Below, in pieces: positions 1 through 64,000 of a stretch of DNA of 64,000 nucleotides. The translations under genes were made by a program, and so were the position numbers. The first letter of the stretch is position 1. Each line of letters begins with the position of its first letter. Source of the stretch: Halorhabdus sp. CBA1104 (GTDB lineage: Archaea > Halobacteriota > Halobacteria > Halobacteriales > Haloarculaceae); contig NZ_CP033878.1 of NCBI RefSeq assembly GCF_009690625.1, positions 2,170,001-2,234,000 on the forward strand. The letters are read 5' to 3'. Below the pieces are notes generated by a model, which was not told where the DNA came from, did not search any database, and was given only the letters and a program-made list of their open reading frames with translations.

Positions 1-288
1 ATCCGGATCGAACTGCATCTCCGTCCGGACGAGGCCGTGTTCGACCAATCGTTCGAGCCGTCGATAGATCGTCGGTCGGGACATCTCCGTGGCCGCGCCG
101 AGTTCCTGGCCCGTCCGTGGCTGTTCGACGAGCAACGCCAGAATCTGGCGGGCGTAGGTATCCCCGAGCAACGAGAGAAGCGCCCCACTCGAGGCGCTGT
201 CCGGGGAAGATTGCTCGCAGTGCTGGTGGCCGGGCGCGTCGGTCGCTGCTCCAGCCCCGCTACGGCCGCGTGAGTGTCGTCCGGTCAT
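1..288 (-). CDS. winged-helix transcriptional regulator, N-terminal part
   Basis: Read leftward from an ATG at 286-288, this frame stays open to the window edge, so only the first 96 codons are present. After about 35 polar, low-complexity residues comes a winged-helix fold: a 'SLLGDTYARQILALL' helix, then 'EMSRPTIYRRLERLVEHGL', which looks like a recognition helix and the start of the wing. The same arrangement is seen in the complete regulator at 10250-10681, so the two are probably related. It is likely a DNA-binding regulator of the ArsR-like type common in haloarchaea. It is divergent from the kinase at 501, with 212 bp of shared upstream DNA. The ligand and targets are unknown. Confidence 0.75.
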   Translation of the reverse strand, partial: MTGRHSRGRSGAGAATDAPGHQHCEQSSPDSASSGALLSLLGDTYARQILALLVEQPRTGQELGAATEMSRPTIYRRLERLVEHGLVRTEMQFDPD

Positions 289-500
289 AGGGGGAGACAC
301 ATCCGACGGCCGCCTGAATTCGCTGGCTAGGCACACTGAGTCGGGAACTGGACCGGGCCAGGCCGGTGCTGTCTATATGCCTAGCCTTCAGGACTTTAGC
401 CGGACGGGGCGAACGACGATCATCGCTCCCGAAAGATGAGAGCCGCACGACTGTGCCCGATCGGCACACCACAGAAGTCACAGACAGGGACACACGAGTG

Positions 501-1496
501 ATGACCGAGACACAGACGACGGGACCGTTCGCCGCCGAGCAGTGGCCCGATCCGCTCTGTCAGTACGCCGATGCCGATGGCACCCCAGTCGTCGAATCGG
601 TGAACGACGCCTTCGAGCATACATTCGGACCCGTATCGGCGGGCGAACCGGTACGAGCGCTGTTCGAGACGGGTGACGTCTCGATCGTACAGGGCCAAGC
701 CGATCCGGGTGCCATCGGGAGGACCGACGATCGGCTCGTCGTCGAAACTGAAACACAGCCATCCACCTCGGGAACACCCTCGCGTGACCGGTTTCTCCTT
801 CGCGTCGTGACCGCAGAGGCAGACGGCGGCGTCCTCCTCTTTACACCCCTCCCGACGGCGGCCCAGGAGGCCGGCGAAATTGGGCTCGACCACGTGGCCA
901 GCGCGATCAGTCACGACCTCCGCAACCCCCTCGACGTCGCGAAAGCCCGCTTGCACGCAGCCCGGGAAACCGGCGAGACCGAACACTTCGAACACGTCGC
1001 GACGGCCCACGAGCGGATGGAACGGATCGTCGAAGACGTACTGACGCTGGCCAGGGGCACCGCAGTCGTCCAGCCCGACGATCGAGTCGAGCTCGCCGCC
1101 GCCGCGAACGCAGCGTGGGAAACCGTCGAGACCGACGACGCGACAGTCGTCCTCGACAGGTCGTTGCCGACGATCGTCGCCGACGCCGATCGCCTCCGGC
1201 GGCTCTTCGAAAATCTCTTCAGAAATTCGGTCGAGCACGGGGGGACAGACGTGACGGTAACGGTCGGCCCACTCGCCGACGCGGCGGGATTCTACGTCAC
1301 CGACGACGGCCGGGGCATCCCACCGGAGCGACGCCAACGCGTCTTCGATCCCGGGTTCAGTACCGACGACCACGGGACCGGGTTGGGGCTGTCGATCGTC
1401 AGCCGCATCGTCGACCTCCACGGGTGGTCGATCGCCGTCACCGACGCCGCGACCGGCGGCGCTCGCTTCGAGATTGCCGGTCTCGAACGCCCGTGA
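501..1496 (+). CDS. sensor histidine kinase, soluble
   Basis: 331-residue histidine kinase with a short PAS-like N-terminal part (about 15-115) and no membrane segment. The H-box 'SHDLRNPLD' has the phospho-acceptor near residue 138. The N-box asparagine is near 242 ('LFRNSVEH'), the G1 box 'DDGRGIP' at about 268-274 and the G2 box 'GTGLGL' at about 292-297, so all catalytic boxes are intact. The ATG at 501 is preferred to an upstream in-frame start at 366 because the extra 45 residues are basic and low in acidic residues, unlike a haloarchaeal domain. It is divergent from the winged-helix regulator at 1-288. No dedicated response regulator is adjacent, and its signal is unknown. Confidence 0.88.
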   Translation: MTETQTTGPFAAEQWPDPLCQYADADGTPVVESVNDAFEHTFGPVSAGEPVRALFETGDVSIVQGQADPGAIGRTDDRLVVETETQPSTSGTPSRDRFLLRVVTAEADGGVLLFTPLPTAAQEAGEIGLDHVASAISHDLRNPLDVAKARLHAARETGETEHFEHVATAHERMERIVEDVLTLARGTAVVQPDDRVELAAAANAAWETVETDDATVVLDRSLPTIVADADRLRRLFENLFRNSVEHGGTDVTVTVGPLADAAGFYVTDDGRGIPPERRQRVFDPGFSTDDHGTGLGLSIVSRIVDLHGWSIAVTDAATGGARFEIAGLERP

Positions 1497-1600
1497 GCGA
1501 CAGGTCGAACGGATTTCGCAGACAGAAACCCTGTGCTACCGTTCATGGCCGTATCCCTTCGATGGGAACCCGGAGGAAAGTTGCACGACTCCCGAAACCC

Positions 1601-2257
1601 ATGAACGTAGAAGATTTCACCGCGCAACACGCGCCAACAGACGCCGCCGAGACGTTCAGCCTCGAAAACACATACACACTCGACGTCGCCGTCGACGGGT
1701 CGGTACTGGCCAAAGCCGGTTCGATGGTCGCCTACACGGGAGACCTCGCGTTTACGGGCCAGGCAACCCCTGAAGGCGGCATCACTGGCTTTCTGAAGGA
1801 AGCCGCCACCGGCGAGGGGACACCGATCATGCGCGTCGAGGGTACCGGGACGCTCATGCTCGCCGATCGTGAGAAGAAAGTTCAGATCCTCACACTGGAC
1901 GACAGCGAGTCGATCACGATCAACGGCGAGGACGTACTCGCCTTCGAGTCGGGACTGTCCTACGAGATCACCACGATGGACAGCCTCGCAGGCTCGTTTG
2001 CCGGCGGGTTCACCAACGTTACCCTCGAAGGTCCCGGCCACGTCGCGCTGACGACCCACGGCGAGCCGGTCGTACTGGACCCACCCGTCACGACGGACCC
2101 GGGGGCGACAGTCGCCTGGAGCGCAACCACGCCGGCGGTCGAAGTCAACACCAATCTCTCGGACATGATCGGCCAGGAATCGGGTGAACGCTTCCAGATG
2201 GAATTCACGGACGCCGGTGGCTTCGTCGTCGTCCAGCCGTTCGAAGAACACGCCTGA
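1601..2257 (+). CDS. AIM24 family protein
   Basis: 218-residue protein of the AIM24/TerD-like beta-sandwich family. Runs such as 'GSMVAYTGDLAFTGQA', 'MRVEGTGTLMLADREKKV' and 'ITINGEDVLAFESGL' are typical of it. AIM24 acts in mitochondrial inner-membrane organisation in yeast; the prokaryotic members have no firm function. No signal peptide or membrane segment is visible. The ATG at 1601 starts the conserved acidic domain. An alternative in-frame ATG at 1562 would add 13 basic residues and is less likely. It is convergent with the Bat-like gene, leaving about 47 bp between the two stops. Confidence 0.85.
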   Translation: MNVEDFTAQHAPTDAAETFSLENTYTLDVAVDGSVLAKAGSMVAYTGDLAFTGQATPEGGITGFLKEAATGEGTPIMRVEGTGTLMLADREKKVQILTLDDSESITINGEDVLAFESGLSYEITTMDSLAGSFAGGFTNVTLEGPGHVALTTHGEPVVLDPPVTTDPGATVAWSATTPAVEVNTNLSDMIGQESGERFQMEFTDAGGFVVVQPFEEHA

Positions 2258-2304
2258 TCGGCACTGTCCGCTGGGTCCAAAGAGAGCAAACGAGCAGAGA
2301 CACA

Positions 2305-3876
2305 TCAACGGTCGCCGTTCGATCGTCCCGAATCGGTCTGTTCGTCGGTTGCGTCGAACACCGCTGCCAGAAGTTTCCGCTGTCCAGCCCGGAGATGGTG
2401 AAGCAGCGTCGGGCCGGTGATCCCCAGGGCTGTCGCGACATCTTCGGCGGTACTCCCTCGTGGAGACTCGAAGTAATCCGCGAAGAACGCAGTCCGAAGG
2501 GCCTCGGCCTGGCGATCGGTCAATCGGGCAGTCACGGTGTCTCGGACCGCCCCCGTCGTCTGTTCGTCCCGTCGGCGCTCGCGCTTTGCGAGTACCGCAG
2601 CGTCGTAGCGGCGCGTGATCGCGTCGGCGATCCGGCGAACGTCTTCGTCCGGGGGGAGTTCGACGACGATGCGATCGTCGGCAGCGCCGAACGTGGCCGA
2701 TTGGACCGTCCCGCCCTGACTGACGAGTTGGCCCAGTGGCGTCTCGATGCGCTGTATCAATTCGATCGAACCGCCGCCGTCGTGTTCGGCGACGACCCGC
2801 GTCTCGGTCACGGCCTCGTGGGCCGAGAGCGTCGTCGCCATCGCCTCGACCGACCGGCAAGCGGTCGCAGCGTCGACATAACAGAGGAGTTGTTCGCCCT
2901 GCTGGATGACGCCCGTGACGTCGATCCGGGCGTCGGTATCGGCGGTCGCAGCGACGAACGGGGTTGCGGGATCGGACAGTCTGAGCGTGAGTTCGACGAC
3001 CCGATCGGCCGCGAGCAACGATCGGTTGCGGGTCGCGTTGATAGCAAAGCCGGCCATCTCCCCGACGGTCCCGAAGGTCTCACGCTCGCGGGCCGTGAAG
3101 GCGTCACGTTCGGTCGCGTAGACGCCGACGACGCCGTAGACACTCGACCCGTAGGTGAGCGGGACGGCGAGCAACGACCCAAGCCCGTCGGCAAAGGCCG
3201 CCCGACGGATCGGCTCGGGCACGGACTCGTCTTCGCCAAGCGACGCGACGACCGTCGGTTCACCCCGTTCGATCGCGCGCAATTCGGGCAGGTCCGCGTC
3301 GTCGTCGAGGGCCGCCTCAATCCGATCGAGCGTGCGCCCGGTCGTCCCGGCGGCGGCCTGCAACACGATCGTCTCGGCCCCGACAGCGCGCTCACCAACC
3401 CAGGCAAATTCGTAGATGTCGGTTCCGCCCAACTGGGTACAGATGGTCTCGGCGATGTCCTCCCGCGTCGAGGCCGCCACGAGGTCACCGAGGACGTCCG
3501 CGATGAGTTCGGTACCGATCGTCAGCCGATGGAGGTCCGACTGGAGGGCGTCTCGTTGCTGCTCGCGACGTCGGTTGTCGGTCTCGTCTCGAAGATAAAC
3601 GTAGACGGCCTCCTCTGCCGGGACGATATCGACTGCGAGCCATCGGTCCAGCTCCGGGTAGTATTCTTCGACGGACAGTTCCCCGTCCGGGGTCTCGAAG
3701 GCCTGCGGGACGCGGCCCTCGACGGAGTCCGGGAAGACAGTCGCGATCGACTCGCCGGCGACAGTGCCCATGTCCACAGAGAGAAGCGTCTCGGCGGCGT
3801 CGTTGCCGTCACGAACGACTCCGTCCGGGCGTACTTCGAGAATCCCGATCGGTGCGTGCGCGAACCCAGTATCCAT
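2305..3876 (-). CDS. Bat-like regulator: PAS-GAF-bacterio-opsin activator-HTH_10
   Basis: 523-residue one-component regulator. Domains in order: PAS (about 1-95, 'APIGILEVRPDGVV'), GAF (about 120-290, 'SLLAVPLTYGSSVYGVVGV'), a bacterio-opsin-activator-type domain (about 295-440), and a C-terminal HTH_10 domain (about 455-510) containing 'LTDRQAEALRTAFFADYFE' and 'AEDVATALGITGPTLLHHL'. This layout matches Halobacterium Bat, which activates bacterio-opsin genes under light and low oxygen. The genome has room for many paralogues and no opsin gene is near, so the target is unknown. The small-molecule or redox input would enter through PAS or GAF. Transcribed alone, convergent with the AIM24 gene. 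Confidence 0.88.
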   Translation of the reverse strand: MDTGFAHAPIGILEVRPDGVVRDGNDAAETLLSVDMGTVAGESIATVFPDSVEGRVPQAFETPDGELSVEEYYPELDRWLAVDIVPAEEAVYVYLRDETDNRRREQQRDALQSDLHRLTIGTELIADVLGDLVAASTREDIAETICTQLGGTDIYEFAWVGERAVGAETIVLQAAAGTTGRTLDRIEAALDDDADLPELRAIERGEPTVVASLGEDESVPEPIRRAAFADGLGSLLAVPLTYGSSVYGVVGVYATERDAFTARERETFGTVGEMAGFAINATRNRSLLAADRVVELTLRLSDPATPFVAATADTDARIDVTGVIQQGEQLLCYVDAATACRSVEAMATTLSAHEAVTETRVVAEHDGGGSIELIQRIETPLGQLVSQGGTVQSATFGAADDRIVVELPPDEDVRRIADAITRRYDAAVLAKRERRRDEQTTGAVRDTVTARLTDRQAEALRTAFFADYFESPRGSTAEDVATALGITGPTLLHHLRAGQRKLLAAVFDATDEQTDSGRSNGDR

Positions 3877-4004
3877 CGTATTGAGTCACCGTCTGGCGGC
3901 CTGTTAAGGGTACGCCTGGCGGCGATGACAGACGACCAAAATGGCAGTCCCCACCCTCGACGGGCCGGGAAAGCTGGCTACCATACACCGTGGCCGATTG
4001 CCCC

Positions 4005-4679
4005 TCAGGCGTTGCTCCGGCGGCCGATGTAGCCACCGAGTGCACTCAGCCCGACGACGTAAGCGATCCCAAACAGGCCAGCGACCACCACCACTGCAAC
4101 GGCAGCCGCCGCACTCGGCCCCGGAAGTCCGGTAAACAGTCCGACGCCGACGAACACGACCACGAGAAGCGCCGGGACGATCGTAAAGAGGCCGGCGAAG
4201 ATACCGGTCGCAACACCACTGTCGCGATCGGTCGAGAGGTAACTCGCGGCCGCGCCGCCGAGGATCGGCGAGAGCGGGACGAAGCTGAGCACGGTGTTGA
4301 CGATCGCACCGACCACACCGAGGATCCACCGGGGCGTCGGCCGGCCGTCGCGTCGGGCACGCCCGTGGGCCACGACGACGGCGATCCCGAGGAGGGCAAT
4401 CGAGACGCCAGCAACGACGAGGCCGAGCCCACCCCACTCACCGAGTGCAACCAGGGTATCGATCGCCTCGGCCTCGGTGAGGACGTCGGAGCGAAACTCG
4501 CTGTCTCGGAGGAGTGTCGCGATATCCGGGCGCTCGATCGCCGCCCGGAGGGCCGCCCCGCCGAGGGCAACCAGAAGGCCAAAGACGCCCAGGACGGCAC
4601 CGATCGCCCAGTCGAGCGGTCGGTCGAAGGCGGGCGTCGGTTCGGGGCCAGTGCGTGCTGATCGGTCAGTCGATGCCAT
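4005..4679 (-). CDS. DUF5518-type multispanning membrane protein
   Basis: 224-residue membrane protein. A short polar N-terminus is followed by helix 'WAIGAVLGVFGLLVALGGAA' (about residues 25-45), a soluble stretch, and then four to five more hydrophobic segments. Glycine-rich 'GGAAASYL' and the repeated hydrophobic pairs are typical of haloarchaeal DUF5518 proteins, whose function is unknown. The ATG at 4679 is chosen over a start at 4739 because the upstream extension is basic. The gene is divergent from the RDD protein at 4784, with about 104 bp shared upstream. Assignment to DUF5518 rests on the pattern of helices and is moderately sure. Confidence 0.7.
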   Translation of the reverse strand: MASTDRSARTGPEPTPAFDRPLDWAIGAVLGVFGLLVALGGAALRAAIERPDIATLLRDSEFRSDVLTEAEAIDTLVALGEWGGLGLVVAGVSIALLGIAVVVAHGRARRDGRPTPRWILGVVGAIVNTVLSFVPLSPILGGAAASYLSTDRDSGVATGIFAGLFTIVPALLVVVFVGVGLFTGLPGPSAAAAVAVVVVAGLFGIAYVVGLSALGGYIGRRSNA

Positions 4680-4783
4680 AGCGGTCAGTATGGTCCGAGC
4701 ACAATAACACATCGGCAGGCGTTTCACCGGTAGAAACACGCGAATCCGAACTATACGGAGAGACCGTCTACACCTGAGTAACG

Positions 4784-5239
4784 ATGACCAAGCGTCCCGA
4801 ACGACGGTGTGGCGTCGGTATCCGTGGCGTCGCGATGGCGATCGACTCGATCGTCTGGATCGCGCTGTTCATGGGTGCTGTTTCGGCGGTCGGCCTCCTG
4901 ACCGGGGAGCTACAGACCACGAGCGAAGGGATCGAAACCCACCTCGAAGGCGGTCCGGCGCTGGGAGGCACTGCCCTCTGGCTTGGGCTCTCGATCCTGT
5001 ATCACACGCTCTTGGAGTGGCGGTGGGGCAAGACGCTCGGGAAGTATCTCGTCGCCATCAGCGTCACGCGACCGGACGGGTCGTTACCGTCGTTGCGTGG
5101 CTCGCTCGCCCGGAACGTGCTCCGGCTTATCGACTGGTTGCCATTCTTGTATCTGGTCGGGATCGTCACGATCGCGGTCTCGGAGACGGACAAGCGTCTC
5201 GGTGATCGCGTCGGCAAGACGATCGTCGTGCGGTCCTGA
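4784..5239 (+). CDS. RDD family membrane protein
   Basis: 151-residue RDD-domain protein with three membrane helices: about 13-38 ('AMAIDSIVWIALFMGAVSAVG'-like), about 62-80, and about 115-135. The RDD family is named for Arg-Asp-Asp; here the first-helix arginine and aspartate sit in 'RGVAMAIDS'. The conserved 'WRWGKTLGKYLVAISV' loop follows helix 2, and 'NVLRLIDWLPFLYLVG' forms the last helix. RDD proteins are thought to take part in transport or osmotic adaptation, and at least one bacterial member is a cation/proton antiporter. There is no operon partner on this strand. Confidence 0.85.
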   Translation: MTKRPERRCGVGIRGVAMAIDSIVWIALFMGAVSAVGLLTGELQTTSEGIETHLEGGPALGGTALWLGLSILYHTLLEWRWGKTLGKYLVAISVTRPDGSLPSLRGSLARNVLRLIDWLPFLYLVGIVTIAVSETDKRLGDRVGKTIVVRS

Positions 5240-5317
5240 TCGATACGACTGGGTGAGGGGGTCCCACCTCGACGCGCCCGTCGGGACGCCCGGGAGAGCG
5301 CGTGGCTGTCCAGGGAC

Positions 5318-6664
5318 TCACGGAACCGCTCGGCGGGCCACGACGCCCGACGTGCCGTCGACGGTAGCGGTCACGACGACGGTGTCGCCGTCTGGATCGA
5401 CGTAGAGATACAGGTACATGTCCGCCCGCGGAGTCGTCGTCGAGGCTTCATAGCCCGATTCGACCGCCTCGAAGGCCACCTCGTCGACGTCGAGGGGCTT
5501 GGTGATACCGACCCGAACGCGCTCTTGGTCGGCCTCGTAGGTGAACGCGAAGGCCTCGTCCGGAACGGCTGTCGCGACTGCCTCGGGCGGATCGACAGGG
5601 GCGCTCGTGTCCGGGGTCGCGGTCGTCGTTCGATCTGGCTGGATGACTTCGAAATCGAGGACGCCCTCACTGTAGGTCCCACTGGCAGTCACCCGATCGC
5701 CGTCGATCGACACGGAGTGGGTTTCGCTTGCGGAGCCAAACCGTGCGTCGAACTGGCTGGCCACCTCGTCGTCGAGAGAGCGCTGGACGGCGAAATCGGC
5801 CCGAATGTGGCCGGTGTCGGGTTCGAACGTCACCGAGGCGAGTACATCGTCCGTCGGGCGGATGAGGTCAGTCACGGGACGGTCGGCCGGCTCGCCGAAA
5901 TACGCGTCGTCGAGATCGACCGGGCCGAGCCACCCGCCAGCGACGTGGCCGGTCCCGGCCGTCTCCAGGAGCCACGTCAGAGTCTCGGAGTGCTCGATCG
6001 CGCTTGCACGATCGCCGTTCGCGGTCTCGACGACACGGCGGATCTCCTCGCGGGTGTCTGCGACGACGACAGCGGTGTCGTTGATCGCCGTCACACCGTC
6101 CAATTCCTCACCAGGGGGTGCATACAGCGTGAACGAGCCGATAGACCCCGTTTCCTCGAACGGGACGTCACCGACCGGGCCAGCAGACCCGGAGCGAAGC
6201 GTCTCCGCGGCCTCGGAGCGATCGAACTCGCCCAATCCGATCGCGACGTTGCCCGCCATGAACAGCTCACCGATCCCGCGATCTGGCTGTTCGGGGTCGA
6301 TGAGAGGCCCGAATCCGGACACGGCAATCGCCAGGGCAGCCCCGGCGACCAGCCGCCCGCCCACGGCGAGTGGCCAAGAGAGCAACGGATCATCGACGCT
6401 ATCGAAGCCCGAGACGTCGGTCAAGACGCGATCGGCGCCTCCAGCCGTGTCTGCCGGGAGAATCAGGGGCAGCAGTTCGTCGCCGCCCGCCGTCTCACTC
6501 GCGATGCTGAAATCCAGATAGGCGACGTTGACGCCGCCGTCCGGCGCCGGGAGCCACTCCGCATACGAGGGAGAGCCGTTCGTCATGCCGAGGCAACCGC
6601 CGAGTGCGACAGCTGTCGCTGCCCCACCGAGGCGCAGGAATCGACGGCGATGGAGGGATGTCAT
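5318..6664 (-). CDS. Tat-exported lipoprotein of unknown function
   Basis: 448-residue secreted protein. The N-terminus has a twin-arginine motif 'HRRRFLRLGG', a hydrophobic stretch and a lipobox 'ALGGC' with the cysteine at residue 24. This predicts Tat export and lipid anchoring on the outer face of the membrane, as is usual in haloarchaea. The mature protein is acidic and largely beta/alpha, with repeated segments around 150-330 ('GSFTLYAPPGEELDGVTAINDTA'-like) but no catalytic motif I recognise. A hydrophobic patch around 100-120 may be buried. Monocistronic, with no informative neighbour. It is a haloarchaeal conserved hypothetical. Confidence 0.8.
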   Translation of the reverse strand: MTSLHRRRFLRLGGAATAVALGGCLGMTNGSPSYAEWLPAPDGGVNVAYLDFSIASETAGGDELLPLILPADTAGGADRVLTDVSGFDSVDDPLLSWPLAVGGRLVAGAALAIAVSGFGPLIDPEQPDRGIGELFMAGNVAIGLGEFDRSEAAETLRSGSAGPVGDVPFEETGSIGSFTLYAPPGEELDGVTAINDTAVVVADTREEIRRVVETANGDRASAIEHSETLTWLLETAGTGHVAGGWLGPVDLDDAYFGEPADRPVTDLIRPTDDVLASVTFEPDTGHIRADFAVQRSLDDEVASQFDARFGSASETHSVSIDGDRVTASGTYSEGVLDFEVIQPDRTTTATPDTSAPVDPPEAVATAVPDEAFAFTYEADQERVRVGITKPLDVDEVAFEAVESGYEASTTTPRADMYLYLYVDPDGDTVVVTATVDGTSGVVARRAVP

Positions 6665-6764
6665 GGGTAGCGATCACCGACCGGGAGAGCGGCCGTCTTG
6701 GCCGAATCGTTGGGCAACCAGCGGCATAAACCATGTCCTCACGGGCCGTGGCCGGCGGTCGACA

Positions 6765-8447
6765 CTAGTCGCCCTCGGTCGGGCCGGGGCGGGCTACGGT
6801 ATCGAAATCGGGGAGGTCGACGAGCACGACACTCCCGCGTGGCTCCCGTGTCTCGAAAGAGAGGCTACCGCCAAGCCGTGTCACGGTCCAGGCGACCAGC
6901 CACAGGCCAACGCCGCTCCCGTGTCTGACCGGGGTCTCTTTGCCTTCGAGGAGCACGGCCCGCTCCTCGGGTGGGATCCCCGGCCCATCGTCTGCCACCG
7001 CGATCCGTCCACCATCGGCCGTCGAGCGGACGTGGATCGTCACCGACGGCGTCGCACGGTCGGTGTGTGTCACGGCGTTGTCGAGTAGCTCTTCGAGTAC
7101 CAACTCGATCGCGTCCGGGTCAGAGCGAATCGAGACGCTGTCGGGGACTTCGAGCGTTATATCGGCGTCCATCGGCCCCGTCCCAACCGTCCGGGCGATC
7201 GCAACGAGGTCACACCGCTCCCGTTTCAGTCGTGCCTCCGTCAACACGCGTTCGGATCGGTCGACTGTATCGGCAAGGTCTACCAGCCCGGTCGCGAGCG
7301 TCTCGATCCGATCGAAATACTGGCTCGCCTCCGCTGTTGGCAGGCCCTCCTCACGGATCGGTTCGGCGAACCCGCGAATCGCGTCGAGGTCGTTGCGAAG
7401 GTTGTGACGGATGACTCGATTGAGAACCTGAATCCGCTGTTTGCGGGTTTGGCGGTCCGTGACGTCCGCAAACCGGTAGGCTTGGCCGAGTACGTTACCG
7501 TCCGTATCGGTGATCTCGGTCCGGTCGACGACGAACTCGCGTCGTCCGGCCGTCGTCTGGAGGGTGAGTGGCCGCTCCTCGGGAAGAGAGTCGGGGATGT
7601 CCGCGACGGCGGCAAGAGATCGTTTCCGGAGTCGGGTCGGCTCGACGCCGAAGGTGCGCTCTGTGGCCCGGTTGACGTCAAGCAGTCGTCGGGATCGATC
7701 GACGACAACCACGGGAACCGACATCGCATCGAGGGCCGTCTCGCGGGCGAGATGGCCGGCCGCAGCACCGCGCTCGAAGGCGTCGGTGCCGAAGGCGATC
7801 CAGGCGAAAATGGCGACGACGGCCGCGATCTGGACGAAGGCGAGTAGATAGATCGACTCCTCACCCAGTTGCCCCCCGTAGCCGATCGCAAGCGGGAGGA
7901 ACGTGATACCGAGTCCCGCAAAGACGAACGCCGCCCCGGACCCGGCCGGCAGATCGTCGTATGTCACGGCCGAACGCACGAGCAACACCACACCGAGCAG
8001 CCCCAGGGAAAAGACCGTCATCTGCAAGACGAACGTCGTGAGCGCGGCCACTCGCCCGAGCGGGCCTAGCTGCATCCGGCCGGTCTGCTGAGCCCACGTG
8101 ATCGCCGTACTTGCGACCGTCAAGCCACCGAGGAGTCCGAGTCCGACCCAGCGACGCGACGTGATCGACGGCCCCCGGCCGGTGTACTCGAAGACGAACG
8201 CGATCCAGAGTAACGACGCGAAGGCGTACCCGCCGATGAGCAGCAACTCGCTGAGGGCAGTCAGTTCGATAGGGACGATGCCGGACCGGCTGAACGCGAT
8301 CGCCCCGCCCAGAATTCCCAGCAGGACGGCAAGCAGTCCATACGGGACGATCCCGGGATGGCGATGGCGGCGGGCGGTGCGTCCAGCGATCAGGACACCG
8401 GTCGCGACCACGAGAACACCGAGAGCGGCCCAGCCGAGTTGGCTCAC
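6765..8447 (-). CDS. sensor histidine kinase with 7-TM N-terminal sensor and PAS
   Basis: 560 residues. The N-terminal 220 residues form about seven hydrophobic helices, the histidine-kinase 7TM sensor module. A PAS domain spans about 235-330. The H-box 'VIRHNLRND' carries the phospho-acceptor His348. The N-box is 'ELLDNAVTH' (Asn457), G1 'DDGPGIP' lies at about 487-492, and G2 'GSGVGLWL' at about 510-517, so the kinase core looks complete. Its ATG overlaps the stop of the upstream gene in an ATGA (8444-8447), so the two are almost certainly translationally coupled and made in equal amounts. The upstream gene encodes a similar protein with a degraded core. Confidence 0.9.
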   Translation of the reverse strand: MSQLGWAALGVLVVATGVLIAGRTARRHRHPGIVPYGLLAVLLGILGGAIAFSRSGIVPIELTALSELLLIGGYAFASLLWIAFVFEYTGRGPSITSRRWVGLGLLGGLTVASTAITWAQQTGRMQLGPLGRVAALTTFVLQMTVFSLGLLGVVLLVRSAVTYDDLPAGSGAAFVFAGLGITFLPLAIGYGGQLGEESIYLLAFVQIAAVVAIFAWIAFGTDAFERGAAAGHLARETALDAMSVPVVVVDRSRRLLDVNRATERTFGVEPTRLRKRSLAAVADIPDSLPEERPLTLQTTAGRREFVVDRTEITDTDGNVLGQAYRFADVTDRQTRKQRIQVLNRVIRHNLRNDLDAIRGFAEPIREEGLPTAEASQYFDRIETLATGLVDLADTVDRSERVLTEARLKRERCDLVAIARTVGTGPMDADITLEVPDSVSIRSDPDAIELVLEELLDNAVTHTDRATPSVTIHVRSTADGGRIAVADDGPGIPPEERAVLLEGKETPVRHGSGVGLWLVAWTVTRLGGSLSFETREPRGSVVLVDLPDFDTVARPGPTEGD

Positions 8448-10096
8448 CGACCAGCACCCCCGGTGACGACGGTGTGCCCGTCTTCGCGTGTCTCGTTGTG
8501 GGGGAGTGCGAGGACCACCAGCCGTCGCCCGGCGTCTGTCCGTCTCACCGACAAGGAGCCGCCGAGTTGGTCGAGTGCCAGGCGCGTGACCGCCAGTGGC
8601 AGCGCTGGCGTACGTCGCCTACCGCCTCGATCCGTCGCTACCGGTCGATCGTCGGCGATCCGGATCGTCGGCTCCCCACTGGCGACGCTGATCTCGACGC
8701 GGGTCGCCGCGTGCGAGCAGGCATCGGCGAGGACCGGTTCGAGCAGGGACGACAGCAGCGCCTGGCTGACGGTCGTGTCGATGGCCTCGCCTTGGACAGC
8801 GACCGCCACCGATCGATCGTCCGCGGCCGCGATCGACTCCTGGAGGTCCTGAACGACGGGCTCGACGGCGAGTCGCTGGTCGGCGCTGGCCGGTCCCTCG
8901 GCGATAGCACGCTCGATCGATCGCGTCTGGGCGATGAGGGTCGTCAGTTCGGTCGTATCGGTCCAGATGCGATCCGCGACGGCCCCAGTGTCAGTGGCTG
9001 TCGCTGCCTGCGGGGACGCCTCCTGGGCGACTGCCACCATGCGATCGCGCATCACGTCGACGACGAACCGGCTGAGCAGCGTCAGTTGGTCCTCCCGCCG
9101 GCGCTGGTCGGTGACGTCCGTACAGCGCACCAGATGCCCGAACGAGCGGCCCCGGTCGTCGGTGACGACATCAGCAGTCACGGACAGTGTTGTCTCCTCG
9201 GCCAGTTCGATCCGGATCGGCTCCTCGGCTCTGGCCAGGCTCTCAGGATCGATCGCGGACGGGAAAAGCGAGGCAATCGAGTCCCCGAGAACTGACGCGC
9301 GTGAGACGTCGAACACTCGTTGTGCCGCGGGATTGAGGTCCCGCAGCCGTCCACGCCGATCGGAGATGAGAACGGCATCGGCCAGTTCCTCGACGACCCG
9401 ATCACGGCCCAACACTCGGGCCGCCGGCGGCGTCTCGAAGACTGGATACCGGCAGACGGCAACCAGCAATAAGCCACTCCCGATCGACGTACACACGGGG
9501 AGAAGTAGCGGCCGTTCGAAGACCTGTGCGACGAAACTCCCGGAGACCAACACGACCGCTCCGGCAGACAGCAACAGCGGCTCCCGGAGAGGAACCGCCT
9601 GCTGTCCGACCGATAGCCAGACGAGTAAGAAGACGCCGATCGTCACCAGAAATCCGATCAGGAGGTACGTCACCGTCAGCAATTGAAACGCGATCGTCGA
9701 GGGGTCCCCGATCGTGACCGCGACGATGCCGATGGTTCCAACGGAGACCACGGCGACAATGCCAGTGGTAACGCGGTTGAGGCGCCGTGAGCGGCCCGTG
9801 TACCGAAACGCAAACAGGACCCACAGCCCGCCGACGATGACCGCGGTGGCCGTAGCGAGGAGGACCCACGTCGTCGACTCGAAGTCCCAGCCCGTCACTG
9901 CGAGGGCCGCATTCGGCGGCGTGAGATCGGCGACGAGCAAGTGACAGACGGTCCCGACCACCACAGCCACGCTCACACCGAGGAGCGCCCGGGCACTGGC
10001 CCGTTCCCGGTCGGCCAGGAGCGCTGCGAACAGCCCAACAGCTACGCCCGCCGCGAGGGCAGTCATTCCAAGCCGGAGTGCGGTGAACAACACCAT
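8444..10096 (-). CDS. 7-TM/PAS histidine-kinase-like protein, probable pseudokinase
   Basis: 550 residues with the layout of the downstream kinase: about seven N-terminal helices (1-220), a PAS domain (about 232-330), and a region aligning with HisKA and HATPase. Reading across the H-box, 'NRVIRHNLRND' in the partner corresponds here to 'SRFVVDVMRDR', so the histidine is replaced by Asp347. The N-box asparagine becomes alanine ('LADACSH', about 457-462). G1 becomes 'ADDRPVAT', and the G2 glycines are absent ('GGRRRTPALPLAV'). Phosphorylation and ATP binding are therefore unlikely, yet the frame is long, clean and coupled to the active kinase by a 4-bp overlap. A regulatory or heterodimer role is my inference. 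Confidence 0.85.
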   Translation of the reverse strand: MVLFTALRLGMTALAAGVAVGLFAALLADRERASARALLGVSVAVVVGTVCHLLVADLTPPNAALAVTGWDFESTTWVLLATATAVIVGGLWVLFAFRYTGRSRRLNRVTTGIVAVVSVGTIGIVAVTIGDPSTIAFQLLTVTYLLIGFLVTIGVFLLVWLSVGQQAVPLREPLLLSAGAVVLVSGSFVAQVFERPLLLPVCTSIGSGLLLVAVCRYPVFETPPAARVLGRDRVVEELADAVLISDRRGRLRDLNPAAQRVFDVSRASVLGDSIASLFPSAIDPESLARAEEPIRIELAEETTLSVTADVVTDDRGRSFGHLVRCTDVTDQRRREDQLTLLSRFVVDVMRDRMVAVAQEASPQAATATDTGAVADRIWTDTTELTTLIAQTRSIERAIAEGPASADQRLAVEPVVQDLQESIAAADDRSVAVAVQGEAIDTTVSQALLSSLLEPVLADACSHAATRVEISVASGEPTIRIADDRPVATDRGGRRRTPALPLAVTRLALDQLGGSLSVRRTDAGRRLVVLALPHNETREDGHTVVTGGAGR

Positions 10097-10249
10097 GGGT
10101 CAGTCGATCCGGAGGGATCGGCAGCCGCCTGCAACGAGCCTCACAGCGACGAATTGGCGGACGACTACGGCCGATCGTCAGCGCGTGGTTTCGAGTGACA
10201 GCCGGGGACACTTGGATGCCAGGGGTGAGGAAATGGTACCGTGATGCGG

Positions 10250-10681
10250 TCAGTCGTTTGCTGGCACGGGTGTCGACTGCTCGACTTGGGGGCTGGCCGG
10301 CAGAGCGGATTCGAGGACGACAGCGACCGCTTCGTCGTCGATCGTCACTGAAATGGACTCGACGACGGGGCGATAGACCTTGTGGTGGTGGCCGTCAGCC
10401 GCGTCGATCCGACGCTCGGTCTCGAGCAGGCCAACTTCGAGAAGTGTGTTGAGTCGGCGAAACGCAGTCGGCCGGGACATGGCAGTCGCCGCCGCGACTT
10501 CCCGTCCGCTTCGTGGACGATCGAGCACGGCTTGGAAGGCTGCCCGCGTGTACTCGTCGCCGAGCGCGTCGAGCAGTGCCGTCGGATCGTCGTGGTGCCA
10601 TTCGTCGTCTCGGTTCTTCGCGTGTGGGGCCGCTTTCGGAGCGTCGGGACCAACTCGGGGCCGGACTGGTTCGCTCGACAT
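10250..10681 (-). CDS. winged-helix transcriptional regulator
   Basis: 143-residue regulator. After 30 polar residues a winged helix runs about 33-115: 'ALLDALGDEYTRAAFQAVL', 'AAATAMSRPTAFRRLNTLL' as the recognition helix, and 'RRIDAADGHHHKVYRPVVE' as the wing. A short C-terminal part follows ('SISVTIDDEAVAVVLESAL'). It resembles the partial regulator at the window start. The 186 bp between this start and the SDR stop contain a probable promoter with two inverted repeats (10714-10734 and 10753-10770), which suggests autoregulation. It lies upstream of the kinase/pseudokinase pair on the same strand, separated by 153 bp, so it could also regulate them. Confidence 0.8.
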   Translation of the reverse strand: MSSEPVRPRVGPDAPKAAPHAKNRDDEWHHDDPTALLDALGDEYTRAAFQAVLDRPRSGREVAAATAMSRPTAFRRLNTLLEVGLLETERRIDAADGHHHKVYRPVVESISVTIDDEAVAVVLESALPASPQVEQSTPVPAND

Positions 10682-10713
10682 CGATACGTTGAGACAGACA
10701 GCCCGAACTGGTA

Positions 10714-10734
10714 TCGATAGCAGCTAGCTATCGA
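10714..10734. promoter_or_regulatory. inverted repeat downstream of the regulator's TATA box
   Basis: TCGATAGC and GCTATCGA face each other across five bases. The site lies 33-53 bp upstream of the regulator ATG, just downstream of where transcription should start from the leftward TATA box at about 10759-10767. This is a good place for a repressor, most simply the regulator itself. Confidence 0.5.
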
Positions 10735-10752
10735 GGTCCCGGCGACCAGCAC

Positions 10753-10770
10753 GATCTAGTTATATAGATC
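10753..10770 (-). promoter_or_regulatory. TATA box embedded in an inverted repeat
   Basis: GATCTA and TAGATC are separated by six A/T-rich bases. On the minus strand the centre reads CTATATAAC, a good archaeal TATA box for the regulator at 10681. Transcription would begin near 10735. A protein binding this palindrome would occlude TBP. Confidence 0.45.
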
Positions 10771-10867
10771 CAGAACGGTGGCCCACGGATGGTCACGAGA
10801 GTGCCAGACCGGGCCGAGGAGAGAAAACGACCGCACGGCGACGTCGGTGTGCCGACAGACGCTCGGA

Positions 10868-11614
10868 CTACTGGCTGGTATAGCCGCCGTCGATAGCCAT
10901 CGCTTCGCCAGTGACGAACGAAGCGTCCTCCGAACAGAGCCACACGGCGGCGTCACCGATCTCTTCGGGCTGTCCGCCTCGGCCAATCGGCGTGGCTGCG
11001 ATCGCCCGGTCGACAAACTCCTGGTTGGTATCGGTCATCGGCGTCTCGATCAATCCGGGACAGATCGCGTTGACGCGGATCCCTTCAGCCCCGTACTCCA
11101 GGGCCGCGTTCTTCGTCAGGCCAATCACGCCGAACTTACTCGCCACGTACGGGCTGACGTGGCTTAGCCCGACCTGGCCAGCGATCGAAGACGTGTTGAC
11201 GATCGACCCGCCGCCACCCTCGAGCATGGCAGGGATCTCGGCTTGCATGCACAGGAACACGCCCTTCAGGTTGACATCGATCACGCGCTCCCAGGTATCG
11301 AGAGACTGATCGGCGGTCGGTGCACGCTCTCCGTCGATACCCGCGTTGTTGAACGCAAAGTCGAGACCACCGTAGGTCTCGACAGCCGTCTCGACCATCG
11401 CATCGACGGCGTCGGGATCGCTGACGTCCGTCTCGACAAACGTCGCCTCACCGCCTGCCGCCTCGATTTCGGTCACTGTCTCCGTCCCGGCTTCGACGTT
11501 GACGTCGGCCACCACGACCGCGGCGCCCTCCCCAGCGAAGCGCTTTGCAGCCGCCACACCGATCCCGGTACTCGCACCTGTCACGATCGCCACCGAATCT
11601 TGGATGCCATTCAT
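10868..11614 (-). CDS. short-chain dehydrogenase/reductase (SDR)
   Basis: 248-residue classical SDR. The NAD(P)-binding motif 'TGASTGIG' is at about 12-19, 'NNAG' at about 89-92, and the catalytic Ser143, Tyr156 and Lys160 in 'YVASK'. An acidic residue after beta-2 ('VVADVN') favours NAD(H). 'NAICPG' and the C-terminal 'DGGYT' are typical of the glucose-1-dehydrogenase / 3-oxoacyl-ACP-reductase-like subfamily, but the substrate cannot be read from sequence. Transcribed alone. Its upstream side is an unusually A/T-rich 400-bp stretch holding its promoter. Confidence 0.9.
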   Translation of the reverse strand: MNGIQDSVAIVTGASTGIGVAAAKRFAGEGAAVVVADVNVEAGTETVTEIEAAGGEATFVETDVSDPDAVDAMVETAVETYGGLDFAFNNAGIDGERAPTADQSLDTWERVIDVNLKGVFLCMQAEIPAMLEGGGGSIVNTSSIAGQVGLSHVSPYVASKFGVIGLTKNAALEYGAEGIRVNAICPGLIETPMTDTNQEFVDRAIAATPIGRGGQPEEIGDAAVWLCSEDASFVTGEAMAIDGGYTSQ

Positions 11615-12029
11615 CGTACGACGGCAAGGACTTCGATCGATTCGATGATAGTACAGTGGATACTTCCAGAACCGATGAAATATGCCGAAATTTTAACCGA
11701 TCGTGACACTATTTTCCAAGTTTGGAACGCTAAACGGAGACCTATTGCTCGTACCATTTGGCATCCCGATAGTTAGTGAATAACTGTATGATAGTATACG
11801 TAGAAAATAGCGTAACGTACCCAAAGGAATGCGCTATGGCGATCGGATCGGAGCCACTGACAGAATGGCAGAGTAGCGACACCATCGAGTCGTCAAACAG
11901 AACCGAGAGGAGGCGGGACGGGCGCTACTCGGTTGTGAGCGAGGCTGGCTCGAGGGCGGAAGAACGAACGGCGCCCCATCTTGCTGGAAGGACCGGCATT
12001 TATAGGCGGTCGCCGTCCAACTGTGACCG
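11615..12029. other. gene-free, relatively A/T-rich intergenic stretch
   Basis: About 415 bp between the divergent SDR gene and the HalX regulator. The first 220 bp are clearly richer in A and T than the surroundings, with several TATA-like runs (for example around 11690 and 11790-11810). A TATA box at about 11999-12005 places the HalX start of transcription only a few bases before its ATG. An open frame at 11776-12063 has neither haloarchaeal acidity nor a recognisable domain, so I do not call it a gene. The A/T bias may mark old foreign DNA. Confidence 0.5.
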
Positions 12030-12605
12030 ATGGGTGCCACCGAAGAGCTCCCGCAGGCGTTGATCGTCGACGACGAGCGGGAGGTCGCCGACGCCTACGC
12101 ACTGCGTTTGCGCGGACTCTGTGACGTCGAGACCGCCTACGACGGCGAAAGCGCCGTCGAGATCGTCAGCGATCGCGAGATCGACGTGGTGTTGCTCGAT
12201 CGACACATGCCCGGTCTATCCGGCGACGACGTTCTGGCGGAACTGGAAGCGATGGATTTTGCCGGTCGCGTCATCATGATCACCGCGATCGATCCCGACT
12301 TCGACATCCTCGACATGCCGTTCGACGACTATCTCTGCAAGCCGGTCGACCGCGAGGACGTCCGGGCGGCCGTGACCCAGCAGTGTACGATCCTCGGCTA
12401 CGCGACGCTCGGAGAGTACTTCAGCGTCGAGGCCACGCGCCAGGTTATCGCGGCCGAGCTCCCGGCCGAGCAGCGGGAGTCCCACGAGGCGTATCAGCAC
12501 AGCCACCAGCAGGCACGACAACTACAACAGCGTGCGCGCCGGCTGCTTGGCGATGCGGAGGCCCTCCTCGACGCGTTCGACGATATCGCCCGCGGGAGTC
12601 GGTAA
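12030..12605 (+). CDS. response regulator with HalX domain
   Basis: 191 residues. The receiver domain (about 9-125) has acidic pocket Asp14-Asp15, phospho-acceptor Asp57 in 'VVLLDRHMPG', and the conserved lysine in 'DYLCKPVD'. The C-terminal 70 residues ('SVEATRQVIAAELPAEQ' onward, with a Gln-rich helix) match HalX, a haloarchaea-specific output of unknown mechanism. No kinase is in an operon with it, so it is an orphan that could be served by any of the nearby kinases. It is expected to be leaderless, with a TATA box about 27 bp upstream of the ATG. Confidence 0.92.
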   Translation: MGATEELPQALIVDDEREVADAYALRLRGLCDVETAYDGESAVEIVSDREIDVVLLDRHMPGLSGDDVLAELEAMDFAGRVIMITAIDPDFDILDMPFDDYLCKPVDREDVRAAVTQQCTILGYATLGEYFSVEATRQVIAAELPAEQRESHEAYQHSHQQARQLQQRARRLLGDAEALLDAFDDIARGSR

Positions 12606-13109
12606 CCCGCCCAGCGGCCCGCCACAGTGGCCGACCAACGCGGCCTCGGTGGCCCCGGTTGCCAGCACGGCCAAAAGCAGTCGGGAGGTGGGGGAAAGAG
12701 CGTGACGGCCGTCGGACGGGGAAAGTGGGGGCGACTCGCTGCCCGCCAACCGGGCGGGCAAGCGAAGCGACGGCGGGATGGACCATCAAGCCCCGGACCG
12801 GATTTCTGCCCGTGAAACAGTCCGCGACGAGCGGGAGGTCGCCGCCGGAAAGGGCGTCGGCGAGGCCTCTCAACGCCGGGAACTGGCTGTCGAGTTTCGC
12901 TCGTGGGTGCTGGAAACGTGGGCACGGACGTCTGACAGCGAGTCGAACCGACGAGAGCAGTGGGAACATTTCAGCAGCGCCATTGTGATATCGCCACATC
13001 TCACCGGACACGAGCCACGACTATATACCTAACAGACGGTCAAACGCGTGTTTGAGCCAGTCGCTCTGTCCGAGCGCCGAGCAACCGCCAGGGTCGCAGG
13101 CGCGTTCAC
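12606..13109. other. gene-free, strongly structured region
   Basis: 504 bp with no convincing gene. The + strand frame at 12778-13032 and the - strand frame ending near 13011 lack acidic composition and known domains. There is a near-perfect hairpin at 12737-12764 (CGCT-GCCCGCC / GGCGGGC-AGCG with one bulge), an inverted repeat TCAAAC/GTTTGA near 13038-13053, and a TATA-like run at 13022-13030 usable on either strand. A 20-bp sequence from the start of the HalX gene (12071-12090) recurs exactly at 12825-12844. This may be a decayed gene or an untranslated RNA locus. Confidence 0.4.
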
Positions 13110-14426
13110 TCAGTCCTCGTCGTCGAGACGCCACGAGAGACCAAGCGTCTCGACGATCGAACGAGGCTCCGAGAGGTGCGGAACGGTCATCGGGACACTC
13201 TCGTTGGCATCGTCGTCGGTGTCGACCGATTCGGGGACCGGGACGAACAGCTCGACTGTCGTCTCGTCCGTCGCGTAGACGTCGAATTCGAGGGACGCAG
13301 TGCCAAGCAAGCGATCGAGCCGTCCCGCAGAACGGGTCACCCCGGTGACCGTGTGGGCGTCCAGTTTCGCCTGTGGTTCCTCGAGCAGTCGGTCGTAGGC
13401 CACCAGAACGTCGTCGTAGCAGTAGTATTCGAGCGTCCCGTACCGGAAATAGCGGATTGTCGCCCGCAATGCGACGAAGAACCCACCCAGGCCGAGGCCA
13501 ACGACGACGATCCCGACGCTCGATGCGAGCACGCCAAAGCCGACGATCAAAGTGGTGACGAACCCGATCGAGCCCGCCAGATAGGCACCGCCGTGAAGCA
13601 GGGCGTCGACGATCGCCGCCCGCTGACTCATCGAGGTCCGGAGACGTGGTTCTCCCGCGGGCATCTCGACCGGTTCGGGTTCGATCTCGGTACGTTTGCT
13701 GCCGTACAGCAGCGAGAACAGACTCCGGCGATCGTCGTCACGTTCCAGTCGGCTCGCCCGGATGTCGTAGGCGAGTTTGCCGATCGCGAGGGCGAGAACC
13801 GACCGCCCGGGATCGAGGATCGCGGTCGTGTTTACGGTCGATTCGAGGCCGAGAAAGACCATAAACAGGAGACCAACGACGAAGAGGTACTTGAACGGCA
13901 CGAGAAGCAAGGATCGCGGAGAGTGTTCGCGATACCCGCTCTCACGGAAGTACTCGCGGTAGGTGTCGATCCCGCGAGTGAGAAAGACGGCGGCCCCACC
14001 GAGGAGGAACGCGGCCGCATCAGCCTCGGTGACCGTCGGTCGCGTCAGAGCGAAGGCAAAAAAGGCCAGTCCCACGACGACGGGCGCGATGACCACCGAG
14101 AAGACGAGCGTCGGGAGATTGCGCGGATACACTGGGGGGAGTGGTCCCGGCAGTCGGATGGCCCCTCGCTTTTCCTGTAGCGGCCCGAGCAGTCTAAAGC
14201 GGTCGTCGATGGCGTTGTTGGGTCGCTTGTGGGCGAAGGGGATTTGCACAATGGTCCAGACGCAGATCGCGGCCAGTTCGGCCTGATAGACGAGCAACAG
14301 CGCCGTCGGTGACCACCCAAAGAAGACGACGCCGGCGATCGGGACGAGATTGCCCACGACGACGGGGAGATCACGAAGCCAAGCAGGTGCGGGCAACGAA
14401 TCGGTGATGGAGGGGGCGGCGCGCAC
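13110..14426 (-). CDS. DUF6498-type membrane protein with PH-like C-terminal domain
   Basis: 438 residues. The N-terminal 230 residues contain about six helices in the arrangement of haloarchaeal DUF6498 proteins. A polar segment (about 235-275) follows, then two helices (about 285-335). The C-terminal 'RYFRYGTLEYYCYDDVLVAY' and 'LEEPQAKLDAHTVTGVTRS' resemble a bacterial PH-like (YdbT-type) domain facing the cytoplasm. The end is acidic. Function is unknown. It lies downstream of the XRE/DUF2178 pair on the same strand with a 74-bp gap, so it may share their transcript. Confidence 0.72.
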   Translation of the reverse strand: MRAAPSITDSLPAPAWLRDLPVVVGNLVPIAGVVFFGWSPTALLLVYQAELAAICVWTIVQIPFAHKRPNNAIDDRFRLLGPLQEKRGAIRLPGPLPPVYPRNLPTLVFSVVIAPVVVGLAFFAFALTRPTVTEADAAAFLLGGAAVFLTRGIDTYREYFRESGYREHSPRSLLLVPFKYLFVVGLLFMVFLGLESTVNTTAILDPGRSVLALAIGKLAYDIRASRLERDDDRRSLFSLLYGSKRTEIEPEPVEMPAGEPRLRTSMSQRAAIVDALLHGGAYLAGSIGFVTTLIVGFGVLASSVGIVVVGLGLGGFFVALRATIRYFRYGTLEYYCYDDVLVAYDRLLEEPQAKLDAHTVTGVTRSAGRLDRLLGTASLEFDVYATDETTVELFVPVPESVDTDDDANESVPMTVPHLSEPRSIVETLGLSWRLDDED

Positions 14427-14500
14427 GTATCGAGGTTACAGGCCGGAATTGGCTTCGGTTTGTCGGTCGAGCAGTTCGGCGGTGGTCACTGGATCGGGAC

Positions 14501-14704
14501 TCACGGATCGATCTCGACCGGATCGAAGATATCCTCGATGGCACACTCGAAGTGCTCGGCCAGAGCGAAGGCCAGTTCCAGGGACGGATCGTAGCGATCG
14601 CGCTCGATCGCGTTGATCGTCTGGCGGGTCACACCGACTGCCTGGGCGAGCTCGCCCTGGCTGAGGCCCTCGGCTTCCCGCCGTGCAGAGAGGTCGTTGC
14701 GCAT
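14501..14704 (-). CDS. XRE-family HTH regulator, 67 residues
   Basis: A minimal helix-turn-helix repressor: 'LSQGELAQAVGVTRQTINAI' is the HTH, followed by 'ERDRYDPSLELAFALAEHFE'. This is the short type often paired with a small membrane protein. Its ATG follows the stop of the DUF2178 gene by three bases, so the two form one operon. An inverted repeat GTAAA-N6-TTTAC lies in the promoter of this operon and twice in the promoter of the nearby ABC exporter. I infer that this protein is the repressor for all three sites and that the DUF2178 partner controls it from the membrane. Confidence 0.88.
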   Translation of the reverse strand: MRNDLSARREAEGLSQGELAQAVGVTRQTINAIERDRYDPSLELAFALAEHFECAIEDIFDPVEIDP

Positions 14705-14707
14705 CGG

Positions 14708-15124
14708 TCACTCCATCTGTTTCGCGATCCCGAAACAGACGCCATACAGCAAGAACAGCGCCGAGAGTGTGAGGACGATGCCCGAGACGACACCCGAGAT
14801 CTCGACGATATCACCGGCATCGAGCACGTATAGCGCTGGGAGCAGACTCAAACCAAGGACCATCGTGATCCCGACGAGCAACCCACTCGCCCGGTTGTGG
14901 AGGTGGTAATCGCGCTCGTCTTGCAGCGTCCGGTCACTCCACAGCGGTGCCCCCACGGCGATGCCGCCCCCGAGCCACGCCCCGAGCATGTAGACGACCG
15001 CCCCGGCGAGGTGCTGGTCGAGGACGAACCCGGCCAGGAATCCGAGGATGGCGACGGCGGCGATGCCGTAAACGAGTCCACGGTAGCGCTGGCGCGTCAG
15101 TTTCGGTCCGTTGGTAGTAGTCAC
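14708..15124 (-). CDS. DUF2178-type membrane protein
   Basis: 138 residues starting at a GTG (15122-15124); upstream extensions to 15400 would overlap the exporter gene in the same direction and are basic. Four membrane helices occur in two pairs (about 15-60 and 80-135). Between the pairs is the conserved loop 'RTLQDERDYHLHNRASGL', a DUF2178 hallmark. Such proteins are commonly encoded next to a short XRE regulator, as here with a 3-bp gap. A plausible role is a membrane sensor that releases or traps the regulator. The operator at 15144-15159 lies between the TATA box and the start codon. Confidence 0.8.
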   Translation of the reverse strand: MTTTNGPKLTRQRYRGLVYGIAAVAILGFLAGFVLDQHLAGAVVYMLGAWLGGGIAVGAPLWSDRTLQDERDYHLHNRASGLLVGITMVLGLSLLPALYVLDAGDIVEISGVVSGIVLTLSALFLLYGVCFGIAKQME

Positions 15125-15143
15125 GATTGAGCTCCGTCTCGTA

Positions 15144-15159
15144 GTAAAGAGTGGTTTAC
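15144..15159. promoter_or_regulatory. operator GTAAA-N6-TTTAC upstream of DUF2178-XRE operon
   Basis: Perfect 5-6-5 inverted repeat 20 bp upstream of the GTG start. A minus-strand TATA-like run (TTTATTATC) is at about 15164-15172, so the operator covers the predicted transcription start. This is a classical repressor position and implies autoregulation. Confidence 0.65.
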
Positions 15160-15239
15160 ACCGAGATAATAAAGGTGGCGTCATCCGGCTTCTGGTGAGA
15201 CGGGTCGATCGGGAACGAGAGAGAGGCGAGCGGCCACAG

Positions 15240-16976
15240 TCACGGGAGTTGGTAGGTTTCGAGACGATGGACGGCCAGCCGGTAGGCGAGCGGAACTGCG
15301 AGGACAGCACTGGCGAGGACGAGCCACCCACCCGTGGTAACCGTGCCAGGACTGACGTCGAGTCCGAACGGTAGCCACCGCGACAGCAAGACAGCGCCAA
15401 GCACCCGGGCGGTCTCCTCGACGGCGACCACGATCGCGAGGACGATCGTACTCAGTGCGATCGAAAAGAGCGTGTAGGCACGCTTGCTCGGCGGTGTCGC
15501 CCGCCGAGCGCCGTCGAGACTGAGCCCCTCGAAGCGTGGAAAGACCGAGCCAATACCACTGGCAAGGACAGCGCTTGCGCCGACCGCGGCAACGCCAGTC
15601 ACGCCGAGGGCGGCCAGCACGGGCGGGGAACTGCCAGCCAGGTAGCCGACCCCGAGCGCGATGCCGACGGTCGGGGCAGCGGCGATCAGCATCGCCGCCA
15701 GGACAGTCCCATGGACGACGTGCCGACCCCGGGCGGGGGCCGTCAGCAACGCCGGGAGCGTCGCGCCCTGGATGCCCAGTGGGTTCAGCGGCACGACCGC
15801 ACCGGCCGCCCACGCGCCGTACCAGACGACGAACCAGGGGAGGTACCACGGGACGGTGCCGGTCGTCAGGGCGCGCTCGACGAAGAGGATCGCGGCCAGC
15901 AACGGCGGGGCGACGAAGACGAACTGGAAGGGCGACCGGACCGCCCGGCGGAGTGTCGTACTCGCGACGCCACGCGTCGCGGGCGCTCGACAGAGCCCGG
16001 CGAGGACGGCATCGAGCCGGGAATCGGGGGGCGTCTGGGGAGTCGAATCCGCGTCGACGGTCGTACGGGTCGGATCCGCCACCCACGCGTAGCGAGCGAC
16101 CGGGACCGAGAGAATCGTGCCACCGACGACGGCAAGCGGGCCGACAGCGAGGAGGGCAAAGACGTCGACGGCTGGCACACCGGCACCGGGTGTCGTCGCG
16201 AACGCGAGCGCGCCGAACCACGTCAGCGGGGGTGAGGTGAGAACCGGCTGGAGACGGACGATCAGGGTGAGCAACTCACCGGTCACCGAGAGTGTGACGT
16301 ACGCGAAGCCGATCGCGACACCGAACAGCGTCGCCAGCCGCCCCAGATTCGCCGAGCGACGGACAACGCCTTTCAGCGCCAGGCCGATCGGGTAGCCGAC
16401 GGCGGTCGCCGTCACCGGAACGAGCACGGCTGTGGCGGTGATCCCGACCAACGGGAGCGGTGAGCCAGTCCCGGCGACGAGCCCCGCGCCGCCGGCCAGG
16501 GCCAGGCCGATCGTGTACACCGAAAACTTCGCCGCGGCCGAGAGCAACAAGCCGCCGATCACGTCCGGGGTCGGCCGGATCGTCAGGTACTGCCCACCGT
16601 GATCGAGGTCACCGTTCGTTCCGAACGCGTCTGCCGCCAACAAGACCGTCAGGAAGAGCCAGACGACGCTGGTCGCCACGACGAGCCACGGTGGCAGTCC
16701 CTCCCCGGCGGCCAGGGCCGCGCCGACATCGCTCGCGACCGCGTAGGTCTGGACGAGAAAGAACACGCCCATCACGCCCACGACCGCCATGAACGCGAGC
16801 CAGAGGTCCTGCTGTCTGACCCAACGGTACCCCCGAAGCAGGTCGATCCGGGCGATCTCTACACTCCGGGCAGGGACTGGCACGAGTGAGTTACGTCTGC
16901 CTGCTGGCGAGCGGACACCGGGGTCGTCCGAGACGTGCGCCGAGGACCCCGAGAGGCTGGCAGACCCATCAGCCAT
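15240..16976 (-). CDS. ABC exporter permease subunit
   Basis: About 578-residue integral membrane protein with 12 or more hydrophobic segments and a middle cytoplasmic loop (about 290-340). It has the low-complexity, Ala/Val/Gly-rich composition of archaeal ABC-2-like permeases and no solute-binding domain. The ATG at 16976 is chosen because GGAGG stands eight bases before it. An in-frame ATG at 16991 would add five residues. It overlaps the ATPase stop by 8 bp, so the pair is co-translated. The substrate is unknown; with only an ATPase and permease, export of a small molecule or peptide is more likely than uptake. Confidence 0.8.
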   Translation of the reverse strand: MADGSASLSGSSAHVSDDPGVRSPAGRRNSLVPVPARSVEIARIDLLRGYRWVRQQDLWLAFMAVVGVMGVFFLVQTYAVASDVGAALAAGEGLPPWLVVATSVVWLFLTVLLAADAFGTNGDLDHGGQYLTIRPTPDVIGGLLLSAAAKFSVYTIGLALAGGAGLVAGTGSPLPLVGITATAVLVPVTATAVGYPIGLALKGVVRRSANLGRLATLFGVAIGFAYVTLSVTGELLTLIVRLQPVLTSPPLTWFGALAFATTPGAGVPAVDVFALLAVGPLAVVGGTILSVPVARYAWVADPTRTTVDADSTPQTPPDSRLDAVLAGLCRAPATRGVASTTLRRAVRSPFQFVFVAPPLLAAILFVERALTTGTVPWYLPWFVVWYGAWAAGAVVPLNPLGIQGATLPALLTAPARGRHVVHGTVLAAMLIAAAPTVGIALGVGYLAGSSPPVLAALGVTGVAAVGASAVLASGIGSVFPRFEGLSLDGARRATPPSKRAYTLFSIALSTIVLAIVVAVEETARVLGAVLLSRWLPFGLDVSPGTVTTGGWLVLASAVLAVPLAYRLAVHRLETYQLP

Positions 16977-17772
16977 CCGCCCCGCCTCCATCAGTGGCTG
17001 GCTGGGTAGCTGCCGAGGCCGGCTGGTCAGGGGCTGGGCCGTCCCGTTGGGCCGTGATCTCGAGGAACGCCGTCTCGAGGTCGGGCGATGCCGCGGCCTG
17101 CTGTTTCAATTGTGCGGGCGGGGCCTCGGCGACGAGGGTCCCGTCGTCGATGACGCCGACGGTGTCGGCCAGCTCTTCGACGACCGGCAGGATGTGCGTC
17201 GAGAGAAAGACGGTCATCTCGCGGGTGACGAGATCGGCGATCGTGTCCCGCACAGTGCGGGCGGCACGTGGATCGAGGCCACTCGTGGGTTCGTCGAGAA
17301 AGACCACGTCGGGATCGTGAAACAGCGCCGCGATGATGCCGACTTTCTTGGTCATCCCCGTCGAGTAGGTTTCGATGCGCTTGTGGGCATCGCCAAGCAG
17401 ACCGAACCGATCGAGGAGCGTCTCGATCCGTTCGTCGGCCCGAGCGTCTGACATGCCCTGGAGGCGGGCGACGTGGCGCAAGTGTTCCCAGGCAGTGAGC
17501 TCGTCGAAGACTGGCGGGTCGGCCGGGAGATAGCCGATCTTGTGGGTCAACGCCGGCCGATTCGAGAGGGACACGCCGGCCACTTCCCCGGATCCGGCTG
17601 TCGGTTCAGTGAGGGCGACCAGCAGTCGCATCGTCGTGGTCTTGCCGGCCCCATTCGGCCCGAGGAAGCCGTAGACGCTCCCTCGTGGAACCGACAGCGA
17701 AAGGTCAGCAACGGCGATATCGTCGCCGTAGCGTTTCGTGAGGCCGTCGGCGACGATCGCAGGGTCGGTCAC
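16969..17772 (-). CDS. ABC transporter ATP-binding protein
   Basis: 267 residues with a full ABC ATPase: Walker A 'GPNGAGKTTT' (about 38-47), Q-loop region 'KIGYLPADPP', signature 'YSTGMTKK' (about 135-142), Walker B 'VVFLDEPTSGLD' (about 155-166) and the switch histidine in 'STHILPV'. The closest group is the DrrA/CcmA-like exporters. The last 40 residues are an Ala/Pro/Gln-rich tail. First gene of a two-gene operon with the permease. The promoter, about 100-140 bp upstream, contains two copies of the inverted repeat found before the DUF2178-XRE operon. Confidence 0.93.
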   Translation of the reverse strand: MTDPAIVADGLTKRYGDDIAVADLSLSVPRGSVYGFLGPNGAGKTTTMRLLVALTEPTAGSGEVAGVSLSNRPALTHKIGYLPADPPVFDELTAWEHLRHVARLQGMSDARADERIETLLDRFGLLGDAHKRIETYSTGMTKKVGIIAALFHDPDVVFLDEPTSGLDPRAARTVRDTIADLVTREMTVFLSTHILPVVEELADTVGVIDDGTLVAEAPPAQLKQQAAASPDLETAFLEITAQRDGPAPDQPASAATQPATDGGGADG

Positions 17773-17871
17773 GAGCTATCACTCCGCGCGGACAAACGAT
17801 CGGCGGGCAGGCGTCGACAGCGTGGCGATGCGTGCCGCAGGGACCGTGGTGGGAAGTCGTCCAGCATGGGT

Positions 17872-17904
17872 GTAAATTACTCTTTACAGTAAAGCATGTT
17901 TTAC
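17872..17904. promoter_or_regulatory. tandem operators GTAAA-N6-TTTAC upstream of ABC exporter
   Basis: Two perfect 5-6-5 inverted repeats, 17872-17887 and 17889-17904, have centres 17 bp apart. A minus-strand TATA-like run (CATTTATG region, about 17911-17917) puts the transcription start inside the pair. The same repeat occurs at 15144-15159. The tandem arrangement could allow cooperative dimer binding and tighter control of the exporter than of the regulator. Confidence 0.68.
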
Positions 17905-18000
17905 ACAGGTGCATAAATGTGGCGACGATGTGACACGGCGAACAATCGACAGCAGTTGCTCAGGGGCTGTGGAAGTGGCCGACCCCCGCAAAACGACCGC

Positions 18001-18879
18001 TCAGATCCGACCGGAACCGCCGCCACGGGAGGCGGTGGTCGAAGACGGTCCGTCGGTGCCGAGTTCGCCAAAGTCGATGCCGTCGAAGTGTTCGGGCGCG
18101 GTACGCTCGGTCGCATAGACGTACAAGGCAGTTCTGGCGATCCCGCTGAGGGCCTTACCGAGGAGCAAGCCGATGACGATAGCGGTGCCACCGACCAGCA
18201 GTGTCGCCACCAGCTGGACAGTCCCCAGGCCGGTCGTGGCCACGTAGGTGATCGCACCGAGGACAACGCCGACGAGTGCCAGGAGGAGCGTCACCACGTC
18301 GATCGTGGCCAACGCGCCGATGGATTCACCCCAGGTGTCCTTGAACGTCCGCGCGCTCTGTTTGAACATCGAGGTGACCGAGGGGTCTTCGAAGACGATC
18401 ACCGGGACGACGAAATACGTCATCACGCTCCAGGCGACGGCGAAGACCGCGGCGAGCAGGTGGGCGACGAGATTGTCCTCGCTCTCGATTGCGCGGAGAA
18501 TCACGCCGACGATCGCGGCGATGATCGACCAGGCAAGCAGTGGCAATTTCCGCTGCCAGGCGGCCGCCAGAGCGGCACGGATCGACGGGTCCTCACCACG
18601 GAAGGCGGTCCGGGTCGCCGCGATCAGTGCCGCCGTGAAAAACGACGCGAGGAACGTCTCGACGAGGTACGCGACGAACAGCGCACCGAAGATCGCCAGA
18701 CCGGGTTCTTCGAACACCGGCCCAGCCACGAGGAGACTCCCGAACAGCGTCAGGAGAAACGCGATACCGGAGAGCGCACCGAGCAGTGGGAATACGAGGA
18801 GTTTCGGATGGGTTCTGAGCACGCGACCGCTCCGGCGTGCCATGCCGAACCCGATTTTGAAGCGTCTGAAAATACCCAT
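18001..18879 (-). CDS. DUF6159-type membrane protein
   Basis: 292 residues beginning 'MGIFRRFKIGFGMARRSGRV'. Six hydrophobic segments follow, in pairs around 35-90, 120-170 and 210-265, with a conserved amphipathic stretch 'VFEDPSVTSMFKQSARTFKD' between them. This is the pattern of DUF6159, a widespread membrane family with no known function. The ATG at 18879 is preferred to one at 18945. A TATA-like CCTTTATCC at about 18901-18909 predicts a leaderless message starting at this ATG. The acidic, glycine-rich tail is cytoplasmic. Confidence 0.75.
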   Translation of the reverse strand: MGIFRRFKIGFGMARRSGRVLRTHPKLLVFPLLGALSGIAFLLTLFGSLLVAGPVFEEPGLAIFGALFVAYLVETFLASFFTAALIAATRTAFRGEDPSIRAALAAAWQRKLPLLAWSIIAAIVGVILRAIESEDNLVAHLLAAVFAVAWSVMTYFVVPVIVFEDPSVTSMFKQSARTFKDTWGESIGALATIDVVTLLLALVGVVLGAITYVATTGLGTVQLVATLLVGGTAIVIGLLLGKALSGIARTALYVYATERTAPEHFDGIDFGELGTDGPSSTTASRGGGSGRI

Positions 18880-19231
18880 GCCCGCGTTTCCGGACGGGGA
18901 CGGATAAAGGCCAGACACAGTTTCCCAACGCGAAACGCTGGACAACCCGTATATGACACACCGTCCGAAGAGGACAACGAACGCAGTATCGACGATCGGT
19001 CCCGACGCCCGTAGAACGAGACGTCGACCCGTTGCCCCACGTCAGGAATCCAACCCATGCCCGCCACGTTCGCCTCCGTCGGCATCGAACTGGGCCGAAG
19101 CGTTCGTCTCCCCCGGCTCACGTCGGGCGGGACGTCGGTCCCTTCCAGACGAGGCTACAGCGAGCGAAGAATCGAGAGACAGAGTTGGCAAACAGTGCCC
19201 CGAGCGATTGCCAGCGGCGACTCCCGAACCG
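18880..19231. other. gene-free divergent intergenic region
   Basis: 352 bp between two divergent genes. The DUF6159 promoter is at its left end. Short open frames here (for example 19057-19239) have no acidic bias and no domain. I see no RNA gene or repeat. Confidence 0.5.
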
Positions 19232-19660
19232 ATGGCTGACAGACGCCAGTTCCTCACAGCGGTCGGAAGCGCGCTCGGAGTCGCATCGATCCTCGCCTGG
19301 TCCGGACCGGGGGTGCTCGACGGGACCGAGCCGACACACCCAGGCGGGACGGTCGTGATCGAGAACGTGGCCAACCGGTCGGTACGGGTCTCGATCACGG
19401 TCCTCGAAGACGACTGCGAGGCGGCGCTCGAAACGACGGTCCCCGGCGGCGAAACCCAGGTCTACCGCGAGTTCGTCGCTGCCGAGGCGGGGACCGTCCT
19501 CACCCTCGCGGCACACCTCGGCGACAGTGGCAGCCCGAAGACGATGGAATTTCTCCCTGCCGGCGGAGAGACCAACGCCCACCCGGAAGTGGCCCGACTG
19601 ACGATCCACAACGCCGTCGAGGGGGACGCCGACTGGATCGTCGAGCCGGGCACACGGTGA
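19232..19660 (+). CDS. putative Tat-exported small protein
   Basis: 142 residues. The N-terminus 'MADRRQFLTAVGSALGVASI' is a twin-arginine signal followed by a short hydrophobic helix, and no lipobox cysteine is present. The mature part reads as a small beta-rich domain ('TVVIENVANRSVRVSITVLE', 'TVLTLAAHLGDSGSPKTMEF'), somewhat like the beta-sandwich adhesion or immunoglobulin-like domains of haloarchaeal secreted proteins. I do not recognise a family. The ATG at 19232 is the only one that gives the signal sequence at the N-terminus. Confidence 0.7.
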   Translation: MADRRQFLTAVGSALGVASILAWSGPGVLDGTEPTHPGGTVVIENVANRSVRVSITVLEDDCEAALETTVPGGETQVYREFVAAEAGTVLTLAAHLGDSGSPKTMEFLPAGGETNAHPEVARLTIHNAVEGDADWIVEPGTR

Positions 19661-19856
19661 GAGATGACACTGGCCTCTCGGAACGGCGGCAAACACGAGC
19701 GGTACCCGACAGGGTGACCGACCGCCATGAAGCGGCGAGCGGGCCGCGACCAGCGGCAGCATGGGACGGAGACACCGGAGATTGAGGCTGGTCGATCCGG
19801 GCCGCAGGGGTCGATCGTGCCGTTCGTTTATACCGGAGAGGGCGGCCAGCGGGCGT

Positions 19857-20612
19857 ATGCACGATGGCATCTACGTCGTTGCCGGAGAGTGTACGACTAC
19901 CTTCGACGGCTCGCGGGTTCGCGAGCACGAACAGCGCGGCCAGGTACTGGTGGTCGTCAAACCCGACAACACCGTGTTGGTCCACGACGCCGACGGCTAC
20001 CAGCCGATCGCCTGGCTCACCCGCGCCGAGACGGTGACGATCGACGGGGCACACCTCGTTGCCAGCGACGGCGACCAGCGCCTCGCGGTCACGATTCACG
20101 ACGAAACGGCGAGCGGTCGCTACCCCGCAAGCGCCGCCGGGACGCCAGTGGGCGAGTGCCCGGATTGTCGTGATGTGCTGGTCCGGGTCGCCGACGCGGT
20201 GGTCTGTACGGGGTGTGACGCCCGGTACGGACTCCCCGGCGACGCCGAGGTGCTCGAGACCGAGTGTGAGTGTGGTCTCCCGCGGATGCGAGTCGAACGA
20301 GGCCGGGCGTTCGAAGTCTGTGTCGACCGGGACTGTGAGTCGATGGACCAGGCCGTCACCGAGGCCTTCGATCGGGAGTGGGACTGTCCGAACTGCGAAA
20401 GTGCCCTTCGGATCATTCGCCGCGGTGGGTTGCTCGCTGGATGTGAACAGTACCCAGCGTGTGACACGGGATTTGCGTTCCCAGCCGGTGTCGTCGTGGA
20501 CGAATGTGACTGTGGCCTGCCGCTGTTCGAGACGGCCGGCGGGCAGCGGTGTCTGGACGCGACCTGTGAAGCCTGGCGGACACCGGAATCAGAGACACCG
20601 GCGAACGCCTGA
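19857..20612 (+). CDS. NucS N-terminal-like domain fused to topoisomerase-type zinc ribbons
   Basis: 251 residues. Residues about 1-90 resemble the N-terminal domain of NucS/EndoMS (DUF91): 'TTTFDGSRVREHEQRGQVL', then 'KPDNTVLVHDADGYQPIAWL'. The C-terminal RecB-like nuclease domain of NucS, with its catalytic D-E-K residues, is missing. In its place are four Cys-rich modules from about 100 on (CPDC...CTGC, CECG...C...C, CPNC...C...C, CDCG...C...C) like topoisomerase I C4 zinc fingers. It is probably a DNA-binding protein. It is read in the same direction as endA and trpS, with a 54-bp gap to endA. Confidence 0.75.
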   Translation: MHDGIYVVAGECTTTFDGSRVREHEQRGQVLVVVKPDNTVLVHDADGYQPIAWLTRAETVTIDGAHLVASDGDQRLAVTIHDETASGRYPASAAGTPVGECPDCRDVLVRVADAVVCTGCDARYGLPGDAEVLETECECGLPRMRVERGRAFEVCVDRDCESMDQAVTEAFDREWDCPNCESALRIIRRGGLLAGCEQYPACDTGFAFPAGVVVDECDCGLPLFETAGGQRCLDATCEAWRTPESETPANA

Positions 20613-20666
20613 GGCACGCCGAGGGCGGACCGCAGGCCCTTTGATCCCGCGTTAGAACCTCAGTAC

Positions 20667-21707
20667 ATGGAACTGGTCCTCGAAAGCGGTGTCGTCCGTG
20701 GCGATGGCAGGGCTCGCGAGCAGTTTTACGACTCGCGAGGGTACGGCCGGCCGGTCGCGGAGGGCCTCGAACTGGCCCCCGTCGAGGCGGCCCACCTGCT
20801 GTATCGAAGCGACATCGAGTCCGTTCGAGACGCGGAAAGCGGTGAATCGCTGGACTTCCGGGCACTGCTGTCCTCGGCTGCCGTCTCCGAGATCGACGTC
20901 CTCGTGTATAAGGACTTGCGGGACCGGGGCTTTTACCTCTCGCCGGCACGGGACGGCTGGGTCGACGATCCTTCGGGGGCGGATTTCGTCGTCTATCCTC
21001 GTGGGAACGGCCCCTGGGACGAGGAGGTGGCCTACCGCGTGCGGGCCGAAAGTGAGCGGACAGCCGTTTCGGCGGCCTCGCTCGGCGAGAGCGTCCTGGC
21101 GGTCGTCGACGAGGAGTCGGCGATCACGTATCTCGAAACCGATTACCCGACTGTCGAGGGCGCTTCCGGGATCGATCTACCGACCGACGTCGAGGCCGAC
21201 CTGCTGGGCGATCGGGTGCTGGTATGGGACCCCCCGTCGAGACTCTACCACGAAGGGTTCTACGGACAGCCGCTGGACGACGATGCGGGCAAACCGCTCC
21301 AGCTCTCACTGGTCGAGGCCGCGGCCCTGGCCGGGCGTGGCGTGCTCGAGGTCACCGGTGGCGAGGACGCGATCGTCGAGTGTGGCCGTGAGGTCGAAGG
21401 CGAGCGATTCGACCGCCGGCTTGCAGTCTACCGCGCCCTCCGGGACCGTGGCGTCGTGCCCAAGACGGGGTACAAGTTCGGTGCGGACTTCCGGACCTAC
21501 GCTGACGTCGACACCGTCGATTCACTGGGCCACTCCGAGTTGCTCGTCCGAGTGCTGCCCGCCGACCACGCGTTTTCGCCGCGTGACCTCGCGCTCGACG
21601 TACGCCTCGCACACGGCGTCCGCAAACGGATGGTGTTCGCACTGGTGAGTAGTTCCGACAGCAAGACGGACATCGAGTGGCTCGAAGTCGGCCGACTGAC
21701 GCCGTGA
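20667..21707 (+). CDS. endA: tRNA-splicing endonuclease EndA
   Basis: 346 residues, the length of the fused two-repeat (epsilon-2/alpha-2) euryarchaeal form. It cuts the bulge-helix-bulge at intron borders in pre-tRNA and pre-rRNA. The catalytic triad is visible in the C-terminal repeat: Tyr near 278 in 'DFRTYADV', His near 289 in 'GHSELLVRV', Lys near 320 in 'VRKRMVFAL'. The His-to-Lys spacing of 31 is the same as in the Methanocaldococcus enzyme. The N-terminal repeat lacks the triad, as is usual. trpS lies directly downstream. tRNA-Trp is one of the intron-containing tRNAs of haloarchaea, so this neighbourhood is functionally coherent. Confidence 0.95.
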   Translation: MELVLESGVVRGDGRAREQFYDSRGYGRPVAEGLELAPVEAAHLLYRSDIESVRDAESGESLDFRALLSSAAVSEIDVLVYKDLRDRGFYLSPARDGWVDDPSGADFVVYPRGNGPWDEEVAYRVRAESERTAVSAASLGESVLAVVDEESAITYLETDYPTVEGASGIDLPTDVEADLLGDRVLVWDPPSRLYHEGFYGQPLDDDAGKPLQLSLVEAAALAGRGVLEVTGGEDAIVECGREVEGERFDRRLAVYRALRDRGVVPKTGYKFGADFRTYADVDTVDSLGHSELLVRVLPADHAFSPRDLALDVRLAHGVRKRMVFALVSSSDSKTDIEWLEVGRLTP

Positions 21708-21721
21708 GGATGGAAAACCAT

Positions 21722-21911
21722 TAAAGCCCTCCTGGTGGAGACGTACGCACATGGCGTCCACTTCCCCCGACGGCCGTCGCTGGCACCCCCGGGAAGTGGA
21801 CAGTGTCGCCGTCGCCGGCCGGCGGGCGTAACTCGTCGCCCGGCGGGCGATGCTCCCTCCGCTTTCTCGGCCCGGTGGTTGCAGACTCCAATCACGCAAG
21901 ACACGACAGCA
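21722..21911 (+). promoter_or_regulatory. long structured leader of trpS
   Basis: A TATA-like ATTAAAG at 21720-21726 predicts a transcript start near 21748, leaving about 160 nt before the trpS ATG, whereas most genes here are leaderless. The leader contains GTCCACTTCCC (21756-21766) facing GGGAAGTGGAC (21791-21801), a perfect 11-bp stem. The 12-bp palindrome CGACGGCCGTCG (21768-21779) lies within its loop. Further GC-rich inverted repeats (GCCGGCCGGC, CGCCC/GGGCG) follow at 21811-21850. No ORF in it is convincing. A regulatory RNA role is an inference. Confidence 0.5.
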
Positions 21912-23522
21912 ATGACGCGAGATACACACTCCGACGACGAATCGATAGACAACCAACAGGGCGGGCCGATAGACCCACATCTCCGCACTGACGGCGGGGC
22001 CGCCGCCGGCGCAGACGACACGACGCTTGATCCGTGGGGGTCTTCGACGGTCGCCGATTACCGCAATCTCTTCGAGGAGTTCGGCATCGAGGAGTTCGAG
22101 ACGATACTCCCCGAAGTGCCCGAGCCCCACTACTTGATGCGCCGTGGCGTCATCTTCGGCCATCGGGACTACCGACCGGTCGCCCGCGCGATGCGCAATG
22201 GCGACCCCTTTGCGGTCCTCTCGGGGTTCATGCCGACCGGCGACCCCCACATCGGCCACAAGCTGGTCTTCGACGAGATCATCTGGCATCAACAGCAGGG
22301 CGGGGACGCCTACGGGCTGATCGCCGATCTGGAAGCCCACGCCGCCCGCGGGCTCACCTGGGAGGAGATCGACGAGCACGCCCGGGATTACATCCTCTCG
22401 CTGCTCGCACTCGGCTTCGACCCCGAGGAAGGGACGCTCTATCGACAGTCCGAGAACCGCGAGTTGCAGGACCTGGCCTTCGAACTCGGCGCAGAGGCCC
22501 GCTTTGCCGAGTTCGAGGGGATCTACGGGTTCGACGGTGAGACCGACGTCAGCCACATGCAAAGCGTCGTCACCCAGATGGCCGACATCCTCTACCCACA
22601 ACTCGCGGAGCCAAAGCCGACCGTCATCCCGGTCGGCCCCGACCAGGACCCACACATGCGCCTGGCACGGGACGTCGCCGCCCGGACGCGATACTTCGGC
22701 GTCACGGCGGCCTACGCCTCCTTCGAGACCGACGACGAGGAACGGCAGCTCCTCGCGGCGGCCTACGAGACGCTCACAGCACAGCATCCCGACCAGACCA
22801 TCCGGTGTGGCGACGCCGCTACGTATCTGGACAACGGGCGGGATCGCGACGCCACCGATCCCGACGCGATGACCGTCGATCGCGTCATCACGATGCTCCG
22901 GGAAGCTGGAAAGGAACCACTCCGGCCCCGGGTTCGGTTCCTCGATCGCAACGCGACCGAGGCGGCCTTCGAGGCGCTGATCGAAGCCATCGACGGCGAA
23001 AAGCGCGTCTACGACGAACACATCGACGCCTTCGACCTGGACCACGCCGAAGCCGAGCAACTCGCTCGCGAAGTCGAACTCGACCACGGCGGCTATGGCT
23101 TCCTGGCGCCATCCTCGATCTATCACCGCTTTATGACCGGGCTGACCGGCGGGAAGATGTCCTCGTCGGTCCCGGCGAGTCACATCAGCCTGTTGGACGA
23201 CCCCGAAGACGGGTACGACAAAGTCAAAGCCGCGACGACGGGTGGCCGCGAGACAGCCGACGAGCAACGCGAGAAGGGCGGCAAGCCCGACGAGTGTCCG
23301 GTCTACGAGCTGTACGCGTATCTCCTGGCGAACGACGACGACGACCTGGCGACCGAGGTCTACGAGGAGTGTGCCGGCGGCGAACGCCTCTGTGGCGGCT
23401 GTAAAGAGCAGGCCGCCGAGCTGATGGCACGGTTCCTCGAAGACCACCAAGAGGACCGCCAAGAGTGGGCGGAGCGACTCGACGACCTCGATATGTCGTT
23501 CGATTCGGCCCGCAAGCGGTGA
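21912..23522 (+). CDS. trpS: tryptophan--tRNA ligase
   Basis: 536-residue class I synthetase that charges tRNA-Trp. The HIGH-type motif is 'GFMPTGDPHIGHK' and the KMSKS-type motif is 'GGKMSSSVPAS'. The catalytic-domain segment 'VGPDQDPHMRLARDVA' identifies the archaeal TrpRS group. The C-terminal part includes 'ECAGGERLCGGCKEQAAELM', a Cys pair region conserved in archaeal enzymes. The ATG at 21912 begins an acidic N-terminal extension typical of haloarchaea; the upstream frame is basic and probably the untranslated leader. It follows endA on the same strand. Confidence 0.95.
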   Translation: MTRDTHSDDESIDNQQGGPIDPHLRTDGGAAAGADDTTLDPWGSSTVADYRNLFEEFGIEEFETILPEVPEPHYLMRRGVIFGHRDYRPVARAMRNGDPFAVLSGFMPTGDPHIGHKLVFDEIIWHQQQGGDAYGLIADLEAHAARGLTWEEIDEHARDYILSLLALGFDPEEGTLYRQSENRELQDLAFELGAEARFAEFEGIYGFDGETDVSHMQSVVTQMADILYPQLAEPKPTVIPVGPDQDPHMRLARDVAARTRYFGVTAAYASFETDDEERQLLAAAYETLTAQHPDQTIRCGDAATYLDNGRDRDATDPDAMTVDRVITMLREAGKEPLRPRVRFLDRNATEAAFEALIEAIDGEKRVYDEHIDAFDLDHAEAEQLAREVELDHGGYGFLAPSSIYHRFMTGLTGGKMSSSVPASHISLLDDPEDGYDKVKAATTGGRETADEQREKGGKPDECPVYELYAYLLANDDDDLATEVYEECAGGERLCGGCKEQAAELMARFLEDHQEDRQEWAERLDDLDMSFDSARKR

Positions 23523-23643
23523 CGTGGCTGCAGAATAAAAGCGTTCGCGGAGCAGTCAGCAACCGTTAAAGGAGACAACCGAGGCCTGGGGGGCCTGGCG
23601 TGACGGGGATAGAGATTTGGCACCGTGTGCTGAATGGGGGCGT

Positions 23644-25038
23644 ATGGACGGGCCGGTTCGGATACTACAGGTCGACGACGATCCGCAATTCGCCGAAGTG
23701 GTCGCCGAACTACTGGCCAGCCACAGCGACCACTTCGACGTCGAGATCGAATCGGACCCGGCAGCCGTGCCCGGTCGGCTGGCGAGTGATACCTTCGATT
23801 GTGTCGTCAGTGACTACCAGATGCCCGGGGTCGACGGTCTACAGTTACTCGATCGGGTCCGCACACGGTACCCGGATCTTCCGTTCGTCCTGTTTACGGG
23901 CAAGGGCAGCGAGGAAATCGCCAGTGACGCCATCGCCGCCGGCGTCACCGATTACGTCCGGAAGGGGACTGGCACCGAGCGGGTGGCGATCCTGGCAAAC
24001 CGCATCGAAAACGCCGTCGAGCAGCACCGCGCCCAACAGCGCCTCAGCGATCAGACACGATCACTTCGCCGAAAAGACCGGGTGCTCGAAGCCATTCTCG
24101 AACACGTCCCGGTACACGTCTACGTCAAAGACGAGCAGGCCCGCCACACCTGGGTCAGCGACTACGGCTTCGGCTCACCGGCCCTCGTCGGGCAGACTGA
24201 CGCCGAGTACTTCGACGCCGAGTGGGCCGAAGAAACCACCCGCGAAGAACTCGAAATCATCGAGACCGGCGAACCGATCGTCGATCAAGAGCGGTACGAC
24301 CCGGAACGTGACATCTGGGTTCGGAACACGAAAGTCCCCTGGCGCGACGAGGACGGGGAAGTGACTGGAGTGGTCGGGGCGACCTGGGACGTGACCGAAC
24401 GGGAAGACGCAAAGCGGGAGTGTGACCGCTATCACTGGCTGGTCGAAGGACTCCGGACCGCCGTCTCCCACGAGCTGCGAAATCCGCTTCAGTTGGCGGC
24501 CGGTCGCCTCGAACTGGTCACCGAGGACTGCAACAGCGAGCATCTCTCGACGGTACTCCAGGCACACAGGGATCTGGAGGCGCGCATCGAAACGACGGTC
24601 ACGCTCGCGGAAGCCGGCGAGCCGGTCGACGAGACGTCGACCATCGACGTCGAGACACTGGCGCGAGAAAGCTGGGATCGCCTCGACACTGCGGGCACGC
24701 TGGCCGTCGATGGCGACCCGACGATCGAAGCCGAGGCCAAGCGACTGGAGCAACTCCTCGAGGAGTTGCTCGAGAACGCCGAGGTCCACGGCGGTCCGGA
24801 ACCGACGGTGACGGTTCGCGAGACCGCAGCGGGTTTCGCTGTGACCGACGAGGGGCCGGGTCCACCGGCGGGCGAGCACGATCGACTGTTCGACGTCGGG
24901 TACACGACCGAAGCCGACCGGCACGGCTACGGACTGGCGATTGCCCGGACGATCGCCGAGGCTCACGGCTGGTCGATCGATATCGACGACAGCGGGGGCG
25001 AGACGCGAGTCGACGTGAGGACCCAAGCCAGAGAGTGA
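23644..25038 (+). CDS. hybrid: receiver-PAS-histidine kinase
   Basis: 464 residues, soluble. The receiver domain comes first: Asp11-Asp13 pocket, phospho-acceptor Asp57 in 'CVVSDYQMPG', lysine in 'LFTGKGSEE'. PAS follows at about 145-255, then HisKA with His276 in 'AVSHELRNPLQL', and HATPase with Asn378 in 'LLENAEVHG' and G2 'HGYGLAI'. The G1 box reads 'DEGPGPP' rather than the usual 'GPGIP', a mild deviation. An N-terminal receiver before the kinase is common in haloarchaea and suggests that another kinase feeds into it. The ATG at 23644 is chosen because the receiver domain begins there. Confidence 0.92.
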   Translation: MDGPVRILQVDDDPQFAEVVAELLASHSDHFDVEIESDPAAVPGRLASDTFDCVVSDYQMPGVDGLQLLDRVRTRYPDLPFVLFTGKGSEEIASDAIAAGVTDYVRKGTGTERVAILANRIENAVEQHRAQQRLSDQTRSLRRKDRVLEAILEHVPVHVYVKDEQARHTWVSDYGFGSPALVGQTDAEYFDAEWAEETTREELEIIETGEPIVDQERYDPERDIWVRNTKVPWRDEDGEVTGVVGATWDVTEREDAKRECDRYHWLVEGLRTAVSHELRNPLQLAAGRLELVTEDCNSEHLSTVLQAHRDLEARIETTVTLAEAGEPVDETSTIDVETLARESWDRLDTAGTLAVDGDPTIEAEAKRLEQLLEELLENAEVHGGPEPTVTVRETAAGFAVTDEGPGPPAGEHDRLFDVGYTTEADRHGYGLAIARTIAEAHGWSIDIDDSGGETRVDVRTQARE

Positions 25039-25102
25039 GACGCCCCGAGCGATCGGTCGGCTGGAACGACCCGCTTATGATCCAGGCCCCCCAGGCGTAG
25101 GT

Positions 25103-25915
25103 ATGGCGGCGTCGCTCGATCCAGCGCAACTCGATCGCTACTCCCGGCAGATCGTCCTCGAATCAGTCGGCCCAGACGGCCAGGGGCAACTGCTCGACAG
25201 TGCCGTATTGGTCGTCGGCGTCGGCGGACTCGGCGCGCCGGTCGTCCAGTATCTGGCCGCCGCCGGCGTTGGCCGGCTGGGGCTGGTCGACGGCGACGTC
25301 GTGGAACGATCGAACCTCCAGCGACAGGTCGTCCACGGAACCGAGGACGTCGGGCGGGCGAAAGTCGACAGCGCCGCGGCGTTCGTCGGCGATCTCAACC
25401 CGGACGTCACGGTCCAGACCCACGAGACGACGCTTTCGGCCGAGAACGCGCCGGCCCTCATCGACGAGTACGACGTGGTTGTCGACGCGACCGACAACTT
25501 CCCGGCTCGGTTCCTCATCAACGATGCCTGTACGCTGACGGGCACGCCGTTCGTCCACGGTGCCGTCTATCGCTTCGAAGGACAGGTCACGACCTTCGAC
25601 GGGACCGGTCCCTGCTACCGGTGTCTGTTCCCGACGGCCCCACCGGAAGATGCCATCCCCGACTGTGCGACGGCGGGCGTTCTCGGGATCTTGCCCGGCA
25701 CGATCGGGACCATCCAGGCGACCGAGACCATCAAACACCTGCTTGCGCTGGGGGACTCTCTTCAGGGCCGCGTGCTCCACTACGACGCGACGACGATGAA
25801 CGTCGATGAAGTCCCGCTGCAATCCCGGCCGGAGTGCCCGATCTGTGGCGACCAGCCGGCCGTCGATTCGGTCCAGGCCGTCACCTACGAGGGCGACTGT
25901 GCGATCACAGAGTGA
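25103..25915 (+). CDS. ubaA: SAMP-activating enzyme E1 UbaA (MoeB/ThiF family)
   Basis: 270 residues. It adenylates the C-terminal glycine of ubiquitin-like SAMP proteins for protein conjugation, molybdopterin synthesis and tRNA thiolation, roles established for Haloferax UbaA. It shows the Rossmann loop 'GVGGLGAPV' (about 39-47), Arg72-type 'NLQRQ', and two CxxC zinc pairs ('CYRC' and 'CPIC'). The catalytic cysteine in 'PDCATAGVLG' is at residue 188, the same number as in Haloferax. A single E1-like protein is expected per haloarchaeal genome. No SAMP gene is adjacent. Confidence 0.93.
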   Translation: MAASLDPAQLDRYSRQIVLESVGPDGQGQLLDSAVLVVGVGGLGAPVVQYLAAAGVGRLGLVDGDVVERSNLQRQVVHGTEDVGRAKVDSAAAFVGDLNPDVTVQTHETTLSAENAPALIDEYDVVVDATDNFPARFLINDACTLTGTPFVHGAVYRFEGQVTTFDGTGPCYRCLFPTAPPEDAIPDCATAGVLGILPGTIGTIQATETIKHLLALGDSLQGRVLHYDATTMNVDEVPLQSRPECPICGDQPAVDSVQAVTYEGDCAITE

Positions 25916-26076
25916 GCGACGAGCAGCGGGTCCGACACGTATTCACGAAAGGCCAACAAGCAAGGACTGTTGGGATCGGCTGGGGCCTGCAGTGGTATCG
26001 ACGCCCCGTGGCGCGGCCCCTGTCGACTCAGTTATTGCCGAGCCCACTCCACTCGGTGGTCGCGGCGAGGACGAAT

Positions 26077-26373
26077 TCAAACGCCAAATTGGTCGCGAAC
26101 GCGCTCGAAGAGTGATGGGGATTGCTCGTCCGACTCCGGCCCGATCACGTCCTCGTCGGGGACGATGACTGTCCGACCGTCGTCTTCCTCGGTCGCCTCG
26201 ATCAGGTCGTCGGCTTTGAGATCGGCCAGGGCCGTCTCCAGGCGGTCGATGTCGACCGAGACACGCGACCGAATCTCGAAGACAGTCATGCCGTCCTCGG
26301 CGCGTTCGGCGAGCGCATCGAGTACCGCGACCTCAGTCTCCTCACGCGTGCGGTACTCCGGCTTGACTTGCAT
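26077..26373 (-). CDS. DUF6432-type small winged-helix protein
   Basis: 98 residues. The sequence 'EETEVAVLDALAERAEDGMT' and 'VFEIRSRVSVDIDRLETAL' reads as a winged-helix DNA-binding fold, with a beta-hairpin wing 'LIEATEEDDGRTVIVPDEDV' and an acidic C-terminus. This matches DUF6432, a conserved haloarchaeal family of unknown function. It is convergent with ubaA (about 160 bp between stops, no gene in it) and divergent from the zinc-site protein at 26520. Confidence 0.8.
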   Translation of the reverse strand: MQVKPEYRTREETEVAVLDALAERAEDGMTVFEIRSRVSVDIDRLETALADLKADDLIEATEEDDGRTVIVPDEDVIGPESDEQSPSLFERVRDQFGV

Positions 26374-26519
26374 ATCGCTGTGTTCGAGGCGATGGGATTT
26401 ACGCTTGTTCCCGGCACGGCCCAGCAGAGAACCCGAGGATCGAACGACGGCGTCCTCGTTCGAAGGGGCACCGACGACTCCGCCAAGCAGTACGCTTTTA
26501 ACCTGTAGGCGGCGACTTC

Positions 26520-27245
26520 ATGGCAATGGGTATCAAGTGTTCGCTGTTCGGACACGCGTTCGGTGAGGCGGCCGTCGAGCGCGAGCGCCAAGAGCAAGGG
26601 AGCGAGGTCGTCATCACGATCCGGGAAGTCGAAACGTGCGAGCGCTGTGGCGAAACGCGCGTCGTCTCCGAGAACAAGGAAGTAACGACCGTCGAAACGC
26701 CCGACGACGTGGCGTTAGGAGCAGCCGACGCTGCAGACGAGTCAGAAGCCGAGGACCCAGCCGAGAGCGACGCCGAGATCGTCGACGCAGAAGCGGGCGA
26801 CGATGGCGGGACCCCCGATTCTGGCCCCGAGGAAGCAACCGTCGAGCCGCCGACGTCGGCGGCCGAGGACGACGGTGTCATCCTCGAAGACGACGACGAA
26901 CCCGAGCAATCGGGTCGTGACCCTGGGGAGTGGCCCGAAGAAGAGACCGCGGAACCGGAGGCCGAACCGCCGGTGGATCTGGAACCGCCCGAACAAGAGC
27001 TGTCTGTCGGCGAGGAGTCACCGTCGGTCGAGGACCACGCCGAAGAAGCCGACTCGGCCGTCTGGTCGGAGACGGCACCCGATCTGGATGGCGAGCAGGC
27101 CAGTGAGACGACGGCAACCGTCCCGGACGGGCAGTTCCAGTGTAGCGAGTGTGCGTTCAGTACCTCGGTCGAAGCCTCGTCGCTCCGCGCTGGGGACTAC
27201 TGTCCGGAGTGTCACCGGGGCACACTCGTCCACGAGGCCGAGTGA
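26520..27245 (+). CDS. acidic protein with zinc-site ends (DUF7093-type)
   Basis: 241 residues. The N-terminus 'IKCSLFGHAFGE' and 'CERCGETRVVSENKEV' (about 40-60) suggests one zinc site. A very acidic, low-complexity linker spans about 65-195, rich in Glu, Asp and Pro. The C-terminus 'FQCSECAFSTSVEASSLRAG' then 'YCPECHRGTL' is a clear zinc ribbon. This head-linker-tail form is known from haloarchaeal conserved hypotheticals. A nucleic-acid or protein-binding role is likely. The downstream DUF5611 gene is on the same strand after 48 bp. Confidence 0.78.
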   Translation: MAMGIKCSLFGHAFGEAAVERERQEQGSEVVITIREVETCERCGETRVVSENKEVTTVETPDDVALGAADAADESEAEDPAESDAEIVDAEAGDDGGTPDSGPEEATVEPPTSAAEDDGVILEDDDEPEQSGRDPGEWPEEETAEPEAEPPVDLEPPEQELSVGEESPSVEDHAEEADSAVWSETAPDLDGEQASETTATVPDGQFQCSECAFSTSVEASSLRAGDYCPECHRGTLVHEAE

Positions 27246-27293
27246 TCGAACCGACGCGAAAAGGGTAAACCCGCGCTTCACGAACGGACCTCC

Positions 27294-27689
27294 ATGCGCG
27301 AGTACAAGATGCGACGGGGCGAATATCTCGAAGAGCGCGTCCCGGACATGCGGGCGAAAGTCGAGGAGTTTTTCGGCCCCATCGCCGGCACTGAACCGTA
27401 CAACGACACGGAATTGCTCATCGTCGAAGACCCGGACAACCCCGTCTTCGAACGGGTAACGGTCGGCACTGTCCCCTACAGCGGCAAGAAAGACAAGCTT
27501 GCACTCGACATCGAGGAACGACCCGCAGAGGAAGTCATCGCGGCAGGAGACGTCGAAGCCGCCGAAGAAGCCGTCGCGATCAAAAACGACTTCCTCGAAG
27601 AGTCGACCGGTCGTGACGCGAAAGCACGCCGGGATTCGATGAAGCGAGACGTCGAAGACGACGCCGACGCACCCGACGATATCTCGTAA
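27294..27689 (+). CDS. DUF5611-type protein
   Basis: 131 residues, beginning 'MREYKMRRGEYLEERVPDMR', with 'TELLIVEDPDNPVFERVTVG' in the middle and a strongly acidic tail. It is a small alpha/beta protein conserved in Euryarchaeota with no known role. It follows the zinc-site gene and ends one base from the stop of sepF on the other strand, so the two transcripts converge. No signal peptide or membrane segment. Confidence 0.8.
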   Translation: MREYKMRRGEYLEERVPDMRAKVEEFFGPIAGTEPYNDTELLIVEDPDNPVFERVTVGTVPYSGKKDKLALDIEERPAEEVIAAGDVEAAEEAVAIKNDFLEESTGRDAKARRDSMKRDVEDDADAPDDIS

Positions 27690-27690
27690 T

Positions 27691-28050
27691 CTACCGGCCG
27701 AGGCGTTCGCGACTGACCGCGACCCCTGATGGGGTGATGATCAACTGGTCGTCGTCTTTCTGGACGATGTCGCCGCCGACCTCGTTTGCGACCTGTTTGA
27801 GTTCGTCGCTGATGTGTTCCATCGTCCGATCTTTGGTCGTGTGGCGCGTGATATCGGCGATCACGATATCGCCGTCGTAGACCGCATCCTTGATCTCGAT
27901 GACGTCCTGTTTCTCGCCGATCCGGGCGATCCGGACCTCTCGCTGGGCGGTTTCCGCTGTCGTGTCGATGTCTTGTGCGTCCAGTTCGACGTAATCGTCT
28001 GTCCGCCGAGAGGTACCAGTGCCGCCGAGAATCTTGCTCATTAGTCCCAT
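27691..28050 (-). CDS. sepF: archaeal SepF, FtsZ membrane anchor
   Basis: 119 residues. Archaeal SepF tethers FtsZ to the membrane during cell division, as shown in Haloferax. The N-terminal segment 'MGLMSKILGG' would be the amphipathic membrane-targeting part. The SepF fold follows at about 35-115, with 'YVELDAQDIDT', 'VYDGDIVIADITRHTTKDRT' and 'VGGDIVQKDDDQLIITPSGV'. The ATG at 28050 is used; an in-frame ATG at 28041 would shorten the N-terminus by three residues. crtB follows upstream on the same strand, 82 bp away, but no functional link is evident. Confidence 0.9.
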   Translation of the reverse strand: MGLMSKILGGTGTSRRTDDYVELDAQDIDTTAETAQREVRIARIGEKQDVIEIKDAVYDGDIVIADITRHTTKDRTMEHISDELKQVANEVGGDIVQKDDDQLIITPSGVAVSRERLGR

Positions 28051-28132
28051 AGGCGTGTGAGCGGCCGGAACGGGTTTAGGCTTTACGTCAGACACAGTGG
28101 CAGGGAACGCCAGACGTCCAGGCACGAACACT

Positions 28133-29110
28133 TCAGGCGACTTGCTCCGGGACAGTCCGGAAAGCCCGGCTTCGATCGGCATCCTCGTCGGTGTCGCCGA
28201 TCGCACTGGCGGCGTAGAACGCCGTCTCCGGGTCGCCGGTGCGTCGCCAGTGGTAGTAGGTCTTGGCGACGAGCCACAGCCGCCGGGTTTTCGACAGTGA
28301 AGCGTCTTCGTTCAAGACATCGTAGTCGATGGCTCTGATGCGCCGATGGTGCTCGGCATAGAGGACCGCCGCCAGCAGGACGGCAAACTGGGCGTCGGAA
28401 GGCAGATAGCGGATCCCCGCGACTCCATGGCGGTACAGCGACTCCGTTCGGGCCAGAGCAGTCCGGATCGCGGCAGCGACGTCCTCGGTCATCTCGCCCC
28501 GTCTGAGCTGGTCTTCCGTCACGTCGAAGCGTTCGAGAGTCTCACGGGGGAGATACACCCGGTCGTACTCACAGATGTCTTCCCGAACGTCACGGACGAA
28601 GTTCGTCAGCTGGAAGGCTTCCGCCAGCGACCGGGCGTGAGGGTCGGCGCGGTCGCGTTCGGCCACGTCCATGACTGTCATCATCATGTTGCCAACGGCG
28701 GCAGCCGACCCACGCATGTACTCGGTCAGTTCGTCGTAGGTCTCGTAGCGTGCTTTCTCGATATCCTGCTCCATTGCATCGACGAAGACATCGATCTCGT
28801 CGGAATCGAGGTCGTTGCGCTCGGCCAGCGTCCGGAACGCATCGAGAACCTCCCGTTCGTCCGCCGAGAGCACTGACGTCTCCGCGCTCTCACCTTTCGC
28901 CGCAGCGCGAATCGCGTTCAGTTTGTGCCGTTGTTGGTCGACAGGTGGGGGATCCTCCTGATCGACGACCTCGTCTGCGATCCGGAAGAACGCGTACAGT
29001 ACGTACGTCGCTCGCCGAGTCCGATTTGGCAGTAGTCTCGTCGCGACGTAGAACGTCGTCCCTGTGCGGCGATGGATGGCTTTGCTGGTTGTGATGGGTT
29101 CAGATGACAT
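28133..29110 (-). CDS. crtB: phytoene synthase (squalene/phytoene synthase family)
   Basis: 325 residues. It condenses two geranylgeranyl diphosphates to phytoene, the first step to bacterioruberin and retinal in haloarchaea. Two aspartate-rich diphosphate sites are present: 'FFRIADEVVDQED' (about 40-52) and 'NFVRDVREDICEYDRVYLP' (about 170-188). The length suits a phytoene synthase rather than a longer squalene synthase. No other carotenoid gene is near. The region upstream of the ATG contains an inverted repeat, GTGAC-N6-GTCAC, at 29179-29194. Confidence 0.93.
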   Translation of the reverse strand: MSSEPITTSKAIHRRTGTTFYVATRLLPNRTRRATYVLYAFFRIADEVVDQEDPPPVDQQRHKLNAIRAAAKGESAETSVLSADEREVLDAFRTLAERNDLDSDEIDVFVDAMEQDIEKARYETYDELTEYMRGSAAAVGNMMMTVMDVAERDRADPHARSLAEAFQLTNFVRDVREDICEYDRVYLPRETLERFDVTEDQLRRGEMTEDVAAAIRTALARTESLYRHGVAGIRYLPSDAQFAVLLAAVLYAEHHRRIRAIDYDVLNEDASLSKTRRLWLVAKTYYHWRRTGDPETAFYAASAIGDTDEDADRSRAFRTVPEQVA

Positions 29111-29178
29111 CGAGATCTATCGTGACAGTGACGCTGTTAGCATCCGTCGTTTGTAAGGGTACCGACAGTCGCAATGTG

Positions 29179-29194
29179 GTGACTTCGTTGTCAC
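29179..29194. promoter_or_regulatory. inverted repeat GTGAC-N6-GTCAC upstream of crtB
   Basis: Perfect 5-6-5 inverted repeat about 70-85 bp upstream of the crtB ATG. A weak minus-strand TATA-like run is near 29150-29157, so the repeat would be upstream of the promoter core, where activators usually bind. It is a single occurrence and only tentatively functional. Confidence 0.3.
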
Positions 29195-29332
29195 GTGAAA
29201 GATTAGCTGAGGATTTGTTAAACAGAATACCCAACCAGTTTGGGAACGACACCCACTGCCGGCTCCCGACGAGTCAGCTTTGCAAGCGACATCACGCACA
29301 CCGAACGAGGGGCCACGAAAATGTGTCGCGAG

Positions 29333-29569
29333 TCACGGCGAGTCGCCGACCCGGGGCGGATTGAAGAACAGTCCATCGAGTACGACCACCGCACCCAGAA
29401 GCGAGGCCCCACCCATCGTCACGTGGATCGGCAGCGAGCCGATACTGCTCATCATCGCGGCCACGATGAACACCACGGGAATGGCCGCGAGATGGATATC
29501 GTACCGGGACCGCAGAGCAAGTGGGCGCTTGCCGACGGTCGAACCGCGGGAACGATCACTCACAGCCAT
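29333..29569 (-). CDS. small membrane protein, 78 residues
   Basis: Two hydrophobic helices (about 27-47 and 50-70) after a polar N-terminus, 'MAVSDRSRGSTVGKRPLALR'. The ATG at 29569 is preceded by the Shine-Dalgarno sequence GAGGTG five bases upstream, which decides the start over longer in-frame choices reaching 29668. The message probably starts in the A/T-rich stretch at 29640-29720, which holds a minus-strand TATA box. Conserved in haloarchaea by form, function unknown. Confidence 0.7.
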   Translation of the reverse strand: MAVSDRSRGSTVGKRPLALRSRYDIHLAAIPVVFIVAAMMSSIGSLPIHVTMGGASLLGAVVVLDGLFFNPPRVGDSP

Positions 29570-29866
29570 TGTTTCACCTCGTCTGTCACTAATCGCTGCC
29601 CGCACTAAAAATTCTGCAAGACTTTGAACGAACACACGCGAAACAGTCTGCATTATTCCATAAAACACACATAAAAGTTACAAAAATATATTCATATTCA
29701 ACGCATAAGTTATGGACGGTCGGTTACGTCTGCGTCTCATTGGCGGGCCCGGCAACTGGCCTCGATGTTCGTCGACAGGGAGGGGTCTCCGCTGAACACC
29801 ACGCCGGAATGTAGCTCGTGGAAGGGCAGAACGCATCTTTATGTCCAGCGGATCAGAAAGCGACCT

Positions 29867-30754
29867 ATGCCCGAGACAATCGTCGTCACTGGCGCACTCG
29901 GCGGTGTCGGGAGTTGGCTCGTCGAGAGACTGCGAGGGGAGTACACCGTCGTCGCCGTCGATCTGACACTGCCGGAGACGACCACCGTCGATAGTGTAGA
30001 CTTCCAGGCGGTCGATCTGACCGACCAGGGACCGGTCTGGGAGACCATTCTGGATGCGGATCCGGCCGCGGTCGTTCACTGTGGGAACGTTCCTCACGAG
30101 GAAGACAACGCCGGTGGGGACGTCTACGAGAACAACGTCACGAGCACGTATCACACCCTGGAAGCGGCCGGGCGGGCCGGGGCGGACGTCGTCTGGACGT
30201 CGAGTGAAACCGTCTACGGGACTCACTGGCCCGAGCCGGAACTCCCGGACTCACTGCCGGTGACCGAAACGCACCCGGTCAAACCGTGGAACGGCTACGA
30301 GACGTCGAAGCTCGCGGGCGAGGCAGCAGCCACCCGTGTAGCGAACGCGTTCGACGTCTCCGTCGCCTCACTGCGTGTCTCCTGGGTCCAGTATCCCGGC
30401 CGATACGAGGTGACGCCGCTCCGGGAGCAGTTCGACGTCGAGAGTGCCGGACGCTTCGGCAATTTCTGGTCGTACATCGACGTGCGGGACGTCGCCTCGC
30501 TCGTCGAGGCGACACTGGAGGCTGACTTCGAGGGCCACGAAGTGTTCAACGCGTTCGGCCCCGACAACTTCCTCGGTGTCGAGACGGCCAGAGCAATCGA
30601 GGCAGGCTTTGGCTCCCTGCCCGAGGACTGTGACCTGACGGGCGAGCAATCGGCGTTCTCGACTGCAAAGGCCGAGTCACTGCTGGACTGGAAACCAGAG
30701 CATTCCTGGAAAACCGCCGAAGACGAATCGATCAGCGGGCCGGCGTTCGTCTAA
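29867..30754 (+). CDS. NAD-dependent epimerase/dehydratase
   Basis: 295-residue extended SDR. The cofactor motif 'TGALGGVGSWL' is at about 8-18, the catalytic Tyr-x3-Lys is 'YETSK' (about 145-149), and the Ser/Thr of the active site is in 'WTSSETVYG'. The substrate is probably a nucleotide sugar, but the family is too broad to say. The ATG at 29867 follows a TATA-like CTTTATG 29 bp upstream, so the message is nearly leaderless. It is transcribed towards the RNase R-like gene, with a 20-bp gap between the stops. Confidence 0.88.
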   Translation: MPETIVVTGALGGVGSWLVERLRGEYTVVAVDLTLPETTTVDSVDFQAVDLTDQGPVWETILDADPAAVVHCGNVPHEEDNAGGDVYENNVTSTYHTLEAAGRAGADVVWTSSETVYGTHWPEPELPDSLPVTETHPVKPWNGYETSKLAGEAAATRVANAFDVSVASLRVSWVQYPGRYEVTPLREQFDVESAGRFGNFWSYIDVRDVASLVEATLEADFEGHEVFNAFGPDNFLGVETARAIEAGFGSLPEDCDLTGEQSAFSTAKAESLLDWKPEHSWKTAEDESISGPAFV

Positions 30755-30774
30755 GTTGGCTCCAGTGGCGGCGA

Positions 30775-32094
30775 TCAGTCGTCCGCGACGACTTCGATGC
30801 CGCGGTTGTTGACCGCCGCGGGGTCGAGACCGACTTCTTCGAGAAAGCCTTTGTACTCACGTTCACACTGTTCTGCGTCCTGCTGTTTGTCGCTGGCTCG
30901 ATCACACAACGCCAGGAGGTCTTCGGGCACGTCGTTGGTGTGGACGATCCAGTGGTTGATGAGATCGGAAAGTCGGCGGATGGGCGAAGTGAAGTGCCCA
31001 TAGATCTCGAAGTTCAGCGCGTGGTGGCCCCCGAAGGGGTCGTTCATGTACTTCGCCCGGGGCATCACCTTCATGACGGCCCACTGGATCTTGTCCAGTT
31101 GGCGCTGAGGGGCATCTTCGAGGGTGGCGTTGACGGCCATGCGGGGGTCGTCCCAGGCCCCGCCGGGTATCGAGACACCATCGAGATCCTGGATTTCCTG
31201 GAGGGCCTCGCTCCACTCGTCGGGGCTAGGTTGGGGATGGACGCGGTACATCGCCTCGACGCCGCGATCCCACATGAGGACGTGCGTGACGGCCTTATTG
31301 GCCTTGAGCATGCACTCTTCGATGATCGTGTGGGCACGATCCCGACGGGGATTCAAGACCAGGCTGCCGTCCTCCTTGCGTTGTTCGTGCATCTGGTCGG
31401 CCAACTCCCAGACCTGCTGGGTCTTTTCGGCGAGATCGACCGACTGGTCTTCGAGGACATCTTCGGCCGTCTCTGGCTCGTCGAGCAAGCGCTCGGCCTC
31501 CGTGTAGGTCAACCGGGCGTCGCTGCGGATGACGGACTTGTAGATCTCGATGTTCTCGTATGAGAGGGTCTCGGGATCTAAGTGCATCTCGACGGTGTGA
31601 GCCAGCCGGTCCTCGTTGGGAACCAGCGAACAGACGGTCTCGGCGAGGATCGGCGGCAACATGTGGACGGTGTAGCCCGGCAAGTAGACGGTGTTGGCCC
31701 GCTCGACGGCCGAACGCCACATCGCCGTGTCCGGGTTCACGTAGTGGGTCACGTCGGCGATGTGGACCCACAGGACGATCTCGTCGTCGCGGCGTTCGAT
31801 CGAGATAGCGTCGTCGAAGTCCTGGGCATCGATCGGGTCGGTCGTCCACGTCGTCAGTTCGCGGAGATCCTGGCGCTCGTCGACGGCGTCGGCGATGTCG
31901 GCTTCGTAGTTCGTCGTCGCTTCCTCGGCCTCCTCGATGACGTCCGGGGGGAAGCCGTCTGGAATCTCGAACTTCTCGAAGAGTTCCTCACGTTTGTTCG
32001 CTAAGTGGCGGGCCATCTCCTCGTCGATCTCGACTGGCCCCTGACCCTCGGGCGTGCCATGGGCGGCTTGGGCGTCTTCCTCTTGGGCGGTCAT
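30775..32094 (-). CDS. RNase R-like ribonuclease (RNB domain)
   Basis: 439 residues. It is a 3'-5' hydrolytic exoribonuclease of the RNase II/R family, single-domain as in haloarchaea, lacking the cold-shock and S1 domains of bacterial RNase R. Active-site aspartates sit in 'DPIDAQDFDDAIS' (about 85-97), and the conserved 'GHFTSPIRRLSDLINH' is near 375-390. In haloarchaea, which lack the archaeal exosome, this enzyme is thought to be the main RNA-decay exonuclease. The ATG at 32094 is used; a GTG at 32166 would add 24 residues and is possible because a TATA-like run precedes it. Confidence 0.88.
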   Translation of the reverse strand: MTAQEEDAQAAHGTPEGQGPVEIDEEMARHLANKREELFEKFEIPDGFPPDVIEEAEEATTNYEADIADAVDERQDLRELTTWTTDPIDAQDFDDAISIERRDDEIVLWVHIADVTHYVNPDTAMWRSAVERANTVYLPGYTVHMLPPILAETVCSLVPNEDRLAHTVEMHLDPETLSYENIEIYKSVIRSDARLTYTEAERLLDEPETAEDVLEDQSVDLAEKTQQVWELADQMHEQRKEDGSLVLNPRRDRAHTIIEECMLKANKAVTHVLMWDRGVEAMYRVHPQPSPDEWSEALQEIQDLDGVSIPGGAWDDPRMAVNATLEDAPQRQLDKIQWAVMKVMPRAKYMNDPFGGHHALNFEIYGHFTSPIRRLSDLINHWIVHTNDVPEDLLALCDRASDKQQDAEQCEREYKGFLEEVGLDPAAVNNRGIEVVADD

Positions 32095-32211
32095 GCCCAC
32101 CGGTACGGTCAGCCGGTAGGTAGGCGTTTCGACGCCGTCCACCGACGAAGTGCTGGGCGATGACACAGCTTTAGGGGCAATTATTTCCGGCTATTGTGCG
32201 TAGTTTGGGCC

Positions 32212-32742
32212 ATGAAGCGTCGTGACCTCCTCGCTGTCCTCGGTGGCGTCGTCGGGAGTGCCCTGGCGGGTTGCACAGAAGGCAGCGAGGACACCGCGAC
32301 CTCCAGCGCTGGCCCGACCGCCGACGTCCCGACGGTCGGGAATATCACCGTTCCGGACCCGGCGAACGTGACTGTCGAGACTGTCACCGTCGAAGACGTC
32401 ACCGTCGAGGAGCCAACGGACGTGGCCACCGCACCTGACGTTGCATTCTGTCCCGACCACGACGACATCGACGTGGTGAACCACTCGCTGGCAGCCACGA
32501 CCGACGAGATATACTACGTCGAGGGAACCGTCCGAAACGAGGGGAGCGACAGTACGTGCTCGTTTGTTCTCCTCGATATCGAGTATCCCAACGACCGACG
32601 CGAGACGGACGCGATGTTCGTGGGGAATCTCGATCCAGCGGAAACCGGCGCGTTCAGTCTCGGCCCTCTCAATCTCAGCGACGCAGACCCAGAGTCCGTC
32701 GGGTACAAAATATACGTGAGCAACGAGTCCTGGGACGAGTGA
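32212..32742 (+). CDS. Tat lipoprotein with FxLYD-like domain
   Basis: 176 residues. 'MKRRDLLAVLGGVVGSALAGC' shows the Tat motif and lipobox with Cys21. A Ser/Thr/Val/Pro-rich spacer follows (about 25-75), with several valine-threonine repeats. The C-terminal about 90 residues, with 'EIYYVEGTVRNEGSDSTCSF' and later 'VGNLDPAETGAF', look like the FxLYD beta-sandwich. Anchored outside the cell, with no known ligand. Divergent from the RNase R gene, so 117 bp of upstream DNA serve both promoters. Confidence 0.8.
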   Translation: MKRRDLLAVLGGVVGSALAGCTEGSEDTATSSAGPTADVPTVGNITVPDPANVTVETVTVEDVTVEEPTDVATAPDVAFCPDHDDIDVVNHSLAATTDEIYYVEGTVRNEGSDSTCSFVLLDIEYPNDRRETDAMFVGNLDPAETGAFSLGPLNLSDADPESVGYKIYVSNESWDE

Positions 32743-32873
32743 CTCCTCGGTATCGACCCCTAACGGAGTGCAATGCTCCTGGCAGACGACCATGCAGGTG
32801 GAGACACCGGCCGAGCGAGACGGCGGTGGCGGAGAGCGGTCGATTTAACCCCTGCCGACGCCAGTGGACGGAT

Positions 32874-33374
32874 ATGAACGTCAAATCCCGCCACCACCTC
32901 CGGGCGGACGCCATCGATGCGATCGAGGACGCCCTGGCCGACGGACTGGGCGTCGAACTGGGCGCCGACACCTACGAGAAAGTCACCTTCGAGGACAGCG
33001 ACTGGGAGGTCGTCCTCGTCGACGGGGAACCCACTGTCTTCTATGTCCCCGACGACGACTCCGGCGGGGCCGACGACCCGTTCCTGACGGTCCGGGGTGC
33101 CAACGACCACCCACCCGCCGAGAACGTCGTCACCGTCGACGCCGGCGCGATCTCGTTCGTCTCCGACGGGGCAGACGTGATGCGGCCCGGGATCACCGAA
33201 GCCGACGAGTCGATCGCGGCCGGCGATCTGGTCGTCATCGCCGAGGAGAACCACGGGAAAGTGCTGGCAGTCGGACGGGCGCGGGTCGACGGCGCAGAGA
33301 TGGTCGGTGAGGAGGGGAAGGTCGTCGACACGATCCACCACGTCGGGGACGAGCTCTACGAGTTTGCGGGCTGA
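32874..33374 (+). CDS. PUA-domain RNA-binding protein
   Basis: 166 residues. The N-terminal half ('MNVKSRHHLRADAIDAIEDA', 'YEKVTFEDSDWEVVLVDGEP') precedes a C-terminal PUA domain (about 85-160): 'NVVTVDAGAISFVSDGADVM', 'RPGITEADESIAAGDLVV', 'GKVLAVGRARVDGAEM'. Relatives in archaea act in RNA modification or ribosome assembly. The TATA-like TTTAA at about 32844 places transcription a few bases before the ATG. The next genes on this strand belong to nucleoside salvage. Confidence 0.85.
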   Translation: MNVKSRHHLRADAIDAIEDALADGLGVELGADTYEKVTFEDSDWEVVLVDGEPTVFYVPDDDSGGADDPFLTVRGANDHPPAENVVTVDAGAISFVSDGADVMRPGITEADESIAAGDLVVIAEENHGKVLAVGRARVDGAEMVGEEGKVVDTIHHVGDELYEFAG

Positions 33375-33441
33375 GTCACCGGTCCGGGAGACACGGACTT
33401 CGGGGAGAAGACGTATTTCGCGAGCCGACGGATAGGACGGT

Positions 33442-34365
33442 ATGAGCCACGTCTACGTCGCCGGCAGCATCAACCAGGATATCACGGCGCGTGTCCAGCG
33501 CCGACCGCGGCCCGGCGAGACGGTCTCGGGCGAGTCCGTCTCGTACGCGCTTGGCGGAAAGGGAGCCAACCAGGCGATTGCAGCCGCACGATCGGGGGCG
33601 TCCGTCGACCTGCTCGGCGCCGTCGGCAGCGATCGATTCGGCGAGGAATTGCTGGCCGATCTCGACGCTGAAGACGGACTCTCGACGGCACACGTCAGGC
33701 GTATGCCGAACACCTCGACCGGAGTCGCGCTCGTCACCGTCGATGCGGACGCCGAAAACGCCATCGTCGCCGTCCCCGGAGCCAACGCCACACTCGCCCC
33801 AGAACACGTCACAGACGTCGAAATGACCGGTGAGGCCGTTGCCCTCTCCCAGTTCGAGGTCCCACAGCCGACGATCCAGGCATTTTTCGAGCGGGCACAG
33901 TCCCGGGGCGCGACCACGATCTTGAACCCGGCACCGGCCGAGGACGTTCGTGACGGGCTTCTCGAAGTCGTCGACTATCTCGTCGTGAACGAAACGGAAG
34001 CCCTGTTCTACAGCGATGGAGACGCCGACAGCGAGCTCTCGATGGCCGAGCTGGCGGCGACGGCCGCAGATCTGCGTGCACACGACGAGCAGGTCGTCGT
34101 CGTCACGCTTGGCGGGGCGGGCGTCTTCGCGAGCACACCGTCGGAGACAATCGAGCTCGACGCCTACGCTGTCGATCCCGTCGATACGACCGGGGCTGGG
34201 GACGCGTTCGTCGGTGCGTTCGCTACGGCGATCGGTGATGGCCTCTCGCTCCGTGAGGCGCTCGATCTCGGGACTGCCGCCGGAGCACTCGCGGCGACCG
34301 AGGCCGGTGCGACGCCCTCGCTGCCGAGGCGGACAGCGATCCAAGACATCCGTCAAGACGCGTGA
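33442..34365 (+). CDS. rbsK: PfkB-family kinase, probable ribokinase
   Basis: 307 residues. It phosphorylates a sugar, most likely ribose to ribose-5-phosphate. The N-terminal 'GSINQDIT' and 'GGKGANQAIAAA' form the PfkB signature 1 with the sugar-binding Asn. The C-terminal signature 'DTTGAGDAFVGAF' (about 250-262) holds the catalytic aspartate. 'NETEA' for phosphate binding is near 185. The neighbour downstream is a nucleoside hydrolase on the same strand after 57 bp, which would supply ribose. The match is stronger to ribokinases than to fructokinases, but this is an inference from context. Confidence 0.85.
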   Translation: MSHVYVAGSINQDITARVQRRPRPGETVSGESVSYALGGKGANQAIAAARSGASVDLLGAVGSDRFGEELLADLDAEDGLSTAHVRRMPNTSTGVALVTVDADAENAIVAVPGANATLAPEHVTDVEMTGEAVALSQFEVPQPTIQAFFERAQSRGATTILNPAPAEDVRDGLLEVVDYLVVNETEALFYSDGDADSELSMAELAATAADLRAHDEQVVVVTLGGAGVFASTPSETIELDAYAVDPVDTTGAGDAFVGAFATAIGDGLSLREALDLGTAAGALAATEAGATPSLPRRTAIQDIRQDA

Positions 34366-34422
34366 AAGACCCGGCAGGCCGCGCGACACAAGATATCTAA
34401 GTCGAGGACCAGAACCGACGAC

Positions 34423-35367
34423 ATGGCAGACCGCATCATCGTCGACACCGACACCGCGACCGACGATACACTTGGCATTCTGCTTGCCGTTTTATCCGAC
34501 CGCGTCACTGTCGAAGCACTGACGATCGGGGCCGGCAACGTTGCTTTCGATCGCCAGGTCGAAAATGCGAAGTACACGCTACAGCTCGCTGACGCCGCCG
34601 CGCAGATCCCTGTCTACGAGGGCGCACGATCGCCGTTGGTCAAAGACCACGACCACGCCACGGACGTCCACGGCGAAGGCGGACTCGGGCCAGATCTCGT
34701 CGCTGAGACTGACGTCCCCTCGGCCGATGGCTTCGGGCCAGAGTATATCGTCGAGATGGCCCGTGAGCATCCCGACGAGATCACGCTCGTGTGTCTGGCC
34801 CCGCTCACCAACCTCGCACTCGCCGTCCAACGCGAGCCGAATCTGAACGACCTCCTCGCCGATATCGTCGTCATGGGCGGGAACGTCCACACTGCGGGCA
34901 ACGTCACGCCGGCTGCCGAATTCAATTTCTGGGCCGACCCCGACGCGGCAAAGATCGTTCTCGACCGCTTCGACGTCACGCTGGTCGACTGGGGACTCAC
35001 CCTGCGGGACGGCACGCTCGATGGGGCCGCCGAAAAGCGAATCGTCGACGCCGCCGAGGACGCCCGGTTGGCTTCGTTCTACGAGACGGTCTTCCAGCCG
35101 GGTGACGTCGACGGTTCTGGCATCCAGCCCGACGCGCTCGCGACCGCTGTGGCTGTCTTCCCGGAGCTGATCGAGCGACGCCGGACCGACGCCGTCGACG
35201 TAGACGACCGCGAGGGGCTGACGCGTGGGTACACGTCCGTCGACAGCGATGACGTCACGGACCGCGAGCCACGAACCGACGTCATCGAGTCCGTCGATGC
35301 GGACGGCTTCCAAGCAGTGCTCGTCGAGACGCTCGTCGCTGGCGACCCGGATCGGGCACGCGAGTAA
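34423..35367 (+). CDS. inosine/uridine-preferring nucleoside hydrolase family protein
   Basis: 314 residues. It cleaves the N-glycosidic bond of a ribonucleoside to base and ribose. The family's metal-binding 'DTDTATDD' is at about 8-15. 'CLAPLTNLALAV' and 'VVMGGNVHTAGNVTPAAEFN' (about 120-170) form the rest of the calcium and ribose site. The neighbouring ribokinase would take the released ribose onward. A TATA-like ATATCTAAG at 34390-34398 suggests it can also be transcribed on its own. Confidence 0.9.
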   Translation: MADRIIVDTDTATDDTLGILLAVLSDRVTVEALTIGAGNVAFDRQVENAKYTLQLADAAAQIPVYEGARSPLVKDHDHATDVHGEGGLGPDLVAETDVPSADGFGPEYIVEMAREHPDEITLVCLAPLTNLALAVQREPNLNDLLADIVVMGGNVHTAGNVTPAAEFNFWADPDAAKIVLDRFDVTLVDWGLTLRDGTLDGAAEKRIVDAAEDARLASFYETVFQPGDVDGSGIQPDALATAVAVFPELIERRRTDAVDVDDREGLTRGYTSVDSDDVTDREPRTDVIESVDADGFQAVLVETLVAGDPDRARE

Positions 35368-35428
35368 ACGAGACCGACCAGTCGCTGTGGGGGCAGAGTC
35401 AACGTCGAAAAGACGGTGCCGTCGGCAG

Positions 35429-35776
35429 TTAGCCGAACAACTCGCCGAGGCCTTCGCCGTCGGCCTCCTCGTCATCGTCGTCGCCGGCTTCTTCCTCGTC
35501 GCCGCCTTCGTCCTCGTCGTCGGCTTCGGCTTCCTCGTCGTCGCTTTCCTCAGCAGCTTCGACTTCGCCGCCGGCAGCGCCGCCCGTCGCGGCAGGCACG
35601 GCAGCGGCTTCCTCGACGGCCTCGTCGATGTCGACGTCCTCTAAGGCGGCCACGAGGGCCTTCACGCGGGATTCCTCGACGTCGACGCCGGCAGCGTCGA
35701 GCACGTCCGTCAGGTTGTCTTCGTTGATCTCTTCGCCCGTTTCGTTCAGGATGAGTGCTGCGTAAACGTATTCCAT
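35429..35776 (-). CDS. rpl12: ribosomal protein L12 (P1-type, stalk)
   Basis: 115 residues. The N-terminal dimerisation domain '[20 protein letters not shown]' and '[14 protein letters not shown]' leads to a very acidic hinge. The conserved tail 'GEGLGELFG' recruits GTPase factors. Last gene of the L1-P0-L12 operon, with a 14-bp gap to P0. The tail matches that of P0 upstream (see next entry), as is known for archaeal stalk proteins. Normal length for haloarchaea. Confidence 0.96.
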
Positions 35777-35790
35777 TGGTGTATCCTCCG

Positions 35791-36834
35791 TTATCCGAAC
35801 ATCTCGCCGAGTGCATCGCCGCCGTCTTCGTCGTCGCCGTCGTCGCCGTCGTCGGCATCGGCGTCAACCGCCTCGGCTTCCTCGGTGGCGTCCTCGGCAT
35901 CGCTGTCTTCGTCTGCCTGTTCCTCGGTGGTCTCGGGGGTGACCTCGACACCTTGAAGCTCCTCCGGCAGGGCCTCCTCGTCGTCGATCTGGCTCGCGAG
36001 CGTGCGAACCTGTGCGTCGGCCTTGCTCACGAGGTCGTCGGCCAGGTCCGGACTCTCGATGGAGGCCTGCAGGCCGAGGCTCTTTGCCTCGCCGCGGGCC
36101 TTCTGGAGCAGCGTCGGCCCCGTCTCGGCCGTCGGGAAGACGGCATTGACCGAGAGGTTCCGGGCACGGCCGGCCGCCGCCTGGACGTCGCTGCGGTACT
36201 GCTCGATATCGAGTTCGAGGTCCGCGGGTTCGAAGAGGACGCCCTCGGCGTAGACGGCACGCAGGTCCAGCCCGACTTCCTTGGGCTCGATGCCGAGTTC
36301 GGCCAGCACGTTCGAAAGCTCGGCCGAGACTTCGCCACCGGCTTCGAGTACTGTCGAGTCCTCGAGGACCTTGATCGAGCCTTCCTGGATGCGGGCGTTG
36401 GCGCCGACGCTCTGTAGCTCGCCGACGAACGGCCCGGGGTCGATTCCCGTGTCACCCTCGGGGATGACAATATCGTTGGGTGCGACCTCGCCGGCGTTGA
36501 TCGGGGCCGACGTCTTCGAGGCTTCCAGTTGCTGGTAGAGCCCGAAGGGATTGTCGTTGGTCCCGATCAGGCCGACGTGGCCCGAGATGTACGTGACGAG
36601 CTCTCCGAGGCCGTCGTCGACCTCTTCGAGGGCACGCTCGACGAGTGTGTTCCGGCTGACCCGCAGCTCCGCGGTGCCGTAGAGGTTCCGGCGCATGTCC
36701 TGGAGCTGCTGGCTGGGGATCCCCGTCAGGTCGACGATACCGACGCTGTCGTACGACTGAAGCGTCTCGACGAGGTCGTCGATTTCCTCCCGCTTCCAGG
36801 CGGGAATCGTCTCGGTCTTGCGCTCGGCGCTCAT
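35791..36834 (-). CDS. rplP0: ribosomal protein P0 (L10e, stalk base)
   Basis: 347 residues. Binds 23S rRNA with L11 and carries the L12 dimers. The start '[20 protein letters not shown]' and the region '[20 protein letters not shown]' are the rRNA-binding domain. The insertion domain is about 110-185, and the helical spine for L12 dimers is about 215-300. The acidic C-terminus ends 'ALGEMFG', like the L12 tail. It is one base from the stop of L1 and is co-transcribed with it. Confidence 0.96.
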
Positions 36835-36835
36835 C

Positions 36836-37474
36836 TCAGGCCACCTCCACAGCGGGACCCATAGTCGTCTTGATGTACACCGAGTCGAGGTTCAGCGGCC
36901 CTTTCTCCAGGTCGGCGTGGAGCCGGCGCAGAATGACGTCGATGTTGTCCGCGATCTCCTCGGCGGACATGTCCTCGGCACCGACGCGCGTGTGGAACGT
37001 GCGTCGGTCGCCACTGCGCAGCTGGACCGTGTTTTTCATCCGCTCGACGATTTCGACGACGTCGTCGTCGGGCTGGAGTGGCTCGGGCATCTTCCCGCGT
37101 GGACCGAGCACAGTCCCGAGATACCGACCGATATCCTGCATCAGCGACGCTTCGGCGATGAAGAAGTCGGTCTCGTCGGCGAGGTCTTTGGCCTGGTCGT
37201 CGTCGTCGCCGAGGTCTTCGAGATCGTCGCCGTCGAGAACGTCGTCGGCGACGTCCTCGGCACGGATCGCGGTCTCGCCGTCGGCGAAGACCACGATGGT
37301 GGTCTCCTGGCCAGTGCCGGCTGGAAGAACCACGCTCTCATCGATACGATTCGACGGGTCGTCAAGGTCTATATCGCGCAGATTGACTGCGAGGTCCACC
37401 GTCTCGGTGAAATTCCGGTCGGGCGAATCCTCGAGTGCGCGAGAGACTGCATCCTCTATGTCCTGATCTGCCAT
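36836..37474 (-). CDS. rpl1: ribosomal protein L1
   Basis: 212 residues. L1 forms the mobile stalk near the E site and also represses its own operon in archaea. Conserved parts are '[19 protein letters not shown]', '[20 protein letters not shown]' and '[10 protein letters not shown]'. A good Shine-Dalgarno, GGAGGTGA, stands five bases before the ATG. The leader upstream can form a hairpin overlapping it (37484-37510), which suits L1 autoregulation. First gene of the L1-P0-L12 operon. Confidence 0.96.
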
Positions 37475-37477
37475 TGT

Positions 37478-37541
37478 TCACCTCCGTAGTGCGCCATTTG
37501 GCTCCTACGGGTCAGTGAAACAGGCGGCTTGCCTGTCTCGA
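37478..37541 (-). promoter_or_regulatory. L1 operon leader with probable L1-binding hairpin
   Basis: The minus-strand TATA box TTTAAG is at about 37564-37569, which gives a transcript start near 37541 and a leader of about 67 nt. Halophile L1 operons are known to have a leader of about this length with an L1 site. Two helices can form. CCGTAG/CTACGG (37484-37489 with 37505-37510) encloses GCC/GGC (37493-37495 with 37500-37502) across an asymmetric internal loop, and this overlaps the GG of the Shine-Dalgarno (37478-37485). ACAGGC/GCCTGT (37520-37525 with 37531-37536) lies upstream. Confidence 0.6.
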
Positions 37542-37664
37542 CCGAAGCAACGCCGAAGCGACACTTAAACCCGTCGAACCGTCAGGACGGCAGGTAACGT
37601 CGATCTACCGCCGGTTGCCGTCGACCGCGGAGCTTTTCACCGCTCTCGGGCCTCTGTTAGCCCG

Positions 37665-39335
37665 ATGCGCCTCCGGACGACGCTGCTCGGCGTGTTACTC
37701 CTCGTCGCAGTCGTCCTCTCGGGGACGATCTACGCCGGGTTCACGATGCACAAAAACGGCGTCGTCGACCAGGAGCGCGAAGACGTCAAACGCACGGCCG
37801 CTGTGGTCGCCAACCGGATCGACGCGCGCCTGACGACGACAGTCGAAGCCGTCGATCTATGGGGAGCGAGCATCGCCGTCACGAGCGATGGCCCGGTTGG
37901 ACAGTTCAGCGCACTGAATACGTTCACCAATCGGACGGCATTCGATAGAGCCGGGCTCTACACGGCAGATGGCGTCCTCACCTTGGTCGCCGGATCGGGA
38001 CTGACGCCCGAGGACTTCGAGACACTGGTCGGGCACAACTACACGGACGAACCGTTCGTACAGGAGGCACTCGCCGGGGACGTCTACGTCGGGCAGCCGA
38101 CACAGTCGGTAACGGGCCAACACGTCTTCCGAATCGCAGCCCCGATCAGAAACCAGAGGGGCTCCGTCGCCGGCGTCTTCAGCGGGACGTTCGAGATCGG
38201 CGACGGATCACTGCTGGGAGACATCGCCAGCGTGGGCCACGACGACGACCGAATTCGGATCACGGCAAACGGAACGACGCTACTGGCAGACTCTTCGGCC
38301 GACGGGAAGACACTCGAAGCGACCGCGACCGTCGGACAGACCGGCTGGACCGTCGCTGTCGAGCGCCCGCGATCGACGATCGCTGGCAGACTCACCCTGG
38401 CGACAGCCATGCAGTTTGGTGGCGTGTTCATCGCACTACTGGCAGTCAGTATCGTCGGCGTCTGGATCTCACGAACGACGTTGACGCGCATCCGAGACCT
38501 CCTCGAAGCGGCGGCCGATCTGGAATCTGGGGCCTACCGGACCGCCCTCGACCTCGGCAACATCGAGGAGTGGCGACAGCTGAGCGAGCGGTTCAACTCA
38601 CTGGCGGAGACGCTAGAACAGCGGGACTCCCAGTTGCGCGTGCTCAATCGCGTCCTCCGGCACAACCTGCGCAACGACATGAACGTGATTACGGCCCGGG
38701 CAGAGCGGGCCTTGGCCGACGACGACACGCCGGCATCAGTCAAACAAGACGTCGAGCAGATCCACGAGACTGCGACCCGGCTCATCAACACGAGTGAGCA
38801 CGCCCGGACGCTGTACGACGATCTCCTGGCGACGCCAACACAGACGGTCGAACCCGTCGACGTCACGACGATCGTCGAACAGCGGACGGAGAGACTGGCC
38901 GCAGAGTACCCCGAGAGTACGATCGAAACGACGCTGCCCGAATGTGCCTGGGCGCTCGATTCGACGGCGGTCCCGATCGTCGTCGAAGAGATTGTCCGGA
39001 ACGCGATCGTCCACAACGACTTACCGGAAGCTGAGCGAACGGTGACCGTCACCGTCGAACCGGAACACGACTCGACTGAGTGTATCGAGACCGAACACGA
39101 GACGCGGATCGTCGTCGCCGATAACGGTCCTGGGCTGCCGATGGTCGAAGAAGCACTGCTGACCAATCAATTCGAAGAGACACCAATCGAACACGGTAGC
39201 GGGTTGGGCGTGTGGTTGGCAAACTGGCTCATCGACCAGCTCGGAGGGGCCGTCTCGGTCTCGACGGGCATCGACCGAGGAACCACCGTCACGATCCACT
39301 TGCCAGCGCCCGCGACGCCGCCGACGGACGAGTAA
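37665..39335 (+). CDS. membrane sensor histidine kinase with extracellular Cache-like domain
   Basis: 556 residues. TM1 (about 5-26) and TM2 (about 247-268) flank an external sensor domain of about 220 residues with a PDC/Cache-like pattern ('DRAGLYTADGVLTLV', 'VFRIAAPIRNQRGSVAGVF'). A HAMP-like linker (about 270-322) leads to HisKA with His333 in 'VLRHNLRNDM', N-box Asn446 in 'IVRNAIVH', G1 'DNGPGLP' and G2 'GSGLGVWL'. All boxes are intact. It lies on the + strand between the L1 and L11 genes, which are on the minus strand, so it splits a region that often holds L11 next to L1. Its input and partner are unknown. Confidence 0.92.
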   Translation: MRLRTTLLGVLLLVAVVLSGTIYAGFTMHKNGVVDQEREDVKRTAAVVANRIDARLTTTVEAVDLWGASIAVTSDGPVGQFSALNTFTNRTAFDRAGLYTADGVLTLVAGSGLTPEDFETLVGHNYTDEPFVQEALAGDVYVGQPTQSVTGQHVFRIAAPIRNQRGSVAGVFSGTFEIGDGSLLGDIASVGHDDDRIRITANGTTLLADSSADGKTLEATATVGQTGWTVAVERPRSTIAGRLTLATAMQFGGVFIALLAVSIVGVWISRTTLTRIRDLLEAAADLESGAYRTALDLGNIEEWRQLSERFNSLAETLEQRDSQLRVLNRVLRHNLRNDMNVITARAERALADDDTPASVKQDVEQIHETATRLINTSEHARTLYDDLLATPTQTVEPVDVTTIVEQRTERLAAEYPESTIETTLPECAWALDSTAVPIVVEEIVRNAIVHNDLPEAERTVTVTVEPEHDSTECIETEHETRIVVADNGPGLPMVEEALLTNQFEETPIEHGSGLGVWLANWLIDQLGGAVSVSTGIDRGTTVTIHLPAPATPPTDE

Positions 39336-39452
39336 CCGAGCAACGTGGCGCGTCATCGGGTGAGAAACGAGTACGACGGGCGAAAAGCGAATAGAGGCTC
39401 GGCTCTCCCGATGTACTCACACGCCAGCCAGCAGCAGGAGTGGCCGGACGTC

Positions 39453-39938
39453 TCAGGCAGTCTCGGCGGCCAACGTGTCGTCGTAGGCACCGTCGGCGAT
39501 CTGTGCAGCCACTTCGCGGGGGTCGTCGCCCTCGATAGTGACGCCCAGGGAGACACAGGTGCCGACGATTTCCTTTGCGGCTTCGGTCAGTTCGTAGGCC
39601 AGCAGGTCGGGGTGTTTCTGCTCGGCGATGGTTTTGACCTGCTCGATTGAGAGGTCGGCGACGAACTCATCGGCGGGCTCGCCACTTCCGGTCTCGAAGC
39701 CGGCCTCGTCTTTGACCAGTGCGGCCGTCGGCGGGACGCCCACGTCGATCTCGAAGGAACCGTCTTCCTCGTACTCGATAGTGACGGGGACTTCCGTACC
39801 GTCGAAGGCCGCTGTCTGGTCGTTAATGTCCTGTACAACGGCCTGGACGTCGACCGGCGTCGGGCCGAGTTCGGGGCCGAGCGGCGGTCCGGGATCGACC
39901 TGGCCGCCAGCGACGAGAACTTCGATCGTTTCAGCCAT
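39453..39938 (-). CDS. rpl11: ribosomal protein L11
   Basis: 161 residues. Binds the GTPase-associated region of 23S rRNA together with P0. The N-terminal 'GGQVDPGPPLGPELGPTPVD' motif is diagnostic. The C-terminal RNA-binding half carries 'LSIEQVKTIAEQKHPDLLAY' and 'VGTCVSLGVTIEGDDP'. Transcribed separately from L1-P0-L12, as known in halophiles, here with a kinase gene in between on the other strand. A short leader with a TATA-like TTCTTAAC is upstream. Confidence 0.96.
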   Translation of the reverse strand: MAETIEVLVAGGQVDPGPPLGPELGPTPVDVQAVVQDINDQTAAFDGTEVPVTIEYEEDGSFEIDVGVPPTAALVKDEAGFETGSGEPADEFVADLSIEQVKTIAEQKHPDLLAYELTEAAKEIVGTCVSLGVTIEGDDPREVAAQIADGAYDDTLAAETA

Positions 39939-40062
39939 ACACGAGAATCCGTCGGCGCAGAGTTAAGAATTGCTTTTCGATATCGGCACCGCCATTCGTT
40001 GACGGGGATGGAGAGAGCGATTCGAAACCGCCGCCGATGGTCGCCTGCACGCGACCGGACTG

Positions 40063-40263
40063 TCACTCGACGGCGATCCCGTTCCGAGCGAGAAAATCAC
40101 TGGCTCGCTTGATCTCGACCGGGCTGCCGATAATCCGGACGCCCGCGTCCTCGTGGCGGACCGTCACTGTAAACCGATCGGTCAGGGCTGGCCCGACGGT
40201 CTCGAGAGCGTCGGCCGGGAGCTGAATCTGGGTGCTGTCCCGGAAACGGGCGGCGGTTGACAT
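40063..40263 (-). CDS. small conserved haloarchaeal protein (VNG_1110C family)
   Basis: 66 residues beginning 'MSTAARFRDSTQIQLPADAL' and ending 'IIGSPVEIKRASDFLARNGI'. This small alpha/beta protein is conserved across haloarchaea under the VNG_1110C name; function is unknown. It lies upstream of rpl11 on the same strand (124 bp) and divergent from the DRG GTPase. It is too short to show further domains. Confidence 0.8.
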   Translation of the reverse strand: MSTAARFRDSTQIQLPADALETVGPALTDRFTVTVRHEDAGVRIIGSPVEIKRASDFLARNGIAVE

Positions 40264-40373
40264 CGGTTCAGTTCTCGCCGTCCCGTCGTATCAGTGTATC
40301 GGAATCCCGATCCGACGCGATCGACCGTCTCGGACGGAAGCCCTTTTGAGGGGCGACGGCCGAGGATTCGACG

Positions 40374-41486
40374 ATGGGCCTTGAGGAGGAGATCCGGGAA
40401 CTCGAGGAGGAGATCGCATCCACCCCCTACAACAAGTCGACCGAAGAGCATATCGGCCGCCTGAAGGCCAAACTCGCCGAGAAAAAGGAGGAGTTCGAAA
40501 AGCGCCAGTCCGGTTCTGGCGGTGGACCGGGGTACGCCGTCGAGAAGACCGGCGACGCCACGGTCGCTCTGGTTGGGTTTCCAAGCGTCGGCAAGTCCAC
40601 GCTGATCAACGCCCTGACCAACGCTGACAGCGAAGTCGGTTCCTACGACTTCACGACCTTGGACGTCAATCCGGGGATGCTCCAGTACAACGGCGCGAAC
40701 ATTCAGCTACTCGACGTGCCAGGATTGATCGAGGGGGCTGCGGGCGGGCGCGGGGGCGGCAAGGAGGTCCTCTCGGTCGTCCGGACGGCCGACCTCGTGT
40801 TGTTCGTCCTCTCGGCGTTCGAGATCGAGCAGTACGAGCGCCTCCGGGAGGAACTGTACCGGAACAAGGTGCGGCTCGACGTCGATTCCCCCCGAGTCAC
40901 CGTCCGGAAGAAACACAAGGACGGCATCTCCGTCAACGCCTCCGTCGACCTCGATCTGGACGAGCAGACGATCAAAAGCGTCCTCCGGGAACACGAGTTC
41001 GTCAACGCCGACGTGACCATCGGCGAGCACATCGACATCGATCGCCTGATCGACGGCATCATGGACAACCGCGAGTATCTTCCCTCGATCGTCGCGGTCA
41101 ACAAGGTCGACCTGATCGATCCGAGCTACGTCGACACCGTCAAGGCAGATCTCCGGGACGTCGACGTCGATCCCGAGGAGGCCATCTTCATCAGTGCCGA
41201 GAAAGAGAAGGGGCTGGACAGTCTCACCGAGCGCATCTGGGACGAACTCGGCCTCATTCGCATCTACATGGACAAGCCGGGTCGGGGGATCGACTACGAG
41301 GAGCCGCTGATCCTCACCGCGGGCGATACCGTCGGCGACGCCTGTGAAAAGATCGGCGGGCGCTTCGACGATCGCTTCCGGTTTGCGCGCGTTTCCGGCG
41401 AGAGCGCCGCCCACGACGACCAGCAGGTCGGCCGTGACCACGAGCTCACAGACGAAGACGTGCTCCGGATCGTCGTCGATCGGTGA
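40374..41486 (+). CDS. drg: DRG/OBG-family GTPase
   Basis: 370 residues. Developmentally regulated GTP-binding proteins associate with ribosomes. It has a coiled N-terminal region ('EEEIRELEEEIASTPYNKST'), G1 'GFPSVGKSTL' (about 63-72), G3 'DVPGLIEGA', G4 'NKVD' (about 244) and a C-terminal TGS domain (about 295-370) with 'IRIYMDKPGRG'. This is the complete archaeal form. The gene is followed by a small membrane protein whose GTG start lies four bases after the DRG stop, so they are probably co-transcribed. Confidence 0.94.
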   Translation: MGLEEEIRELEEEIASTPYNKSTEEHIGRLKAKLAEKKEEFEKRQSGSGGGPGYAVEKTGDATVALVGFPSVGKSTLINALTNADSEVGSYDFTTLDVNPGMLQYNGANIQLLDVPGLIEGAAGGRGGGKEVLSVVRTADLVLFVLSAFEIEQYERLREELYRNKVRLDVDSPRVTVRKKHKDGISVNASVDLDLDEQTIKSVLREHEFVNADVTIGEHIDIDRLIDGIMDNREYLPSIVAVNKVDLIDPSYVDTVKADLRDVDVDPEEAIFISAEKEKGLDSLTERIWDELGLIRIYMDKPGRGIDYEEPLILTAGDTVGDACEKIGGRFDDRFRFARVSGESAAHDDQQVGRDHELTDEDVLRIVVDR

Positions 41487-41490
41487 TGGC

Positions 41491-41949
41491 GTGCCCACGA
41501 ACGATAGCGCTCGGATACGGCTCTGTGCTGTCCTCTCGTTGCTGGTGGTTCCCTGGACGGGACTGCTAAGTGACGGATACGTGACACTCCTGGTACCCTG
41601 GGGACTCCTCGATCCGTTCGGCCCCCACCTGACGCTCCTGCCGGAGTACCTCGCCGCCACGGGCAGTGGCCCGCCCCCCTTCCTGTTCGCCTGGCCGCTC
41701 GGCGTCGGCATCTACGGCCTGGCAGTGATGAGCGCGCTCGGTGAGACGATAGAGCGCGGTGATCCGCGCCTGACCGGTGGGCTGCTCGTGCTCGTCGGCG
41801 TGACGCAGTTGACGGTCGCCTGGGGATTTGTACGTCGCGGGAGTTACGTTGTCGTGCCACTGGGAACCCTGCTCGCCTGGACGATCGCGTGGTGGTTCTA
41901 CTGGCCGGACTTGCGAGCGATCGGCCGATTCGAACGCTATCGGGGCTGA
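41491..41949 (+). CDS. TIGR04206-type haloarchaeal membrane protein
   Basis: 152 residues from a GTG start at 41491. Four to five hydrophobic helices span about 10-28, 68-88, 98-115 and 118-140, and the C-terminus ends in 'RFERYRG'. It resembles TIGR04206, a membrane family confined to haloarchaea with unknown role, and sits right after a DRG gene. The start is chosen because longer in-frame versions would run into the DRG gene. Assignment to the family is from memory of its form. Confidence 0.65.
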   Translation: MPTNDSARIRLCAVLSLLVVPWTGLLSDGYVTLLVPWGLLDPFGPHLTLLPEYLAATGSGPPPFLFAWPLGVGIYGLAVMSALGETIERGDPRLTGGLLVLVGVTQLTVAWGFVRRGSYVVVPLGTLLAWTIAWWFYWPDLRAIGRFERYRG

Positions 41950-42011
41950 CACGCCGTCACGTACCCTCCACCTCCGGCACGTTTTTCGGCGACGCGCTCG
42001 TCCATTCAGAC

Positions 42012-42770
42012 ATGGACGGCACACTCGATCACGTCATGATGCGCGTCGAGGACTTGGAGGAATCACTGGAGTGGTACCAGTCCCACTTCGGCTACGAAGA
42101 GGTCGATCGCTGGGAGGCCGAGACGTTCACCAACGTCCACCTCGCCCCCGAAGGCGTCCACGAGGGCGGCGCGACACTCGAACTGACCTACAACCACGAC
42201 GGGCGCTCGTACACGATGGGCGACGCCTGGGGTCACATCGCCGTCCGCGTCGAGGATGTCGAGGAGGCCTATTACGAACTCATGGACGAGGGCGTCGAGG
42301 ACTACCGCCGGCCCGAGGACAACCCGGGCTATGCCTTCGTCAAAGACCCGGACGGCCACGAGATCGAGATCGTCGAGCGCGATCACGGCGCGCGCTGGAG
42401 TCTCGACCACACGATGCTCCGCGTCGAGGACGCAAACGAAGCGATTGGCTGGTACACACGCACGTTCGAGTACGATCTCTTTCGCCGGAGCGAACACGAC
42501 TCCTTCGCGCTGTACTTCCTGAAACCAGCAGACGCCCCAGAGGAAGCGATGTCCGTCGAACTGACCTACAATTACGACGGGCGCTCCTACGAGATGGGCG
42601 ACGCCTGGGGCCATCTGGCGGCCCGCGTCGAAGAAGGCACCCTCGAAGACGCCTGGGAGACGCTCCGTCGGCGCGAAGCCGAGGACTACCGCGATCCCGA
42701 ATCCTGTGACTACAACTACGCGTTCACCAAGGACGCCGACGGTCACGAGATCGAGATCGTCGAGCGGTAA
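42012..42770 (+). CDS. tandem glyoxalase/VOC protein
   Basis: 252 residues with two VOC repeats of about 120 residues: 'LDHVMMRVEDLEESLEWYQ' and 'LDHTMLRVEDANEAIGWYT'. Metal ligands are expected at His and Glu in each repeat ('HVMM...ELTYNHDGR...HIEIVE'-type positions). Both end with 'DGHEIEIVER'. This fused form is the haloarchaeal glyoxalase I-like enzyme (lactoylglutathione-lyase type); haloarchaea lack glutathione, so the thiol substrate is probably gamma-glutamylcysteine or a bacillithiol-like compound, an inference. The last codons run into the repeat-rich spacer before hisH. Confidence 0.9.
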   Translation: MDGTLDHVMMRVEDLEESLEWYQSHFGYEEVDRWEAETFTNVHLAPEGVHEGGATLELTYNHDGRSYTMGDAWGHIAVRVEDVEEAYYELMDEGVEDYRRPEDNPGYAFVKDPDGHEIEIVERDHGARWSLDHTMLRVEDANEAIGWYTRTFEYDLFRRSEHDSFALYFLKPADAPEEAMSVELTYNYDGRSYEMGDAWGHLAARVEEGTLEDAWETLRRREAEDYRDPESCDYNYAFTKDADGHEIEIVER

Positions 42771-42965
42771 GCGAGGCCGAGCGAAGCGAGGCCTCGATAC
42801 GAGCGAGCAGGGAAGAATGATCCGCGAGCAGCGAGACGCGAGCGATACGAGCGTCTCGGATGTGGCGAGCACCTACCCGGCGCTCATCGACGGACCGGCT
42901 CTGCGTGGGGTGGCAACAACGCCACGAACGGAAAGGGACAAGACTGGGCGTGACGAACGGCTCGT
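42771..42965. repeat. hairpin-rich spacer between VOC and hisH genes
   Basis: Contains CGAGGC/GCCTCG (42772-42796) with the motif GCGAAGCGAG in its loop, and CGAGACGC/GCGTCTCG (42832-42858), a perfect 8-bp stem. The same GAGCGAAGCGA style of sequence recurs after tRNA-Ser (44720-44900), so these are probably one class of intergenic palindrome. The hisH promoter must lie here too. Confidence 0.5.
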
Positions 42966-43631
42966 ATGAGCGAGCGCGGGCGGACGACCCCAGAGATCGT
43001 GGTCGTCGATTACGGACTGGGCAATCTCCGGAGTGTCACTCGCGGCCTGGAGCGGGCCGACGCCGCGGTGACGATCTCGGACGATCCCGCGGACATCGAC
43101 GCCGCCGACGGCATCGTGCTGCCGGGTGTGGGCGCGTTCAGCGAGGGGATGGACAACGCCGGCCCGTTCCGGGACGTCCTCATCGAGGCGGCCGAGGCCG
43201 GGACACCACTGCTCGGGATCTGTCTCGGCATGCAGATGCTGTTGACCACCAGCGAGGAAGCCGACCACGCCGGAGAGGGCGATGCCGAAGGGCTCGACTT
43301 GATCCCCGGGACGAACGTCCGGTTTTCGACCGATCACAAGGTCCCTCACATGGGCTGGAACGAACTCCGGGTCGAGCGCGACCACCCGGTGTTCGACGGG
43401 ATTGACGGCAAGTACGCGTACTTCGTCCACTCCTACTATGCCGATCCGAACGACGAGGGAGCCGTCGTCGCCAAGACCGACTACGGCGAGCGCTTTGCCA
43501 GTGTCGTTGCCAACGAGGCCGGCAACGTGATCGGGACGCAGTTCCACCCGGAGAAATCAGGCGAGACGGGACTGACTATTTTACGGAACTTCGTCGCATA
43601 CGCCGCGGGCGACGCGTCGACAGCCGATTAG
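42966..43631 (+). CDS. hisH: imidazole glycerol phosphate synthase, glutaminase subunit
   Basis: 221 residues. Class I glutamine amidotransferase that supplies ammonia to HisF in histidine synthesis. The nucleophile Cys86 is in 'GICLGMQMLL', and the His-Glu pair in 'TQFHPEKSG' is near residues 194-196. No hisF is adjacent; hisI is 5.8 kb away. Haloarchaeal his genes are commonly scattered. Its stop overlaps the stop of the opposite-strand gene by four bases, so the two transcripts converge. Confidence 0.94.
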   Translation: MSERGRTTPEIVVVDYGLGNLRSVTRGLERADAAVTISDDPADIDAADGIVLPGVGAFSEGMDNAGPFRDVLIEAAEAGTPLLGICLGMQMLLTTSEEADHAGEGDAEGLDLIPGTNVRFSTDHKVPHMGWNELRVERDHPVFDGIDGKYAYFVHSYYADPNDEGAVVAKTDYGERFASVVANEAGNVIGTQFHPEKSGETGLTILRNFVAYAAGDASTAD

Positions 43632-43918
43632 AGCGACGTCACGACGAGCGTTGCCGCCCAAGCCACCATCCCGATTCCCAGGACAATGCCGAGCCAGCCG
43701 ACGATCTTCAGCACGCGGGGCGAGAGCTGGTCGGGATCGATTCGTTCGGGGTTGTTGACGACGAGGCCACCGAACACCGTCAAGACGGCACCGACACCGA
43801 CCTCCAAGACGATCGTGACCGTCGGCTGCTCGCCGAAAAGCTGCTGTGAGACACCCAAAGACAGGTTCCCGAGTCCGAGCATGAGCACGCCCAGTCCGTA
43901 GCGAAAGCGGTCGTTCAT
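43628..43918 (-). CDS. small membrane protein, 96 residues
   Basis: Starts 'MNDRFRYGLGVLMLGLGNLS' and has three hydrophobic segments (about 8-25, 32-52 and 70-92) with a polar loop 'NNPERIDPDQLSPRVLK'. It has no recognisable family motif. The ATG at 43918 is used because the GTG seven codons further upstream adds only polar residues. Convergent with hisH, overlapping its stop by four bases. Confidence 0.65.
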   Translation of the reverse strand: MNDRFRYGLGVLMLGLGNLSLGVSQQLFGEQPTVTIVLEVGVGAVLTVFGGLVVNNPERIDPDQLSPRVLKIVGWLGIVLGIGMVAWAATLVVTSL

Positions 43919-44007
43919 ACCAACGCCGTCGACGGGCACTCAATTAAATACGGGGTATCGCCCGTCACAAAGTGGGTTTTATGCGCTTGGCCGACACGCT
44001 AACACAC

Positions 44008-44397
44008 ATGAAACGGACGATCGAAACCGACGACGCGCCCGCCGCGGTCGGGGCCTACAGTCAGGGAACGGCGACCGAGGACCTGGTGTTCACCGCCGGC
44101 CAGATTCCACTGACGCCCGACGGTGATCTGCTGGACGACGCCGCGACCGACGTACAAACCCAGCAAGCCCTCGAAAACGTCGAAGCCGTCCTTGCGGAAG
44201 CAGGCGTGAGTATGGCCGACGTGCTCAAAGTCACCGTCTATATGGCTTCCATCGAGCGCTTCGACGCGATGAACACCGCTTACGAGGAGTTCTTCGAGGA
44301 CGAGCCCCCAGCCCGGAGTGCTGTCGAGGTGGCGGCGTTGCCCAAAGGCGTCGACATCGAAATCGAAGCCATCGCGACGACTGGCGATGGAGAGTAA
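44008..44397 (+). CDS. ridA: RidA family enamine/imine deaminase
   Basis: 129 residues, the usual RidA length. Deaminates reactive 2-aminoacrylate and similar enamines made by PLP enzymes. 'APAAVGAYSQGTATEDLVFT' and 'VLKVTVYMASIERFDAMNTA' are typical. The substrate-binding Arg is in 'PPARSAVEVAALPKG'. The ATG at 44008 is preceded by a TATA-like box 28 bp or so upstream. Overlapped at its 3' end by the next small gene. Confidence 0.93.
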   Translation: MKRTIETDDAPAAVGAYSQGTATEDLVFTAGQIPLTPDGDLLDDAATDVQTQQALENVEAVLAEAGVSMADVLKVTVYMASIERFDAMNTAYEEFFEDEPPARSAVEVAALPKGVDIEIEAIATTGDGE

Positions 44398-44590
44398 CTG
44401 GCCGAATGGGGCAGTCTGGGGACTGGTCGGCGGGCTCTCGTATCTGGTGTTGCTCCAGGGCTACGAGCTTGTGAGTGCGATTGCCGTCGATCCGCTGGTG
44501 AAGTTCGGGACGGCGCTGGCAGTGACGATCGGGGCGAGCATACTGAGTGCGATCGTCGGTCCACGGCTGGCGGAGAACGTAAACGCTTAA
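44387..44590 (+). CDS. small membrane protein, 67 residues, overlapping ridA
   Basis: Its ATG is 11 bp before the end of ridA in another frame, so it is translationally linked. The sequence 'GLVGGLSYLVLLQGYELVSA' and 'TALAVTIGASILSAIVGPRL' forms two transmembrane helices. No known motif. It lies just upstream of tRNA-Ser, separated by 28 bp, so its terminator or read-through may affect that tRNA. Confidence 0.6.
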   Translation: MESNWPNGAVWGLVGGLSYLVLLQGYELVSAIAVDPLVKFGTALAVTIGASILSAIVGPRLAENVNA

Positions 44591-44618
44591 CCGCGCCCGC
44601 ACTGAACAGCGACTGCGA

Positions 44619-44700
44619 GCCAGGATGGCCGAACGGTAAGGCGCACGCCTGGAAAGCGTGTTCCCCTTCGGGATTCTGGGTTCAAATCCCAGTCCTGGCG
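44619..44700 (+). tRNA. tRNA-Ser (anticodon GGA)
   Basis: 82-nt serine tRNA. Acceptor GCCAGGA pairs with TCCTGGC, the discriminator base is G as required for serine, and the long variable arm is CGTGTTCCCCTTCGGGATT-like. The T-loop is GGTTCAAAT and the anticodon loop reads CTGGAAA (anticodon GGA). No intron is seen. The last 14 bases plus one following base are repeated at 44989-45003. Confidence 0.95.
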
Positions 44701-44701
44701 T
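44687..44701 (+). repeat. 15-bp direct repeat, copy 1, at the tRNA-Ser 3' end
   Basis: TCCCAGTCCTGGCGT; the same 15 bases are at 44989-45003, 302 bp downstream. tRNA 3' ends are the usual attachment sites of tyrosine recombinases, so this may be one att half. Confidence 0.6.
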
Positions 44702-45341
44702 CTTCTGTGAGGAACAGGCGTGACGAGCGAAGCGACCAGTCTGGAATTTGAAGCCCTGGAAGTCACAGTCCCGGAACGACCGAGCGTTGCGAGGGGGCGA
44801 AGCGACCTCGAGGTGCCGAACGGCGAAGCCGTGAGGCAGGAGGTCACACGCCCGGAACGTCTTCCTCCGGTTCAAACACCGCGGGACGCATCGCGTCCCG
44901 CGAGGCTCGCAGACGCTCTGCGTCTGCTCACCACCGGGAGACTCACTTCGTTCGGCTCCCGAAGTTCGCCTCGCGAGGCTCGGCGAACTCCCAGTCCTGG
45001 CGTGGACGACCCGAACGTTGTGAGGGGTCGCCGAACTCTCGAACGGGGAGAGCGCGGTCGAGGGAAGTGAGACCGCGGGATTGGGAACGGGGAACGAACT
45101 GACCCGTGAGCGGAGCGAACCGTGAGAGACGCGAGCAACTCGCGAGCGGCACAGATGCAATAGGGCGGGTGTGAAGTGCGGCCGGATGGAGAGACATAAA
45201 AGGCGACGCCAGACGGTGCGTGTACCAGGTGGTCGAAAGTGGCACAATCGACCGTTTTCCGGGGATTTTCGCCGGCGTTTCCGGGAAAGCGACTCCCGGA
45301 ACAGCAAAGTCTAACAGTCAGGGGTGTGAACACTGGCAGTG
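44702..45341. other. gene-free region with hairpin array after tRNA-Ser
   Basis: 640 bp without a credible gene. 44702-44880 has degenerate GAGCGAAGCGA-type repeats and a T-arm-like GGTTCAAAC at 44870-44878. Four hairpins follow: GCGGGACGC/GCGTCCCGC (44881-44901), GCAGACGC/GCGTCTGC (44909-44927), CGGGAG/CTCCCG (44935-44961) and GTTCGCC/GGCGAAC (44964-44988). Then the tRNA-Ser repeat. From 45004 to 45190 more palindromes occur (GACCC/GGGTC, GCGGTC/GACCGC). A TATA-like ATAAAAGG near 45196-45203 probably serves the ferredoxin gene. Confidence 0.55.
44989..45003 (+). repeat. 15-bp direct repeat, copy 2
   Basis: Exact copy of the tRNA-Ser 3' end, without the rest of the tRNA. It directly follows the row of hairpins at 44881-44988. 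It is the expected form of the distal att site of an element that has mostly been lost. Confidence 0.6.
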
Positions 45342-45731
45342 ATGCCCACTGTAGAGTACCTCAACTACGAAGCACTGGACGACCAAGGATGGGACATGGA
45401 CGACGACGACCTCTTCGAGAAGGCCGAGGGGGCCGGTCTCGACGACCAGGATTACGGGACAGTCGAAGTCGCCGAGGGCGAGTACGTCCTCGAAGCCGCC
45501 GAAGCACAGGGCTACGACTGGCCGTTCTCGTGTCGGGCCGGTGCCTGTGCCAACTGTGCCTCCATCGTCAAGGAAGGCGACATCGACATGGACATGCAGC
45601 AGATTCTCTCGGACGAAGAGGTCGAAGACAAAGGCGTCCGCCTGACCTGTGTCGGCACGCCGGCCACCGACGAGGTCAAAATCGTCTACAACGCAAAGCA
45701 CCTCGATTACCTGCAAAACCGCGTCATCTAA
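45342..45731 (+). CDS. fdx: halophilic 2Fe-2S ferredoxin
   Basis: 129 residues, plant-type ferredoxin with the haloarchaeal acidic insertion near the N-terminus ('[20 protein letters not shown]'). Cluster ligands are in '[11 protein letters not shown]' (three cysteines) and 'LTCVGTP' (the fourth). It carries electrons for 2-oxoacid oxidoreductases and other enzymes. The ATG at 45342 is preferred to the GTG three bases earlier. The last 15 bp (45717-45731), coding for the final residues and stop, are duplicated exactly 1,700 bp downstream. Confidence 0.94.
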
Positions 45732-45889
45732 TTAACAGCGTAAAACGCTCGTTACACAGATGCGGTCCCTTCGAGGGGTAGCGACAGTTCGGACCAGCTG
45801 TTTCCGGCCTGAACTAGCTCCCTCCTGACCGTTTCTCTTCAGCACCAACTGCGTTCAGAACAGATCTGTGTTTTCGGGTTTCGTTCGGA

Positions 45890-47296
45890 CTATTCGGACA
45901 GTGTTTCAACGACGCCGTCAACTGTGAACAGACCGAGGCCGTCCCGCTCCTCGGCTGCTTCCTCCAGTGACGACACGAACCCGCTTCGGCTGAACAGTGC
46001 GTACTCGTAGTTTACGTCGCCGTCGGTCGGCGACCACTCGATTTCGGGTGCCTCCTGTTCAAGCTGGGCGAGAACATCGTACCCCATCGGTTGCTGCTGG
46101 AATTTCGCTTCCCCGACCAGTAGCGTGTCGCCGTTCGTCGGGGCCACGATATCGATCTCGCGTCCGTCGGTGTCCCACCACCGACCCGGGGATTCCGTGA
46201 ACGTGTACACGTCTCCGTACTCGTAGAGAACGGCCCGCTGACAGAGTCGTTCGAACGACGAACTGACGAAGTCCGGAAGATGTGGTTCGACCAGTTCGTC
46301 GTATGCATCCGCCCCGAACACTTCGTACCGAGACGAGCGACCGTGCACGAACCGGAACCAGAACGCGAACAGTTGGTCCCGGATTCGATATCGGCTGTTC
46401 CGACTCCGGGTGGGGTCAACGGTGACTGGGTACTCCTGCTCGATTATCTGGAGTTCCCGCAGGCGGGAGAGGTAGTAACTCGCGCTGTTGGCGTTGATAC
46501 CAGCAGCCTGGATGATCTCGTTTCGCTTGTGGTTCCCCTCCGCCACCGCTTTCAGAACGGCGAAATACCGATCCACCTCGTCCAGTTCCCGGTACAGGAC
46601 GTCCTCGGGCTCCTCATGGAGGCCGCCATCACGGAGAAGCAAGGTTTCCGTAATGTTTCCCTGGAGTGACTGCGTGTCGTCCACAGCACGGAGGTACTCC
46701 GGCGTCCCCCCGAACACGCCGTACGCGATCACCTGCTCAGCCGGCGCGTAGTTCGGGAAGAACTCCATCGCGGCACCGAACGGTAACGGGCCGATTTCGA
46801 GTTTTCCGTTCGGCCGTTTCGAGATGCGACCGTACAGCGGTGAACTCCCGTCGAGCGCGATTTTGTGTATCATCCCGATCGCCGAGCCAGTCAACACGAA
46901 GGTCGTAGCCGTATCAGCGACTTCGTGATCCCAGATCCGCTGGATAAGGGACGGGAGCGCTTCGTTTTCGTCCACGAGGTACGGGAACTCGTCGAGGATT
47001 ACGATCGCATCCTGTTCAGCGAGGTACGTGAGAACATTCTCCCAGTCTTTCCGAATCCGGTTGACTCCCGGGAACACCGTTGCAGCATCAGCGATGAAGG
47101 AGTCGAGTTGCTGCTCCGTTGTCCCGTGTGCAGCTTGATGGTACACCGCGTCGTCACGGTTTTCGATGGATTTGACAACGAGCGCTGTCTTGCCCATCCG
47201 CCGACGTCCGTAGACGACGCTCAACTCCGCAGAGTCACTGTCGTATAAATCGTGGAGTCTGTCGAGTTCTTGTTCTCGGTTCACGAACGCAGGCAT
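45890..47296 (-). CDS. archaeal ATPase with PD-(D/E)XK-like C-terminal domain (DUF234 type)
   Basis: 468 residues. AAA-type ATPase core: Walker A 'GRRRMGKTA' (about 30-38), Walker B 'AIVILDEF' (about 97-104), sensor 'TGS' (about 136-138). A winged-helix region spans about 240-290. The C-terminal domain has 'FERLCQ' (Glu349), 'REIDIVA' (Asp382) and 'GEAKF' (Glu396, Lys398), which fits a PD-(D/E)XK nuclease. Codon and residue use looks less GC-rich and less acidic than in neighbours. The ATG at 47296 lies downstream of a leftward TATA box, so the message is nearly leaderless. Such proteins recur as isolated copies in archaeal genomes; function unproven. Confidence 0.85.
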   Translation of the reverse strand: MPAFVNREQELDRLHDLYDSDSAELSVVYGRRRMGKTALVVKSIENRDDAVYHQAAHGTTEQQLDSFIADAATVFPGVNRIRKDWENVLTYLAEQDAIVILDEFPYLVDENEALPSLIQRIWDHEVADTATTFVLTGSAIGMIHKIALDGSSPLYGRISKRPNGKLEIGPLPFGAAMEFFPNYAPAEQVIAYGVFGGTPEYLRAVDDTQSLQGNITETLLLRDGGLHEEPEDVLYRELDEVDRYFAVLKAVAEGNHKRNEIIQAAGINANSASYYLSRLRELQIIEQEYPVTVDPTRSRNSRYRIRDQLFAFWFRFVHGRSSRYEVFGADAYDELVEPHLPDFVSSSFERLCQRAVLYEYGDVYTFTESPGRWWDTDGREIDIVAPTNGDTLLVGEAKFQQQPMGYDVLAQLEQEAPEIEWSPTDGDVNYEYALFSRSGFVSSLEEAAEERDGLGLFTVDGVVETLSE

Positions 47297-47338
47297 ACCC
47301 CACCTTTGAACCACCAGCACATAAAACGTGCAGATAGC

Positions 47339-47374
47339 GTAGCTCAAACTATCGTAGCTCAAACTACGGTAGTT
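47339..47374. promoter_or_regulatory. repeated palindromic motif upstream of the ATPase gene
   Basis: GTAGCTCAAACTA occurs at 47339-47351 and again at 47354-47366, 15 bp apart. It overlaps a perfect AACTAC-G-GTAGTT palindrome (47362-47374). The minus-strand TATA box is at about 47321-47328, so these sites lie just upstream of the promoter. They could bind an activator, or the encoded protein itself. Confidence 0.45.
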
Positions 47375-47416
47375 GGAACAACGGAACGTTAGAGTATGTA
47401 AATACGGGGTAAAGAG

Positions 47417-47431
47417 AACCGCGTCATCTAA
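47417..47431 (+). repeat. right 15-bp repeat of the 1.7-kb element
   Basis: Exact copy of the ferredoxin 3' end (45717-45731). It is followed by sequence that was probably the original downstream side of the ferredoxin gene. Confidence 0.6.
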
Positions 47432-47552
47432 CGCGGCCCACTCTTTCGTCGTTGGGAACCCGACCAGTCGTAGAGACAGCAGTCGCTCGGGAGAGACGAT
47501 AGGGGATGAGTGCTTCCACAAGGGCTAACTCCCGGCCACGAGAGATGCGACT

Positions 47553-48536
47553 GTGAACGCGACGCTTCCGGACCTGCTCAGGCTCGTCGTCGTGCCCGTC
47601 CTCGGCTGGGCTGCCTGGCGGGACGTGCGAACGCGGCGAGTGCCGAACCGAACGTGGCTCCCACTTGGCGTGCTTGGAGTCGTCTTGCTGGCCTGGGACG
47701 GGTGGCTGGTCTGGACCGGCAATACAATTCAGTTCGCGGACCCCGGGCTGTTCGTCCTCCGCGTGGCGATCAGCCTCGGCCTGTTGGTCCCCTTCGCCTA
47801 CGCATTCTGGTGGTTCGGCGGATTTGGCGGCGCTGACGCCAAGGCGCTGATCGTCTTGGCGATCCTCTTTCCGACCTATCCGACCTACCTGTTCGACGGG
47901 TTCGTCCTGCCGGCACTCGAACCGACGCTGGGTGTGTTCTCGCTGACGATCCTCTCGAACGCCGTGCTCGTCGGCCTGGCGTACCCGCTCGCACTCGCCG
48001 GTCGGAACGCCCTGGGCGGCCACCTCGGCAAGGCGATGTTCATCGGGCGACCGATCTCGGCCGAGCGTGCGATCGAGGAGTACGGCCGACTCCTGGAGAC
48101 ACCCGCTGGCTTCACTCGCCGGGGGCTCGATCTCGATGCCCTACGGATGTACCTGCGCTGGCGTAGGTGTTCGCTCTCTGACCTCCGGGCCGACCCAGAA
48201 GCGTATCGCGATCCCGAGTCGCTCCCGGCCGATCCGAACCCGCCCGGTGATGGGTCGATTCCAGTCGGCGAGGACCGTGTGGCGCTCCCGGACGGCGGGG
48301 AGTTCGACGACCCCTGGGGAGCCCAGGCGTTTCTGGACGATATCGACAGCACGGCCTATGGGACGACGCCCGAGGGGCTTCGGGAAGGGCTGGATGTCCT
48401 CGCGTCGGCCGAAACCGTCTGGATCACACCGGGGATCCCGTTCCTCGTCCCGATGTTCGGTGGCCTGCTGGTCAGCCTGACGGCCGGGGACATCCTCGTC
48501 TGGTTGCTCTCGCTGGTCGGGCTGGGCGCGGTTTGA
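47553..48536 (+). CDS. pibD: archaeal prepilin peptidase PibD-like (A24 family)
   Basis: 327 residues from a GTG. Membrane aspartyl protease that cleaves class III signal peptides of archaellins and pilins. Catalytic aspartates are in '[16 protein letters not shown]' (about residue 24) and '[12 protein letters not shown]' (about residue 94), the GxGD-type motif. Seven to eight hydrophobic segments occur, with a large cytoplasmic loop (about 190-280) that is longer than in bacterial enzymes. No archaellin gene is adjacent. Alternative starts in-frame are absent close by. Confidence 0.9.
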
Positions 48537-48763
48537 GTCGACAGTGAAACGTGGGTGATCGGGCGGCTCGCTGTGGGTGGACGTGCCCATCCGGACGAGC
48601 CTCGCCATCAGTGGACTCGTTTTCGGGACCGGCTGGGCCGGTGAGTTGTCCGCCATCGGCAGAAGCGAGGCTCACAGTCGGGCCATCGCGACAAAAGGTG
48701 TCTGCAGCGACAGCTTCGATCGCGACAAAAGGCCTATGCGGGGACACCTCCGACTGGGAAGAT

Positions 48764-49135
48764 ATGACTGGCGCCGAGGTCGATCTCGCCTTCGAGGAGC
48801 AAACGTATCTCCCGGCAGTGGCCCAAGACGCCGAGACGGGCGACGTCCTCATGCTCGCGTACGTGACACGGGACGCTCTGGAGCGAACGCGCGAGACCGG
48901 GCTGGCACACTACTACTCGCGGAGTCGCGACGAACTCTGGCAGAAGGGGGAATCGAGCGGCCACATCCAGCACGTCGAGGAGATCCGTGTCGACTGTGAC
49001 GGCGACGCCCTGCTGTATCTGATCGACCAGGAGGGTGGAGCCTGCCACACGGGGTATCGGTCCTGTTTCCACCGGACGATCGACGGCGAAGTCGTCGGCG
49101 AGCAAGTTTTCGACCCCGAAGCCGTCTACGAGTGA
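48764..49135 (+). CDS. hisI: phosphoribosyl-AMP cyclohydrolase
   Basis: 123 residues. Opens the purine ring of phosphoribosyl-AMP in histidine synthesis. Conserved '[20 protein letters not shown]' and the zinc and magnesium site '[20 protein letters not shown]', followed by 'GYRSCF', are all present. It is the stand-alone form without HisE. The coiled-coil gene downstream starts four bases after its stop, so the pair forms an operon. The promoter region holds a 14-bp direct repeat (48685-48698 and 48719-48732). Confidence 0.94.
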
Positions 49136-49139
49136 ATCC

Positions 49140-50312
49140 ATGAGCGAGCACGCAGACGTCTCGGCGGTCGAGGACGTCCAGGCCGACGCCGAGGCACTGG
49201 TGGCCGAGCTAGAACGGACAGCGACAGCTTACGAGCAGGCGTGCAAGCGGGTCGAAGAGGCCGGAGAAGACCGACTCGTGCAACTCAGGGAGTATTACGA
49301 CGAGATTGCGGGATTGCTGGATCGCTACGAGGAACAGGCGACCAGTGACGGTGAGACGGACGTCGACATGGAGGCGTTCATCGAATTTCAGGAGAAGGTC
49401 GGTCGATTCATCGAGCGATTACCCGAGGACATAGATCACTACGACGCCTTCGAGGCGGTCGACGAGCAGATGCACCAGCGGTGGGTCAAGCAGTCGGACT
49501 TCGAGGCGGCACGGGATGCACTCCAGCCGATCGCGACGCTCGTCGAACGGTTAGACGAGCGAGAGCGTGCCCGCGACCAGTATCGGGAAGCGCGCCACGA
49601 CGTCGCCGCCCGCGAACGCGAACTGGCTCGACAAATCGACGACCTGGAGTCGCTGCTGGCGCTGGGCGATGCGGACTTGAATGCCCCGGTCGAGCAACTG
49701 CGGGAGCCGATCGAGCAGTACAATCGCTCCGTCAGTGAGGCCTTCGAGACGTTCAAACGCGATCGATCGACCCGCGACGTGCTGGCGTTCGTCGAGGCGA
49801 CCAAGACCGATCCGTTGGTCGAATACAGACAGCCCCCGACCGATCTGGCGACCTACGTCACCGATAGCGAGGCCGGGACGGAATCGATTCCGACGCTGCT
49901 CGAATACGCCGAGTACTCGATCTCGAAACTACAGCACTACGTCCCCGATGCCCGCGAACTGAAACGCAACGTCGCTACCCACCAGACGTACCTCCGCCGG
50001 CTCGACGCCGAGCCCCTGACAGTGAGTTGGCCCCCGCCGGATCCGGAGACGCTGTGGTGGCGGTGTCGGGAACTCATCCCGGTCGTCGGCAAGTTTGCCC
50101 CCGACGGGACGGTGACCAAACTGCGGACAATCCGGGAACTACCAGAGACAGTCGACTACGAGCGCCTGCGGGAGAGTGTCCGTGCCAGAGAGCAACTCGA
50201 CGACGACGAACGCGAACGGCTCGAAAGTGGGGCCGTCGAAGACGAGCTGGCGACCGTACGGCCCGCACGCGAGACGCTCGGCGAGGCCCTCGACGCCCAC
50301 CCGGAGCGATAG
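49140..50312 (+). CDS. coiled-coil protein of unknown function (DUF7118-type)
   Basis: 390 residues, strongly helical and charged. Long coiled-coil-like segments span about 10-60, 120-200 and 215-260; a more globular part (about 285-340) includes 'PLTVSWPPPDPETLWWRCRE'. There is no signal peptide or membrane helix. It matches a haloarchaeal conserved family with no known function. It is encoded with hisI at a 4-bp gap, but a role in histidine synthesis is not implied. Confidence 0.75.
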   Translation: MSEHADVSAVEDVQADAEALVAELERTATAYEQACKRVEEAGEDRLVQLREYYDEIAGLLDRYEEQATSDGETDVDMEAFIEFQEKVGRFIERLPEDIDHYDAFEAVDEQMHQRWVKQSDFEAARDALQPIATLVERLDERERARDQYREARHDVAARERELARQIDDLESLLALGDADLNAPVEQLREPIEQYNRSVSEAFETFKRDRSTRDVLAFVEATKTDPLVEYRQPPTDLATYVTDSEAGTESIPTLLEYAEYSISKLQHYVPDARELKRNVATHQTYLRRLDAEPLTVSWPPPDPETLWWRCRELIPVVGKFAPDGTVTKLRTIRELPETVDYERLRESVRAREQLDDDERERLESGAVEDELATVRPARETLGEALDAHPER

Positions 50313-50378
50313 CGAAGCAGCGACCGAGCGCACCGATTCCGATGGCTATTATACCTCTCCGCTTGCGGATTCGAGCAC

Positions 50379-50909
50379 ATGGCAAACCAGGACCTCATCG
50401 ACGCGCTCAGGGCAGCAGACGCCGTACAGTACGGCGAGTTCGAACTCTCACACGGCGGCACCAGCGACTACTACGTCGATAAGTACGTCTTCGAGACCAG
50501 TCCCGACTGTCTGGGGGCGATCGCCGAGGCGTTCGCCCGGCGACTGGACGAGACGACACTCGCCGGGGTCGCCCTCGGTGCGGTCCCACTGGTCGCGGTC
50601 ACGAGCGTCGAAACCGAAAGCCCGTACGTCATCGTGCGGAAACAGCGCAAGGAGTACGGAACGGGGAACTTGATCGAGGGCGACCTCGAAGCCGGTGAGG
50701 AAGTCGTCGTCCTCGAAGATATCGCCACCACCGGCCAGAGCGCTGTCGAGGCCGTCGAGGCACTGCGCGAGGCGGGGGCCGTCGTCGATCGCGTGCTGGT
50801 CGTCGTCGATCGCCAGGCGGGTGCTGCCGAGAACCTCGCCAAAAGAGACGTCGAACTTGAGTCACTGGTGACTGCCGAGGAGCTACTGGCCGAGCGAGAC
50901 GACGAGTGA
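50379..50909 (+). CDS. pyrE: orotate phosphoribosyltransferase
   Basis: 176 residues. Attaches PRPP to orotate to give OMP in pyrimidine synthesis. The PRPP loop is '[14 protein letters not shown]' (about 108-121). '[15 protein letters not shown]' and '[14 protein letters not shown]' are substrate-binding elements. A TATA-like ATTATAC is about 32 bp upstream of the ATG. The downstream gene, gfcR, encodes a phosphoribosyltransferase-like regulator that is a diverged relative. Confidence 0.94.
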
Positions 50910-50965
50910 GAGTGCGTCCGACCCCACGAAAGTGTATAGATCTCCGTTCTTCCCATCCGAAATAT

Positions 50966-50977
50966 TCACGTTCGTGA
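50966..50977. promoter_or_regulatory. TCACG-TT-CGTGA inverted repeat upstream of gfcR
   Basis: 12-bp perfect palindrome between the TATA-like AAATATT and the gfcR start. Its core CACGTTCGTG differs by one base from CACGTTCTTG in the permease upstream palindrome at 51712-51729, so one factor might bind both. Confidence 0.4.
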
Positions 50978-50994
50978 CGTGACAATGGGTGCGT

Positions 50995-51711
50995 ATGAGA
51001 CGAGACGAGAAGGCAGCCCTCCAGTTGCGGGCCGTCTCCATGCTCCGAGAGCTGAAAGCGACCCGTACGTACGACACCCTCGCCGACGAGACAGGTCTGT
51101 CGGCGGGCGATCTCAACCGTTACGTCAACGGCCACGTCCTCCCAGGCGTCGAACGCGCCCGGCGAATCGTCGGGGAGGTTGGCCCGGACGTCCTCGCCGG
51201 TGAGATCGAAGCGCGGATCGACCGAGACGAGGACGGCTACGTCGACAACACCGCGGTTGTCTTCGATCAGACACTACTGGACCTGGTGGCCGGCGTCGCC
51301 GTCGAGTCCGAGGGTCTCACCGCGCCCGATGCCGTCCTGACTGCAGCCACCGACGGGATCACGTTTGCCAGCGCAATGGCGAGACAGTTCGACGTGCCCG
51401 CCGTCTACGCAAAGAAGTCCCGCGAGACTGCCGTCCCCGAATTCGTCGAGGCCCGCCAGCGGGTCACACCGGGCATCGAGATCACCTACTCGCTGCCCGC
51501 CGATGCGCTCGATCGCGGTGACGAAGTGATCGTCGTCGACGACTTCGTTCGCTCGGGCAACACCCAACAGCTGTTGCTGGAACTCACCGAAAAGGCCGGT
51601 GTCACCGTCACAGCCGTGATCACGCTCATCGCCGTCGGTGACGACGGGATCGAATCGGTACGAAACCGGGCCGATGCCCCCGTCGTCGCGTTCACGTCAC
51701 TCGCCGAGTGA
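50995..51711 (+). CDS. gfcR: GfcR-type regulator: HTH plus phosphoribosyltransferase-like domain
   Basis: 238 residues. An N-terminal HTH ('LADETGLSAGDLNRYVNGHV', about 27-46) is fused to a PRTase fold (about 80-235) with the PRPP loop 'VIVVDDFVRSGNTQQ'. In Haloferax GfcR activates the genes of glucose and fructose breakdown. A TATA-like AAATATTC is about 30 bp upstream. A short inverted repeat TCACG-TT-CGTGA (50966-50977) stands at the start. The gene is adjacent to pyrE and to a base permease; its local operon partners suggest it could also sense nucleotides. Confidence 0.88.
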   Translation: MRRDEKAALQLRAVSMLRELKATRTYDTLADETGLSAGDLNRYVNGHVLPGVERARRIVGEVGPDVLAGEIEARIDRDEDGYVDNTAVVFDQTLLDLVAGVAVESEGLTAPDAVLTAATDGITFASAMARQFDVPAVYAKKSRETAVPEFVEARQRVTPGIEITYSLPADALDRGDEVIVVDDFVRSGNTQQLLLELTEKAGVTVTAVITLIAVGDDGIESVRNRADAPVVAFTSLAE

Positions 51712-51729
51712 TATACACGTTCTTGTATA
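51712..51729. promoter_or_regulatory. TATACA-N6-TGTATA palindrome before the permease gene
   Basis: Perfect 6-6-6 inverted repeat immediately after the gfcR stop. It lies 65-82 bp before the permease ATG, upstream of a TATA-like run at about 51750. This is a plausible operator for the permease. Confidence 0.5.
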
Positions 51730-51793
51730 CTTTGGGCGTAGATAACTAAACGATTAAGTCCCTCTGTGCAAGTTGGTCGATCGTGGTGGATAC

Positions 51794-53236
51794 ATGGCGC
51801 TAACCGACACGATCGCAGAGTACTTCGAGTTCGACGCCCACGACACGGATTTCAGTACCGAGGCCCTCGCCGGAGCGACGACGTTCCTGGCGATGGCCTA
51901 CATCGTCGTGGTCAATCCGACGATCATCGGGCCGGCAATCATGACCGATCCGCCGGCGGGCTGGGGCCAAGAGCAGGTCCTGCAGGCACTGTCAGTCGTG
52001 ACGATCCTCGCATCGGTCGTCGCGACCGCCGTCATGGCGCTGTATGCAAAGCGGCCGTTCGGGCTGGCACCGGGGATGGGACTCAACGCCTTTTTCGCGT
52101 TCACTGTCGTGCTCGGATTGGGCGTCCCCTGGCAGGTCGCGCTGGCTGCGGTCTTCGTCGAGGGGGTCGTCTTCATCGCGCTCACTGCTATCGGGGCACG
52201 CAAGTACGTAATCAAACTCTTCCCCGAGCCGGTCAAACGCGCAGTCGGAGCCGGGATCGGTGTCTTCCTGCTATTTCTGGGCCTTCAGGAGATGGGCGTC
52301 GTCGTGGCCGACCAGGCAACCGTCGCGACGCTCGGGAACTTCATTGAGGACCCAGTAGCCGTCCTTGCGGTGGCTGGGCTTGCACTGACGCTGTTCCTGT
52401 ACGCCCGCGGGACGAACGGCTCGATCATCATCGGCATCGCGTCGACAGCCGTCTTCGGCTGGCTGCTGACACTGTTGGCGTCGGGCGGAGAGGATACGTT
52501 CGCGCCACCGGGCTACACCGAGTTGCAGAGTCAGGGGGCGGTCGACTATCTACTGGACACCCAGTACAATTTCCTCCCGCTAGTCGAGGGGTTCATCGAT
52601 GGGCTGGGACAGATTGCTGAGGATCCCGCCATCTTCGTACTCGTCGTGTTCACGTTCTTCGTCGTCGACTTCTTCGACACCGCCGGCACACTGATCGGCG
52701 TCTCCGGCATCGCCGGATTCCTCGATGAAGACGGCAATCTGCCCGAGATGGACAAGCCACTCATGGCCGACGCAATTGGCACGACAGTGGGCTCGATGAT
52801 GGGAACGTCGACAGTGACGACCTACATCGAATCCTCGACGGGAATCGAAGAGGGGGGCCGCACCGGGTTCACCGCGCTCGTCGTCGGTATCCTGTTCCTT
52901 GTCTCGCTTTTGGTCGTCCCACTGATCTCGCTCATCCCACAATACGCGACGTACATCGCACTCGTCGTCGTCGGGATCATTATGCTCCAGGGCGTGGCTG
53001 ACATCGACTGGAACGACCCCGCCTGGGCAATTTCGAGTGGCCTCACGATCACCGTGATGCCGTTGACCACCTCGATCGCCAACGGGCTCGCAGCCGGGAT
53101 CAGCAGCTACCCGCTGATCAAGACCGCGACCGGTGAACGCGAAGACGTCAAGCTGGGCCAGTGGGTTCTCGCGCTCGTGTTGATCGTCTACTACGTGTTC
53201 TTCTTCCTGATCGACGGGGAGTTCGTGGCGTTCTGA
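51794..53236 (+). CDS. NCS2-family permease, AzgA-type (purine base)
   Basis: 480 residues with about 13 hydrophobic segments. It most likely imports adenine, guanine or hypoxanthine. The AzgA branch of NCS2 is suggested by 'TEALAGATTFLAMAYIVVVN', 'PGMGLNAFFAF' and 'VDFFDTAGTLIGVSG'; the uracil/xanthine branch has a different signature. The ATG at 51794 is preferred to one at 51773. It is preceded by the TATACA-N6-TGTATA palindrome. Next to gfcR and pyrE, it suggests local control of nucleobase supply. Confidence 0.88.
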   Translation: MALTDTIAEYFEFDAHDTDFSTEALAGATTFLAMAYIVVVNPTIIGPAIMTDPPAGWGQEQVLQALSVVTILASVVATAVMALYAKRPFGLAPGMGLNAFFAFTVVLGLGVPWQVALAAVFVEGVVFIALTAIGARKYVIKLFPEPVKRAVGAGIGVFLLFLGLQEMGVVVADQATVATLGNFIEDPVAVLAVAGLALTLFLYARGTNGSIIIGIASTAVFGWLLTLLASGGEDTFAPPGYTELQSQGAVDYLLDTQYNFLPLVEGFIDGLGQIAEDPAIFVLVVFTFFVVDFFDTAGTLIGVSGIAGFLDEDGNLPEMDKPLMADAIGTTVGSMMGTSTVTTYIESSTGIEEGGRTGFTALVVGILFLVSLLVVPLISLIPQYATYIALVVVGIIMLQGVADIDWNDPAWAISSGLTITVMPLTTSIANGLAAGISSYPLIKTATGEREDVKLGQWVLALVLIVYYVFFFLIDGEFVAF

Positions 53237-53335
53237 TCGCCATTCCCGATTTCGCTACGGGCTGTGACGCCGCCAGCTGAACACTGATTGGGACGACCGC
53301 CGGACTCTTTTGAGTCGATCCCATATCGATCGGCG

Positions 53336-53590
53336 ATGGCAGACCTCGAACTGTACGAACTGCAGGGCTGTCCGTACTGTGCGAAAGTCACGAAGAAACT
53401 CGACGAGCTCGGACTGGAGTACGAGTCACACAAGGTCCCATCCAGCAAGAGCGCCCGCGAGGAAGTAAAGGCAGTCAGCGGCCAGACAGGAGTCCCCGTT
53501 TTGGTCGACAACGACAACGGCATCGAAGGGATGCCCGAGAGCGACGATATCGTCGAGTATCTCGAAGAGACCTACGGCAGCGGCGCGTAA
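53336..53590 (+). CDS. glutaredoxin-like protein
   Basis: 84 residues. Thioredoxin-fold reductant with active site 'GCPYCAKV' (Cys12 and Cys15), cis-proline in 'TGVPVLVDN' and a C-terminal 'ESDDIVEYLEETYG'. In haloarchaea, which use gamma-glutamylcysteine rather than glutathione, its reductant is uncertain. A TATA-like TTTTGAG is 27 bp upstream, so it is nearly leaderless. The ATG at 53336 is chosen because the acidic fold begins there. Confidence 0.9.
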   Translation: MADLELYELQGCPYCAKVTKKLDELGLEYESHKVPSSKSAREEVKAVSGQTGVPVLVDNDNGIEGMPESDDIVEYLEETYGSGA

Positions 53591-53635
53591 GGGAGGGTTC
53601 GTCCGAGTCTTTCTGTAGAGAGGGTCGTAGTCGAC

Positions 53636-53971
53636 TCAGTGGGCGGCCGCGTACGCATCGGAACGCGTCAGCAGCGCGACTCCGGCGACGACCAGTGCCA
53701 GCCCGGCAACGGCGGTCGCATCGAGGGATTCCCCGAAGTAGGCAACGCCGACCGTCGCGGTCCCGACGATACCGACGGCCGCCCAGATCGCGTAGACTTG
53801 GCCGATCGGGAGCGCTTCCAGCGCTATCGAGAGGAAATAAAACGAGGCGCTGTACCCAGCGACGACTGCGACGACCGGGAGTGGATTCGTGAAGCCGTCA
53901 GAGAGTTTCAGCGCGGTCGTACCCAGTATTTCCGAGGCGATCGCGACGGCGAGGGCAAAGAACGGTCGCAT
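53636..53971 (-). CDS. small multidrug resistance (SMR) transporter
   Basis: 111 residues with four membrane helices, the standard SMR size. The essential glutamate is Glu14 in 'AIASEILGTTALK'. The conserved 'ALPIGQVYAIWAAVG' and 'FGESLDATAVAGLALV' are present. It exports lipophilic cations or small polar compounds such as guanidinium in exchange for protons. The ATG at 53971 sets the glutamate at its usual position. Convergent with the glutaredoxin gene. Confidence 0.93.
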   Translation of the reverse strand: MRPFFALAVAIASEILGTTALKLSDGFTNPLPVVAVVAGYSASFYFLSIALEALPIGQVYAIWAAVGIVGTATVGVAYFGESLDATAVAGLALVVAGVALLTRSDAYAAAH

Positions 53972-54055
53972 AGTCACTGGACTGCAGGCAGAGAACAAGT
54001 CAGTTTCCAACCCAGGTGGCGTTTCGAGGGCGGTCGTCGACGCGCTCGGTCCGTC

Positions 54056-55432
54056 TCAGAGGTACTCGAAGTCCTGGTCGCTCGTCGAAAAGCCGACGCG
54101 TTCGTGCGCCCAGTCGAAGGGGGCTGTGTCCCGTTTGTCTTCGAGATAGTCGACGATCGTCTCGCCGACGTCACCACCGTAGAGGTTCGGCCCGGTCGCG
54201 ATCTCCTCGCGGACGGCGTCAGTCTCGGCGACGTACTCGATCATGTCCGTGACGTACTCGCCGTCGATCGGTGGGACCAGCAGGTTCGTTTGGGCGTCGA
54301 AGACCGTCTCGGGTCGGTCGGTGTTGAACCGCGCCGTCAGACAGGCCGCCTCGTCGATGTAGTTGAGTTCCTCCTGCATGCTTCCTGAGTCGGTGAACTC
54401 CGCGAAACACTGCCCGGAGGTGAGAAACTCATAGACGTGAGCGTGTTTCTTCCAGAGCCCGGTAAAGAGGAAGTTCTCCCGATTCTCGTCGAGTTCGAGC
54501 AGTTTCTCGCGGTAGCCGTACTCTTTGAGGGCCTGTTCGGTCGCGTGCAGTTCGGCGAAGTTGACGTTGTAGCCAGCCTCGACCAGGCCGATGACGCCCT
54601 CGACGATCGCCTCGAAGCGATCGGGCAAGAGGTTCGCCCGGCGGTGGATGTCCACACGGAGCCAGTCGTCACGTTCCTCCAGAACGGGGTAGATGTCGAA
54701 GATACTCTCTTCGAGGTCGGCATCGGCTTTCATCTCGATGGCGTCGACGACGCTGTTGCCGACGACCGGGATCCGCTCTTGGCCGTCGACTTCAGCCGGA
54801 TACCCTTCGTTTTCGAGGTGTTCGCGGTTGAGTTCGACAGGGGCGAACTGATAGATCGACCCAGCCGAGCCGACGAAGGTGTCGTACTGTTCGGGGAACG
54901 GTTCGGCACGGTTGATCGACCACTCGCCGTTCCACTGGCGTTCGATGAATGCGGCGATATCGTCGTAATCGTCGTAGTCGGGAGACATCCCGCGGAGGCC
55001 AGCCTCGTTGTGGGCGACGGCCTGATTGGTGGCAAAGAGCCACGCCTGAGGGACGATGCCGGCAGCGTGGGTGTCGCCGTGGACGATCGGTAAGACCGTC
55101 GTCTCGGGCCATTGCTCGGCCAGCCGGTCGGTGAGAGCGTCGATGCGGCGATGGACCTGGGCAGTCTTCTCCGAGAGACTCCCACGGATGCCCAGATCGA
55201 CGGCAACGCGGTCCTCGATGCCGTACTCGGCGAGACCGTGGCCAAGCACATCGTCGTAGTGCTGGCCGGTGTGGAGGACAAAACAGGGCATCCCGTGTTC
55301 GCGGGCGGCCGTGACGACAGGGGCCTGTTTGTAGAAATCAGGTTTGGTAGCTGTCACGACGGCGAGGACGAACTCGCCGCTGTCCATCTGGCGGGCGAGA
55401 CGGTCGTCGTAGACCGTCAGCTCCGTTGTCAT
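54056..55432 (-). CDS. UDP-GlcNAc 2-epimerase-like protein (WecB-like)
   Basis: 458 residues, longer than WecB (about 370). The N-terminal 'VVTATKPDFYKQAPVVTAAR' and 'LHTGQHYDDVL' match the epimerase family, with 'HGDTHAAGIVPQAWL' where WecB has its 'VHGDT' signature. 'VVGNSVVDAIEM' and 'VDIHRRANL' are also typical, and the C-terminal nucleotide-binding half carries 'FTDSGSMQEELNYI'. It would make N-acetylmannosamine-type sugars or a related product for glycans. The extra length lies in two insertions. Transcribed alone; the regulator at 55498 is on the same strand, 65 bp upstream. Confidence 0.88.
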   Translation of the reverse strand: MTTELTVYDDRLARQMDSGEFVLAVVTATKPDFYKQAPVVTAAREHGMPCFVLHTGQHYDDVLGHGLAEYGIEDRVAVDLGIRGSLSEKTAQVHRRIDALTDRLAEQWPETTVLPIVHGDTHAAGIVPQAWLFATNQAVAHNEAGLRGMSPDYDDYDDIAAFIERQWNGEWSINRAEPFPEQYDTFVGSAGSIYQFAPVELNREHLENEGYPAEVDGQERIPVVGNSVVDAIEMKADADLEESIFDIYPVLEERDDWLRVDIHRRANLLPDRFEAIVEGVIGLVEAGYNVNFAELHATEQALKEYGYREKLLELDENRENFLFTGLWKKHAHVYEFLTSGQCFAEFTDSGSMQEELNYIDEAACLTARFNTDRPETVFDAQTNLLVPPIDGEYVTDMIEYVAETDAVREEIATGPNLYGGDVGETIVDYLEDKRDTAPFDWAHERVGFSTSDQDFEYL

Positions 55433-55497
55433 AGGATGCTCTGGGAGAAGCAGTGAGTAGTGCGTTCCGGTTTCGACCGGTAGCCTCACTGGCCCGG

Positions 55498-56457
55498 TCA
55501 GGCCGGTTCTTCGCCGCGCTCACGGATCAGATCGCGGAGTTCGTCGGCGTCTTCGATGTCTTCGAGTTCGGCCTCTTCGAGGAGAGCCGTCCCGTCGACG
55601 GCCTCTCGGGTCGCCCGGTCGACGACGTAGACCGCGCGTGTCTCGGTCACGCGACCGACCGAGGACATGATCCGGGCGCGTTTTTCGGCCGTTTCGGTCA
55701 GCTCCGAATGACCAGTCAGCACCCGGTCGCGCCGGCGGTCGTTCTCACTGACCGTCTTGAACGGCGCGCGCGTGGTCGGGTGCACGTCGAACCCGACCCG
55801 GGTCAGGACCGTCATGACGAGTTCGTCTTCGCTTTCGACCTCGGGTTCGTCGGGCATTGGCTCCGTGTCGCGAACGTCCTCGGCCCCCTCCAAGACCGCC
55901 ACCGGCGAGGTCAGCGGCTCGTCGAAGAGATCTTCGAGTTCGGCTGCGACCTCGACGGACGCGTCCATGCCGTCCTCGTACTTCGAGACGGTCCGTCGGG
56001 AGACGCCGAGTTCGTTGGCGAGTTTTCCGAGGCTCATCTCTTCGTCTCTGCGTGCGTCGGCCAAGACGTCACTGTCGATGTTGACGTAGAGGCCGCCGGG
56101 TGCGGCGTAGATCAGCGGCGGGACTTCCTCGACGAACAGATCCATCGCCGTATCCGGGCTCAACACGGGCACGCCGTGCCGGAAGTACACCACGCCGGGC
56201 TTGAGTTCCTCGTCACGCGTCCGGAGCCCGATCACCATCGGGGTCGCCTCCAGATACTCCCCGAGGCGTCGCATCTCCGCGCCCGTCTGGGCGTCGAAGG
56301 CGTCGATATTACCGAGGATCTTCACCAGAACGGTGTCCTTCCCACGGCGGGCCGCGATGTCGAAACTCTTCGGTCGGATCGCACACCGGTCGCTGACGAG
56401 GAAGCCCGCGTCCTCGAGCATGGCTGTGACGTTACTGACCAGTGCCGATCGTGACAT
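55498..56457 (-). CDS. COG1395-type HTH regulator
   Basis: 319 residues. An N-terminal domain (about 1-130) has a fold like a restriction or RecB-type core ('[18 protein letters not shown]'), then an HTH of the XRE kind (about 137-165: '[20 protein letters not shown]') and an acidic C-terminal part. Such archaeal proteins are called putative transcriptional regulators (COG1395). The promoter has AGGTA-N4-TACCT plus AGGTAT within 20 bp of the ATG and over the predicted transcript start, which suggests autoregulation. Possible targets include the epimerase gene just downstream. Confidence 0.88.
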
Positions 56458-56479
56458 AGGTATCGCTACCTAAAGGTAT
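56458..56479. promoter_or_regulatory. operator-like AGGTA-N4-TACCT with extra AGGTAT
   Basis: Inverted repeat at 56458-56471 immediately before the ATG, plus another AGGTAT at 56474-56479. The minus-strand TATA box is at about 56490-56498, so the sites cover the transcript start. Probable autoregulatory site of the 55498-56457 regulator. Confidence 0.5.
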
Positions 56480-56622
56480 GGAGATCGTTCTATAAATGCG
56501 TTGTGCCGTCCGATATACCGCCTTCTGTCGATTCGGCTAACCCGGGCGAACTGTTGTTTCAAATATGTATCGGTTCGATCCCTGTCGAAACCCGTTAGTC
56601 GCCCGCCCGGATAGGACCCGCT

Positions 56623-57891
56623 GTGACGGTCATCGGGATCGACGACACGGACTCCCGACAGCGCGGGATGTGCACGACGTATCTCGCCGCACGGGTCGCC
56701 GATCGGCTGGCCAGTGACTGGCCTGTCAAGCGGCGCCTCCTCGTGCGTCTCAACCCGGCCGTCGAGCACAAAACCCGCGGGAACGCCGCGCTGGCGATTC
56801 ACACGTCGGCCCCACCTGCCGCCGCGCTGGAGGCCGTCGAAACCGACCTCGATCTCGTGGCGAGTGCCGATCCGCGGACGAATCCCGGCGTCGTCGTCAC
56901 ACCGGACGATCCGGACGCGGTCCCCGAAAGGGTCGTCGAATTTTCTCGCGGGGCCGTCCGAAGCCATCACACGATAGCGGACGCTCGCGAACAGATCGGC
57001 GACTACGGGTACGAGACTCGCGAGGGTGGCAACGGGCGTGGCCTGATCGGCGCCCTCGCTGCCGTCGGTGCCTGGCAGGCCCACGATGAGTGGACCGACG
57101 AGTGTATCTCCTACCGCGAACCGGCCCGTCGCGGCACGCCCCGAGACGTCGACGCCGAGTCGGTCTTTGGGGCCGCCGACCGGGCCTATCCCGACGCCTG
57201 GGACACCGTCGATCGCGTCGAGGGCGACCTCGTTTGTGTCCCCCACACCCCCGGGCCGATCCTCCATGGCATCCGTGGTGACGATCGCGCTGTCGTCGAG
57301 GACGTCGCCGAGTCGATCGAGAGCGAGCCAGTCGAACGCCGCTCGCTGTTCGTGACGAATCAGGGAACCGACGCCCACCTGCAAGCAGGGAGCCTCGGGA
57401 CGGTAACAGACGGGCGCGCCTATCGCGTGACGGGCACCGTCGAGACGGCCCCGGAAACGCGGGAAGGCGGGCACGTCTTTCTCGAAGTCGCGGGCGATGA
57501 CAGCAGTGAGCAACTCCAGTGTGCGGCCTTCGAGCCGACCAAGCGCTTCCGGGACCGGGTTCGGAACCTCCGGGTTGGCGATCGGATCACAGCCTGTGGA
57601 GAAGTCGCCGACGGAACGCTCAAACTGGAGAAATTCGCCGTCCGAGACCTCGAAAAGACCGAACTGGTCACCCCCACCTGCCCGAGTTGTGGCCGATCGA
57701 TGGAGAGTGCCGGCCGCGACCAGGGGTATCGCTGCCGGGATTGTACGACGAGCAGGGACGGCAAAACGGAGCGTCGCCTCGATCGGGACCTCGAAGTCGG
57801 CTGGTACGAGGTCCCACCGGTCGCTCGCCGCCACATCGCGAAACCGCTGGTCCGGGGCGGGTTCGACGCGCCGACCCATCCCGAGCGCTGA
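56623..57891 (+). CDS. tiaS: tRNA(Ile2) agmatinylcytidine synthetase TiaS
   Basis: 422 residues from a GTG. Modifies C34 of tRNA-Ile(CAU) to agmatidine so that it reads AUA. The N-terminal 'IGIDDTDSRQRGMCTTYLA' is diagnostic. The ATP-binding and kinase-like region follows, with 'GGNGRGLIGALAAVGAW'. An OB-fold segment is near 275-340, and a zinc ribbon 'CPSCGRSMESAG' to 'YRCRDC' is at the C-terminus. This is the complete archaeal architecture. Confidence 0.94.
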   Translation: MTVIGIDDTDSRQRGMCTTYLAARVADRLASDWPVKRRLLVRLNPAVEHKTRGNAALAIHTSAPPAAALEAVETDLDLVASADPRTNPGVVVTPDDPDAVPERVVEFSRGAVRSHHTIADAREQIGDYGYETREGGNGRGLIGALAAVGAWQAHDEWTDECISYREPARRGTPRDVDAESVFGAADRAYPDAWDTVDRVEGDLVCVPHTPGPILHGIRGDDRAVVEDVAESIESEPVERRSLFVTNQGTDAHLQAGSLGTVTDGRAYRVTGTVETAPETREGGHVFLEVAGDDSSEQLQCAAFEPTKRFRDRVRNLRVGDRITACGEVADGTLKLEKFAVRDLEKTELVTPTCPSCGRSMESAGRDQGYRCRDCTTSRDGKTERRLDRDLEVGWYEVPPVARRHIAKPLVRGGFDAPTHPER

Positions 57892-57984
57892 GAGCCCAGT
57901 GACGAGACTGCGTGGGCCACCTGTAGCCGATCTACGGCGACAACCGGACCACTGCTTAAGTACGCAGGCTAGTCATACTTACCC

Positions 57985-58971
57985 ATGGAGACGGTCCTGC
58001 TCGGCCCCGAAGCAGTGAAGAGTGTAATCGAGATCGGCGACGTGGTCGACGCCGTCGAGGCGGCCTTCGTCGCCGAGGCCAGCGGGAACGCCCAGATGCC
58101 CGCCAAATCCTACGTCGATCTACCCCAGTATGGCGGGGACTTCCGATCGATGCCGGCCTATCTGGATACGGGCGAGTTCGAGGGGGCGGCCGTCAAGTGG
58201 GTCAACGTCCACCCCGACAACCCCGCCGACCACGACCTGCCGACGGTCATGGGGACGATCGTCTACACCGACCCCGAGACCGGATTCCCGCTGGCGATCC
58301 TGGATGGGACGACGATCACGCGCTTGCGGACCGGCGCAGCAGCGGCCGTCGCCACGAAGTACCTCGCTCGCGAGGACGCGTCGTCGCTCGGCCTCGTCGG
58401 TGCGGGACAACAGGCATACACGCAACTCGCGGCCATCGCGACAGTCAGAGACATCGAGACCGTGATCGTCGCCGACACCGATCGCGCTGCCGTCGAGGCG
58501 TTTCTGGATCGGTTTGGGGATCGCTTCGACGTGCGCGAGGGGACGATCGACGAAGCGGCCGCCTGCGACGTGGTGTCGACGATCACGCCCGTCAGGGACC
58601 CGATCGTCATGGCAGTCGGCGAGCGGACCCACGTCAACGCCATGGGGGCCGACGCAGCCGGAAAACACGAGATCGCCGACGCCGTCCTCGAAGACGCCCG
58701 GCTCGTCATCGACGATTACGAGCAGTGTGTTCACTCCGGGGAACTCAACGTCCCCTACAGCGAGGGCGTCCTGACCGACGACGACATTGGGGCCGAACTC
58801 GGGGCCGTCGTCGCCGGGGAAGTTCCCGGCCGGACGGAAGCCACCGGCGTGACCGTCTTCGACTCGACCGGGCTTGCAATCCAGGACGTCGCAGCGAGCC
58901 ACGTGGCCTACGAGAGTGCACAGGCCGCGGGGCTCGGCGAGGACTATCGGTTGGTCGACACCACGTCCTGA
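57985..58971 (+). CDS. ornithine cyclodeaminase / alanine dehydrogenase family protein
   Basis: 328 residues. NAD(P)-dependent oxidoreductase of the mu-crystallin family. The nucleotide-binding loop 'LGLVGAGQQAYTQLAAI' is at about 133-149; 'KWVNVHPDNPADHDLPTVMG' and 'DGTTITRLRTGAAAAVAT' are the substrate side. Archaeal members include alanine dehydrogenase (Archaeoglobus) and ornithine cyclodeaminase, and sequence alone does not decide. A TATA-like CTTAAG is about 30 bp before the ATG. Confidence 0.88.
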   Translation: METVLLGPEAVKSVIEIGDVVDAVEAAFVAEASGNAQMPAKSYVDLPQYGGDFRSMPAYLDTGEFEGAAVKWVNVHPDNPADHDLPTVMGTIVYTDPETGFPLAILDGTTITRLRTGAAAAVATKYLAREDASSLGLVGAGQQAYTQLAAIATVRDIETVIVADTDRAAVEAFLDRFGDRFDVREGTIDEAAACDVVSTITPVRDPIVMAVGERTHVNAMGADAAGKHEIADAVLEDARLVIDDYEQCVHSGELNVPYSEGVLTDDDIGAELGAVVAGEVPGRTEATGVTVFDSTGLAIQDVAASHVAYESAQAAGLGEDYRLVDTTS

Positions 58972-59008
58972 CTGCTCGCCCAACAGTCCGAACAGGTTTG
59001 CGGTCGTC

Positions 59009-59215
59009 TCAACTCCCCCGGAGTGCACCGAGCCCCTTCGAAACGAGCCATCCCGCGACGACGAACGGCAACAGCGGGAGCAAAATGACGAAAATTGGGG
59101 CAGCGACCATGTAGCCGAAGAAATTCATCTGAGTATCGGGACTGTCCGTCGAGAGAGGCGTCACCGTCCGGAGCGTCTCGACGACAGACTCGGAGTCCCC
59201 ATTGGACGTGCTCAT
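59009..59215 (-). CDS. small membrane protein, 68 residues
   Basis: Starts 'MSTSNGDSESVVETLRTVTP'; one long hydrophobic helix pair covers about 32-60 ('FFGYMVAAPIFVILLPLLPF'). It resembles small haloarchaeal families such as DUF7535, but that assignment is tentative. The ATG at 59215 is preferred; longer frames are basic. Lies between the ornithine-cyclodeaminase homologue and the GH3 fragment, and convergent with the former. Confidence 0.6.
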   Translation of the reverse strand: MSTSNGDSESVVETLRTVTPLSTDSPDTQMNFFGYMVAAPIFVILLPLLPFVVAGWLVSKGLGALRGS

Positions 59216-59292
59216 GGTGGTTCGTACTCGGAGAGAGGGTATAAAACACGCGCCGCCGGCAGTCCGTCGCCGAGTCCAGGCCCAACAGTCCA

Positions 59293-60166
59293 CTATCGCT
59301 CGGTCGTCAGTTCCGTCCGAACGTCCCGCGAGGAGCGAGCGACTTCGATCACGTACTCGCCGGAATCGACCGTCCAGCCCGCCCCCTCGTCGTCCCGGGC
59401 GAATGCGCGGTCGTCGAGGTCGATCGTGACGGTCGTTCGCTCTCCAGCGTCCAGATCGATGGCCGCGAAGCCACCGAGTTCCCGTTCGGGGCGGTCGACG
59501 CCCGCGACAGTCGGCGGGCGAACGTAGGCCTGGACGAGTTCGGTGCCCGCTCGCTCGGCGACGTTCTCGACGGTGACTGTGAGCGTGTCGCCCGCGAGCG
59601 TCGCCTCGACGTACTCGAAGTCCGCATAGGAGTGGCCGTCGCCAAAGGGGAACGTCGGCTCGGCGTCGGCGGCGTCGAAGTGGCGGTAGCCGACGAAGAC
59701 CCCCTCCTCGTAGTGGGCGTTCCCGTCGACGCCCGGGAACCGCTGTTCGTCGGCGGTCGGGTACGTTCCCTCGGATGCAAAGGTGACCGGGAGTCGGCCG
59801 GCGGGATCCCGGTCGCCGTACAGGACCGCAGCGATGGCCTCGCCGTGGGCCTGGCCGGGGTACCAGTTCTCGACGATGGCCGCCACCGCATCGCGCCAGG
59901 GCGTCTCAACCGGCCCGCTCGTGTTGAGCACGACGACCGTCCGGTCGTTGGCCTCGGCGACGGCCTCGATCAGTTCGTCCTGGCGATCGGGCAGTGCGAG
60001 TGACTCCCGATCGAGGGCTTCGGTCGCGACGTCACGAGCGAAGACGACGGCGACGTCGGCCTCGGCCGCCGCGTCCGCCGCGCTCTCGATATCTACGTCG
60101 CCCGCGGGTTCAGCAGACTCGAAATTGCCGGTGAGACTGTCGACCAGCGAGATGCCCTCGACGCGT
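59293..60166 (-). pseudogene. C-terminal fragment of a GH3 beta-glucosidase
   Basis: The frame encodes only the GH3 C-terminal alpha/beta domain ('DVAVVFARDVATEALDRESL', then 'IVENWYPGQAHGEAIAAVLY', then 'DPAGRLPVTF') and the fibronectin-like domain ('TLTVTVENVAERAGTELVQA', 'GGFAAIDLDAGERTTVTIDL'). The N-terminal GH3 barrel with the catalytic nucleophile aspartate is absent. The reading frame appears homologous down to about 60165, after which it reads antisense through methyltransferase sequence to a spurious GTG at 60189. A full enzyme would be near 700 or more residues, so this copy is dead. Confidence 0.85.
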
Positions 60167-60583
60167 GGGGACCTCGGCGACGCACTCACGTTTGCGGACG
60201 ACGACGACTTCGACGGTATCGTTAGCTCCCTCGCACTCGGCTACGTCGAACGGTGGAAAACCCCACTCTCGGAGTTTGCACGGCTCCTCGAATCCGGTGG
60301 CTTTCTCGTCTTCTCCGTGATGCATCCGCTGGACACCTTCCAGGCGGACGAGTCATCGACGTACTACGCGGTCGAAGAACAGACCCACGAGTGGGCCGTG
60401 GACGTTCCGTACGACAGACGGCCGTTCGAAGCGATCATCGACCCACTGTTGGAGGCCGGATTTCGGCTGGATGCAGTCTGCGAACCACAGCCGACCGCAG
60501 CCTTCGAAGAACGGCGGCCGGAGCGCTACGAAACCGAATCCAACGAACCAGTGTTCCTCTGCGTGAAGGCCACCCGTCTGTGA
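60164..60583 (+). pseudogene. C-terminal fragment of a class I SAM methyltransferase
   Basis: The frame reads 'GDLGDALTFADDDDFDGIVS', 'SLALGYVERWKTPLSEFARL' and 'GGFLVFSVMHPLDTF', then 'EPVFLCVKATRL', which fit the second half of a Rossmann-fold SAM methyltransferase (motif post I to the end). The SAM-binding glycine motif and the first 90 or so residues are missing, replaced by antisense GH3 sequence. It begins exactly at the break point of the GH3 fragment and ends one base from leuS on the other strand. No start codon suits it. Confidence 0.8.
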
Positions 60584-63259
60584 TTATTCAGCGATGTCGA
60601 TCGCCGGCCGACCGGGTTCGGCCGCCCCGGCGAGGTCGTCGGGCGCATCTTCGGCAGCCAGCACCGTCACGCTAGCCTCGAATTCGCGTTCGATCAGCCA
60701 GGCGGCCCGTTCGAGTGCCGCCTGCTCGCGCTCGGGGGAGAGGAACGTTTCGACGTGGCCGCGAGCCGCCAGGTCCTTCGCGAAGTCCGCTGCAGCCTCG
60801 CCGTGTTGCTGGAGGTCCTCGTTTTGCATGACCGCCGGCACCACGTTGTCGGCCTCGCGAGCGATGTCCGCCACGTCGTGTTTCCACGCGGGCGCGACGG
60901 CGAGGGTGATCGCCGCGGGATCCTCGATTCCGACCGTCTCGACGATATCTCGAACGTCCTCGCGAGTGCCCTCGATGAGGCGGCCTTCGAGGTCGTAGCC
61001 TTCGGGCGCTTGGGCATCCGGCCAGTCGGCTTCGGCGAGCAGCCCATCGTTGCCGAGTTCGGCCCAGATCTCCTCGCCGACGTGCGGGGCGACCGGCGCG
61101 AGCAACTTCGTCGCCGTGATCAGTCCGTCCTCGAAGGTCTCGGGATCGACGGCCGTGACCTCCCGGTAGCGCCGGAGCAGCGAGACGAGTTCCCGGACCG
61201 CCTGTAGAGCGTGGTTGAACCGGAAGTCTTCGTATTCGTCCGTGGCGCTTGCGGCCGTCGCCTCGATCTCGCGGGCGACGTACGCGGCGATATCGCCGTC
61301 GCCTGTGGTGGTCGTCTCGACAGCCCCGCTCGAATACGCACTGGCGAGTTCGTAGAGGCTCTGCAGGAAGTCATGGGCCGAGCGAACGCCCTCCCCGCTC
61401 CAGGCGAACTCCTTCTCGGGCTGGGCGGCCTCCATGATGAACAGCCGAGCCGTGTCGGCCCCGTACTCGTCGATGATCCGCTGGGGGGAGACACCATTGT
61501 CGCGGCTTTTGGACATCTTGAGGCCGTCTTCGCCCAGCACCATCCCCTGGTTGGTCAGGTTCTCGAACGGTTCGCGGACGCCATCGAGCAGGTCGATATC
61601 GTCGAGGACCTTCGTGAAAAAGCGGGCGTACAGCAAGTGCATCACGGCGTGTTCGATCCCGCCGACGTACTGATCGACGGGCATCCACTCTGTGGCACGC
61701 TCGGTGTCGAAGGGGGCATCCTCCAAGCCCGGCGAAACGTATCGCAGGAAGTACCACGACGACCCGATGAAGGTGTCCATCGTGTCGGTCTCCCGGACGG
61801 CATCTCCCCCACAGTCGGGACACGCGACGTGCTTCCAGTCCTCTGTGGCGTCGAGTGGGTTGCCGGTCGTGTGGACGAACTCCGGGAGTTCGACCGGGAG
61901 GTCCTCTTCTGGGACAGGTACCGCGCCACAGTCATCACACCACACCATCGGGATCGGCGTGCCCCAGTAGCGCTGCCGGGAGATGCCCCAGTCTCGCAGG
62001 TTGTACTCGGTTCGGTGCTCGCCGTCGAACTCGGCGACGAACCGGTCGCGGGCCTCCTCACTTTCCAGTCCATCGAACTCGCCGCTGTTTATCAGCACGC
62101 CGTCCTCGGTGTAGGCCGCTTCCTGAACGTCGATAGCCTCGGGATCAGCCTCGGCAGCCTCGACTGGTTCGACGACCTGCTGGATCGGGATGTCGTGGGC
62201 CGTCGCGAACTCGTGGTCGCGGTCGTCGTGGCCGGGGACGGCATAGAGCGCACCCGTCCCGACGTCCGTCAGCACGTAGTCGGCGACGTAGACCGGAATC
62301 TCCGCGCCCGTGGCGGGGTTGATCGCGTATTCGCCCGTGAACACGCCCGAGGTGACGTCGAGGTCGTCCTCGTCGGCCTGCTCGGCCATCTCGATGTACT
62401 CGGCAACCTCGTCGTTGGATTCGGCGATTTCCTGGGCGACGGGGTGACCAGGCGCCAACGAGAAGTAAGTTGCGCCGTAGATCGTGTCGAGTCGCGTCGT
62501 GAAGATATCCACCGCGCCGTAGCCGTCGATTTCGAAGGCGACGCTTGCGCCCTCCTGCTTGCCGATCCAGTTGCGCTGCATCTCCCGGACGTTGTTCGGC
62601 CAGCCCTCAAGGTCGTCCAGGCCAGAGAGTAGTTCCTCGGCGTAGTCAGTGATCGTCAGGAACCACTGGTCCATCTCGCGGTGGTCGATCGGCGTGTCAC
62701 ACCGCCAGCACAGCTCTGCCTCGCCTTCGACTTGCTCGTCGGCGAGGACAGTCTCACAGGAGGGACACCAGTTCAGTTCGGCGGCCTGGCGTTCGACCAG
62801 CCCTGCCTCCTGGAAGCGCTGGAAGAGCCACTGGTTCCAGCGGTAGTAGTCAGGGTCGCAGGTGGCGACTTCTCGCTCCCAATCGTAGCCAAAGCCCATG
62901 CGTGTGAGTTGTTCACGCATCGAGTCCATGCAATCGAGGGTCCAATCTCGCGGATTGGTGTCTCGTTGCTCGGCGGCGTTCTCTGCGGGCAGGCCAAACG
63001 AGTCCCACCCCATCGGATGGAGGACGTCTTCGCCGCGCATCCGCTCGAAGCGGGCGAAGGCGTCGGTAATCGTGTAATTCCGGACGTGGCCCATGTGGAG
63101 ATTCCCCGACGTGTAGGGGAACATCGCCAGGACGTACGCCGGGTCCTCGGCGTCGTCGGGGATGCGGAACACGTCCGCCTCGTCCCACGCTTCCTGCCAG
63201 GCGGGTTCGATCTGAGTGTGGTCGAACCCACGTTCTCGCTGGTCGTGCTCTGCTGGCAT
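60584..63259 (-). CDS. leuS: leucine--tRNA ligase
   Basis: 891 residues. Class I synthetase with editing domain. The HIGH motif is in 'FPYTSGNLHMGHVRNYTITD' and the KMSKS motif is 'GLKMSKSRDNG'. Zinc-like cysteine pairs occur at 'CPSCETVLADEQV' and 'CPDCGG'. The CP1 editing domain is about 210-420. The ATG at 63259 is chosen; a longer start at 63286 adds nine residues. The bacterial-like layout is normal for haloarchaeal LeuRS. The stop lies directly against the methyltransferase fragment, so the rearrangement stopped at its edge. Confidence 0.95.
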   Translation of the reverse strand: MPAEHDQRERGFDHTQIEPAWQEAWDEADVFRIPDDAEDPAYVLAMFPYTSGNLHMGHVRNYTITDAFARFERMRGEDVLHPMGWDSFGLPAENAAEQRDTNPRDWTLDCMDSMREQLTRMGFGYDWEREVATCDPDYYRWNQWLFQRFQEAGLVERQAAELNWCPSCETVLADEQVEGEAELCWRCDTPIDHREMDQWFLTITDYAEELLSGLDDLEGWPNNVREMQRNWIGKQEGASVAFEIDGYGAVDIFTTRLDTIYGATYFSLAPGHPVAQEIAESNDEVAEYIEMAEQADEDDLDVTSGVFTGEYAINPATGAEIPVYVADYVLTDVGTGALYAVPGHDDRDHEFATAHDIPIQQVVEPVEAAEADPEAIDVQEAAYTEDGVLINSGEFDGLESEEARDRFVAEFDGEHRTEYNLRDWGISRQRYWGTPIPMVWCDDCGAVPVPEEDLPVELPEFVHTTGNPLDATEDWKHVACPDCGGDAVRETDTMDTFIGSSWYFLRYVSPGLEDAPFDTERATEWMPVDQYVGGIEHAVMHLLYARFFTKVLDDIDLLDGVREPFENLTNQGMVLGEDGLKMSKSRDNGVSPQRIIDEYGADTARLFIMEAAQPEKEFAWSGEGVRSAHDFLQSLYELASAYSSGAVETTTTGDGDIAAYVAREIEATAASATDEYEDFRFNHALQAVRELVSLLRRYREVTAVDPETFEDGLITATKLLAPVAPHVGEEIWAELGNDGLLAEADWPDAQAPEGYDLEGRLIEGTREDVRDIVETVGIEDPAAITLAVAPAWKHDVADIAREADNVVPAVMQNEDLQQHGEAAADFAKDLAARGHVETFLSPEREQAALERAAWLIEREFEASVTVLAAEDAPDDLAGAAEPGRPAIDIAE

Positions 63260-63403
63260 CGTTGGCCCACTCTGGGGGGGCGACACTGCTATACCTTACT
63301 CTTCGAGAGCCAACACGGCAAAATCGAATCGCCGAAAGGAAGCGAACGCAACCCCGCCCCACACGAACGGGTATCTTACCGGCGGGTGACAGTACGCGTA
63401 GCC

Positions 63404-63750
63404 ATGGAGGTCCCAGATGCGATGACCACGGCCGTCGAGAAGATCACCGAAAGGGCGGGCGTCGAGCGCGTCTACAGCGACCCGATTGACCGCGACGGCC
63501 GGACTTTTGTCCCCGTCGCCAGAGTCGCCGACGGGTTTGGCGGTGACGTCGGCGAGGGATCAGCCACGAGCACCGAAACAGAGGGCGAAAGCGAGCCTGC
63601 CGGAAGCAGGTCTGGGACTGGCGGTGGCGGCGGCGGGATGGCGAAACCGGTCGGTGCGATCGAAAGCACGAGGATGGCACACGGTTCATCCGGGTCAGTG
63701 ATCGCCGACAGCTGGCCGGCGCTCTCACAGTAGGTCTCCTGGTCGGCTAG
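63404..63750 (+). pseudogene. GerW/YtfJ-family gene with a frameshift
   Basis: 'MEVPDAMTTAVEKITERAGV', 'RVYSDPIDRDGRTFVPVARV' and 'DGFGG' begin a GerW-type protein, with a Gly/Ser/Glu-rich linker and 'GGGGGMAKPVGAIEST'. The frame then continues with unrelated residues to a stop at 63731-63733. In the frame one base over, from 63673, the family's expected ending is found: 'DGTRFIRVSDRRQLAGAL' then 'TVGLLVG' and a TAG at 63748-63750. A net loss of one base near 63662-63673 explains this. It could be a real mutation or a sequencing error. Confidence 0.75.
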
Positions 63751-63908
63751 CTGGCCCGGCACTTGCAGCAGTGACGAGTGACTACTCCAGTGAGTAATGA
63801 GAGGGGCAGGCCGGACTGAGACAGGGAACGAACCTTCTCGCAATCTAAGTACCGGTGGATCACAAGTCGTAACGTATTTTACTCGAACTCGGCTACGTTC
63901 ACGTGCGT

Positions 63909-63981
63909 GTCCGGGCTAGGGTAGTGGTATCCTTTGGCCCTGTGGCGGCCAAGACGTGGGTTCAATTCCCGCGCCCGGACC
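63909..63981 (+). tRNA. tRNA-His (anticodon GTG)
   Basis: 73-nt tRNA. Acceptor GTCCGGG pairs with CCCGGAC, the discriminator is C, the anticodon loop is CTGTGGC (GTG anticodon) in a TGGCC/GGCCA stem, and the T-loop is GTTCAATTC. The base just before the acceptor (63908) is T, so the extra G at position -1 that marks tRNA-His is not encoded and would have to be added afterwards. A run of five T follows. Confidence 0.93.
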
Positions 63982-63986
63982 TTTTT
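63982..63986 (+). terminator. T-run after tRNA-His
   Basis: TTTTT starting on the base after the discriminator. Oligo-T runs end transcription of archaeal tRNA genes. No hairpin is needed. Confidence 0.6.
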
Positions 63987-64000
63987 GAGACACAGACGTG

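Follow-up and report, generated by a model that had tools for sequence, protein, structure and literature searches.

The site downstream of tRNA-Ser(GGA) in Halorhabdus sp. CBA1104 is one locus of a class-wide family of tRNA-anchored, RtT-like hairpin repeats and not the scar of one island. The window that we analysed, a stretch of 64,000 nucleotides (positions 2,170,001-2,234,000 of a 2.63-Mb single-contig genome), had received a first-pass annotation, and the observation made there at tRNA-Ser is more general than its reader could see. Taken as a whole, the data are probably best explained by RtT-like repeats that are anchored at tRNA genes throughout the Halobacteria, that turn over by recombination or slippage and whose hairpin would be under selection as RNA, a reading built on sequence comparison.

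The locus is anchored by the gene for tRNA-Ser with anticodon GGA (44619-44700; all features of the locus lie on the plus strand), which was identified by ARAGORN and by the Rfam model RF00005. The reported duplication of its 3' end was confirmed: the 15-bp sequence TCCCAGTCCTGGCGT occurs at 44687-44701, as the tail of the tRNA, and again 302 bp downstream at 44989-45003, and the match can be extended to 17 of 18 nt. The pair is unique in the genome, where the 14-mer CCCAGTCCTGGCGT has only these two exact sites and one more site with a single mismatch. The insert of 302 bp (44702-45003) sits precisely at the 3' end of the tRNA and contains a module and hairpins, with no gene, integrase or cargo. 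It starts with a leader (CTTCTGTGAGGAAC..., 44702-44743) that shares its position and has a similar start with the leaders at other tRNAs. T-arm-like sequence, of which one segment had been noted, is indeed present: sequence comparison revealed an inverted T-arm copy (GAATTTGAAGC) at about 44741-44755 (44744-44754), which is the 5' strand of a long hairpin, and a truncated direct T-arm copy, GGTTCAAA, at 44869-44876. The hairpin core between them (44755-44868, with the motif AGTCACAG ... GAACGTCT and the inner stem GGAAG/CTTCC) agrees with the consensus structure and, along 116 nt, shows 85% identity to its counterpart at tRNA-Gly(GCC). The direct T-arm breaks off after GGTTCAAA, and the identical break, followed by CACC, is found in another genome of the genus (G001). 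Because the T-arm hairpin is broken there, the copy at tRNA-Ser(GGA) may be non-functional.

Behind the break follow the four perfect hairpins that had been described ahead of the tail copy, and with arms of 10, 8, 6 and 8 bp the range of 6-9 bp given for them was nearly right. Hairpin 1 (44880-44902) and hairpin 2 (44909-44927, arm 8) both have loops of 3 nt, hairpin 3 (44935-44961) has an arm of 6 bp and a loop of 15 nt and resembles a hairpin in G001, and hairpin 4 (44963-44989, GTTCGCC...GGCGAACT) directly abuts the tail copy. Four or more such hairpins are rare, occurring in about 0.1% of the 123-bp windows of this 64-kb stretch. Hairpin 4 belongs to a recurrent type that is also found in front of tail copies at tRNA-Arg(CCT), tRNA-Gly(CCC) and tRNA-Gly(GCC) in the genus. 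The idea that these are ordinary palindromes collected here had to be abandoned, since hairpins of these types also stand immediately in front of the copied tails of other tRNAs. The second tail copy (44989-45003) forms the right end of the insertion, so that the unit at tRNA-Ser(GGA) consists of a type-A module whose direct T-arm ends after GGTTCAAA, four hairpins of the type-B kind and the copied tail.

The comparison with other loci allowed us to define these two types. Modules adjoin the 3' end of a tRNA gene and have its orientation; they contain an inverted copy of the T-arm of that very tRNA, a covarying hairpin, and a direct copy of its T-arm and/or 3' tail. In type A, a leader, commonly with a small hairpin, is followed by an inverted T-arm (GGATTTGAACC), a covarying stem with an internal loop (AGTCGCAG ... 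CGTCT) and a variable tip, a direct T-arm (GGTTCAAATCC) and finally the tRNA's own tail. In type B, the copied tail is directly preceded by perfect hairpins, for example GTTCGCC...GGCGAACT or GCTCGC...GCTCACT, and not by a T-arm. Among the tail copies of seven species of the genus, 64 were classed as type A and 40 were not; a few of the latter are type-A copies whose T-arm has degraded. Compensatory changes were seen at seven of the 18 pairs of the consensus fold, and 83 distinct hairpins showed 30 different combinations of the three innermost pairs. The conserved core AGTCGCAG...CGTCT itself was seen across 43 genera.

Within the genome of CBA1104, a search with a 501-bp segment matched three other tRNA loci, tRNA-Arg(TCG), tRNA-Ser(TGA) and tRNA-Gly(GCC), each followed by copies of its own 3' end, and the same architecture is present after about half of the tRNA genes. 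Allowing one mismatch, 17 of the 42 tRNAs have their 13-nt tail repeated within 800 bp downstream of itself, compared to 7 of 1722 cross-pairings in which each tRNA's tail was searched in the regions downstream of other tRNAs; a chance match of the tail was rejected on these counts. The tail copies are usually spaced about 100-125 bp apart, in arrays of up to four. Furthermore, 23 of the 24 matches in this genome (E<0.03) to a covariance model built from the module hairpin have a same-strand tRNA upstream of them. At the right edge of the window, tRNA-His (63910-63981) likewise precedes two modules that carry copies of the tRNA-His tail and are located just outside the 64 kb (G000:C1:2234022-2234090).

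The family is not restricted to this genus. The covariance model found matches in 113 of 116 Halobacteria genomes, representing 43 of 45 genera, and, in a phylum-wide sample, in 31 of the 33 genomes from the order and in none of 164 genomes of the phylum's other classes. In three complete genomes of other families, a same-strand tRNA lies no more than 800 bp upstream of 91 of the 97 matches. We also searched with a T-arm pattern that demanded only two T-arm copies 29-59 bp apart and no tail. Among the 80 loci listed, most were from Halobacteria of many genera and a few from other archaea and bacteria, and where a tRNA lay alongside a haloarchaeal match, the tail of that tRNA usually reappeared behind the hairpin, copied exactly or almost exactly, again in many genera. 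A Woesearchaeota contig (L075, about 6376-6460) and an alphaproteobacterial contig (L127, 1-180) also show a tRNA tail, an inverted T-arm, a hairpin, and a T-arm with tail copy; as their unrelated cores share this plan, it seems to arise repeatedly.

Presence of the modules at orthologous tRNAs is unstable: across the seven species of the genus, such tRNAs are followed by zero to four tail copies, the number usually being different. Comparing the region downstream of tRNA-Ser in relatives, where a full element bounded by the same 15 bp had been envisaged, we found precise empty sites in two genomes (G004 and G006) and an interrupted module in G001. In both empty sites, tRNA-Ser(GGA) has no module and the sequence behind it aligns to the ancestral flank that follows the second tail copy in CBA1104 (45004-45093), with scores of 98 and 69, respectively, against a 95% control of 21-22, and does not align to the sequence directly after tRNA-Ser of CBA1104. 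As species of the same genus show this exact empty site, the 302 bp represent a precise insertion bounded by the repeats. Further precise pairs of empty and occupied sites were found for tRNA-Arg(TCT), tRNA-Ile(GAT) and tRNA-Val(GAC). Modules are thus bounded by direct tail repeats and are gained or lost precisely, leaving the tRNA intact. In G001 and G002, the tRNA-Ser flank is positioned between the tRNA and a module, and one reading would be that an ancestral array at tRNA-Ser lost different units through recombination between tail repeats. Given the unstable presence at orthologous tRNAs, a house-keeping function is unlikely.

Cores are shared between different tRNAs. A core of about 113 nt with about 85% identity is common to tRNA-Ser(GGA) and tRNA-Gly(GCC) in CBA1104 and to tRNA-Gly(GCC) and tRNA-Arg(TCT) in a related genome (G005), in each case flanked by the ends of the local tRNA. 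Cores at different tRNAs are slightly more alike within a genome (0.608) than across genomes (0.559). Vertical inheritance per tRNA alone was rejected because same-tRNA cores of different species are no more alike than different-tRNA cores of one genome, recent orthologues excepted. Gene conversion between modules would explain the sharing of cores, and so would transposition.

The arms provide indications of the level at which the hairpin may act. The set that we analysed comprised 133 modules from four genera, located at 31 tRNA species and recognised by tail copies, irrespective of pairing. At 59 of 61 variant sites, the T-loop variant in the inverted arm is that of the module's own tRNA, with the caveat that this arm had been chosen by its match to the T-arm, up to three mismatches being allowed. 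Where inverted and direct arms mismatch, the combination read on the sense strand is G-T in 93 cases and A-C in 21 (p = 5e-12, with phylogenetic dependence partly controlled), or 71 to 20 after identical combinations are collapsed. Of three unrelated families, two show the excess in this direction when taken alone, at p < 0.01; it is weak in the genome of CBA1104 itself (11 vs 8), and the few mismatches of the inner stem show no bias (4 vs 3). In the Halorhabdus subset, substitutions in the direct arm show no excess of C>T over G>A (6 vs 7), a result that speaks against a simple strand bias of mutation. As mismatches are G-T rather than A-C, the data support a constraint on pairing in the transcribed sense, either of RNA or of the sense strand, and would fit selection at this level.

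Among known systems, the closest in architecture is the RtT repeat of E. coli (RF00391), described for tyrTV and other enterobacterial tRNA operons as tandem units 3' of the tRNA. As in the haloarchaeal modules, each unit ends in a copy of the 3' end of the upstream tRNA, and part of the tRNA 3' region is also present in inverted orientation and pairs with the direct copy around a variable hairpin core, an arrangement found in the haloarchaeal family and interrupted at tRNA-Ser(GGA). In tyrTV of E. coli MG1655 (1286400-1287900), the spacing of the tail copies is 178 bp, and the tRNA-Tyr tail also occurs in inverted copies (GGGGAAGGAT), which form a hairpin by pairing with the tail copy that follows. 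The Rfam model detects four elements there and none in the window or at six module loci, and we therefore call the haloarchaeal family RtT-like rather than RtT. The two also differ in the inverted copy, which comprises the 3' strand of the T-stem and the acceptor strand in E. coli and the T-loop in haloarchaea, in the size of the unit (178 bp versus roughly 100-300 bp), and in their spread, with the haloarchaeal family extending to 31 tRNA species and to almost every genome of a class. More generally, no known RNA family other than tRNAs matched at Rfam's curated cut-offs, and weak sub-threshold matches were taken as chance. RtT has been described as an RNA that is set free from tRNA transcripts, and a role in the stringent response was proposed for it (as summarised in PMC4986893). 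By analogy, the haloarchaeal module would be read as the 3' trailer of the tRNA transcript and probably freed at tRNA 3'-end processing, transcription with the tRNA and release being indirectly suggested by the excess of G-T on the sense strand; the bias of G-T over A-C would also be in line with a hairpin kept by selection as RNA. Losses, and changes of copy number within arrays, could result from recombination or replication slippage between tail or T-arm repeats, and cores may be swapped between tRNA loci by gene conversion. Slippage alone does not account for the arrival of a module at a module-free tRNA, nor for the local T-loop variant in the inverted arm. One way in which both arms could be taken from a new host tRNA is target-templated copying, possibly primed by RNA or by a hairpin, as modules pass between different tRNA genes. 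We regard this as unlikely, but if true it would define a type of element that has its ends rewritten at every target.

Two mobile-element readings have to be weighed against this. Modules might be non-autonomous mini-elements, tiny cassettes moved in trans by SNJ2-like or related tRNA-targeting tyrosine integrases whose attachment core is the tRNA tail. The precise insertions with direct tail repeats and the 113-nt core common to three tRNA loci in the genus would fit such a mechanism, and the same genome indeed holds an integrase element whose attachment core, the 13-nt tail of tRNA-Tyr, is close in extent to the 15-bp repeat at tRNA-Ser. This element of about 6.7 kb (G000:C1:325800-334000, about 240-6988 in the segment) has a tyrosine integrase ORF (5830-6906 in the segment) adjoining the attR copy GGGGAGGGCGGAC, and beyond it lies a hairpin module, which we consider older and which is the one module match of CBA1104 away from a tRNA. 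Together with at least three matches in genomes of other families, it belongs to a set of orphan modules 5-51 kb past a same-strand tRNA, as if islands had landed in between, and integrative elements probably did insert between tRNA and module at these sites. Orphan matches were located in G049 at 2067350, 2522929 and 1782864, and in G039 at 2234315. On the other hand, tail recombination requires an identical tail and leaves the spread between tRNA types unexplained, the attR of the tRNA-Tyr element has no T-arm hairpin, a search of IMG/VR with the hairpin pattern yielded no haloarchaeal virus, modules were not seen dispersed away from tRNAs, and a bias towards G-T on the sense strand would not be expected. 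Overall, we consider movement in trans rather improbable. Much further from the data is the remnant of one decayed integrative element at tRNA-Ser, in which an internal deletion left two attachment sites and some hairpins. This is what the first-pass annotation had suggested, alongside repeated integration and excision. Its second suggestion holds in spirit, as the repeats do bound a precise insertion with empty sites in G004 and G006. The 15-bp tail repeats and the precise empty site would also agree with a decayed element. However, the 302 bp contain neither a gene nor a remnant of integrase or cargo, modules with a shared core occur at about half of the tRNAs of this genome, and dozens of tRNA genes in Halobacteria have the same modules behind them, with a hairpin that is conserved and covarying, so that we consider this origin extremely improbable.

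Alternatively, the modules could be a mutational by-product, with tandem duplications and template-switch palindromes piling up at tRNA 3' ends without any selection. This could account for the fast turnover and for the restoration of the empty site by deletion between direct repeats, and hairpins are common in haloarchaeal intergenic DNA. But a core conserved in 43 genera, compensatory covariation and the one-sided tolerance of G-T point to constraint, and we find this explanation quite unlikely and favour a repeat family with a selected hairpin over it.

In archaea, mobile DNA integrates mainly at tRNA 3' ends, and a partial tRNA found there is usually taken as the scar of an island. Many of the partial tRNA copies of haloarchaea belong to a separate repeat family present in almost every genome; this affects the annotation of att sites and of 'partial tRNAs', and orphan modules could serve to mark the ends of islands. 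The modules also offer a natural system to study precise gain and loss at tRNA genes, and the comparisons point to a putative class of RNAs, tRNA trailers that have a covarying structure and could be tested for function in Haloferax. Furthermore, the architecture shared with RtT of E. coli raises the question of one mechanism in Archaea and Bacteria. Partial tRNAs beside complete ones are mentioned in the literature (PMC7921747, PMC3119063), and our literature search, which covered few subscription journals and is therefore weak evidence, retrieved no account of the family in haloarchaea.

Other mobile sequences share single features with the modules. Haloarchaeal elements that integrate at tRNAs (tyrosine integrase, SNJ2-type and others) likewise produce precise insertions bounded by direct tail repeats that leave the tRNA intact, whereas modules have no integrase or cargo, measure 100-300 bp and carry a conserved hairpin; the att sites of archaeal tyrosine integrases at tRNA genes vary in length (PMC8371274). 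With casposons and CRISPR-like repeat duplication the point in common is the T-loop at a tRNA 3' end, in which the casposase of A. boonei recognises TCAAATC, producing a 14-15 bp duplication that starts 8 bp after it (PMC6614799). A target duplication of the casposon type was rejected as it has the wrong extent, the module copy spanning the 3' strand of the T-stem or the T-arm through the tail, and as no genes are present. MITE and REP sequences are also short and non-coding and have inverted repeats, but the modules have one orientation and tRNA-specific ends and are restricted to tRNA 3' flanks, with 91 of 97 matches near a tRNA and not dispersed. A viral origin was rejected too: the six IMG/VR matches contain no haloarchaeal module and share palindromes of a tRNA 3' half with two contigs from Bifidobacterium genomes. 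In the Bifidobacterium and viral contigs, the palindrome is formed by the 3' half of an apparent tRNA-Met (GGATTTGAACC...CCAGAGG...GGTTCAAATCC) and may represent a two-sided attachment site.
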